Shown here in pieces: positions 1 to 38,847 of a stretch of 38,847 bases of DNA. The position numbers and the translations under genes were made by a program. This DNA is from Roseiflexus sp. (lineage in GTDB: Bacteria; Chloroflexota; Chloroflexia; Chloroflexales; Roseiflexaceae). Position 1 is the stretch's first letter. Each line of letters begins with the position of its first letter. The stretch lies in assembly GCA_017743475.1 (NCBI GenBank), contig JAGHYV010000042.1:1-38847 (forward strand). The letters are read 5' to 3'. Below the pieces are notes generated by a model. That model saw only the letters and a list, made by a program, of their open reading frames with translations. It searched no databases and had not been told where the DNA came from.

Positions 1-65
1 TGACGACGGTGTATCAGACGGTGATGGGTCACCTGGAGGATGTGTCGTCTGTTACTGGGCATTGA

Positions 66-83
66 GATATGAGCGCTCATATC
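66..83. promoter_or_regulatory. LacI-family-like palindromic operator
   Basis: A perfect 18-bp palindrome, GATATGAGCGCTCATATC, lies five bases beyond the stop codon of the terminal sugar permease gene. Its core TGAGCGCTCA matches the centre of the symmetric lac operator, the kind of site bound by LacI-family repressors, which often control sugar ABC operons. No regulator gene is visible in the window. It may serve a gene beyond the left edge rather than this operon. The symmetry is seen; the binding family is inferred. Confidence 0.5.
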
Positions 84-87
84 GATA

Positions 88-960
88 TTACCCCTTCAAC
101 GACCCTGCCAGCAACCCGCGCAGGAAGTACTTTCCAAGGAAAATGTAGACTAGCAACGGCGGCAATGCAACCATCAACGCCCCAGCCATCTGCACGTTCC
201 ACTGCGTGAACTGACTGCCGGACAGATTTTGCAGCGCAACGGTCACCGGGCGTAGTTGCGGATCGTTGGTGATGATCAGACCAAACAGGAACTCATTCCA
301 GATCGAGGTAAACTGCCAGATCGCTGCCACTACGAACCCTGGCGCAGAGAGCGGCAGCATCACGTGGCGGTAGATATGAAAGAAGTCGGCGCCGTCGATC
401 TTCCCGGCTTCCACAAGTTCGTTCGGCACCGTCGCATAGTAATTCCGGAAGATCAGCGTCGTAATCGGAATGCCGTAAACCACATGCACTAGGATCAAAC
501 CGGGAATAGTGGCGTACAGCCGGATTTCGCGCAATACCTCGACCAGCGGCACCAGCACACTTTGGTAGGGAATGAACATGCCGAAAAGGATCAGGGTGAA
601 GAGCGTTTCTGAGCCGGGAAAGCGCCATTTTGACAAGACATAGCCGTTGAGCGACCCCAGGATGCACGAGATGACCGTCGCTGGAACCACCAGTTGCACG
701 CTGTTCCAGAAACTCCCGCGCATCCCGATCACACCCTCACCCCCATTCCAGGCACGGTTGAAACTCTCCAGCGAGAAGCTGGTCGGCAATTCCCACATGC
801 GGCTGAGACTAACCTGGTCGAAACTTTTGAAACTGGTAATCAGCAGCAGATAGACCGGCAACAGAAAGAACAACAGGAAGATGATCATCACGCCATAGAC
901 GATCACTCGCGACCAGTGAATGTGGCGCCGCTTTGGCGCGGGCATGGCAACACCGCTCAT
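88..960 (-). CDS. Carbohydrate ABC transporter permease (MalG type)
   Basis: A 290-residue inner-membrane permease with about six hydrophobic segments, the first at residues 20-42. It carries the BPD_transp_1 EAA loop (ELVEAGKIDGADFFHIYRHV, near residues 181-200), which docks on the transporter ATPase. It is the second permease of a CUT1 sugar importer and probably pairs with the upstream MalF-type protein. Its start overlaps the stop of that gene by four bases (ATGA), so the two are translationally coupled. No ATPase gene is present; as in many Gram-positive and Chloroflexota systems a shared MsiK/UgpC-type ATPase elsewhere may energise it. The exact sugar cannot be told. Confidence 0.93.
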   Translation of the reverse strand: MSGVAMPAPKRRHIHWSRVIVYGVMIIFLLFFLLPVYLLLITSFKSFDQVSLSRMWELPTSFSLESFNRAWNGGEGVIGMRGSFWNSVQLVVPATVISCILGSLNGYVLSKWRFPGSETLFTLILFGMFIPYQSVLVPLVEVLREIRLYATIPGLILVHVVYGIPITTLIFRNYYATVPNELVEAGKIDGADFFHIYRHVMLPLSAPGFVVAAIWQFTSIWNEFLFGLIITNDPQLRPVTVALQNLSGSQFTQWNVQMAGALMVALPPLLVYIFLGKYFLRGLLAGSLKG

Positions 961-1949
961 CGCTCCACCTCTGTCCGACGGTTGTAGATCAGGTATGGCA
1001 CTACCAGCAACGCCACAACCACCAGCATCACCATTGCAACTGCCGCTCCCTCGGCAAACTTGTTGGCTTTGAAAGTGATCTCATACATGTACAATCCCGG
1101 CACTTCAGTATTGTTGCCGGGCGCACCGCCGGTCATTGTCACAATCAGGTCGAAGATTTTCAGTGAAATATGTCCCAGAATGATCACGGCGCTCAGCGTG
1201 ATTGGTTGGAGCATCGGCAGAGTGATAGTGCGGAACACCTGCCACTCGGTTGCGCCATCAACGCGCGCTGCTTCCTTGATCTCTTCCGGAATGCCGCGCA
1301 ACCCTGCCAGATACATCGCCATCACAAACCCCGACATCTGCCAGACTGCCGCGACAACCACTGGGATCATCGCCATGGGGACTCCGATCCGAGTGCGCAA
1401 CCCTTCGATGCGCCATCCCGGCACAACACTGGTATCCGTTGTCCAGGCTGCCTGGAGAAAACCCAACCCCGACTGCTTGAACAGCAGGTTGATGCCGGTC
1501 GGGTCGTTGGGCCAGTTGCCGGGTGCAAACAACCACTGCCAGACCACGCCGGTGACGATGAACGAGAGCGCCATCGGGAAAATATACACCGAGCGGAAGA
1601 ATCCCTCGAAGCGCACCCGTGAGTCGATCAGCACGGCGAGCAGTAAGCCGATGATCAGACAGGCTGCCAGAAAAAAGACCGTAAAAACAATCAGGTTCCG
1701 AATATTCGTCTGAAAGCGACCGGTATTGAAGATCGTTAGATAATTCTCGAACCCGACAAATGATGTTGTGATCATCAACCCCCGCCAGTCGGTCATAGAA
1801 ATATAGGCAGTCCAACCGATGAATCCATAGACGAACACCGCGATTGCTAGCGCTGATGGGGCAATCATCAGCAGCGCAATCGCCCGGTCACGGTTCATCC
1901 AGCGCACTTGACGGGCGGGATGCGCACTGAGCGTTTTGGCTTGTCGCAT
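957..1949 (-). CDS. Carbohydrate ABC transporter permease (MalF type)
   Basis: A 330-residue inner-membrane permease. The cytoplasmic N-terminus is rich in Arg/Lys and is followed by a membrane segment at about residues 27-48; further segments follow. The EAA loop reads EEIKEAARVDGATEWQVFRT near residues 222-241. Family knowledge places it as the first permease of a CUT1 sugar importer that forms a heterodimer with the MalG-type protein directly downstream. The gene sits about 290 bp after the binding-protein gene, and that gap contains stable hairpins that could lower permease expression relative to the binding protein. Confidence 0.93.
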   Translation of the reverse strand: MRQAKTLSAHPARQVRWMNRDRAIALLMIAPSALAIAVFVYGFIGWTAYISMTDWRGLMITTSFVGFENYLTIFNTGRFQTNIRNLIVFTVFFLAACLIIGLLLAVLIDSRVRFEGFFRSVYIFPMALSFIVTGVVWQWLFAPGNWPNDPTGINLLFKQSGLGFLQAAWTTDTSVVPGWRIEGLRTRIGVPMAMIPVVVAAVWQMSGFVMAMYLAGLRGIPEEIKEAARVDGATEWQVFRTITLPMLQPITLSAVIILGHISLKIFDLIVTMTGGAPGNNTEVPGLYMYEITFKANKFAEGAAVAMVMLVVVALLVVPYLIYNRRTEVER

Positions 1950-2023
1950 TTGTGCCTCTCATCGATGAGAATAGCGACGGTGTTTCAGTGTACATTTTCT
2001 ACACGCAGTGTGCACGAGCTCTA

Positions 2024-2051
2024 GAGATGCCCGGCGGAGAACGGGCATCTC
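2024..2051 (-). terminator. Stem-loop between binding protein and permeases
   Basis: A perfect 10-bp stem (GAGATGCCCG / CGGGCATCTC) closes an 8-nt loop. It lies between the binding-protein stop and the first permease start. There is no U-tract, so it is more likely an mRNA-stabilising or partial attenuation hairpin of the kind found after malE-like genes than a full terminator. Confidence 0.6.
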
Positions 2052-2153
2052 AAGGGTTTCCCAATGATCGTTCGTGATGGTGCAGGTGATGTAACAATCC
2101 AGGCAATTACTTGCGAACCCTGTTCCGTGATCTGCTTGCAGATTACAGTCATA

Positions 2154-2185
2154 CGCAGGGACGCACTAGATCAGTCGCCCCTGCG
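2154..2185 (-). terminator. Second stem-loop downstream of binding-protein gene
   Basis: CGCAGGG at 2154-2160 pairs with CCCTGCG at 2179-2185, and two more G-C pairs form beyond one mismatch. It stands about 50 bases after the binding-protein stop codon. With the hairpin at 2024-2051 it suggests a processed or attenuated junction. There is no U-run. Confidence 0.4.
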
Positions 2186-2236
2186 CGACATAATTTAGGC
2201 GTCAGCAATGCCTGCTGATGCTGTGGCGACGGACTA

Positions 2237-3544
2237 CTACTTCAGGTCTTTCGCAGCGTCCCGCAATGCCTGCACAACGGCATCAACGTCAAGATCGCTG
2301 GCGAACACATTCAGCGCATTACCGTACTCGGTCATATACGCTTCGGGAGCAGCGGCACCGTGTACAACGCTGGGAACCAGTTTCTCGCTGCCGAAAGCTT
2401 TGATCGAATACTTCAGATACTCATCGTACAGGCTTACATCAGCGTCGATGCGTGCTGGGATCGATCCCTTCTTTGGATTGAAGGCATCCTGCCCCTCGCG
2501 CGAACCGCAGAGCGCCAGCCATGCCTTCGCCTGCTCTGGGTTCGGCGCGCCCTTCGCCAGCCCGAAACTGTCCGACAGCCACATGAAGACACCGTCGTTG
2601 CCGGGGGCTGCGGCATAGCCGTAATCCACGCCGACTTTCGCGCCCTTGCTAATGAAGTAGCCGTGCGCCCAGTCGCCCATGATCGTCATACCAGCCTTGC
2701 CGTCGAGCACCAGTTGCGCTGCGTCAGCCCAACTAAGGGAGGAGCGGTCACTGTTGGAGTATTCCAGCATGCGCTTAGCGATCTCGGCGGCCTGGCGCAC
2801 GCGCGGATCGCTCCAGTCTGCGCCGGGCTGGAACAGTCTGGCATAATCCTCCGGTCCGAAAACCGCCAGCAGCACGCTCTCGAACAGGTGTGGCGTCTCA
2901 AACTTGTCCTTGCCGCCAACTGCTAGGGGAATGATCCCCTTTGCCTTGAGCGCTTCAGCGACTGTAAAGAAGTCATCGATGGTCTTGGGCGGGGTTAGAC
3001 CATTCTCCTGGAAGATTTTGATATTGTACCAGAGCACGTTCGAGCGGTGGATATTCACCGGCACCGACCAGATTTCACCATTGTAGGTAATCTGTTCGAG
3101 CAGTTTCGGCGGCATTACCTTGTCGAAACCCTGCTCTTTGAAGAACTGGGTCAGTGGCTCCATCTGACCGGCATCTACATATGCGGTCAGCTCTTTGCCA
3201 GCGTGCACCTGCCAGCTATCTGGCGGTTGACCACCCTGGAGGCGTGTCTTCAGTACCGTCTTGGCATTCGTGCCAGCGCCGCCAGCGACCGTAGCATTCA
3301 CGATTTCGACACCGGGATACTTCTGCTGATAGATGCTGAACATTGCATTCAGCCCATCCGCTTCACCGCCGTTCGTCCACCAGCTGAAGATTTCGAGTTT
3401 CCCGCCACCGGTCTGCGCGGGGGCAGTCGTCGGCTGTGTGGGGGCGGCAGTCGGTTGTGCGGTGGACGGTGCGCCACAGGCTGCCAGCGCGAGTGTAATG
3501 ATCGCAAATGCACTGATGAGTTTCAACCACTTCGTTGTACGCAT
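2237..3544 (-). CDS. Extracellular sugar-binding lipoprotein of ABC importer
   Basis: A 435-residue solute-binding protein of the SBP_bac_1 (MalE-like) family. Residues 1-22 form a lipoprotein signal peptide with lipobox LAAC, so Cys22 should be lipidated. A Thr/Pro/Gln/Ala linker follows (residues 23-46), as is common in Chloroflexota lipoproteins. The mature domain starts KLEIFSWWTNGGEADGL, where the WWT and acidic residues resemble sugar-contact positions of the family. It captures substrate outside the membrane and delivers it to the two permeases encoded downstream. The substrate is unknown; a monosaccharide or oligosaccharide is likely. Confidence 0.93.
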   Translation of the reverse strand: MRTTKWLKLISAFAIITLALAACGAPSTAQPTAAPTQPTTAPAQTGGGKLEIFSWWTNGGEADGLNAMFSIYQQKYPGVEIVNATVAGGAGTNAKTVLKTRLQGGQPPDSWQVHAGKELTAYVDAGQMEPLTQFFKEQGFDKVMPPKLLEQITYNGEIWSVPVNIHRSNVLWYNIKIFQENGLTPPKTIDDFFTVAEALKAKGIIPLAVGGKDKFETPHLFESVLLAVFGPEDYARLFQPGADWSDPRVRQAAEIAKRMLEYSNSDRSSLSWADAAQLVLDGKAGMTIMGDWAHGYFISKGAKVGVDYGYAAAPGNDGVFMWLSDSFGLAKGAPNPEQAKAWLALCGSREGQDAFNPKKGSIPARIDADVSLYDEYLKYSIKAFGSEKLVPSVVHGAAAPEAYMTEYGNALNVFASDLDVDAVVQALRDAAKDLK

Positions 3545-3664
3545 AGCTTCCCTGCCTTTCAGATGGAACGATGGTCACGCGGAGAATGATCCATCAACAT
3601 TGGCGGTGCTCAACCGAACCGAAGCATGCACCTCCCTTACGCGGTTTAGAGAGCGGATATAATG

Positions 3665-3670
3665 AGTATA
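3665..3670 (-). promoter_or_regulatory. Possible -10 box for the sugar importer operon
   Basis: The minus strand reads TATACT about 120 bases upstream of the binding-protein start, within an AT-rich stretch of an otherwise GC-rich region. No convincing -35 hexamer is seen, so the assignment is tentative. Confidence 0.35.
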
Positions 3671-3692
3671 GCATAAATTCGCAGCGATCATT

Positions 3693-4754
3693 TCATGAAG
3701 CTATCTCCCCGCGCGGTAGAATGAGCGTAAACACACTTCCTTTACCGATGCCGGGGCTGGCAGCAGTGATCTCGCCACCCATTGCCCGCGCCAGGTGACG
3801 CGCAATCGTCAGACCGATCCCGCTGCCACCGCTTGCCCGACTTCGCGACGGATCGACGCGGTAGAAACGCTCAAACAGGTAGGGCAATGCTTCGGCAGGG
3901 ATGCCGATGCCGGTGTCCTCAACGACCACCTGCACGTGGGTTGACTCACATCGCACGCGGATCGTGATACTTCCATCTTCCGGTGTGTATTGGATGGCGT
4001 TGCCGATCAGATTTACCAGCACCTGCGCTGTCCGATCCGGATCGGCGTATGCCAGCGCTTCTTCCTCCGGCGCTTCGATCACAACCTGCAGGTACTGTTC
4101 GATCAGTTGCGGTCGCAGTTGCGCGACGATAAGGTGCACCAGCGCCACGACATCGAAGCGTTGTGGCTGGATTGCAACCTGCCCTGCTTCCACGCGCGAG
4201 AGGTGCTGAAGATCATCGACCAGTTTGCGGAGACGCCGCACTTCGTGCTGCATGGCATAGATCGTCTCAGGATCGCCCGGCAGCACGCCGTCGAGCAGTC
4301 CTTCCAGGTACCCTTCCAGACCGGCGAGCGGCGTGCGCAGTTCGTGCGCTACGTTGCCGATCAGGGTAATACGCTGGCGCTCGACCTGCGCCAGCGTCTC
4401 CGCCATCTGATTGAAACTCTGCGCAACGTCACGGAGTTCGTCGGTTAGCGGCGCCGTTACCCGCTCATCGTAGTTCCCGCCAGCGATCCGGCGACTGCTG
4501 GCTGCAAGTTGTTGCAACGGTCGCAGGATTTCGCGCACCAGCAGGATGCTCGTCGTCAGCCCGGCGATTGTCGCTGCCAGCGCCGCCACAACCAGCGCCT
4601 GGATCACTGCCGACTGGAAGACAGGCAACAATGCGGGATCAACTGAACGCGCTGCCAGCGTTTCCGCCGTCACGATCAGGGTAAGGACGCCGACAATCAC
4701 GACAAGCATCTGCGCTGCGATGATCCGCCAGCGGAGTTGGCGCCACAGTCCCAT
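3693..4754 (-). CDS. Membrane sensor histidine kinase
   Basis: A 353-residue two-component kinase. Two membrane segments (about 11-33 and 47-72) are followed by a HAMP linker (about 75-125). The HisKA domain holds phospho-acceptor His137 in VAHELRTP. The HATPase_c domain has the N box (NLIGNAIQYTP), G1 box (DTGIGIP), F box (LFERFYR) and G2 box (GGSGIGLTIA). The periplasmic loop is very short, so it probably senses a membrane signal. The ATG chosen lies one base after the stop of the response-regulator gene; a longer upstream reading frame is a shadow of that gene. Its cognate regulator is frameshifted, so the pathway may be broken. Confidence 0.92.
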   Translation of the reverse strand: MGLWRQLRWRIIAAQMLVVIVGVLTLIVTAETLAARSVDPALLPVFQSAVIQALVVAALAATIAGLTTSILLVREILRPLQQLAASSRRIAGGNYDERVTAPLTDELRDVAQSFNQMAETLAQVERQRITLIGNVAHELRTPLAGLEGYLEGLLDGVLPGDPETIYAMQHEVRRLRKLVDDLQHLSRVEAGQVAIQPQRFDVVALVHLIVAQLRPQLIEQYLQVVIEAPEEEALAYADPDRTAQVLVNLIGNAIQYTPEDGSITIRVRCESTHVQVVVEDTGIGIPAEALPYLFERFYRVDPSRSRASGGSGIGLTIARHLARAMGGEITAASPGIGKGSVFTLILPRGEIAS

Positions 4755-4755
4755 A

Positions 4756-5444
4756 TTACACCGCAGCATCAATGAACTTGTACCCGACGCCACGCACGGT
4801 CTGAATGAGCGGCACGCCGGCGACTGCTTCCAGTTTCCGCCGCACCTGACCGACATAGACGTCCACTACGCGGTCAGTGCCGTAGAAATTGTTGCCCCAC
4901 ACCAGATCGAGGATCTGCTCACGGCTCAACACCCTGCCGCGGCGTCGCGCCAGCGCCAGCAATACGTCGAACTCGGTGGCGGTCAGGTCGATTGCCTGAT
5001 CGCCCACGTAGACTTCACGCCGATCCGGGTCGATCTGCAGGTGCGCAAAGCGCAGGGTGGGGTCGATCATCGGTGATGCGGAACGACGGCGACGCAGAAT
5101 TGCCTCGATGCGCGCAACCAGTTCGCGCGGGCTGAACGGCTTGATCACATAGTCATCGGCGCCGATGCGCAATCCTGCAACCCGGTCGCTTTCTTCGCTC
5201 CGTGCTGTCAGCATGATGATGAAGACGTCCGATTCTGACGGAGGCGTGCAGCCACTTCCATGCCGTCCATTCCCGGCAGGTTGAGATCGAGAATGACCAG
5301 ATCGGGACGCTCACGACGCGCCAGTTCCACCCCCTCCGGTCTGCTATCCGCCGGCAGCACGCGAAAACCTGCCTGTTCAAGATAGGCGCGCACAACGGTG
5401 CGGATGCTGGCTTCGTCCTCAATGATCAGGATTGTGGCGTTCAT
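4756..5444 (-). pseudogene. OmpR-family response regulator, frameshifted
   Basis: Two overlapping frames together make one OmpR/PhoB regulator of about 229 residues. The first (5208-5444) encodes the receiver start: acidic pair DE, phospho-acceptor Asp in LVILDLNLPGMDGMEV. The second (4756-5214) resumes at [16 protein letters not shown] with the conserved Lys in VIKPFSP, then a winged-helix DNA-binding domain (TATEFDVLLALARRRGRVLSREQIL). The switch is needed near 5215-5226, where one base appears missing between Gln of RLRQ and the expected [11 protein letters not shown]. It sits between the AhpD-like gene (26-bp overlap) and the kinase (1-bp gap). A sequencing error is possible and would restore an intact gene. 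Confidence 0.85.
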
Positions 5445-5937
5445 CGTCAGCGGTCGCTCCGAACCGTCCTCCCGAAATACGAAAGAGCGGGTAGTCGAAC
5501 GTATTGCTGACCAGGTTTCCCATCCGTATCATTCGCAACACTGCCTCGATTGCCCCGGCGCGGAGAACGCCGTACTCACAGAACAGGCGTTCACGCGCTG
5601 CCGCTTCCGGCGTTGCGTCAGTTTCCGCCCAGTGGTACGCATATGTCAGAGCTGGCGCTTCATCAGGCGGGCAGTCGTCCAGGGTCTGATTCAAAATCCG
5701 GGCGATCTCGGCGTTCGATACGCCAGCTGCCAGCGCCATCCGGGTATGGGCGAACGAGCAGTAGCGGTAGCGGTTGACCGCAGTGACTGCCAGCATCGGA
5801 CGCTCGCGGAACGCTGGTGTGAGCTGGGTGCGCGCCAGCTGCAACTGCGCGCGATGCCAGACCAACCAGGCGACATCTGCCAGAAACGGGTGCAGACTGG
5901 TATAGAAACGGCGAGGAAAGGTCGTCGTGCGGTTCAT
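5419..5937 (-). CDS. AhpD-like/carboxymuconolactone decarboxylase family protein
   Basis: A 172-residue, mostly helical protein with a YCSFAHTRMA motif (around residues 59-68). This corresponds to the CxxxH version of the AhpD/CMD active site rather than the CxxC of true AhpD. Family members act in peroxide defence or as carboxymuconolactone decarboxylases, but many are uncharacterised. Its start overlaps the methyltransferase stop by four bases (ATGA), and its end overlaps the response-regulator start by 26 bp, so it belongs to the same operon. A redox link to the two-component system is only an inference. Confidence 0.7.
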   Translation of the reverse strand: MNRTTTFPRRFYTSLHPFLADVAWLVWHRAQLQLARTQLTPAFRERPMLAVTAVNRYRYCSFAHTRMALAAGVSNAEIARILNQTLDDCPPDEAPALTYAYHWAETDATPEAAARERLFCEYGVLRAGAIEAVLRMIRMGNLVSNTFDYPLFRISGGRFGATADDERHNPDH

Positions 5938-6517
5938 CGGGTTTCTCCAGACGGCTTGTCCGCGACGATCCAGGCGGAAAAGCGGTCGCGCTCTGCCACC
6001 TGCGCGTGCAGTTCCTGCGCCGCCGGCAGGTCACGCACGATTTCCGGCGCCAGGAACGTGCTTCTCATCAGTGCCGTACGTTCCGCCAGCGCGACCAGTT
6101 TAACTGCCGGGCGGTGGATGTCCGGCTCTTCAATGACCAGCCTTCCGCCAGGCGCAAGCACACGCGCTAGTTCGCGCACTGCTGCCCGCTGGTCGGAAAA
6201 GTGATGCAGCGCATCGACAACTAGACTAGAATACGGTCGAAGAATCCGTCGCGAAAAGGAAGCCGTTGCACCTGCGCCTGCACCGGATGCAACGTCGATT
6301 TTTCGCGGGCGCGTCGCAGCATTTGACGCGACTGATCGCTGACGATCAAGCCGCCGACGAATGGGCGCAATCTGGCGGCGACACGTTCCGTGCCGCCGCC
6401 AGCGTCGAGCAGCCACCCATCGGTTGGTAGACGCAAGAGCGCTATCAGGCGCGCCGGATTGGGTAGACCGATCAGCCAGTCGTACACCGGCGCCAGAATG
6501 TCAAAATGATCGAGCAT
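5934..6517 (-). pseudogene. Class I SAM-dependent methyltransferase broken by 5-bp duplication
   Basis: The first frame, from ATG 6517 (or 6529), encodes MLDHFDILAPVYDWLIGLP and SAM-binding motif I (LLDAGGGTERVAARL), and ends in LPFRDGFFDRILV then a stop. The second frame continues exactly where the fold should, VDALHHFSDQRAAVREL, then motif III (LAPGGRLVIEEPD). At 6221-6230 the plus strand reads CTAGACTAGA, a tandem CTAGA duplication. Removing one copy gives uninterrupted ...RILVVDALHHF. The gene is therefore a UbiE/Methyltransf_11-type enzyme inactivated by slippage, first in the operon with the AhpD-like, regulator and kinase genes. Substrate unknown. Confidence 0.85.
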
Positions 6518-6588
6518 ACTCGTGTGCATTGTACAGTTATGCCGCCGTTTGAGCCATGATACGACTTCGTTGCAAAACGCACCGCAGA

Positions 6589-6885
6589 GTTTATGGTCCT
6601 TGAACAATTACTCCGCTCTCGTCCGCGCAGGCAGGCTTTGCCTCATGTAGCCGAGGGCTGATGGTCTTTGAAGAAATAATCCGCTCTCGTCCGCGCAGGT
6701 GGGCGTCGCCCTGGAGAGCCAAGGGCTTTAGCTCGACAGCAAGCTCTCCTATCGGGTTATCGTGTATCGGCTATTACTCAGCCCGACGGCAAGCTCTCGT
6801 ATCGGCTATCGGCTATTCCTTAGCCCGACGGCACGAGGCGCATACTGAGATTTATTTCCCGATCTTCATTTTTCTCGCCCGGCGC
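6589..6885. repeat. 68-bp tandem repeat cluster, copy 1
   Basis: The 537-bp gap between the methyltransferase and radical SAM genes has no convincing gene. Two units about 68 bp apart begin ATGGTCYTTGAA, continue with ATTACTCCGCT or ATAATCCGCT, then TCGTCCGCGCAGG, and end GCCGAGGGC or GCCAAGGGC. Degenerate copies of AGCCCGACGGC and CTCGTATCGGCTAT follow, closing with GAGATTTATTTCCCGATC. The same units, in the same order and orientation, recur at 11107-11395. Short palindromes inside each unit (GCCxGCGCAGGCxGGC type) could form hairpins. Confidence 0.8.
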
Positions 6886-7054
6886 TCCTGGCGTCTCGAT
6901 GGTTAACGCTACACTTTCGTTGTTGGGATGCAACCCTCTACTACAAAAGTCTCTCCTCAGATGCACCACCTGGTAAGGTACCATGGCATGATGGTGGAAA
7001 TACTATCGACACCATCACAGTGTAGCGGATGCTCTGCAGACGGAGGAGTGCAGG

Positions 7055-8029
7055 ATGGCGTGCGTTTTCGGTCCCATCCCTTCGCGGCGGCTTGGACGTT
7101 CACTGGGGGTCGACCCCGTGCCGCTAAAGACCTGCAACTGGAACTGCGTCTACTGTCAGTTGGGACGAACGCGCCCGCTGACCAACGAACGTCGCGTGTA
7201 TGTTCCGCTGCCAGTCATTCTGAGCGAACTCGAACAAGCGCTGGCGACCCGAGCTCCCGATGAGATCGACTGGGTCACGATTGTTGGATCGGGCGAGCCG
7301 ACGTTGCACAGTGAGATTGGGGAACTGATCCGCGCCATCAAGCGCATGACCACGTTGCCGCTCGCTGTCATTACCAACGGCGCGCTCCTCTATTCGCCCG
7401 ACGTGCGGGCAGACCTCTGCGCCGCAGATGCAGTGATGCCGACGTTTTCCGCTGGCTCGGCGTCGGTCTATCGTGCGCTGCACCGTCCGCACCCCGAAAC
7501 GACGTTCGAGCGCCTGCTGGAAGGGTTGGTCGCATTCCGCGCCGAATACCGCGGGAAACTGTGGGTCGAGGTGATGCTGGTGCGTGGTGTGAATGATAGC
7601 GAGGAAGCGTTGCGCGATCTGGCATCGGCGTTGCAGCGTATTCAGCCCGACCGGATCGACATCACGCTGCCAGAGCGTCCTCCGGCTGAGCCCTGGGTCG
7701 AACCGCCCAATGCCGGGGGGTTGATGCGCGCGACGGCGATTCTCGGCGCATCCGCGCACGTGGTCCATCCGGCGGAAGGAAGTTTCGACCTGCGCGGATA
7801 TGCCACGCCAGTTGAAGCGATCCTCGCCATCATCGCGCGCCACCCGATGCATGTCACGGAACTGGAACGCGCACTGACGCGCTGGGCGCCGGATCAGGTT
7901 CATGAGGCACTGCGCACACTCGAAGCGAGTGGTGCAGCCCGGCTGATCGAACGTTACGGTTCACAATTCTGGTGCGCTGCCGATGCCTTCTACGCCCCGG
8001 CTGCGTGCGCAATGATGGACTTGAGTTAA
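7055..8029 (+). CDS. Radical SAM protein (COG0731-like)
   Basis: A 324-residue radical SAM enzyme with the 4Fe-4S motif CNWNCVYC (Cys27, Cys31, Cys34) and a GSGEPTLH motif typical of the COG0731 Fe-S oxidoreductase group. The N-terminal [19 protein letters not shown] is a strong hallmark of that group. The C-terminal part (after about residue 245) looks like a small winged-helix domain ([24 protein letters not shown] region). A GGAGG ribosome-binding site lies 7-11 bases before the ATG. The biochemical role is not established for the family. It stands alone between the repeat cluster and the broken ATPase locus. Confidence 0.88.
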
Positions 8030-8038
8030 TCTCGCCCC

Positions 8039-8068
8039 TTGTCGGTGGCGCGAGCGCCGTGCTATACT
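8039..8068 (+). promoter_or_regulatory. Sigma70-like promoter of the small membrane protein/STAND locus
   Basis: TTGTCG at 8039-8044, an 18-bp spacer and TATACT at 8063-8068 form a plausible sigma70-type promoter. It lies about 180 bases upstream of the small membrane protein gene. Confidence 0.5.
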
Positions 8069-8114
8069 TGCTTCCGGTAACTCAACACCTGCCCCAGGCG
8101 TTAACCTGACAAAG

Positions 8115-8187
8115 GTGTGCACAGACTTGCAGCCGTTGCAGCACACGCTTCTCTGACAGGGTTTGCCCATTGTGGGCGATAACCCGC
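8115..8187 (+). other. Structured 5' leader
   Basis: Between the promoter and the first gene lie two nested inverted repeats. One is GTGTGC (8115-8120) with GCACAC (8141-8146), enclosing a TGCA/TGCA pair. The other is GGGTT-TGCCC with GGGC-GATAACCC (about 8159-8185). They suggest a folded leader. It matches no riboswitch class I recognise. Confidence 0.35.
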
Positions 8188-8251
8188 ATATCCGATTGCC
8201 TTGCCGGGCATTGGCGGCGTGCCCTGCACCGCGAGACGAAAGTGAGCGACT

Positions 8252-8549
8252 ATGACTGACTGGACGCTCTACACCATCACTGGCGCCGCTGCGTTGCTTG
8301 TCATCCTGCTGATCATCTTCGTCGTCAGGGGCAAGATCACGATTGGCGAGATCGAAATCGGCTGGCCCCCCACGATCAAGTTGACGCCGAAGGGCGACGA
8401 CAGTCCACCCGCAGGCAGCAAGGACGAGATCATCGCAAAGAATGAGGGCAAGATTCGGACGCGTCGAGATCGAGGGAGCAGCGCAGGACTTCAGCGCCCT
8501 CGCCGACAAAGGCAAGATCGGCAATGTAAAGGTCAAACGCAAGTTGTAG
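8252..8549 (+). pseudogene. Small membrane protein upstream of STAND ATPase, frameshifted
   Basis: Starts MTDWTLYTITGAAALLVILL, one membrane helix at about residues 9-24, then a short beta-rich tail (GKITIGEIEIGWPPTIKL). After NEGKI one extra T (near 8455) shifts the frame. In the other frame the protein continues GRVEIEGAAQDFSALADKG, then KIGNVKVKRKL, and stops at 8547-8549, 12 bases before the next gene. Without the correction the reading frame runs into the ATPase gene as low-complexity Arg-rich sequence. Function unknown. The GKIGNVxV motif also occurs in the ATPase next door, so the two genes may share a small domain. Confidence 0.65.
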
Positions 8550-8561
8550 CCGGGGCAAGCT

Positions 8562-10930
8562 ATGGCCAGCGCAGCCCTTCCACCCGGATCGTTCTACGGT
8601 CGCGACGCTGAACTTGGCATGGTGAAGCGCCTGATCGAGCAGCGCGTAGGGGGGCAGATCGGCTTTCGCGGCATTGGCGGCATCGGCAAGAGCACCCTGC
8701 TGGCGCAGATCGCCGCCGAAGCGCGGAGACTGGCCGTCACGCCCTGCATCTCTATCGCGCTCGACGACCAGATGACGCCCGAGGGTTTCTACCGGGCGCT
8801 ACTCAACGGTCTGCGCGCCACTGGCAGAACGACCCGACGCCGGGCGCTGTTCTTCAGCGAGGACACCCTGCACCCCTGTGAGACGCTGTTACGGCGTCCG
8901 GAACAGCAGAAGATCTGGCTGAAGAAAAAGATGGGCTGCACCTTACTTCTTCTTCACCTTCTTCTTAAGGGCGCTCAATGGTGGCAAGATCGGAAATGTG
9001 ACGGTCAATCTTGATGAGCAGCCCGGGGTTGAAACCACTGTGCCAATGCCAGATCTGCGCAAGGCATTTGTCGAGCTGGTTGCCTGGCAACTGCCGGAGA
9101 CCGTCACCGTGCCGCCCGGCGTGACCGGCTACCGTCCGGGTCGGCTGCTGGTCCTGCTGGTTGACAACCTGGAACGAGCCAGTTACGACGTGCTGGAGGA
9201 GCTACGCAGCCTGCGCAGCGGCAGCCTGAACGAACGGGTGCTGCTGATCTGCGCGGGCCGCGCCGAGGATCGCCCCGCAAACAGCGCCGCGCCGCACCTG
9301 CTCACCTGCGACCTTGACCGGCTCGACGACGCTTCGTGCCGCGCCTGGCTCACCCGTTCGGGAGTGACCGATCAGGCACTGCGCGAGGCGATCCTCCGCC
9401 TCTGCCAGGGCGTACCGCTGCTGCTGTGGCTGTGCCTGCACGAGGTCGAACAGGCGCGCGCCCAAAGTGAGACGCTGGGGACAGCCGACTTCGCGCTGCC
9501 GCCCCAACCGGGTGGTGAAGCCAGCCTGCACGTGGTCGAGGAGTTTCTGGTCGCGCGCTTCATCGAGCGGCTCGAACGCGGCGGCAAGGAGGGAGAGCGG
9601 TTGAGCCGGCTGGTGCGTTTCGGTTGCGTGCTGCCCAACTTCGCAGATCGCGATGCCATCCGGGCGTTGCAGATCGATGGGTTGCCGGACGACCTCGACC
9701 TGCTCATTCGTGACCTGGGGAACCGGGGCATGATGAGCGGCGAGGAGTTGCACCCGGTCGTTCGCCAGGCTGCCCTGGCCCGGCTGGCCCGGCGCGAACC
9801 GCAGCGCCTCCGCGACTCCTGTGCGCGGGCATTGGCTGACTATGCCAGAAAGGGTCGTCTCGTCGAAGCCCTGAACATCTGGCTCCAGGCGGGCGAGGTG
9901 ATCCCGGATGAGGAGTTCGCGCAGCAGGTGGCGACCAAGGCCCGCTCCGGCGACGTGGCGCTGGCGCGACGGATGGTGGCGGCGGTTGAGCGGTTTGCGC
10001 CGCAGCGGACGGAGCTGGCCTGGACGGCGGCGCTGGCGCGGGTTGACCTAGCCCGGACTACAGGCAAGCGGGATGCAGCGAAGGCGGAGCTGGTACACGC
10101 CATCGTCCTTGCCGGGGAGCAGCCGGAGCGCGTAGCGGCGCTGGAGGAGCGGGTGCGCACCCTGGAGCAGGAACAGCCGCTGCGGAACGGAATGTTGCTG
10201 CGCTGGTGGCTGCCGCGCCAGCCCGACTCGTCCGACGTGCTGCAACGGCTGCTCGACCTGGGCAAGGCGTTCACGAGCGCCTACCAGTATGCCGACGCCA
10301 CCGCACTCCTGGGCAGGCTCTGGCAATGGCGCAGCGTCTGGACGACCGGCGGGGCGCGGCCCACGCCCTCGTGGGTCTGGGGGAGGCGCTGGCAATGCAG
10401 GACTTGTGGCAGGCAGCGCAATTATCAGCAGGCGCTGGACATCTATCGGGCCATTGGCGCCCGGCAGGGGGAGGCCTGCGCCCTCCTGCGTCTGGGGGAG
10501 GCGCTGCTGCGGCAAGCTAAGGTGACGGCGGCGCAGGGGTATTATCAGCAGGCGCTGGACATCGGCGACTGGCAGGGGGAGGCCCGCGCCCTCGTGGGTC
10601 TGGGGGATGCGCTGCTGTGGCAAGCTAAGGTGACGGCGGCGCAGGGGTATTATCAGCAGGCGCTGAACCTCGCTCGAGCCACTGACGACCAGGAGGGGGC
10701 GGCCTACGCCCTCCGGTATCTGGGGGAGGCGCTGCGGCTGCGGGGCGACCGGCAACGGGCAGTGGAGTGTCTTGAAGAGGCCCTGGCCATCGGGTGCCGG
10801 ATTCAGTACCGTGCAGTGCAGCTCAAGGCTGTGGAAACGCTGATCGCGCTGGCTTGAGGAGGCGGGCGACCACAGGTCCGCAGCAGACTACCGCCTGGAG
10901 TATCAGCGCCTGCTGGTCGAGGAGCGCTGA
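8562..10930 (+). pseudogene. STAND/NB-ARC-type ATPase with TPR repeats, multiply frameshifted
   Basis: The N-terminal piece (from ATG 8562) has FYGRDAEL and Walker A GIGGIGKST (residues 37-45). The main piece (from about 8998) has Walker B-like LLVLLVDNLE, a winged-helix-like region, then 36-40-residue TPR units ending YYQQAL. Four breaks are visible: loss of frame between about 8850 and 8998; two compensating shifts near 10312 and 10415, between which the TPR reads RRGAAHALVGLGEAL only in another frame; and one extra T near 10853 that makes a premature stop, beyond which EEAGDHRSAADYRLEYQRLL continues to a stop at 10928-10930. Such STAND proteins are often regulatory or anti-phage sensors. 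It looks dead as sequenced. Confidence 0.8.
10480..10670 (+). repeat. Near-identical TPR-coding direct repeat
   Basis: Two DNA copies 108 bp apart share GGCAAGCTAAGGTGACGGCG and following bases through TATTATCAGCAGGCGCTG with only a few differences. They encode consecutive 36-residue TPR units. The high DNA identity points to recent duplication inside the ATPase gene. Confidence 0.75.
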
Positions 10931-11106
10931 ATCGTGCAGTGCGAGTCCCCGGCGCGGCGACAGGGTGTGGGGTTGAATCTGCTGGATACGTTGAACACTC
11001 TCTTGCAATCACCATTGCGCGCCCCGCGCGGCGACCGACATGCACGTCGGTCGGTAAGAGAAGACATCCGACATCGTCCGTCGTCGGGCGTGACACCGCT
11101 CGTGCG

Positions 11107-11395
11107 GGCAAATGATCTTTAAAGAATTAAGTCCGGTATAGCCTGCGCAGGCGGGCTTCGCCTCGTATAGCCGAGGGCTTATGGTCTTTGAATAAATAAT
11201 CCGCTATAGCCCGCGCAGGCGGGCTTCGCCCCGTATAGCCGAGGGCTTATGGTCTTTGAATAAATAATCCGCTATAGCCCGCGCCGTCGGGCTTCGCCTC
11301 GCCTAGCCGAGGGCTTCAGCCCGACGGCTCGTGCGGAATAGCGGATTTATTTCTCAATCTGAGCCCGACGGCTCGTGCGGAATAGCGGACTTATA
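11107..11395. repeat. 68-bp tandem repeat cluster, copy 2
   Basis: Three units of about 68 bp begin near 11112, 11181 and 11249 with ATGGTCTTTGAATAAATAAT, contain the hairpin AGCCCGCGCAGGCGGGCT, and end GCCGAGGGC. They close with two copies of CCCGACGGCTCGTGCGGAAT at about 11326 and 11362. The stretch 10931-11609 holds no gene I can support beyond this cluster. The cluster matches the one at 6589-6885. Confidence 0.85.
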
Positions 11396-11609
11396 GCAGT
11401 TCTCACAAAGGTTGAACCCAATGGACGGGGTTGAACATTCCCGGAGTCGCGCGCCCCACGCGATGACCGAAATAAATTTCGGTCTACACTCCGCTGGAAG
11501 CGGGCGTCTCGCGCGACGCGGCAGATCCGAACAGGGGTCAACGTATCTGAGACCTGCTATAATGCTCATTGTCGATGTACGAGCGCTCAGCGTTGAGGTC
11601 ACGCCTTGT

Positions 11610-11872
11610 TCATCGATCAAACGTCGTTTTCTGAATTCGTAGATCGTAGGCCATATGCGGAACAGCCCGCCCCCATTCTGATATACGTTCTCCGACAACG
11701 CGACAACCCATTCGCGTATAAAAGGTGTTGCATTTGGGTCAGCATCCAGTTCGAGATGATCAGCGCCGGATAGTTGCGCCTGTTTGATTGCATGCTCGAA
11801 TAGTTTTCTGCCAATATCTTTACCGATGTAATCTGGCAATACCCATAGATCTTCCAAAACTACAGCGTTCAC
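11610..11872 (-). pseudogene. GNAT acetyltransferase C-terminal remnant
   Basis: The minus strand encodes VVLEDLWVLPDYIGKDIGRK, LFEHAIKQAQLSGADHLELD and ADPNA, the acetyl-CoA-binding half of a GNAT N-acetyltransferase (motif A pattern Q/D-x-x-G-x-G/A). After PNATPF a one-base shift is needed; the other frame continues YTRMGCRVVGERISEWGRAV and ends YDLRI before a stop at 11610. No N-terminal half precedes it: upstream sequence has stops. It is a truncated, frameshifted relic. An N-terminal half of the same subfamily occurs at 33656-33800 in the cassette array. Confidence 0.75.
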
Positions 11873-11956
11873 TCCTTTTCTGGCACTGATATACGCTCAC
11901 CTGAACTGGCGACCTCAACAATCGTCAGAAGAACTGTACCATGATGGGGCGTGGAG

Positions 11957-12004
11957 GACCGTTGAGGTTACGTTCAACCAGACGAGGTGGCGACCTCAAC
12001 GGTC
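11957..12004. repeat. Inverted repeat between GNAT relic and oxidoreductase
   Basis: GACCGTTGAGGT at 11957-11968 is the exact inverse of ACCTCAACGGTC at 11993-12004, with a 24-bp loop. It lies just downstream of the Gfo/Idh/MocA gene on the minus strand and could act as its terminator. TGGCGACCTCAAC also recurs as a direct repeat at about 11907 and 11989. Confidence 0.55.
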
Positions 12005-12064
12005 GTGCCATGCAGGATGGCTGCACCGCGATGGGGGTTCAGGGGAAAACCGTTATGGTCGTGT

Positions 12065-13141
12065 TCAACCGTCCACCCTTAACTCTTTCCCTGCGGCTGC
12101 CGAGCGATAGGCAGCATCGAGCAGACGCAGCACTGCCAGTCCTTCGGCGCCCGTCGCGAGCGGTGCGCCTTCGCCGCGACAGGCGGCAACAAAGTGGCGG
12201 AACCCTTCCGCCCATGCCCATTCTTTCTTCGGTATATCGGGCGCGATCTCAACCGACACTCCATCCTCGAAGCGGTAGATACGCAGAGGATGATCCCTGC
12301 CGTACAGATCGGGGAAGTAATCCGCACCTGCCAGATCGCCAGCAATCTGAATACGCTCTTCGTTGCGCGCGTGGATCGCCCAGGTGACCTCAATCGTCAC
12401 TAACCCGCCATTCGCCAGGCGCAGATGGATCGCCGCCAGGTCGTCCACGTCGAATACACCGCCCGGCACGCGGTCGGCGCCCCATCCGCCGAGTCCGCGC
12501 TCGTAGGGTCCGTGGACTGCCTGGATCTCGCCGCGCACTGCACTGACCGGCGGAAACCCGAGGATCCAGTACACCATGTCGAGCATGTGTACGCCAATAT
12601 CCATCGTTGCGCCGCCGCCAGCCAGTTCTTTGCGCGTAAACCACGAGCCGTAGCCGGGAATACCATTGCGCCGCAGCATTCGTCCCAATGCATAGGTAAT
12701 TTTGCCAAACTTTCCTGCCTGCGCCATCTGGCGAAGCATCAGGATTTCAGGGCGCGGACGATTGCTCATGTTGATGGCGAGTATCCTGCCGGCTTTTTCG
12801 GCGGCAGCAACCATCGCCTCACCGTCTTCGACACTGGTCGCCAGCGGTTTCTCACATAGCACGTGCTTCCCTGCTTCCAGTGCCGCAATTGCGATAGGCG
12901 CATGAAACACGTTCGGAACTGCGATAGTGATCGCATCAACCTCGTCCAGTGCAATCAGATCACGGTAATCGGCAAAAACGCAAGGGATGTGGAACTTTGC
13001 AGCGACCTCCTGTGCACGCGCCAGGTTCGTGTCGCAGATCGCCGTCACCTGGACGCCGGGTATCGCCTGGAGTGCGGGGACATGACCGTGAATAACGACT
13101 GCGCCAGCACCGACGACGCCGATGCGAAGAGGGGTAGACAT
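12065..13141 (-). CDS. Gfo/Idh/MocA family oxidoreductase
   Basis: A 358-residue NAD(P)-dependent dehydrogenase. The Rossmann fold starts RIGVVGAGAVVIHGHVPAL (residues 6-24). It carries the family's catalytic EKP motif (HVLCEKPLATS, about residues 92-102) and a C-terminal alpha/beta domain with GGATMDIGVHMLDMVYWILG, including the family's conserved Asp/His pair. Members oxidise or reduce sugars, inositols and related polyols; the exact substrate is not evident. It is a single-gene unit in front of the small membrane protein locus. Length and start fit the family. Confidence 0.92.
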   Translation of the reverse strand: MSTPLRIGVVGAGAVVIHGHVPALQAIPGVQVTAICDTNLARAQEVAAKFHIPCVFADYRDLIALDEVDAITIAVPNVFHAPIAIAALEAGKHVLCEKPLATSVEDGEAMVAAAEKAGRILAINMSNRPRPEILMLRQMAQAGKFGKITYALGRMLRRNGIPGYGSWFTRKELAGGGATMDIGVHMLDMVYWILGFPPVSAVRGEIQAVHGPYERGLGGWGADRVPGGVFDVDDLAAIHLRLANGGLVTIEVTWAIHARNEERIQIAGDLAGADYFPDLYGRDHPLRIYRFEDGVSVEIAPDIPKKEWAWAEGFRHFVAACRGEGAPLATGAEGLAVLRLLDAAYRSAAAGKELRVDG

Positions 13142-13388
13142 ATGTGTTCCTTCCTGTTGTCAGGTTTGGCGCAGGCTCAACCCGCGAACGGATCGCCGCT
13201 GCGCCGGGTGCGAACGACGTCCCGGCTATCTTACCACGAGGCAATTGATCTAATGACGACATACTCCCTGTCCTCGTATTCCCCTCACACGATGCTCTCG
13301 TGTCGTCTGTCGGTTGTTTCTCCGGTTGGGATCGAGTAGAATGATAGATGGACGAGAGTTCCGCAATTGCACCTCTGAGGACACTGCT

Positions 13389-13553
13389 ATGCGCACGATT
13401 TTCTGGCTTGTCATTATCGCCGCTTTTGCCATTTGGGCGCTTGCACTGCAACGTGAACTTGCGACGGTGCGAAAACACTGCGCGATGTACCGAGAAGCAG
13501 CTGTGCGGATGGAACGGCGCCTGCACAAATTGAGCCAGACGCTCTTCCTGTAA
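13389..13553 (+). CDS. Small single-pass membrane protein
   Basis: A 54-residue protein, MRTIFWLVIIAAFAIWALAL at its start forming one membrane helix, then a basic helical tail (RELATVRKHCAMYREAA...). GAGGACA upstream of the ATG serves as ribosome-binding site. It ends 44 bases before the Ppx/GppA gene and may share its transcript. I do not recognise the family; a longer in-frame start upstream is less likely because it lacks a ribosome-binding site. Confidence 0.55.
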   Translation: MRTIFWLVIIAAFAIWALALQRELATVRKHCAMYREAAVRMERRLHKLSQTLFL

Positions 13554-13596
13554 CTCCACCGATGCATGCAAAGCGAGAGGCATCGGAGTGGCCCCT

Positions 13597-15099
13597 ATGC
13601 AAAAACGCATCAGCATTATCGATCTAGGATCGAACACCACGCGCATGATCGTGATGGGATACACGCCACATCACTCCTTCCGCCTGCTCGACGAAGTGCG
13701 CGAAAGCGTGCGCCTGGCAGAGGGCATTGGTCCCGACGGTCGGCTGAAACCATCAGCGATGGATAGAGCAGTTGCAACGATGCGTTTGTTCCATACTCTG
13801 AGTCACTCGGAGCGTGTACAGACAATTGTTCCGGTCGCGACGAGCGCTGTCCGCGAGGCGACCAATCAGGCGGAATTCATTGCCCGTATTGCCGCCGAAG
13901 CGGGTCTGGCGATGCGGGTGCTCAGCGCGCGCGAGGAGGCATACTACGGTTACCTCGGCGTTGTCAATTCGATCGACCTGCGCGATGGGTTCGTCATCGA
14001 TATTGGGGGCGGCAGCACGCAGGTGTCGCAGGTGCGTGGGCGCGGCTTTCTGCGCTGGTTCAGTCAGCCCATCGGTGCGTTGCGTGCGATGGAACGGTTT
14101 GTTCACTCCGACCCGATTAGCCCTAAGGATTTTCGCGCACTCGAAGCAGGCATTGCCGACTATTTTGCCGCGCTCGACTGGTTGAGCGTCGATCAGGGTC
14201 CGATGCTGGTCGGCATTGGCGGCACAATCCGCACGCTGGCGGAGATCGATCAAAAAGTACACACCTATCCCCTTGATCGCATTCACGGATACGTACTGAC
14301 ACGCGATCGTCTCGAGGCGCTGATCGAACGCCTGCGCGGCATGAACCAGCGCCAGCGTGAGGAAGTTCCCGGTCTGCGGCGTGATCGCGCCGATCTCATC
14401 CTTCCTGGCGCTGTCATCCTGGCGCACCTGATGCGACGTGGCGGGTTCGAGGCGCTGACCGTCGGTGGTCAGGGGTTGCGCGAAGGGATTTTCTACGAGC
14501 ACTTCCTAGTTGGCGAGCAACCGCCATTGTTCGCCGATATGCGCAGTTTCAGCGTGCAGAACCTGGCGCGCATCTACAACTACGAGGTGTTGCATGCTGC
14601 CAAAGTGCGCGATCTGGCATTGTCAATGTTCGACCAGTTGCGTCCGCTGCATAACTATGGCGAGTGGGAACGCACGCTCCTCGCTTACGCGGCAACCGTG
14701 CACGATATTGGATTGGCGGTCAACTATTACGACCATCATAAACACGGGGCGTATCTGGTGCTGAACAGCGCGTTGCAGGGGTTCACCCATCGCGAGATTG
14801 CGCTGATCGCGCTCCTGGTGCAGTTCCACCGCAAGGGAGATGTGTCGCTCGGATCGCTGCGCGAACTGCTGCATCCCGACGATGAGCCGCGCGTTTCCCG
14901 ACTGGCGGCATTGCTCCGGATCGCCGAATACCTGGAGCGTCGGAAGTGTCAGGTAGTGCAGGATATTACTGTCGAGATTGGCGATACGATCCGGATGACG
15001 GCGCGCACAGTTGGTGATGCAACTGTGGAGATCTGGGATGCTAACCGCGGAGCGAGGTTGTTCCGCAAGGCATATGGGCGCGATGTGGAGATTGTCTGA
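13597..15099 (+). CDS. Ppx/GppA phosphatase family protein with HD domain
   Basis: About 500 residues. The N-terminal half is an ASKHA-fold exopolyphosphatase/pppGpp phosphatase domain: phosphate-binding IIDLGSNTTRMIV (residues 7-19), second loop FVIDIGGGSTQVS, and TSAVREATN. The C-terminal half is HD-like (VHDIGLAVNYYDHHKHGAYL), as in full-length Ppx/GppA proteins. Expected to hydrolyse polyphosphate or pppGpp in the cytoplasm. ATG 13597 is preferred over GTG 13588 because GGAG lies at a suitable distance and MQKRISIIDLG matches the family start. Confidence 0.9.
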   Translation: MQKRISIIDLGSNTTRMIVMGYTPHHSFRLLDEVRESVRLAEGIGPDGRLKPSAMDRAVATMRLFHTLSHSERVQTIVPVATSAVREATNQAEFIARIAAEAGLAMRVLSAREEAYYGYLGVVNSIDLRDGFVIDIGGGSTQVSQVRGRGFLRWFSQPIGALRAMERFVHSDPISPKDFRALEAGIADYFAALDWLSVDQGPMLVGIGGTIRTLAEIDQKVHTYPLDRIHGYVLTRDRLEALIERLRGMNQRQREEVPGLRRDRADLILPGAVILAHLMRRGGFEALTVGGQGLREGIFYEHFLVGEQPPLFADMRSFSVQNLARIYNYEVLHAAKVRDLALSMFDQLRPLHNYGEWERTLLAYAATVHDIGLAVNYYDHHKHGAYLVLNSALQGFTHREIALIALLVQFHRKGDVSLGSLRELLHPDDEPRVSRLAALLRIAEYLERRKCQVVQDITVEIGDTIRMTARTVGDATVEIWDANRGARLFRKAYGRDVEIV

Positions 15100-15155
15100 T
15101 TCCATCTGGTAGAAGCGACACAGGGCGGGATTGGGCAATGGCGGCTACCCGGCGC

Positions 15156-17555
15156 TTACATTTCATCGCCTTGTTCGAGTCGCTTCAACACCTCTCGACT
15201 GCGTCCATCTTCCGCTGGACCGACGATCCCCTGTTGTTCGAGCAAGTCGATAAGTTGTGCCGCTTTGCTGTAGCCAATGCGTAGCCGGCGTTGTAGCAGC
15301 GACGCTGATGCGCGTGAGTGCTGTTGCACCAGTTTGATCGCCTGTGGCAGCAGTTCATCCTGTTCGGCTGAGCTGAGAAACTCGCCAGGCGGTTGCAAGC
15401 TGCTCTGTTCGTCGGGTTGTTCCTTCGTTGCCGCGCCAGTTTTCTTCTGCTCGTCACCCGTTTCCGGCGGCGTAGCATTGCGCCAGAACTGCACGATCCG
15501 CTCCACTTCCGCCTCTGAGACCCAGGTGCCCTGCAGACGGATCGGGCGCGCCGCATCCGCCGCCATATAGAGCATATCGCCGCGCCCAAGCAACTGTTCG
15601 GCACCGTTCATATCGAGAATGACGCGCGAGTCGGTCTGCGAAGTGACAGCAAAAGCGATCCGGGTCGGGAAGTTCGCCTTGATCAACCCGGTCACCACAT
15701 CAACCGATGGGCGCTGCGTGGCGATGACGAGGTGAATGCCAGTTGCGCGCGCCATCTGCGCCAGGCGGCAGATTAGCGTCTCAACCTCGTCCGGCGCCAT
15801 CATCATCAGGTCTGCCAGTTCATCAATGATGATAACAATGTAGGGGAGCGGTTCGAGATCGGCGCGGCGACGTGCAGCGCTGTTGTACCCTTCAATGTTG
15901 CGAAAACCATAACGTGCGAACACTTTGTACCGGCGCTCCATCTCGCGTGTCGCCCACTTCAACGTTGGCACCACCCGTTCGAGTTCTGTCACAACCGGCG
16001 AGAGCATATGCGGGATTCGATTGTAGACGATCAACTCGACCATCTTCGGGTCGACCATGATGAACTTCAATTCGTCAGGGGTGTGTTTGAGCAGCAACGA
16101 GCAGACCAGAGCATTAATACCCGCACTCTTGCCGGTGCCGGTCGCACCAGCCATCAGCGCGTGCGGCATCCGGTCGAGCGCGGCAATCACTGGCGTTCCG
16201 GAGACATCCTTACCAAGTGGCCATTTCAGCCGCCCTTTTGCGCGCTCGAACTCTTCGCTCTCGATCACTTCGCGCATACCGACGATTGAGATTGCCGAGT
16301 TGGGAACCTCAATGCCGATCACGTTCTTGCCGGGAATAGGTGCTTCGATGCGGATGGACGTCGCCGCTAGCGCCAGCGCCAGGTCTTTTTCCAGTGTGGT
16401 GATTTTGGAAACCTTGACGCCAACTGCTGGCTGCAGTTCGAACTGCGTTACGGCAGGACCGGTATTCACCCCGACGACCTGCGCCTCAACTTTGAAACTC
16501 GCCAGTGTCTCTTCGATCAGGCGTGACCGCAGCCGTTTCTCTTCATCAGTGATCGTGCCTTCCGGGTAACTTTCCAGCACGTCAAGCGATGGCAGGGGCC
16601 AGGCGCGGTGCGTCGGCGAGATCTCGAATTCTTCGAGCACTTTTTGCGCGACTTCCGAAGGTGCACGTGGCACCGGTGTTGTCAGCAGATTGGTGAGTAG
16701 CGTCGTATTGTCGGGGGAAGCGCTTCCCAACTCAGCCTTGGGTGCAGGCTCAGCAGTTTGTTGTTGCGCTTGTGTGCGATGTGCACGCGTTTCGGGGCGC
16801 TGAAACAGACTGGCGCGCGTCGGACGTTCAGCAATCGGTGTGGGCACAATATCGTCGACGCCGGACTGCAACGGTGGAACATCGTTCGTCGCTGCATTTT
16901 TGTCAGTTGCTGGCTGGCGCACCGCCGGTACAGACGACTCCGCCGCGCGTTTCTGACCAGGGTTCCACACCGTCGCCCAGAAACGCGCAAAGCTATCGCG
17001 CAGCGACGAGAACAACTCGTGCAGGGTAATGTCGAAGGTCAGCAAGATACCCGCCAGCCCTGTCAGACATGCAACCACAAATGCCGCTGGTCGTCCAATT
17101 GCCTGTGAGAGAAGCGCTAGTACGGCGTACCCAGCGATACCGCCCCCTTCGCCGATGCGCGCATTGAGACCCTCGCGCACGCCGATCGAAAACTCCAGCA
17201 GCACCAGCAGTGCCAGCAGCACCAGTGCCGTGCCGATCACTGTCGCACTGGTCAGACGCACATCCTCGTACTGTTCCTGGAGGAGGATTGCCAGCCCCAA
17301 CAATCCAAGCGATAGCGGAACCACCAGAGCGCCCCATCCCAGCAGGCGGCGGGTCAGTTCGACCCATGACGCGCCGATCACGCCAGCCGTACCGGTCACA
17401 TAGAAAACGACCGTTACTGCTGCGACTGCAATGAGACCAAGTGCGAACAATTCGCGCTGATGCTCAGGACGCAGCGCAGGAGGTGATGCCGCACTGGTGC
17501 GTTTCCGACGTGCACTTGCCGATTTGCGACCTGATGATTGCTTTGCGCGAGCCAT
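15156..17555 (-). CDS. ftsK: DNA translocase FtsK/SpoIIIE
   Basis: A 799-residue DNA translocase. A basic N-terminus (residues 1-30) precedes about four membrane helices (33-190), then a Pro/Gln/Thr-rich linker. The motor domain has Walker A AGATGTGKSAGINALV, Walker B-like YIVIIIDELADLMM and the conserved TQRPSVDVVTG. The C-terminal gamma winged helix (ASASLLQRRLRIGYSKAAQL) recognises KOPS-like sequences. It pumps chromosomal DNA at the division septum to help segregation and dimer resolution. It stands alone, convergent with the Ppx/GppA gene. Confidence 0.96.
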   Translation of the reverse strand: MARAKQSSGRKSASARRKRTSAASPPALRPEHQRELFALGLIAVAAVTVVFYVTGTAGVIGASWVELTRRLLGWGALVVPLSLGLLGLAILLQEQYEDVRLTSATVIGTALVLLALLVLLEFSIGVREGLNARIGEGGGIAGYAVLALLSQAIGRPAAFVVACLTGLAGILLTFDITLHELFSSLRDSFARFWATVWNPGQKRAAESSVPAVRQPATDKNAATNDVPPLQSGVDDIVPTPIAERPTRASLFQRPETRAHRTQAQQQTAEPAPKAELGSASPDNTTLLTNLLTTPVPRAPSEVAQKVLEEFEISPTHRAWPLPSLDVLESYPEGTITDEEKRLRSRLIEETLASFKVEAQVVGVNTGPAVTQFELQPAVGVKVSKITTLEKDLALALAATSIRIEAPIPGKNVIGIEVPNSAISIVGMREVIESEEFERAKGRLKWPLGKDVSGTPVIAALDRMPHALMAGATGTGKSAGINALVCSLLLKHTPDELKFIMVDPKMVELIVYNRIPHMLSPVVTELERVVPTLKWATREMERRYKVFARYGFRNIEGYNSAARRRADLEPLPYIVIIIDELADLMMMAPDEVETLICRLAQMARATGIHLVIATQRPSVDVVTGLIKANFPTRIAFAVTSQTDSRVILDMNGAEQLLGRGDMLYMAADAARPIRLQGTWVSEAEVERIVQFWRNATPPETGDEQKKTGAATKEQPDEQSSLQPPGEFLSSAEQDELLPQAIKLVQQHSRASASLLQRRLRIGYSKAAQLIDLLEQQGIVGPAEDGRSREVLKRLEQGDEM

Positions 17556-17701
17556 AACTGTCGCTCTGGTGCCGATCCGAAATCAGACAGTATCACAGTA
17601 ACATATGTTCGCATAGGTTGCAAGCAGGGTAAATACGGAGCGTCAGAGCGGTCGCGCGGCAACGGGTGCACCGTTTGCTCAGAGGGTATGGCGGTCACAC
17701 G

Positions 17702-17730
17702 GGCAGGCGAAGGTAGTGCCTTCGCCTGCC
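17702..17730 (-). terminator. Stem-loop downstream of gpmI
   Basis: A perfect 12-bp stem, GGCAGGCGAAGG / CCTTCGCCTGCC, with a 5-nt loop lies 27 bases past the gpmI stop. It is likely the end of the secA-gpmI transcript. No U-run follows, so termination efficiency is uncertain. Confidence 0.7.
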
Positions 17731-17756
17731 GGTTGCTGCGCCTACGAGGGGACTGT

Positions 17757-19328
17757 TCACCGCACTATCAGGCTCTTGCCGGTCATCTGCGGTGCTGGAT
17801 CCAGGCCCAGCAGATCGAGGATCGTCGGCGCGACATCGGCGAGCCGTCCGCCATCGCGCAACGCCACCTGCCCCTTGTCCAGCCCCAGACCCGGAGCGGC
17901 GATAAGATAGGCAGGCACTGGATTGGTTGTATGGGCAGTGTGAGGTCCACCAGTTTCTGGGTCGATCATGAGTTCGGCATTACCGTGGTCCGCCATGACA
18001 AGCGCCACACCGCCACGCGCAACCACTGCATCGACGATTGCACCGGTGCATTCATCGACAACTTCGCACGCTTTTACCACTGCCGGGATTACGCCAGTGT
18101 GCCCAACCATATCGGGGTTAGCGTAGTTGACCAGAATGAAATCGTACTGATCGGACGCGATTGCTTGTAGCACGACATCACGCACGCCGTAGGCGCTCAT
18201 TTCCGGTTTGAGGTCGTAGGTTGGCACGTCCTTCGGCGAAGGCACAATCTGCCAGTCTTCGCCAGGGAAGGGGTGCTCGCGTCCACCGTTGAAAAAGAAA
18301 GTGACATGCGGATATTTCTCGGTTTCCGCTGCGTGGAACTGTCGCAGTCCGGCGTCGCTGATCACTTTTGCCAGCGGCACAGCCACATCGTCGTTCTGGA
18401 ACGCGACCTGGTACGGCATGTTCTTCTCGTACTCGGTCATCGCGATATAGATCAGGTCGCGCAACATTTCACGCTCGAAGCCATCGAAGTCGGGCAAGGT
18501 GAAGGCGCGGCTGATCTGTCGCACCCGGTCGGCGCGGAAGTTGAAGCAGACAACTGCATCGCCGTCGCCGATGGTCGCCACCGGTTGGCCAGCCTCGTCC
18601 ACGATCACCGCTGGCTTAATGAACTCATCGGTCACGCCTTCGTCATACGAGCGCTGGATCGCCGTCAGCACGTCGGGGGCAGGACGCCCGACACCTTTCG
18701 TCAGCAGATCATACGCCTGTCTGGTGCGCTCCCAGCGTTTGTCGCGGTCCATCGCATAATATCGCCCCACTACCGAAGCAACCCGACCAATCTGGCGTTC
18801 TGCCATAAATGCGAGCAGATCACGCGCAAATTCAATCCCGCTCTGCGGCATGGTATCGCGCCCATCGGTGAAGAGATGCACGTAGACGCGCTTTAGACCT
18901 TCGCGTTTCGCCAGTTCGAGCAACGCTTTGGTATGGTTGACGTGACTGTGCACACCGCCTGGACCGAGCAGCCCCATCAGGTGCAGTGCCGTGTTGCGGT
19001 CCCTGACAGTGCGGAAAGCAGTACAGAGCACGGGATTGGTGAAAAACGTTCCATCGGCAATCGAGTCGTCGATCACCGTAATATCCTGACGCACAACGAA
19101 CCCGGCGCCCAGGTTCAAATGCCCCACTTCAGAATTGCCCATCTGACCGGTCGGCAGGCCGACATCCTTGCCAGCGGCGCGCACCAGCGTAAAGGGGCAT
19201 TCAGCGCGCCAGCGGTCATCGTATGGCGTGTGCGCTAGTTTGACTCCGTTCCCCTCGATCTCATCACGTTCGCCCCAACCGTCGCGGATGACCAGCAAGA
19301 CCGGTCGCGGTCGCAAAATAGTTTTCAT
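17757..19328 (-). CDS. gpmI: 2,3-bisphosphoglycerate-independent phosphoglycerate mutase
   Basis: A 523-residue glycolytic enzyme that interconverts 3- and 2-phosphoglycerate using two Mn2+ ions. It begins with the metal-binding DGWG segment (VLLVIRDGWGERDE), has the phosphoserine loop MGNSEVGHLNLGAG with Ser66, VHSHVNHTKALLELAKREGL, and the C-terminal metal site MADHGNAELM. The size is normal for the family. It begins 24 bases after the secA stop, so the two are likely co-transcribed. Confidence 0.96.
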   Translation of the reverse strand: MKTILRPRPVLLVIRDGWGERDEIEGNGVKLAHTPYDDRWRAECPFTLVRAAGKDVGLPTGQMGNSEVGHLNLGAGFVVRQDITVIDDSIADGTFFTNPVLCTAFRTVRDRNTALHLMGLLGPGGVHSHVNHTKALLELAKREGLKRVYVHLFTDGRDTMPQSGIEFARDLLAFMAERQIGRVASVVGRYYAMDRDKRWERTRQAYDLLTKGVGRPAPDVLTAIQRSYDEGVTDEFIKPAVIVDEAGQPVATIGDGDAVVCFNFRADRVRQISRAFTLPDFDGFEREMLRDLIYIAMTEYEKNMPYQVAFQNDDVAVPLAKVISDAGLRQFHAAETEKYPHVTFFFNGGREHPFPGEDWQIVPSPKDVPTYDLKPEMSAYGVRDVVLQAIASDQYDFILVNYANPDMVGHTGVIPAVVKACEVVDECTGAIVDAVVARGGVALVMADHGNAELMIDPETGGPHTAHTTNPVPAYLIAAPGLGLDKGQVALRDGGRLADVAPTILDLLGLDPAPQMTGKSLIVR

Positions 19329-19352
19329 AGGTCTATCACCTTATCGATTGAT

Positions 19353-22300
19353 TCACTTCTTTCGGGCGGATGCATCCTTGCCGCGCGGCGCCTGGGCAGG
19401 CGATTTGCCGCTGTGTGGTTGTGGGTTCGCCGGTGGCGGGGCAGCACGTCCACGCGGAACCTGTGATGTTAGCGATCTGGTCGCCGTTGCTTTTGGCGCC
19501 AGTTGCGCCGACGTATCCGCAGCACCCGCCGCTTGCTGATCCGTCTGGCGCTGTTGCAGCAGAGCGATCAGTTCTTCCTCGCGACCCCAGTGGCAGACCT
19601 TGAACTTCTTCCCGCTTCCGCACGGGCAGGGATCGTTGCGACCGGGGAGACGCACACTGTAGCGAACCGTTCGCGATCTCTTTGAATGACCATCGGCGGC
19701 GCCCGCTTGTTGCGCAGCGATCAGGCGTTGCTGCTGCTCAGCTTCCACCTGGCGCAGATGCTGCTCATACTGGAAGGAAACCGGAATAATCTGGTAAACG
19801 ATGTCGCGCTGGATATTGGCTTTCAGTTCTTCGAACATCGCGTAGGCATTCCGCTGATACTCAATAAGCGGGTCACGCTGCGCGACAGCTTGCAATCCGA
19901 TCTCCTGACGCAGATCCTCCATGCCAGTCAGATAATCGATCCATTGACGGTCGATAGCGCCAAGCATCATGCGCCGTTCAACATAGCGCATGTTCTCTTC
20001 GCCGATGGCTTTCTCGCGCTCCTGGTAGTCCTCCTCGATTGCCTGCATGATTGCATCTTCGATCTCCTGGCGCGAGAGATGTCCAAGTTGATCCGGCGAC
20101 AGTTTCGTTTCGTTGAGCAACGGGTCGATTGCGCGCGCTGCGCGCACCAATCCCTCGATATCCCACTCCTCGAAGTCGTCGGCGCGCCCCTTCGTCTCCG
20201 GCAGGTAGCGTTCAACCAGCGCATGCACCTCATCGGCGATCATGTCGAGCACCCGCTCGCGCATGTTCTCGCCTTCCAGAATCCTGCGCCGGTCGGCGTA
20301 GATGACCGCGCGTTGCTTGTTCATTACATCATCGAACTCGACGGTATGTTTGCGTATGTCGAAGTTGTACCCTTCGACACGGGTTTGAGCACTTTCGATT
20401 GTGCGATTGATCAACCCCGCTTCGATCGGCAGGCTGTCATCGACGCCGAGCCGCTCCATTAGCCGTTTGATACGGTCCATCGGACCGAAGCGCCGCAACA
20501 GGTCATCTTCAAGTGATAGAAAGAAGCGCGAAGAACCGGGATCGCCCTGGCGACCGGCGCGTCCGCGCAACTGGTTATCAATACGCCGCGCTTCGTGACG
20601 CTCGGTGCCAATGACGTGCAACCCACCCAGTTCGCGTACCTCTTTGCCCTCAGCCTCAGTAATGCGTCGCGCTTCTTCCCTTGCTTCTCGGATCTGCTCC
20701 GGCGTCGCATGTTCGATCTTAATGCCGCGTTGAGCAAGGATCTCTTCAACCAGACCGTCCGGGTTGCCGCCTAGCAGAATGTCGGTGCCACGCCCCGCCA
20801 TATTCGTGGCAATAGTTACTGCGCCCTTGCGCCCTGCCTGTGCCACAATCCGCGCTTCACGTTCATGGTACCTGGCGTTCAGCACCTGGTGCTTGATGCC
20901 ACGCCGCTTCAGCATGTCGCTCAACCGCTCTGAAGTCTCGACCGATGTGGTGCCGACCAACACCGGTCGCCCGATGGTATGCATCTCCTCGATTTCTCGG
21001 ATCACTGCCTCGAATTTCGCCTTCTCCGTCCGGTAGATCTGGTCATCATAATCCTTGCGGATCATCGGGCGGTGCGTCGGAATAACGACGACTTCCAGAT
21101 TGTAGATTTTGGCGAACTCCTCCCGTTCAGTGTAGGCAGTTCCAGTCATGCCGGCGAGTTTCTGGTACATGCGGAAGTAGTTCTGGAACGTGATCGTCGC
21201 CAGGGTGACATTCTCCTGGCGCGGCTTCACTCCTTCCTTCGCCTCCACTGCCTGGTGCAGACCATCGGACCAGCGGCGCCCTGGCATCTTGCGACCGGTG
21301 AACTCATCGACGATGATGACCTCACCATTTTCCACAATGTAATCCCGGTCGCGCTGGTAGACGAACTCCGCTCGCAGCGCATTATCCAGATAGTGAGTCA
21401 GACGGTAATATTTTGGGTCATAGAGCGACTCACCCTCAGGAATCTTCAACAATCGCTCAATCTTCGCCACGCCCTGATCGGTCAACTGAATACTCTTCGA
21501 GCGTGGTTCAATCACAAAATCGCCCTCTGGATCCTCGATCATCTGCCTCTTGATCTGGTCGGGCGTGTAGGGGCTGGGTTTGAGATGGCGCACCAATGCG
21601 GCAAACCGGCGATATTCATCACCGCTCTCCTGCGCTGGACCAGAAATGATCAACGGCGTGCGCGCCTCGTCGATCAGAATATTGTCTACTTCATCGACAA
21701 TCGCGTAGTGCAGTTCACGCTGCACCAGTTGCGCAAGGTCCCATGCCATATTGTCGCGCAGGTAGTCGAACCCGAACTCGTTGTTCGTCCCATAGGTAAT
21801 ATCCGCAAGGTAGGCTTCGCGCCGCGTGCAGGGACGCCAGTGAACCAGACGCTGATCGTCGGGGTTCGCCTTTGGATCAACATAATCCGGATCGTAGATC
21901 GCCGAATATTCGTGCGAAATGGTAGCGACTCTCAGACCGAGCAGATGGTAGATCGGTCCCATCCATCCTGCGCCGACTTTCGCCAGATAGTCGTTAACTG
22001 TAACCAGATGACACCCTTTGCCAGTCAGTGCATTCAAATAGAGCGGCAGGGTCGCCACCAGCGTTTTGCCTTCGCCAGTCTTCATCTCAGCGATCTTGCC
22101 CTGGTGCAGCACAATGCCGCCCATCAACTGCACGTCATAGTGGCGCTGACCAATCGTGCGGCGCGCCGCCTCGCGCACGACGGCAAACGCTTCGGGAAGC
22201 AGATCGTCAAGTGTTTCGCCGTCGGTAAGACGCTGCTTGAATTCGTCGGTTTTGGCGCGCAGTTCGGCATCAGAGAGCACCTCGACCGATGGTTCGAGGC

Positions 22301-22385
22301 TGTTGATCCGCCGCACGATCGGTTCGATCTGCTTGATTGCGCGATCTGAACCAAAGCCAAGTAGTTTCTCGAAGAATGCTTTCAT
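19353..22385 (-). CDS. secA: Preprotein translocase ATPase SecA
   Basis: A 1010-residue motor that drives secreted proteins through SecYEG. Walker A is AEMKTGEGKTLVA (residues 99-111); the DEAD motif is IVDEVDNILIDEART; the second nucleotide fold has TNMAGRGTDILLGGNP. The C-terminus carries the zinc-binding SEC-C tail PGRNDPCPCGSGKKFKVCHW, then a Pro/Ala-rich basic extension of about 75 residues that is longer than in E. coli SecA. Full length and intact. It is followed 24 bases later by gpmI. Confidence 0.97.
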   Translation of the reverse strand: MKAFFEKLLGFGSDRAIKQIEPIVRRINSLEPSVEVLSDAELRAKTDEFKQRLTDGETLDDLLPEAFAVVREAARRTIGQRHYDVQLMGGIVLHQGKIAEMKTGEGKTLVATLPLYLNALTGKGCHLVTVNDYLAKVGAGWMGPIYHLLGLRVATISHEYSAIYDPDYVDPKANPDDQRLVHWRPCTRREAYLADITYGTNNEFGFDYLRDNMAWDLAQLVQRELHYAIVDEVDNILIDEARTPLIISGPAQESGDEYRRFAALVRHLKPSPYTPDQIKRQMIEDPEGDFVIEPRSKSIQLTDQGVAKIERLLKIPEGESLYDPKYYRLTHYLDNALRAEFVYQRDRDYIVENGEVIIVDEFTGRKMPGRRWSDGLHQAVEAKEGVKPRQENVTLATITFQNYFRMYQKLAGMTGTAYTEREEFAKIYNLEVVVIPTHRPMIRKDYDDQIYRTEKAKFEAVIREIEEMHTIGRPVLVGTTSVETSERLSDMLKRRGIKHQVLNARYHEREARIVAQAGRKGAVTIATNMAGRGTDILLGGNPDGLVEEILAQRGIKIEHATPEQIREAREEARRITEAEGKEVRELGGLHVIGTERHEARRIDNQLRGRAGRQGDPGSSRFFLSLEDDLLRRFGPMDRIKRLMERLGVDDSLPIEAGLINRTIESAQTRVEGYNFDIRKHTVEFDDVMNKQRAVIYADRRRILEGENMRERVLDMIADEVHALVERYLPETKGRADDFEEWDIEGLVRAARAIDPLLNETKLSPDQLGHLSRQEIEDAIMQAIEEDYQEREKAIGEENMRYVERRMMLGAIDRQWIDYLTGMEDLRQEIGLQAVAQRDPLIEYQRNAYAMFEELKANIQRDIVYQIIPVSFQYEQHLRQVEAEQQQRLIAAQQAGAADGHSKRSRTVRYSVRLPGRNDPCPCGSGKKFKVCHWGREEELIALLQQRQTDQQAAGAADTSAQLAPKATATRSLTSQVPRGRAAPPPANPQPHSGKSPAQAPRGKDASARKK

Positions 22386-22588
22386 TGGATCTCCTCCGCG
22401 TTTCGCGGACGGATGGAATGTGCTGTTGTGAAACGTCCGTTGTTCACAGCAACGTGTGGAAATGCGTCGCGTGCCGTGTGAATTGTGCCAGCGCTGTGTT
22501 CGGCATATCCCTATGCGAACATGCCCCTCGCGTGCGTGCGCCGAACGCGATACGCATGGAAGGGCGATAATACGCCCATCGGGGATGC

Positions 22589-22594
22589 ATTATA
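22589..22594 (-). promoter_or_regulatory. Extended -10 promoter of secA
   Basis: On the minus strand ATGCTATAAT gives an ideal -10 (TATAAT) about 200 bases before secA. No strong -35 is seen. The 560-bp gap 22386-22945 otherwise holds only a 7-bp perfect hairpin (CGCAGAC/GTCTGCG, 22722-22739) and no gene I can support. Confidence 0.5.
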
Positions 22595-22945
22595 GCATAC
22601 GCAGTTCTTCTCTGAGCGCTTGCGAGTCGCGCGTTGCACTGACGCACATTGCGTGCTATCATCCAGAACGACGATCTGCACAGTGCCGCTCAGGGACGAT
22701 GACGCCCTTGTGTGACAGGAGCGCAGACTGTGGTCTGCGATGTATCGTATGACGACCGCTCCTTCCACTCTTCCCCAGTTGTATCAGGCTAAACGTTCAC
22801 AGGCGATCCGCTGTGCAACACGGTGTGATTGCGTTCTTTCTGGCAGTACTGACAGTCTTCCTGTTGCTTATCACCGAACCGCATGTGTCGAACAGTGTGG
22901 TGTGCTGCTCACGGAATTGTGGGAACAACTGCGCATTCGCTGATT

Positions 22946-23536
22946 ATGATCACAGGCATCATCCTGGCAGCCGGGTCTTCATTGCGCATGGGGCAGCCCA
23001 AGCAGCTCCTCGATTGGGGCGGTCGTCCGCTTGTGCATGTGATTGCCGCAACTGCGCTCGCTGCCGCCCTCGATGAGGTCATCGTTGTCACCGCCGACGC
23101 TGATGCAGCAGTTGCAGCAGCGCTTGCCAACCTGCCGATCCGGATCGTGCCTAATCCGCGTGCAGGGGAGGGTCAGAGCACCTCGCTGCGCGCCGGTATT
23201 GCTGCGCTCTCTACCAGTGTCGAGGCGGCACTCATCCTGCTCAGCGATCAGCCGTTCGTAACTGCTGCAATCATCAATGCGCTGATCGATGCCTGGCGCG
23301 ACCGGCGCGTACCGATTGTTGCGCCAGTATTCGCTGGCGTGCGTGGCAATCCAGTGCTGTTTGACCGGTCGGTTTTCGCAGAATTGTTGACTATCGAAGG
23401 GGATCAGGGAGCGCGCGGGGTAATTGCCCGCGATCCAGCGCGGGTGCACCTCATCCATTTTGATGATGAGCGCCCGTTGCTTGACATCGATACGCCCGAA
23501 GCCTACACGCGCGCCCGCCGTTTGCTTGACGTATGA
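22946..23536 (+). CDS. MobA/MocA-like molybdenum cofactor nucleotidyltransferase
   Basis: A 196-residue NTP transferase (NTP_transf_3). The start MITGIILAAGSSLRMGQPKQ shows the nucleotide-binding LAAGxSxRMGxxK signature, followed by VEAALILLSDQPFVTAA with the metal-binding Asp and GARGVIARDP. Members of this MocA/MobA group transfer CMP or GMP to molybdopterin to make the dinucleotide cofactor for xanthine- or CO-dehydrogenase-type enzymes. It lies 16 bases before a molybdopterin-binding protein gene, supporting that role. The choice of ATG 22946 matches the family start. Confidence 0.88.
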   Translation: MITGIILAAGSSLRMGQPKQLLDWGGRPLVHVIAATALAAALDEVIVVTADADAAVAAALANLPIRIVPNPRAGEGQSTSLRAGIAALSTSVEAALILLSDQPFVTAAIINALIDAWRDRRVPIVAPVFAGVRGNPVLFDRSVFAELLTIEGDQGARGVIARDPARVHLIHFDDERPLLDIDTPEAYTRARRLLDV

Positions 23537-23552
23537 ATAATGAGGTTGCGCT

Positions 23553-24545
23553 ATGTTTCTTGCGACGCTCCCCATCGATCAGGCAGTCGGTCATATTTTA
23601 CGTCATAATATCGCTGATGCCGCCGGACACAAGGTGCTGCCGAAGGGAAAGCGCCTGACCGATGATGATGTGACGCGCCTGCGCACACTGGGGATCACAT
23701 CAGTGCGCGTGGCAGTGCTGGAGCCAGGTGATGTTCACGAAGACGAAGCTGCCAGGCGTCTCGCTGCTGTCGTCTGCCGTCCGGGTGTGACAGCGACCGA
23801 CGCCGTGCATAGCCGGGTGAACCTGCTTGCCGAGGCGGACGGGGTGGTCGCAGTGGATGAAGCAGCACTCCTGGCAATCAATTCGATTGACGGACTGACC
23901 ATTGCCACGCTACCGAACCACGCGCTGGTCCGCCAGCGCAGGCGCGTTGCAACGATCAAAATCATTCCATTTGCGTTGCCCGAAGCGCTGGTTCAACAGG
24001 CGGAGCGGATTGGCGTCGAAGCTGGCGGCGTCATAGGGGTGCGACTGTTGCAGCAACGGCGGGTTGGCGTGCTATTGGTCGTCAGCCCTGAAGCACGCGA
24101 GCGCATCACGCGCCTGGTTCTTCCTGCCATCGAAGCCCGTGTGACAGAACTTGGCTCGACGGTAGGCGCGGTGCGCTACGCCACACTAGACGGATGCGAG
24201 GTAGCGGAAGGGATTGCTGCGCTCCGTGCTGCTGGCAACGATCTGCTAATCACTGCCGGTGAAACGTCGATTATGGACCGCGATGACGTGACACCGCAGG
24301 GGATCCGGATGGCTGGCGGACGTATCGAACACTACGGTGCGCCAGTCGAACCGGGGAACCTGCTCTTACTGGCATACCTGGACGACGGAACGCCACGCAG
24401 TATACCGATCCTTGGCGCGCCCGGCTGCGTCCGCTCCCGTGCAACCAACATTGTTGATCTTCTGCTGCCGCGATTGCTAAGCGGCGAGTATATTACCCGG
24501 CGCGACATTATCGAACTGGGGCATGGTGGGTTGCTGGAACGGTAA
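23553..24545 (+). CDS. MoeA-like molybdopterin-binding protein
   Basis: A 330-residue protein related to the MoeA/MogA fold. The N-terminal part (AVGHILRHNIADAAGHKVLP...KRLTDDDVTRLRTLGI) resembles the beta-rich start of molybdopterin-binding proteins. The C-terminal MoCF_biosynth-like domain has DLLITAGETSIMDRDDVTPQ and LGAPGCVRSRATNIVDLLLP, where the usual GGxS/GT motif is GETS. It likely handles molybdopterin during cofactor insertion for a CoxL/XdhA-type enzyme. It follows the nucleotidyltransferase gene after 16 bases. Precise biochemical role unproven. Confidence 0.8.
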   Translation: MFLATLPIDQAVGHILRHNIADAAGHKVLPKGKRLTDDDVTRLRTLGITSVRVAVLEPGDVHEDEAARRLAAVVCRPGVTATDAVHSRVNLLAEADGVVAVDEAALLAINSIDGLTIATLPNHALVRQRRRVATIKIIPFALPEALVQQAERIGVEAGGVIGVRLLQQRRVGVLLVVSPEARERITRLVLPAIEARVTELGSTVGAVRYATLDGCEVAEGIAALRAAGNDLLITAGETSIMDRDDVTPQGIRMAGGRIEHYGAPVEPGNLLLLAYLDDGTPRSIPILGAPGCVRSRATNIVDLLLPRLLSGEYITRRDIIELGHGGLLER

Positions 24546-24556
24546 AAGGGGATATG

Positions 24557-24632
<76 letters not shown>

Positions 24633-24653
24633 ACGATGCCAGGAGCATACAAA

Positions 24654-24682
24654 ATAGTAGCACGCCAGGGGCGGGTTGTCAA
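24654..24682 (-). promoter_or_regulatory. Sigma70 promoter of tRNA-Met
   Basis: Minus strand TTGACA (24677-24682), a 17-bp spacer and TACTAT (24654-24659) lie directly upstream of the tRNA. This is a near-consensus promoter. Confidence 0.7.
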
Positions 24683-24832
24683 GGTTGTGACAGGGTTTGC
24701 AGTAATGTGACAAAAGGACTGGTATCCCTCCATAAAGGGAGAATTCTGAATAGCATCACGCTTCTCCTCCCCCTTGATCTTCCGCCATTTGGAGCGCGGG
24801 ATGAGATCGTGCGCTGCCGAACATCGTTTTGA

Positions 24833-26953
24833 TCATCCTGATCGTTTCTCATCGAAAGTCTGCGCGCGCAGGAGTTCCTGCGCTGTGCGTGAGCGCAACA
24901 CCACAACTGAACGTGCGCCGACTGTATAGAATGGTTGACAGACCGGCGTCTCGTGCCCCGCCTCGTAAATATCATCGGGAGAAGGGCGTGCTGTATCGAT
25001 GACCCGCCACCATCCGCCTGGTGGATGTTCCTGGATGGCAAAGATCAGATCTTCCCAAAAGGCGTTGATCATCACATAGAGATCGCAGTCGCCGACCGAC
25101 GCTCCGTGCAGGCAGTAGGCGAACGCATGCGACTCATACGATGTGTCGGGGGGACCGTTGACGCCGTACCAGTGCACGTCATCGCGCCAGAAACGACTGC
25201 GATGGATTGAAGGGTGCGCTTTGCGGAACGCGATCAGCGTCTTAACGAAGCGAAACATATCACGATTGCGCTCCAGCAAATCCCAGTCGAGCCAGGTGGT
25301 CTCGTTGTCCTGGTTGTACGGATTATTGTTGCCGCGCTGGGTATTGAGGAACTCATCACCAGCGCAGAACATCGGCGTGCCATTCGCCAGCATGAGTAGC
25401 GTGAAGAAATTCCGCGCCTGACGACGACGCAACGCCAGCACCTCCGGTGGTGCCCCTTCATCTCCCTCCCAACCGCAGTTCCAGCTAAAGTTCTGATCAG
25501 TTCCGTCGGTGTTCTGATGCCCATTCGCCCAATTGTGCTTCTGATTGTAGGACACCAGATCGTATAGGCAAAATCCGTCATGTGAGGTTACAAAATTGAC
25601 GCTCTGCGTCGGGCGGTACGAGTCCGCCAGTGTATCAGGGAACAGGTCATCGCTGCCATACAGGCGACACATCACATCGCCGACCTTGCCAGGATCGCCG
25701 CGCACAAAGGCGCGCACATCGTCGCGGAACTTGCCATTCCACTGGCGCCACGTCATCCCTGGAAAGGCACGTCCCAGCAGGTAAGCGCTGATGTCCCATG
25801 CTTCGGCGATCAGACGCACACCGTGGCGCTGGCCGAGCATGCTGATCTCGTGGATCAGCGCCGGATCTTCGTGATTGAGCGACCCATCATTGTTGCGTGC
25901 CAGGATCGACGCAAGATCGAAGCGAAACCCATCGACGCGCATCGACCGGATCCAGGTATCGAGGCTATCGATGATCAGGGTGCGCACAACTGGATTGGCG
26001 CAGCGCAGCGTATTGCCGCAGCCGCTGGTGTTAATGTACTGGCGTCGGTCAGGTGTCAGCAGGTAATAACTTCGGTTGTCAATTGCCCGGTAGGAGTATG
26101 TCGGTCCGCGCTCATCGCCCTCGCTTGTATGGTTATAGACGACATCCAGCCAGACTTCGATGCCAGCTGCGTGCATGGCTCTGACCATCTCGCAGAACTC
26201 GCGATGTGGGTCCTCAATAGCGTAGTCGCGGTGTGGCGAAAAGAAGTTGAGGGTCATATACCCCCAGTAGTTCCCTTCCTGTGGGTCAAACTGGTGAACC
26301 GGCAAGAGTTCAATCGCCGTCACCCCCAGTTCCAGCAGATAAGGAATTTTCCGGATCAAGCCGATGAATGTGCCGCGCTCTTCTGGCGCAACCCCCGAAT
26401 TGGCGCGCGCGGTAAAGCCGCGCACATGCAATTCATAGACAATCAGATCGTGGGTGTGATTCGGGCGCACATCGCCGCTCCAGTCATACGGCGGTTCGTG
26501 GCGGGGCAACACGCCGAGCGGCGCGCGCCCGTCATTCGGACCCGGACGCATCGCCGCTTCGCGACTATAGTTCGGCGGAAAGAAGACCTCTGGCGCATAC
26601 GGGTCGAGGACGATCTTCGTCGGATCGAAGCGGTGCCCCTCTTCCGGTGCACGCGGTCCATCGACGCGGTAAGCATAGTAACGCCCGCCCGGAATGGCGG
26701 AAGCCGGAACCCAGCAGTGCCAGACATGCTGGGTTTTGTTGCGACGCGGATCGAGGTGATGACGATAGATCGGCGTCACAACATCGTCGGCGCTATAGAT
26801 CAGCAGCGTCACACTTGTCGCGTGCCGCGAGAAGAGCGCGAAATTGTACCCCTGAGCTGCAGGAACCCACGTTGGACCGAATGGAGCAGGCGAACCTTCG
26901 CTCCGCTCCCAGGCGGTAGGTTGATGCCAAGACGCCGATTCTCTGGTGAGCAT
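24833..26953 (-). CDS. glgX: Glycogen debranching enzyme GlgX
   Basis: About 706 residues, normal for GlgX/isoamylase-type GH13 enzymes. It has an N-terminal CBM48 (residues about 12-110; FALFSRHATSVTLLIYSADD) and a TIM-barrel. Catalytic motifs are DGFRFDLASILARNN (nucleophile Asp), LIAEAWDISAYLLG (acid Glu) and NFVTSHDGFCLYDLV (transition-state Asp). It cleaves alpha-1,6 branches of glycogen after phosphorylase trimming. The ATG at 26953 gives MLTRESASWHQP; an upstream ATG adds six residues. Single gene unit, convergent with tRNA-Met upstream region. Confidence 0.95.
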   Translation of the reverse strand: MLTRESASWHQPTAWERSEGSPAPFGPTWVPAAQGYNFALFSRHATSVTLLIYSADDVVTPIYRHHLDPRRNKTQHVWHCWVPASAIPGGRYYAYRVDGPRAPEEGHRFDPTKIVLDPYAPEVFFPPNYSREAAMRPGPNDGRAPLGVLPRHEPPYDWSGDVRPNHTHDLIVYELHVRGFTARANSGVAPEERGTFIGLIRKIPYLLELGVTAIELLPVHQFDPQEGNYWGYMTLNFFSPHRDYAIEDPHREFCEMVRAMHAAGIEVWLDVVYNHTSEGDERGPTYSYRAIDNRSYYLLTPDRRQYINTSGCGNTLRCANPVVRTLIIDSLDTWIRSMRVDGFRFDLASILARNNDGSLNHEDPALIHEISMLGQRHGVRLIAEAWDISAYLLGRAFPGMTWRQWNGKFRDDVRAFVRGDPGKVGDVMCRLYGSDDLFPDTLADSYRPTQSVNFVTSHDGFCLYDLVSYNQKHNWANGHQNTDGTDQNFSWNCGWEGDEGAPPEVLALRRRQARNFFTLLMLANGTPMFCAGDEFLNTQRGNNNPYNQDNETTWLDWDLLERNRDMFRFVKTLIAFRKAHPSIHRSRFWRDDVHWYGVNGPPDTSYESHAFAYCLHGASVGDCDLYVMINAFWEDLIFAIQEHPPGGWWRVIDTARPSPDDIYEAGHETPVCQPFYTVGARSVVVLRSRTAQELLRAQTFDEKRSG

Positions 26954-27076
26954 GATGCAGCAATGATGCACAACGCTATACTGCGTTGCACCCAGAAGGA
27001 TGGAGTTTTAACTATTTTATCATACTCCAGTAATACACATACACTCCAGACCCGATAGGAAACAGAAATTTTGTGC

Positions 27077-27105
27077 TTGACAGAATGGAACATGCATGCT
27101 ACACT
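27077..27105 (+). promoter_or_regulatory. Consensus promoter of ssb
   Basis: TTGACA at 27077-27082, a 17-bp spacer and TACACT at 27100-27105 form a near-consensus sigma70 promoter, leaving a leader of about 90 nt before ssb. Confidence 0.75.
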
Positions 27106-27200
27106 CAACCCATCGGCATCGCGCCGGTATCCGGGGCGCTTCGGTCAGACGAAGGTCCTGGTGGGACGAAATCGGTACTGTCGGGAAGAGGAGGCTTAAT

Positions 27201-27749
27201 ATGGCCAGGGATCTGAACAAGGTCATGCTGACCGGTCATCTGGGAGCGGACCCGGAGATGAGGTTTACTCCCCAGGGTAGCGCAGTAACAACATTCCGTG
27301 TTGCATCCAATCGTTCCTGGAAATCAGGCGATGGGGTTCAGCACGATGACACCGAATGGTTCCGCATTGTCGCCTGGGACAAACTGGCGGAAATCTGCAA
27401 CGAGTATCTGAAGAAGGGAACGCGCGTCTACATCGAGGGGCGCCTGCAAACCCGCAGCTGGGATGATCGCAACACCGGTGAGAAACGGTATATTACTGAA
27501 GTGGTTGCGCAGGATATGATCATCCTGACCCCTAAGGGTGATCGTGTGCCAGCTGTCGATACAGAAGAGATGGATGTTCGCGAGGTGGGTAGTGTTCGTG
27601 AGTCGGGAAGCCCGTCTCGTCGTGCTCCTGCTCCTTCGGTGCCTGATATGCCAGCGCCTGTGTCAAACGGTTCCGCACGCGTCAGCGCAACCCGCGCTCC
27701 GGCGCGCAATACGCCGCAGACGGTCGAAGAGGACGATATTCCATTCTAA
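27201..27749 (+). CDS. ssb: Single-stranded DNA-binding protein
   Basis: A 182-residue SSB. The OB fold spans residues 1-110 ([20 protein letters not shown], then RVASNRSW and [20 protein letters not shown]). A low-complexity Pro/Ser/Ala/Arg linker follows and ends in the acidic tip EEDDIPF that recruits repair and replication partners. GAGGAGG sits at a good distance before ATG 27201; a longer in-frame reading from 27096 has no such site and would extend through the promoter region. Housekeeping role in replication, recombination and repair. Confidence 0.95.
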
Positions 27750-27822
27750 CGTAGGGAGGCGCAGCATTGCTGCGCTTATCACTGCTGAACAGCCTAGAGG
27801 GGGAGGTTTCCCCGATCTGGCG

Positions 27823-28055
27823 TTCTATCTCTAGCTTTGGTCATTAAGAAGCTCCATTGCCCCTTTCTCCCCTCGTGGGAGAAAGGAGCAATGGGGATAA
27901 GTGGGTAAGTACCTCGGTATTCTATCTCTAGTTTCGGTCACCAAGATGCCCCATCGCCCCTTTCTCCCCTTATGGGAGAAGGGAATTGAGTGAATGCCAG
28001 CTGGATTGAAATCACGGTTCCCAATGCCCTTTCTCCCCTTGTGGAAGAAGGGGGT
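27823..28055. repeat. Palindromic dispersed repeat, three copies
   Basis: The 358-bp gap between convergent ssb and aldehyde dehydrogenase genes holds two tandem copies about 97 bp apart, each starting TTCTATCTCTAG and reaching a hairpin core. A third core lies at 28021-28055. The best core (27854-27894) pairs CCATTGC-CCTTTCTCCC with GGGAGAAAGG-GCAATGG around CTCGT, a nearly perfect 17-bp stem. The consensus is CCCCTTTCTCCCC-n-GGGAGAAGGGG. It may end both flanking transcripts. Confidence 0.8.
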
Positions 28056-28108
28056 TGGAAGAGTTGAGGAATGGGAGCGCTTTGGAAAGTCACACCCACC
28101 ACCATTAC

Positions 28109-29620
28109 TTACTCTTCCATTCTCATCTGGTAAGTGTCTATCTGCGCCCGCTGAAGCGTCCCCGAAAAATCGATATAGATCGATTTCCACTCGCTGAAAA
28201 CGTCGAGCACCTGAATGCCGCCTTCGCGGTGACCGTTGCCAGTGCCCTTGGTACCGCCGAAGGGAAGATGAATCTCCGCGCCAATCGTCGGCGCATTCAC
28301 ATACACAATGCCAGTGTAGAGATCACGCATGGCACGGAAAGCAGCGTTGACGTCGCGGGTGTAAATGGCAGACGAAAGACCATAGGGTACGTCGTTGGCG
28401 ACATCGATCGCTTCTTCCAGGCTGTCCACAGTGATGATCGACAGCACCGGGCCAAAAATCTCTTCCTGAGCAATGCGCATGGTGCGCTGCACATCGGCAA
28501 AGATCGTTGGCTGGTGGAAGAATCCGTGCGCATATACTCCATCGCGTAGCACCTGCCCACCAACGACCAGACGCGCCCCCTCGCTCTTCCCAATCTCAAC
28601 GTATCGCTGCACTGTCTCGAGTTGACTCTGGTTGATTATTGGTCCCATATCGACGGTCTCATCAAGACCATTGCCGACGTTCAACCGCTCGGCGCGATCC
28701 GCCAGGCGCTCGGTCAGTTCACTAACGATCGCGCGGTGAGCGATCAGCCGTGATGTGGCAGTGCACCGCTGCCCCGTCGTGCCGAATGCGCCCCAGATCG
28801 CGCCATCGACGACCAGATCGAGGTTGGCGTCGTCCATAACGATCATCGGGTTTTTGCCCCCCATCTCCAGTGAGACATGCTTCATTCCCTCGGCGCCGAC
28901 GCGCGCGACCTTGCTGCCAATTTCCGTTGAACCGGTGAATGAGATAACCTGGACATCGGGATGGCGAATGAGCGGCTCGCCGACGCGACTGCCGCTGCCG
29001 GTGACGATGTTAACCACGCCATCGGGGATGCCAGCATCGAGCAGGCATTGCACCAGATTGTACACCGAGAGCGGTGTGTCGGACGCTGGCTTGATAACGA
29101 CCGTGTTCCCGACAATCAGCGCTGGCAGAATCTTCCATGAAGGGATCGCCATCGGGAAGTTCCACGGTGTGATCAATCCACAAACACCAATCGGTTGACG
29201 CACCGACATCTGGAACTTGTTCGGCATTTCAGAGGGGGTTGTTTGTCCGTAGAGGCGGCGCCCTTCACCCGCCATGAAGAAGCACATGTCGATGGCTTCC
29301 TGCACATCGCCGCGCGTTTCTTTGAGCACTTTGCCCATCTCGCGGGTCATATCGCGCGCATACTGCTCTTTACGCTCGACAAGCAACTGCGCAGCTTTGA
29401 AGAGAATCTCGCCTCGTCTCGGCGCGGGAACCAGCCGCCAGTAGCGGTATGCCCGCTTTGCTGCCTCAACCGCTGCCTGGACGTCGCGTTCGTCGCTATC
29501 CTGAAAAATCCCAATGATGTCGCGGGTGTCCGCCGGGTTGCGGTTCTCGAAGGTGCGCCCGCTTGCAGAGTCGACGAACTTGCCACCGATCAGATTCTGG
29601 TATACCGGAGGGGTTGACAT
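28109..29620 (-). CDS. NAD(P)-dependent aldehyde dehydrogenase
   Basis: A 503-residue ALDH superfamily enzyme that oxidises an aldehyde to a carboxylate. Key residues are visible: Asn154 in [10 protein letters not shown], Lys177 in VVIKPAS, general base Glu252 in SLEMGGKNP, and nucleophile Cys286 in [12 protein letters not shown]. The sequence resembles alpha-ketoglutarate-semialdehyde or aminoadipate-semialdehyde-type dehydrogenases ([20 protein letters not shown]), but the substrate is not certain. Full length. Single-gene unit with a TATAAT box upstream. Confidence 0.93.
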
Positions 29621-29712
29621 ATGCGTTCTCCTTTGAACTGCGAGCGCAGCATAGGTGTGGAGCGACCGCGCTCGATTGCTCTGGCAGGTGTCGTTGTGCT
29701 GTTCATTGCGCG

Positions 29713-29718
29713 ATTATA
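29713..29718 (-). promoter_or_regulatory. Extended -10 box of aldehyde dehydrogenase gene
   Basis: On the minus strand ATGCTATAAT provides a consensus -10 about 90 bases upstream of the gene. No clear -35 is seen. Confidence 0.5.
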
Positions 29719-29759
29719 GCATGGGTCAGCCGGGCGCCGTTCGAGGAGAGGTTTGCAGA

Positions 29760-29811
29760 GACATCATCAAGGCTTCAGTGATATATTTTACGACCTGAAA
29801 AGGTGGGAGAA
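29760..29811. repeat. Left copy of island-flanking direct repeat
   Basis: Begins GACATCATCAAG, continues with AGTGATATA, then an A/T stretch and CTGAAAA, ending GGGAGAA. A diverged copy in the same orientation lies at 38794-38847 and includes the start codon of the last gene. The two copies bracket the whole cassette array. The AT-rich stretch after this copy (to about 29920) holds a 7-bp inverted repeat ATGACGT/ACGTCAT (29853-29880) and no supported gene. Confidence 0.65.
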
Positions 29812-29923
29812 ACGATGTGCAAATATCAATCCATTATTGAAAATCCGGCAAAATGACGTTCCATGACTTTTTTACGTCATCCCAAATTCGCTTTAGTAAA
29901 CGCATTGTTCACCTTCATCGTGT

Positions 29924-30097
29924 TCAGCGTGCGCTCAACCGCGCAGCATCAGCGGCGGCGCGCAGCGCCGTCCACTGCATGCTGTTCGTGGGCCACACGT
30001 GCTGCGCTGTATGCCCGGTGTCAGTCCATAGCGGGATCCCTTGCGGCGTCAGGCGCCACGACCCCGTTGTAGCGCATTGCCCCGCGGCAGTTGCCAT
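29924..30097 (-). CDS. Small ORF coupled to the 280-aa hypothetical gene
   Basis: A 57-residue frame starting one base after the stop of the upstream gene, hence possibly translationally coupled. It starts MATAAGQCATTGSWRLTPQG; the middle has PLWTDTGHTAQHVWPTN. The last third (MQWTALRAAADAARLSA) is encoded by an attC-like palindrome, so the C-terminus may be accidental coding through a recombination site. Family not recognised; may not be a real gene. Confidence 0.35.
   Translation of the reverse strand: MATAAGQCATTGSWRLTPQGIPLWTDTGHTAQHVWPTNSMQWTALRAAADAARLSAR
29933..29990 (-). repeat. Weak attC-like site (F)
   Basis: Minus strand core GTTGAGC (29933-29939) fits GTTRRRY. An inner stem CAGCAT/ATGCTG and a GGCG/CGCC pair follow; the opposite core (CACGAAC) is poor. 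It may mark the distal end of the cassette array. Confidence 0.35.
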
Positions 30098-30098
30098 C

Positions 30099-30941
30099 TC
30101 AGACTCGCCCGAGGAGGCGACGGAAAAAACCCGTCTTTGGTGACGGCGCATCGACGGGTCTTCCGACCAGCCAGCAGTCGGCGATTGCGAGTATCGCACG
30201 CTCCGGGACCTCCACGGCATCCGTTGGTGCAACAATGTCAATGGGGCCGCAAAGAGTACGGACGCGCGTGTGTACGAACCGCGTCCCCGTGATCTCGTTC
30301 TGCGCGAGATTGACCGCCTCGACATTCCCGGTGAGCAGTGCGCGGGCGCGGGCGCCAAGATGGCCTTTGGCGACAAACATGCCATACGGCAGGAATGCCT
30401 GGTCCGCGAGACGCAAGGGCTTGCCGGGCTCGCGCGGACTATTCGACTCGACTTCGCCGAAGAGTGCTGCCTGTGCACATTCCAGGTCGTTGTGCGTGGC
30501 GCAGAGCGAAAGTGACGAGGCAAAGCCGACGACAGTGATGTCAAACGTGCGCTCGTGCTCGAGCCAGACCCTATAGGGCTCGAAGAAGAGGAACTGGAGT
30601 GCGGTCCGAGTGCACATTTCTTCGGAAAAAGGGTCCGGGACATCGTAGTCAGCACCACTACAATGCAAGCACTCGCTATCGAAGTGGGGCGCACTCGTGT
30701 GCACTCGCCAGCGCGTTCCGCCGTCGGCCGCAGCGAAAAACGGAGTGATGCACTCCACCCTCCCTTGAGAGTCGACTCGAGCGGCGAGGGCAGCGCCACT
30801 TGCATCGCGAAACCAAAGGTACCTGGCCGCTGACGTGCCCAGGTCCGCCGGGGGAGCGGCTCGATTGAGCACTGTGCCAACTGTGCGCAGGAAGTCGTCT
30901 TCGGAAGACACAACGAAGCCGATTGCGGCGAGTTTGCTCAT
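30099..30941 (-). CDS. Hypothetical cassette protein (280 aa)
   Basis: Starts MSKLAAIGFVVSSEDDFLRT. It is soluble-looking, with no membrane segment or signal peptide. It has alternating beta-strand and loop regions, a CLHC pair (Cys91, Cys94) that could bind metal, and a C-terminal FFRRLLGRV helix. ATG 30941 is preferred; upstream in-frame sequence belongs to the attC site. The gene starts 52 bases after attC site A and is probably a gene cassette. I do not recognise the family. Confidence 0.65.
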   Translation of the reverse strand: MSKLAAIGFVVSSEDDFLRTVGTVLNRAAPPADLGTSAARYLWFRDASGAALAARVDSQGRVECITPFFAAADGGTRWRVHTSAPHFDSECLHCSGADYDVPDPFSEEMCTRTALQFLFFEPYRVWLEHERTFDITVVGFASSLSLCATHNDLECAQAALFGEVESNSPREPGKPLRLADQAFLPYGMFVAKGHLGARARALLTGNVEAVNLAQNEITGTRFVHTRVRTLCGPIDIVAPTDAVEVPERAILAIADCWLVGRPVDAPSPKTGFFRRLLGRV

Positions 30942-30992
30942 AGGGTGTTGTTTCTGAAGTTCCTCACGCAGCAAGGTTGAGATACTCTGGCG

Positions 30993-31068
30993 GCCCAACG
31001 GTATGCGCTTTAGCCGCGCCGCAGAGCAAGCGCAGCGAAGCGACGTCGGCTGCAAGCGCGGGTTAGCC
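30993..31068 (-). repeat. attC-like site A
   Basis: Reading the minus strand: R'' core GGCTAAC (31062-31068, one mismatch to RYYYAAC), inner arm GCGCTTGCAGCCG, a variable hairpin, inner arm CGGCTAAAGCGC, R' core GTTGGGC (30993-30999, fits GTTRRRY). The inner arms pair with an unpaired base on the R'' side, as in known attC sites. It lies 37 bases after the YgiT-type gene stop. Confidence 0.75.
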
Positions 31069-31105
31069 CGTCCCTGGCAGAATCAACCTACGCCACCTGA
31101 AAAGA

Positions 31106-31326
<221 letters not shown>

Positions 31327-31330
<4 letters not shown>

Positions 31331-31641
31331 TTCTTTCTCCTGATGCGCCAATCAATCCATCGCTCAGGGTCAGGTCGGCGCACAGTAACCAACACTGCCC
31401 ATTGTGTTGCGTGATTGTAAGCCCAAACACGGTGAATGGGTTCGCCAGCAAAACTGTCACCATAGATCAGGCAACTCGGATAAGGCTTGTCGGATGGATA
31501 GTCTTCGATGATCTCGCCGTGCAGAACACTGGAGAAGATTTCATCGAAGGAGAGACGGTCTGCCTGGGCTTCTTCGTCAGCGTGGTCGGTGATCCGAACA
31601 CGATTGTAACGGATAGCATCAATAATGGCTTGGATGTCCAC
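31327..31641 (-). CDS. DUF4258 protein (probable toxin partner)
   Basis: A 104-residue protein with the DUF4258 pattern: an N-terminal RITDHADEEAQADRL with His, EIIEDYPSDKPYPSCLIYG, and VTVRRPDPERWIDW at the end. DUF4258 proteins are RelE-like in predicted fold and commonly sit beside YgiT-type zinc-finger genes. It starts at GTG 31641, 66 bases after attC site B, with a weak ribosome-binding site. Overlaps the downstream gene by four bases. Confidence 0.75.
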
Positions 31642-31707
31642 AAGATAATCTTGCCAAACGGATTCTGCTTACCATTGTAGCGCGACATGCCGAGACTGCA
31701 AAGGGCT

Positions 31708-31777
31708 GGCGAACGATAAAGCTCAGCCGTCCGCCGGAGCGACAGCGGGGGCGGGTCGGCTGCAACGGGTGTTAGGC
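31708..31777 (-). repeat. attC-like site B
   Basis: Minus strand: R'' core GCCTAAC (31771-31777, perfect), arm CGTTGCAGCCG, arm CGGCTGAGC, R' core GTTCGCC (31708-31714, two mismatches). Inner stem CAGCCG/CGGCTG. It starts 8 bases after the DUF5615 stop codon. Confidence 0.7.
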
Positions 31778-31784
31778 GCTATTT

Positions 31785-32147
31785 TCAGGTCTTGGATATT
31801 GGGCGTTGACGTACTCGCCCTCGTTCCAGGACGGTGAATTTTCCTTCCAGAGAAATGACTTTTTGTTCCAATAGAACGAGTAACTGTTGCGCCGGCTCTT
31901 CGGGCGTCAGTGGATCGAAACGAAAATAAACCACCCCCACCGGGGCAGGCATTCTGGCACGATAGATCAATTCCCCATAGTCCCGATCAAACGTTAACAC
32001 GATGCGTTGCTCATTCACTGCTCGCGTGAGAATCTCCGCATCCTTCACACCTGGAGAATCCTGAATGATCGCAGCAATTTCATAGCCGGCTCGCCGCAGG
32101 AGATTCACACTGGCGAGAGGGAAATTCTCATTCGCTAGAAATCGCAT
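31785..32147 (-). CDS. DUF5615 PIN-like toxin
   Basis: A 120-residue PIN-like protein with the family signature: MRFLANENFPLASVNLLRRA at the start (conserved acidic Glu/Asp), KDAEILTRAVNEQRIVLTFD then DRDYGEL with further acidic residues. Predicted RNase toxin of a type II system whose partner is the DUF433 protein immediately upstream (TAATG, one-base overlap). It begins directly at the end of the antitoxin and ends 8 bases before attC site B. Confidence 0.88.
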   Translation of the reverse strand: MRFLANENFPLASVNLLRRAGYEIAAIIQDSPGVKDAEILTRAVNEQRIVLTFDRDYGELIYRARMPAPVGVVYFRFDPLTPEEPAQQLLVLLEQKVISLEGKFTVLERGRVRQRPISKT

Positions 32148-32386
32148 TACGGTGTTCTAGTAGGGAGAGCATACAACGCTTCCTCACGCATACATTCAGC
32201 CGCAAAGGCAAATACGGCTCGTAGGGCTTCTGGGGTCAGGGTCGGATAATTCTCCAGTACCTGCTGTTCTGTCCATCCCGCTGCAAAAAGTCCAAGAATA
32301 AACTCCACCGATAGCCGCGTGCCTTTCACCACCGGCTTGCCCAAAAGAATCTCTGGGTCTGCGTGAATGTATTGTCTCCAATCCAT
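32147..32386 (-). CDS. DUF433 antitoxin
   Basis: A 79-residue winged-helix antitoxin of the DUF433/VapB-like family: YIHADPEILLGKPVVKGTRL, the family hallmark HxDPxxxxGKPxxxGTR, then SVEFILGLFAAGWTEQQVLE. GAGGAAGG lies before the ATG. It precedes the DUF5615 toxin gene with a one-base overlap. Likely autoregulates the pair. Its upstream side abuts the IS5-like element, so the original promoter or attC-proximal region has been displaced. Confidence 0.88.
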   Translation of the reverse strand: MDWRQYIHADPEILLGKPVVKGTRLSVEFILGLFAAGWTEQQVLENYPTLTPEALRAVFAFAAECMREEALYALPTRTP

Positions 32387-32438
32387 ACGATTCCTTCCTC
32401 ACAAAAATTGAAACTACGCCTAAGAGCGTGATCAAAAA

Positions 32439-33262
32439 CTAACATCTCGGATAGAGCCAATTCAGGAGCATTGCGATAGAACCGGGATAAAGAAAGGCTT
32501 CGATTGATTCTGGGTTGCGGTTGTTGCGGCGAATAATTATTCGCCGCAACAACCGATTGCGTCCCGCCCACGCAATCGAGCGTTCCACCACCCATCGCTT
32601 CGGAATGACCGCACATCCCGTTTGTCCGGGCGGTTTTTCAATACTATTCAGGCGTATCGTCGTGTTCTGTTGCAGCCATTCATCTAACCCTTTTTTTACC
32701 CCTCATCTACGCGAATCTCGCGCATCCGGGGAAATGATTGATGATGCGCGGCGAGAAGCCACTCAGCGCCTTCAGTATCCGAAATATCGGCGGGATGTAC
32801 CAACACGCGCAACAAGAACCCATTGGCGTCAACCCAGAACTGCCGTTTGCGCCCGTTGACCTTTTTTTTCCCATCATAGCCGCGTTCTCCGCCTGCTTCG
32901 GTCGTTGTGACGGATTGGGAGTCCAGGACGCTGATGGACGGCTCCGGGTCGCGGTTCAGCGCTTGTCGCGCCAGTTTCCGCAGCGTATCATTGATGGTGA
33001 TAAAGGTTCCATCACGATTCCATGTGTCGAAAGAGGAGCGAACCGAACTCATTGGCGGAACATCTTTCGGACGCATGCGCCATTGACAGCCCGTGCGATG
33101 TTTGGAGCGCAGCGCGTTGACGATCGCGCGGCGATCAATTTCGGTCGGGCGGCCGCCGTTGGGCGACGGGGTGACGACCAGCGGCGCGATGGCGGCCCAT
33201 TGCTCATCGGTCAGATCGGTCGCATCCTTGGTTGGATAGGATCGAAGCGCACGTCGTGGCAT
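32439..33262 (-). pseudogene. IS5-family DDE transposase, frameshifted
   Basis: The first frame (32696-33262) encodes MPRRALRSYPTKDATDLTDE then DEQWAAIAPLV, CQWRMRPKDVPPMSSVRSSF and the first catalytic region SISVLDSQSVTTTEAGGERG. It ends at DEG then a stop. The -1 frame continues KKGLDEWLQQNTTIRLN, VIPKRWVVERSIAWAGRNRL with the catalytic Glu, to a stop at 32439. The junction has GGGGTAAAAAAAGGG. Either one T was lost or the shift is programmed, as in some IS5 elements. A 38-bp palindrome interrupts the C-terminal region. Confidence 0.8.
32518..32555. repeat. Perfect 38-bp palindrome in transposase gene
   Basis: Every base from 32518 to 32555 pairs with its partner; one half is CGGTTGTTGCGGCGAATAA. 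It codes for the odd stretch RRIIIRRNNR where the family usually has DYE-type sequence. Confidence 0.9.
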
Positions 33263-33340
33263 ACCAGATTGCTCCTCATCAGAACGGCATGGTCACCATC
33301 ATGATACCACAAATCCGGTTTTCTGATCGCCCTCTCAGCC

Positions 33341-33469
33341 GCCTAACGCCTTGCCGTTCAGCGGCGCCGCCCCAATAGATCGGGAAAGCCTTCGAGCTGA
33401 TTCCAGCCTTCAAAATCGGCCCGATCTCGCTCGACGCGGAGCAGCGTCCGCGGCAACGGCGTGTTGGGC
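33341..33469 (-). repeat. attC-like site C
   Basis: A longer site (129 bp). Minus strand: R'' core GCCCAAC (33463-33469), arm GCCGTTGCCG, a long variable region, arm CGGCAAGGC, R' core GTTAGGC (33341-33347). Both cores are perfect and the arms pair with one unpaired base on the R'' side. It starts 9 bases after the DUF5946-like stop. Confidence 0.8.
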
Positions 33470-33478
33470 GGCGTCATT

Positions 33479-33800
33479 TTATCTGTAGGGACTGTTCTTC
33501 CTGACCATGCGCCGTACCAGATCATGATACACTGACCACGCATTCCAGACATCTCTTGCCCATCGCTCAACAAGCTCTTGATGCTCTGAAATGTCTCGCG
33601 CTTTGACTACATCCAGTACTGTTATCTGCCCATTGGGAAGCGACGCGTACCCGCATGGCTACCGTGTCCTCGGGAGTGATCGTGAGGCCAGCCGCCCACG
33701 TCTCCATCCACGCGTCTGGATAGCCCCACGACCGCTTTGCCGAGCGCATCAGGTCCGTGAGTACTTGCGCATCGTGCTCGTGCGCATCTCGAATTCTCAC
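33479..33800 (-). pseudogene. Chimera of GNAT N-terminus and DUF5946-like C-terminus
   Basis: From GTG 33800 (GGAGG upstream) the frame encodes MRIRDAHEHDAQVLTDLMRS and RSWGYPDAWMETWAAGLTIT, the start of a GNAT acetyltransferase. Near 33655 it leaves frame. The next frame reads YASLPNGQITVLDVVKARDI, then SEHQELVERWARDVWNAWS..., which resembles the C-terminus of DUF5946 proteins and stops at 33479. The two halves appear fused by a deletion between neighbouring cassettes. Neither part should be functional. Confidence 0.6.
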
Positions 33801-33816
33801 CTTTGCCTCCGAGGCG

Positions 33817-33888
<72 letters not shown>

Positions 33889-33896
33889 GCACTTTT

Positions 33897-34706
33897 TCAA
33901 AATTCACCTATTCCTTCAACTCTTGCTCTCTTCTCGATCTCCAAAAAGAAAAACCAGCCAGAGAGCGGGAATAAAATGCCCATCACAAAGAGCAAGAAAA
34001 TTTCTGTTCGTAGGGGGAGCAATGTTGTGCTTCTGAGCAAAACACCCCTCAAGGCATCCACGCCATATGTGAACGGAAACAAATAGGCAAGACCTTGAAG
34101 CGGCAGGGGCAAGTACGTGATTGGGAAAAGTATCCCGCCCAGTAAAGGCGCAGCGTTCCCCAGCATACTTATCAGCGATTCAGCATCTCTGAAGCGAAGC
34201 GTCAGCCCGACCAGTACAAAGCCAAAACCGTAAGCCGCTAACACAGAGAAAAAGATAATGTATGCAACTATCAGGAGGTTTTCGTAGGATAAGTCACGTA
34301 AGTGAATAATGGAGAGCGCAGATAACAATCCAAATGCAAGAAGTGAATGTAACGTTGTGCCCAGCAATCTTCCCACCGACCAGCCCATAATCATCGAAAA
34401 GCGTGGCGCAGGGGATGCCCAGAGGGACTCCAATGTGCCCAATCTCATATTTTCACGCAACCCCAGAGCAATACTCCATATTCCTTCCACATAATTCCAG
34501 TAGGTGGCTCCTATGAAAAAATACATCGCTGCGCCAGCAAAGCCGGAGACACTCGCTCCAAAAGCGTCGGGAATGTTTGCATAACGCACAATTAACCAGG
34601 CAGGGATGACCCAAAACACTGGACCAAAAAAGTTTCCTATGTATTCGGAACGGTAACGGCTTAAATTGCGAAAAACAGCAAGGGTAAGAGAAATGAATGC
34701 GCGCAT
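33897..34706 (-). CDS. ABC-2 type permease 2 of peptide exporter
   Basis: A 269-residue integral membrane protein with about six helices (segments near residues 25-45, 60-80, 105-130, 140-165, 175-195 and 230-255). The pattern FRNLSRYRSEYIGNFFGPVF and SLWASPAPRFSMIMGWSVGR fits ABC-2 permeases. It starts one base after the stop of the first permease, forming a heteromeric pair served by the ATPase encoded upstream. In this operon it probably exports the matured peptide or gives self-protection. It ends 9 bases before attC site D, the cassette end. Confidence 0.85.
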   Translation of the reverse strand: MRAFISLTLAVFRNLSRYRSEYIGNFFGPVFWVIPAWLIVRYANIPDAFGASVSGFAGAAMYFFIGATYWNYVEGIWSIALGLRENMRLGTLESLWASPAPRFSMIMGWSVGRLLGTTLHSLLAFGLLSALSIIHLRDLSYENLLIVAYIIFFSVLAAYGFGFVLVGLTLRFRDAESLISMLGNAAPLLGGILFPITYLPLPLQGLAYLFPFTYGVDALRGVLLRSTTLLPLRTEIFLLFVMGILFPLSGWFFFLEIEKRARVEGIGEF

Positions 34707-34707
34707 T

Positions 34708-35463
34708 TCAATACTCTCCTGTCGTCCCTGTCAGCCGTACATAATGCTCTGCTTTTTTAACAAGTAAGACCCCTGAAAGTAGCAAAACACCACCAAAGGC
34801 AAATAAAATCGCCATTTCGCTATATGGAAATTGTCCAACAGCCACTTTGCGAGCGCCTTCAATTGCATAAGTAAGTGGAATCAGCATACTCAACCAACGC
34901 ACCGCTTTAGGCAGAACCGACACAGGTGCCGTCATTCCCGATAGAATGCCAACGGCTTCCTGGAAAAGATTGCCTGCAAAGGAGGCTTGCCTGGCGACCA
35001 GCACAAAGGCAGCATAAACAAAGGACAATGAAGCCAGGGCGAAATTTGACACCATAAAAAGCAAAAAGAACTTTATCCAATTCAAATGAAATGATACGCC
35101 TGCTGAAAGCCAAAGTAAGATAACCAGCGCAATCGTAATGTATAAGTTAATGAGCAAGGTGTCTATCGCTTTTGCGGCTAACAGTTCTATAACGGAGGCA
35201 GGAGTTGCCAGAAGTGATTCGATCACACCTTCCTCCACCTCATCTCGCACGCCATATCCAACGCCCCAGAAAAACATGGATAGCCAATACCAGGCAATTA
35301 ACCCTAATGATACGGACAGTTGGAGATTTTCAGTATGTGCTTTTGCTACAAAGACGAAGGGGGCCACGATAAAGAAGGGGCTTATGGCCAGGCTAACCAG
35401 GTCTAACGGATAAACACGATGGTAGGATATTTCTTTGTAGAGAAGGGAAAAAATGGCTCTCAT
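34708..35463 (-). CDS. ABC-2 type permease 1 of peptide exporter
   Basis: A 251-residue ABC-2 membrane protein. It has an N-terminal amphipathic stretch (MRAIFSLLYKEISYHRVYPL), six hydrophobic segments, and the typical VEEGVIESLLATPASVIELL cytoplasmic helix and FQEAVGILSGMTAPVSVLPK motif between helices. Its ATG overlaps the ATPase stop by four bases. Base composition is clearly less GC-rich than the housekeeping genes to the left, consistent with transfer. Confidence 0.87.
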   Translation of the reverse strand: MRAIFSLLYKEISYHRVYPLDLVSLAISPFFIVAPFVFVAKAHTENLQLSVSLGLIAWYWLSMFFWGVGYGVRDEVEEGVIESLLATPASVIELLAAKAIDTLLINLYITIALVILLWLSAGVSFHLNWIKFFLLFMVSNFALASLSFVYAAFVLVARQASFAGNLFQEAVGILSGMTAPVSVLPKAVRWLSMLIPLTYAIEGARKVAVGQFPYSEMAILFAFGGVLLLSGVLLVKKAEHYVRLTGTTGEY

Positions 35464-36458
35464 ATTTCCTCCTCTTCTACCGTATCGGTATCTTCAAAAC
35501 GCTCACCAGTGATCGTCAGAAAAGCATCCGCCAGACTAACCTCCCGGCGCTCCACGCGAGTCGCATCAGGAAAAATGCGAAGCAATTGGGGCAGATCGTA
35601 AGAAGACGAAATTCTGATACACAATCTGCTCCCTCCATCCACGCTTTGGATGCTATCAAGGAAAAGTCCTTTTGGAAGTTTTACCCTGTTCTCCGAATAT
35701 GTTCCTGGTAAATCAATAAACAACCAACCGTGATTTCCAGATAATGCCTTAATTTCTGAAGGTGAGCCATCCGCACGAATTTTCCCTTGATGGATAATCA
35801 ATAATCTTTCAGGTACCGTTTCAGCTTCCTCCATATCGTGGGTTGCCAGTAAAAGTGTTACACCCTGTTGTGTAGCTAAATCCTTGAGCAGACTCCATAT
35901 TTCGCGTTTCCCTTGCACATCAAGACCACTGGATGGTTCATCCAAAATCAAGAGGCGCGGCTCGTGTAACAGGGCTCGCGCAATCATCAATTGCTTGCGC
36001 ATGCCGGTAGAGAATTTCTCTACTGGCACATGAGCGAATTCAGAAAGCCCTACTGTTTTCAATAAAAATTCACTTCTTTCGCACGCTTTTCTGGAGGACA
36101 GGTTATATAATCCCGCGAAAAGTTGCAAATTTTCTTGTGCGGTGAGCTTCCAATATAAGCTGCGCTCACTCGGCAATACCAACCCTATTTTCTGTCTCAC
36201 CATACGGGGGAAGCGCAACACATCTACGCCTTCTATCGCTGCTCTTCCACTATCAGGCACTAACAAAGTAGAGAGAATTTTCAGCAGAGTGGTTTTTCCC
36301 GCCCCATTGGGCCCCAACAGCCCAACCATCTCTCCCGCTGAGATTGAAAAACTCACTTCTCGCAGAGCCGCTATTTTGCGTTCTACTCCGCGTGAAAAGA
36401 ACGAAGGTTTTTCTCGCACAGTATATGTCTTAGTTAAAGCTTCACATTCAATCATCAT
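35460..36458 (-). CDS. ABC transporter ATPase of peptide exporter
   Basis: A 332-residue cytoplasmic ATPase of the NatA/ABC-2 group. Walker A is GLLGPNGAGKTTLL, signature FSTGMRKQLMIARALL (STGM variant typical for this group), Walker B LLILDEPSSGLD, switch His in LLATHDMEE. A C-terminal domain of about 90 residues follows. ATG 36458 overlaps the maturase stop by four bases (ATGA); longer upstream reading is a shadow of the maturase. It energises the two permeases downstream. Confidence 0.92.
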   Translation of the reverse strand: MMIECEALTKTYTVREKPSFFSRGVERKIAALREVSFSISAGEMVGLLGPNGAGKTTLLKILSTLLVPDSGRAAIEGVDVLRFPRMVRQKIGLVLPSERSLYWKLTAQENLQLFAGLYNLSSRKACERSEFLLKTVGLSEFAHVPVEKFSTGMRKQLMIARALLHEPRLLILDEPSSGLDVQGKREIWSLLKDLATQQGVTLLLATHDMEEAETVPERLLIIHQGKIRADGSPSEIKALSGNHGWLFIDLPGTYSENRVKLPKGLFLDSIQSVDGGSRLCIRISSSYDLPQLLRIFPDATRVERREVSLADAFLTITGERFEDTDTVEEEEI

Positions 36459-37786
36459 TCCCTCGCTTTGCGACGAATATGTGGATACGAAGTGGAGGTT
36501 GTTTGGGCATACAAGCGAAGCAAGGCTGGCAACGAAATGGCATGAAATTCTTTCCAGCAATCCAGGCTGAACAGGTCGCCCGTTTTTACCCACGCGTTGA
36601 AACGACATCTCCCATTGCAATAGGGCAGGTAGGGGCAATGACGACACTCATCTACTGGTGCGCCAAAGTTGATAAGAGGAGCCGAACGATGAGCAATATT
36701 TAAGGGTGTATCTTGAATGTCACCAACATGAAAAGCGTCTCTGCCGACGGCAGATATGCATTTATACAACCCTCCATCAGGCGCAATAATAAACTCATTG
36801 TCTCGTTCCCTTGGGCAGGGACTGGAAATTAAGAAGTCAATGATTTGAAGTCCTTCGGTCAGAACAGATTCAACTGCATTTACAAATTCCATAGCAGTAG
36901 ATTGAGGCTCTGAAATGTATAATGCGCAATGTTGACTGTCCCAACCAGGGTTCGAAGCCAATCCAACATTAATCGCAAACCTATCGAGATGGTTGCTAAA
37001 GCGATGGCGCAGAAATTGAGCAAGTTCCCTGATGTGTGGCGCATTATGAGAATCAACAACGATATGAATGGCCACAAATATACCAGCATCCAGGGCAGCA
37101 GAAATACCTTCAACGACCTTGTTGAAAGTTCCAGCTCCACCTATGCTGATACGACGGGCATCATGTATTTGGCGCGGTCCGTCAAGAGTAATCTGAAGGG
37201 TAGAAATGCCGATTCGGCAGAGTCTATCTATGTATCGAGGAACAAGCACCCCATTTGTGATGGCCATTTGATTCAATCGCGTCTTTTCAGGCAACCCCTC
37301 TTTCAAAAAATTGTGGAGTGTCTCAATGGCTTCTATGTTTGCAAGGGGTTCACCGCCAAAATAAGTTAGAGTGATTTCGTTAGGTAAATATTCTCCAACC
37401 ACTTTTTTAATAAACTCGGCGACGCCAAAAGTATCTATACCATCAACTGCACTATCTTCAAAGCGAACTGGCTTCTGCATGCAGTACTTGCACGCGAGAT
37501 TGCAAGCAAAAGTAGTCAACACGGTGAAAGTTAAGTGACCAGAGTAGAATTTCACCTTGTTTCGGTTTAGGAGAAAGGTTTGGTACTCATCCACATCTAC
37601 CGGAACTAAAAATCCGTATTTCATCAAGTCCCCTACATAGGGATGTGTTTCCCAAGCTCCACTAGATTCATAAGTTTTCCACAATTCCCGCTCTAACACA
37701 GCAAAAGCATTGGTCATGGTGTTATACACTGCGATCTCAGTATCGTTTACATCGGTCATGATTGTAAATTGTGAGAGCTTTAGCAT
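36455..37786 (-). CDS. Radical SAM/SPASM peptide maturase
   Basis: A 443-residue enzyme predicted to modify the precursor peptide encoded just upstream. Residues 1-80 form a peptide-recognition-like N-terminal domain (TEIAVYNTMTNAFAVLERE). The radical SAM 4Fe-4S motif CNLACKYC is at Cys95, Cys99 and Cys102; YFGGEP follows. The SPASM domain has Cys381, Cys384, Cys390, Cys394 and Cys410 (CRHCPYLPYCNGRC...DCW), exactly the Cx2Cx5Cx3C spacing for auxiliary clusters. Such enzymes make thioether, C-C or epimerised links. ATG 37786 has AAGGAG upstream. Product chemistry cannot be told. Confidence 0.93.
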   Translation of the reverse strand: MLKLSQFTIMTDVNDTEIAVYNTMTNAFAVLERELWKTYESSGAWETHPYVGDLMKYGFLVPVDVDEYQTFLLNRNKVKFYSGHLTFTVLTTFACNLACKYCMQKPVRFEDSAVDGIDTFGVAEFIKKVVGEYLPNEITLTYFGGEPLANIEAIETLHNFLKEGLPEKTRLNQMAITNGVLVPRYIDRLCRIGISTLQITLDGPRQIHDARRISIGGAGTFNKVVEGISAALDAGIFVAIHIVVDSHNAPHIRELAQFLRHRFSNHLDRFAINVGLASNPGWDSQHCALYISEPQSTAMEFVNAVESVLTEGLQIIDFLISSPCPRERDNEFIIAPDGGLYKCISAVGRDAFHVGDIQDTPLNIAHRSAPLINFGAPVDECRHCPYLPYCNGRCRFNAWVKTGDLFSLDCWKEFHAISLPALLRLYAQTTSTSYPHIRRKARE

Positions 37787-37830
37787 GATTTTACTCCTTG
37801 AAACTTGAAACGCGCCTTTCTTCCACAAGT

Positions 37831-37872
37831 GGGTATCCTCACGGAAAGTTATGCACTTTCGTGAGGATACCC
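37831..37872 (-). promoter_or_regulatory. Stable hairpin between precursor peptide and maturase
   Basis: GGGTATCCTCACGGAAAG (37831-37848) pairs with CTTTCGTGAGGATACCC (37856-37872), 17 pairs with one bulged base and a 7-nt loop. It lies 28 bases past the peptide stop and 44 bases before the maturase ATG. No U-tract follows. It likely stabilises the peptide message or partly attenuates transcription so that precursor exceeds enzyme. Confidence 0.8.
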
Positions 37873-37900
37873 TTGCAGCAGCTACGTTGTTACATTGGCT

Positions 37901-38005
37901 CTATATCGTGGTCTTGCATCGCTGGGAGCGATTAGTACAACCACCGAGGATGACTCCTCCGCCAGCTGTATAGCTCGCTGCAAAGCCCTGATTAATCAGC
38001 TTCAT
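37901..38005 (-). CDS. RiPP precursor peptide (34 aa)
   Basis: A 34-residue peptide with an unusually strong ribosome-binding site, AAAGGAGGTGATAAGTAATG. It opens MKLINQGFAASYTAGGGVIL, then GGCTNRSQRCKTTI. Cys23 and Cys30 (CX6C) lie in the C-terminal part after a Gly-Gly pair, which could be a leader cleavage site; an earlier GGG is an alternative. It is the first gene after attC site E (34 bases from the core), followed by a hairpin and the radical SAM/SPASM maturase. I recognise no named family. Candidate modifications are thioether or C-C crosslinks. That it is translated and matured is inference, but size, position and ribosome site fit strongly. Confidence 0.8.
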   Translation of the reverse strand: MKLINQGFAASYTAGGGVILGGCTNRSQRCKTTI

Positions 38006-38038
38006 TACTTATCACCTCCTTTCTTTTTAGGATTTTGC

Positions 38039-38112
<74 letters not shown>

Positions 38113-38162
38113 GGCGCGTTCAGTGGAAGCGGAACGGCGCGGGTCTGGCCTTTGTTTTCCTA

Positions 38163-38801
38163 TCACTTTTCTGCTGCTTCTCTTGTTAAGAATAAGTCTG
38201 CGGATACCGCAGAAGCATCAAGTAGTTCCCATTTCACAAGACGAGAGATAGCGTGGATAACGGATTTGTCTCCATCGATCACGATGCGTCGCCATTCAAC
38301 AGTCCTACCGAGAGCTACATCGAATTTCAGCGTTTCGACTATCGGGAAGTTGGGGTAGATGTCGCTAGCAGATAACGTCCCGCGTCTTTCGAATACATGA
38401 ACGTCACCCCACAGCTCGTCGCTCTCGATACCCCTATATTCATAACCCCCAATTGTAGCCGGGGAATTGATGTTGTTGAGAAATTTGCGACTCAAGTGAG
38501 TGGTATTATTGAGCCACTCGTCGTGAGTTAACGTGGTGGTGATGGCTTGCTGAGTACATTCCACTTTCTCCTCATAGCGTTGACACTCTTCCACTACCCC
38601 ACCAAAACCTGTTCCAACTCGGCTCACTTCGACGCCCTCTTTGGGTTCGGTTTCGCGTGTGCGGTAGTAACGCTCGTATCTGAACCGATTGGGGTCATTC
38701 ACATCAACCCAGTACCTGTCAATGCTGTCGATCGTCAGGTACGGACTTGGATATGGCGGAATACCCTCAAGTTGAAAGTATTCATATTCATAAGACATCA
38801 T
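38163..38801 (-). CDS. Hypothetical cassette protein (about 212 aa)
   Basis: Starts MMSYEYEYFQLEGIPPYPSP, with many Tyr, Glu and Arg residues. There is no signal peptide or membrane segment. A mid-region (ATIGGYEYRGIESDELWGDV) and a C-terminal helical part end in LTREAAEK. ATG could be 38801 or 38798. It precedes attC site E, so it should be the previous cassette in the array. I do not recognise the family. The DNA around its start codon is repeated at 29760-29811. Confidence 0.65.
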   Translation of the reverse strand: MMSYEYEYFQLEGIPPYPSPYLTIDSIDRYWVDVNDPNRFRYERYYRTRETEPKEGVEVSRVGTGFGGVVEECQRYEEKVECTQQAITTTLTHDEWLNNTTHLSRKFLNNINSPATIGGYEYRGIESDELWGDVHVFERRGTLSASDIYPNFPIVETLKFDVALGRTVEWRRIVIDGDKSVIHAISRLVKWELLDASAVSADLFLTREAAEK

Positions 38802-38847
38802 CAAGATTTAGTGATATACTATTTTTGTACAATCTGAAAATGGAGAA
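38794..38847. repeat. Right copy of island-flanking direct repeat
   Basis: GACATCATCAAG, AGTGATATA, an A/T tract and CTGAAAA occur in the same order as at 29760-29811. It covers the start codon and upstream region of the last cassette gene and is cut by the window edge. Confidence 0.6.

Follow-up and report, generated by a model that had tools for sequence, protein, structure and literature searches.

The window, by which we mean the whole 38,847-base stretch analysed here, is contig 23 of assembly G000 (4,972,449 bases in 206 contigs). On its forward strand lie a small gene for a predicted membrane protein and, after a gap of 12 bases, the gene of a STAND ATPase with C-terminal TPRs, both interrupted by changes of reading frame. 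Two relatives served to delimit them. G031 (record CAISPW010000158.1, an uncultured Oscillochloris MAG), from the same order as the window, has a STAND protein of 705 residues; in G076 the STAND gene is a single open frame running to the end of its contig, which covers 633-634 of the 705 residues. The end of the small gene is separated from the STAND start by 11-12 bases in G031, G076 and the window. The features of the locus are as follows.

8252-8549, + strand: small gene encoding one predicted transmembrane helix and a tail with two G-x-I/V-G-x-V-x-I/V repeats, placed by alignments to the G031 and G076 copies
8562-8969, + strand: first segment of the STAND gene, from the ATG to just before the motif insert; 58-59% identity to G031 over ~124 residues
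about 8670-8693, + strand: Walker A, read from the sequence
8920-8971, + strand: poorly matching stretch, seven residues longer than in G031, with a frame change at its end (alignment)
8920-8930 and 8946-8956: arms of an imperfect inverted repeat inside the 8920-8971 stretch
8971-10306, + strand: second frame of the STAND gene, from the motif insert to the first TPR; 47% identity to G031
8980-9009, + strand: motif GGKIGNVTVN in the insert, similar to the repeats of the small-protein tail
about 9145-9165, + strand: Walker B, read from the sequence
about 9409-9417, + strand: GxP, read from the sequence
10309-10407, + strand: TPR stretch out of frame between two shifts that jointly restore the frame (alignment and codon-position GC)
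10408-10854, + strand: remaining TPR units, with the previous frame regained; repeat spacing 108-120 nt
10856-10930, + strand: C-terminus of the original protein, read in a third frame; identity to G031 at 16 of 24 residues

Matches of the G031 protein to the window are spread over three forward frames in tblastn (combined E 9e-152), and frameshift-aware alignment to the same protein detects four shifts of frame within the STAND gene (8562-10930), near 8971, 10308, 10408 and 10856. The original prediction, made from the window alone, had described a STAND ATPase with at least four frame breaks whose ATPase core, TPR units and C-terminus could be recovered in different frames, and it is borne out on both counts; its break points agree with ours to within ~7 bases, and the range it gave for one of them, 8850-8998, includes 8971. 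It had also proposed a comparison with intact relatives. Frameshift-aware alignment of the G031 protein to G076 DNA returned zero frame changes over 633-634 residues; these two relatives are unbroken over this part. A further point, 8455, lies outside the STAND gene: alignment with either the G031 or the G076 query finds one frame change near 8457, in the separate upstream gene. The single-gene span first proposed thus misses the second broken gene of the operon, which was recognised after reading G031. Across the seven segments of both genes, the only in-frame stops are the two proper ends.

The two compensating shifts that had been suspected within one TPR are backed by two further measurements. 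Repeat spacing at the stretch is 115 nt, against 108 and 120 nt for the units that follow, and GC content at the three codon positions of 10309-10407 is [0.48, 0.82, 0.88], against [0.77, 0.47, 0.82] before and [0.80, 0.46, 0.80] after. With low GC at codon position 2 taken as the coding signature, the signature is displaced by one base. Spacing and codon-position GC therefore show the stretch to be out of frame independently of the frameshift-aware alignment. At the first STAND break, an inversion at the hairpin 8920-8956 (arms of 11 nt, 91% complementary) was considered; by eye, the G031 and G076 DNA gave it no clear support.

Whether such breaks reflect decay or faulty sequence depends on how often conserved genes of the same assembly are broken. 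As a collinear sister genome we used G001, a one-contig member of the genus (5,801,598 bases), to which the window flanks align in long collinear stretches at ~89-93% identity. Over 25,479 aligned columns, non-triplet indels fall between listed genes or at gene ends, with one exception at 5234. The protein-level check of the window, covering 23,853 bases of coding sequence, found one clear internal break, at this same point, in a response regulator (4756-5444); this was the only one of the 23 rows listed that was counted, the five other rows with an extra match in another frame (g_25778, g_37675, g_6682, g_30660 and g_30741) having been put down to extended starts of G001 ORFs, to spurious ORFs or to matches between genes. 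In a wider control, 20 stretches of G000 (about 400 kb) were compared with 400 kb of G001, using ORFs of at least 100 residues and best matches at least 75% identical. Among 105 genes (106,749 bases), 4 change frame, one of them twice; all four lie on contig 56, and their comparison is with G001 alone. Together the two checks give a background of 6 breaks in 130.6 kb of coding sequence from conserved genes, or ~0.05 per kb. For the 2.68 kb of the locus ~0.12 breaks would be expected and 5 are observed (Poisson tail 2e-7); the three breaks outside the TPR repeats taken alone give a Poisson tail of 3e-4. Being built on conserved genes, this comparison argues against sequence error of a general kind; it does not argue against a faster decay of accessory genes, which is what we propose here.

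The reading that the operon is in fact intact, and its breaks are indels introduced by sequencing or assembly, has points in its favour. Three of the five shifts look single-base, and two of the breaks fall in similar TPR repeats (units up to 92% alike), where assemblies err; these two may be local misassembly. The response regulator of the same contig (4756-5444, - strand), beside a histidine kinase (3693-4856), is likewise broken by one base and is open in four relatives (G001, G003, G004 and G005). With such a break in a conserved gene, the contig may contain some errors; the break itself is either a sequence error or a loss of the two-component system. Against indel error as the explanation of the locus stand a local break density ~40 times the background of conserved genes in the same assembly, the three breaks outside repeats, and the lack of any long homopolymer near a break (runs of at most 3 within 15 bases). 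We consider it unlikely. Judged on the sequence, general sequence error is a far less likely cause than real decay, which is probably what the locus records, in line with the original view that multiple hits suggested decay and not one error.

A functional role for the breaks, with the gene split into two coupled products or phase-varying, could draw on the 17-base overlap shared by ORFs 8562-9014 and 8998-10857 and on the long frame, open over 644 codons. It is highly improbable: the relatives have one protein of 705 residues (G031) and one open frame to the contig end (G076), a split would put Walker A and Walker B on different products, the breaks have no long simple repeat beside them, and one TPR is out of frame within the long ORF. 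We conclude that the locus is probably an inactivated two-gene operon encoding a small membrane protein and a STAND ATPase with C-terminal TPRs. Both genes carry frame-breaking changes, and neither full product could be made; the loss appears recent, since no internal stop codons have accumulated.

The intact proteins are described here from the relatives. In the STAND protein, Walker A, Walker B and GxP follow in that order and precede the repeats, the arrangement by which a STAND NTPase is recognised. The Walker B and GxP residues are invariant in four aligned rows, and Walker A occurs in each of the three rows that extend over it as well as in the first STAND segment of the window. Profile matches are uneven: the TPRs score above the Pfam cut-off, while matches to the STAND and NB-ARC models of Pfam stay below theirs, as do those to nSTAND6, AAA_16 and NB-ARC for the first segment of the window. 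The protein starts directly at the ATPase part, and family-profile searches of the relatives list neither an effector domain nor a DNA-binding domain. In an AlphaFold2 prediction built with six sequences, much of the ATPase part, where an NTPase fold with a winged helix would be expected, is of low confidence and the TPR part is confident. In PADLOC no system matched, the hits being limited to a generic TPR profile and weak ones at E 0.009 or more; a role as a defence sensor is inferred from the STAND-TPR architecture. For the small protein of G031, AlphaFold2 predicts a helix at residues 3-25 with fair confidence, the rest having pLDDT <50. It matches no Pfam or NCBIfam family (libraries that may not include a Bell model) and no PHROGs entry, and the single match among solved structures has E 0.71.

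The module is rare and patchy, a distribution that fits accessory genes. STAND matches at E up to 1e-15 occur in 5 of 82 genomes of the order and 5 of 158 of the class, both counts taking in G061 and G062, the latter a C-terminal fragment only, at a contig edge. Across the phylum, a sample of 400 genomes, with two candidates scored in each, yielded 9 with matches at E up to 1e-10; the match extends beyond the TPRs in G000, G031 and G076 only and is confined to the TPR part in the other six. Of two scans of genome contigs for relatives, the first gave no match and the second matched G031, G076 and G061 only. For the small protein, a limit of E 1e-4 gives matches in 5 of the 158 genomes of the class, four of which were accepted (G000, G031, G076 and G028), and a limit of 0.001 gives matches in 4 of the 400 from the phylum. 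The fifth class match, in G154 (E 2.3e-5, 45 residues), was rejected as a membrane-segment resemblance, no such gene being seen in its frames. The gene pair is adjacent in both G031 and G076. G028 has two copies of the small gene at contig ends (L050 end, L051 start), one with an in-frame stop, and its module is perhaps repeated and partly decayed. On contig 20 of G061 (L062) there is a further STAND copy, which lacks the motif insert and has one frame change.

Within the genus, the DNA of the locus has one full match among six genomes, the window itself, and G005 has short matches only. The sister genome G001 has no match to the locus as DNA, nor as protein at E up to 1e-15, and carries about 7.5 kb of other genes at the site of window 8005-11550. 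A dispersed repeat of ~150 bases occupies 6591-6744 and 11097-11403; it has many further matches in both G000 and G001, and several of its copies lie at the island edge. Elsewhere in the window, the last 805 bases (38043-38847) are 99.9-100% identical to two pieces of G001 that are separated by about 58 bases in that genome; compared with 89-93% in the other long matches, this suggests a recently moved element, and the ORF it contains has no Pfam match. As to a mobile or viral origin of the module itself, which was considered and set aside, the viral collection yielded no relatives of the module, and the 9 plasmid records that match do so in the TPR region only; PHROGs gave one weak TPR-region match for the STAND protein, and its matches among solved structures are likewise confined to the TPR region.

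The two proteins of the pair appear to have a short motif in common. Two G-x-I/V-G-x-V-x-I repeats follow the membrane helix of the small protein, and the insert between Walker A and Walker B of the STAND protein carries a motif similar to the G-x-I-G-x-V repeats of this tail. In all joint scans of the three known pairs, the part of the STAND protein that matches the tail best is the insert (score 79); the next independent site scores 38 for the last 38 columns, and 54, at the P-loop, for the whole tail. A first joint test set the last 38 tail residues against the STAND protein without its first ~130 residues, starting at the insert, and 1 of 5000 column shuffles reached the score; once the P-loop part was included, the number rose to 25 of 5000 for the last 38 columns and to 52 of 5000 for the whole tail. 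Tests on single pairs are weak (351, 170 and 8 of 2000 shuffles as high), and in G031 the P-loop outscores the insert. These figures come from three pairs that are related and are not independent trials; only these and one counter-example are known. The STAND protein of G061 has no insert, and its genome yielded no small gene. Insert residues 128-150 have a predicted pLDDT under 50, a weak indication given that the same holds for much of the ATPase part. A search for the tail motif in the 82 order genomes gave matches in 40 at E up to 1, convincing only in G000, G031 and G076; no other protein in these genomes was a convincing carrier, the other listed rows having E of 0.08 or more. With these modest statistics, the motif appears to be common to the STAND insert and the tail of its neighbour.

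Since the STAND protein has no detected effector domain, the small membrane protein is the natural candidate effector, and the intact module may be a pair of sensor and membrane effector, a reading to which we give somewhat less than even weight. Alternatively, the intact module could be a transcription or signalling regulator, the small protein merely anchoring the STAND protein to the membrane, which would be compatible with decay. MalT- and AfsR-type regulators belong to the STAND-TPR proteins, and the TPR part matches profiles of such regulators, below cut-off. This alternative, which we hold to be a plausible minority view, sits less well with the lack of any listed DNA-binding domain in the relatives and with a patchy distribution that suits accessory genes.

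The pair can be compared with known systems. According to the parts of PMC8195603 and PMC7159879 available to us, chloroflexi are named among multicellular groups rich in NTP-dependent conflict systems. With NLR-like STAND NTPases the protein shares Walker A, Walker B, GxP and C-terminal TPRs; it differs in that no N-terminal effector was found, that its insert motif appears to be common to the neighbouring gene, and that the window copy is broken. BASS pairs, of a Bell effector and an NLR, are two-gene clusters with a short shared motif, such as the present pair appears to have, and here too an NLR adjoins a candidate membrane effector; in the excerpts of PMC7889193 and PMC8086366 the BASS motif is placed at the effector C-terminus and the NLR N-terminus, the effector usually being a Bell domain. 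Here, by contrast, the motif comes after ~130 residues, inside the ATPase part, and the candidate effector is a lone transmembrane helix in which no Bell, TIR or CHAT domain was found. Because both motif position and effector type differ, we do not class the pair as a BASS member. That RHIM might function from a central position is noted in PMC7889193. The fungal NWD2/HET-S and PNT1/HELLP systems also set an NLR beside a membrane-acting protein with a common motif, and HET-s has two repeats on the effector side, as in the small-protein tail (same excerpt); the small protein differs in having no Pfam match to such motifs or domains, and the position of the NLR motif differs. The portions of PMC12261475, PMC8195603 and PMC7159879 available to us do not describe the present pair.

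If the intact pair does work as sensor and effector, the TPRs would sense a ligand, ATP-dependent oligomerisation would cluster the motif carried in the ATPase insert, and the clustered motif would recruit or template the repeat tail of the membrane protein, which would then act at the membrane. An amyloid-type templating step is improbable in our estimate. We lowered our confidence in the pair model and in templating alike, each slightly, because the wider motif test was weaker. The most far-reaching version takes the intact copies for an NLR signalosome of a new kind in Chloroflexales, in which the insert motif would on activation template a one-helix effector with a two-repeat tail, and has the whole pair being lost in the present strain; it is speculative and we doubt it.

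The broken gene alone would be an ordinary pseudogene, whereas the pair in the relatives offers a modest, testable lead: a small two-gene system in which a STAND protein with no effector domain of its own could act through a single-helix membrane protein. If this is true, the signalling motif of an NLR pair moves from the end of the protein into the ATPase domain, and a very small effector becomes available for study. That it is lost in one lineage would then point to a module that carries a cost or can be done without.
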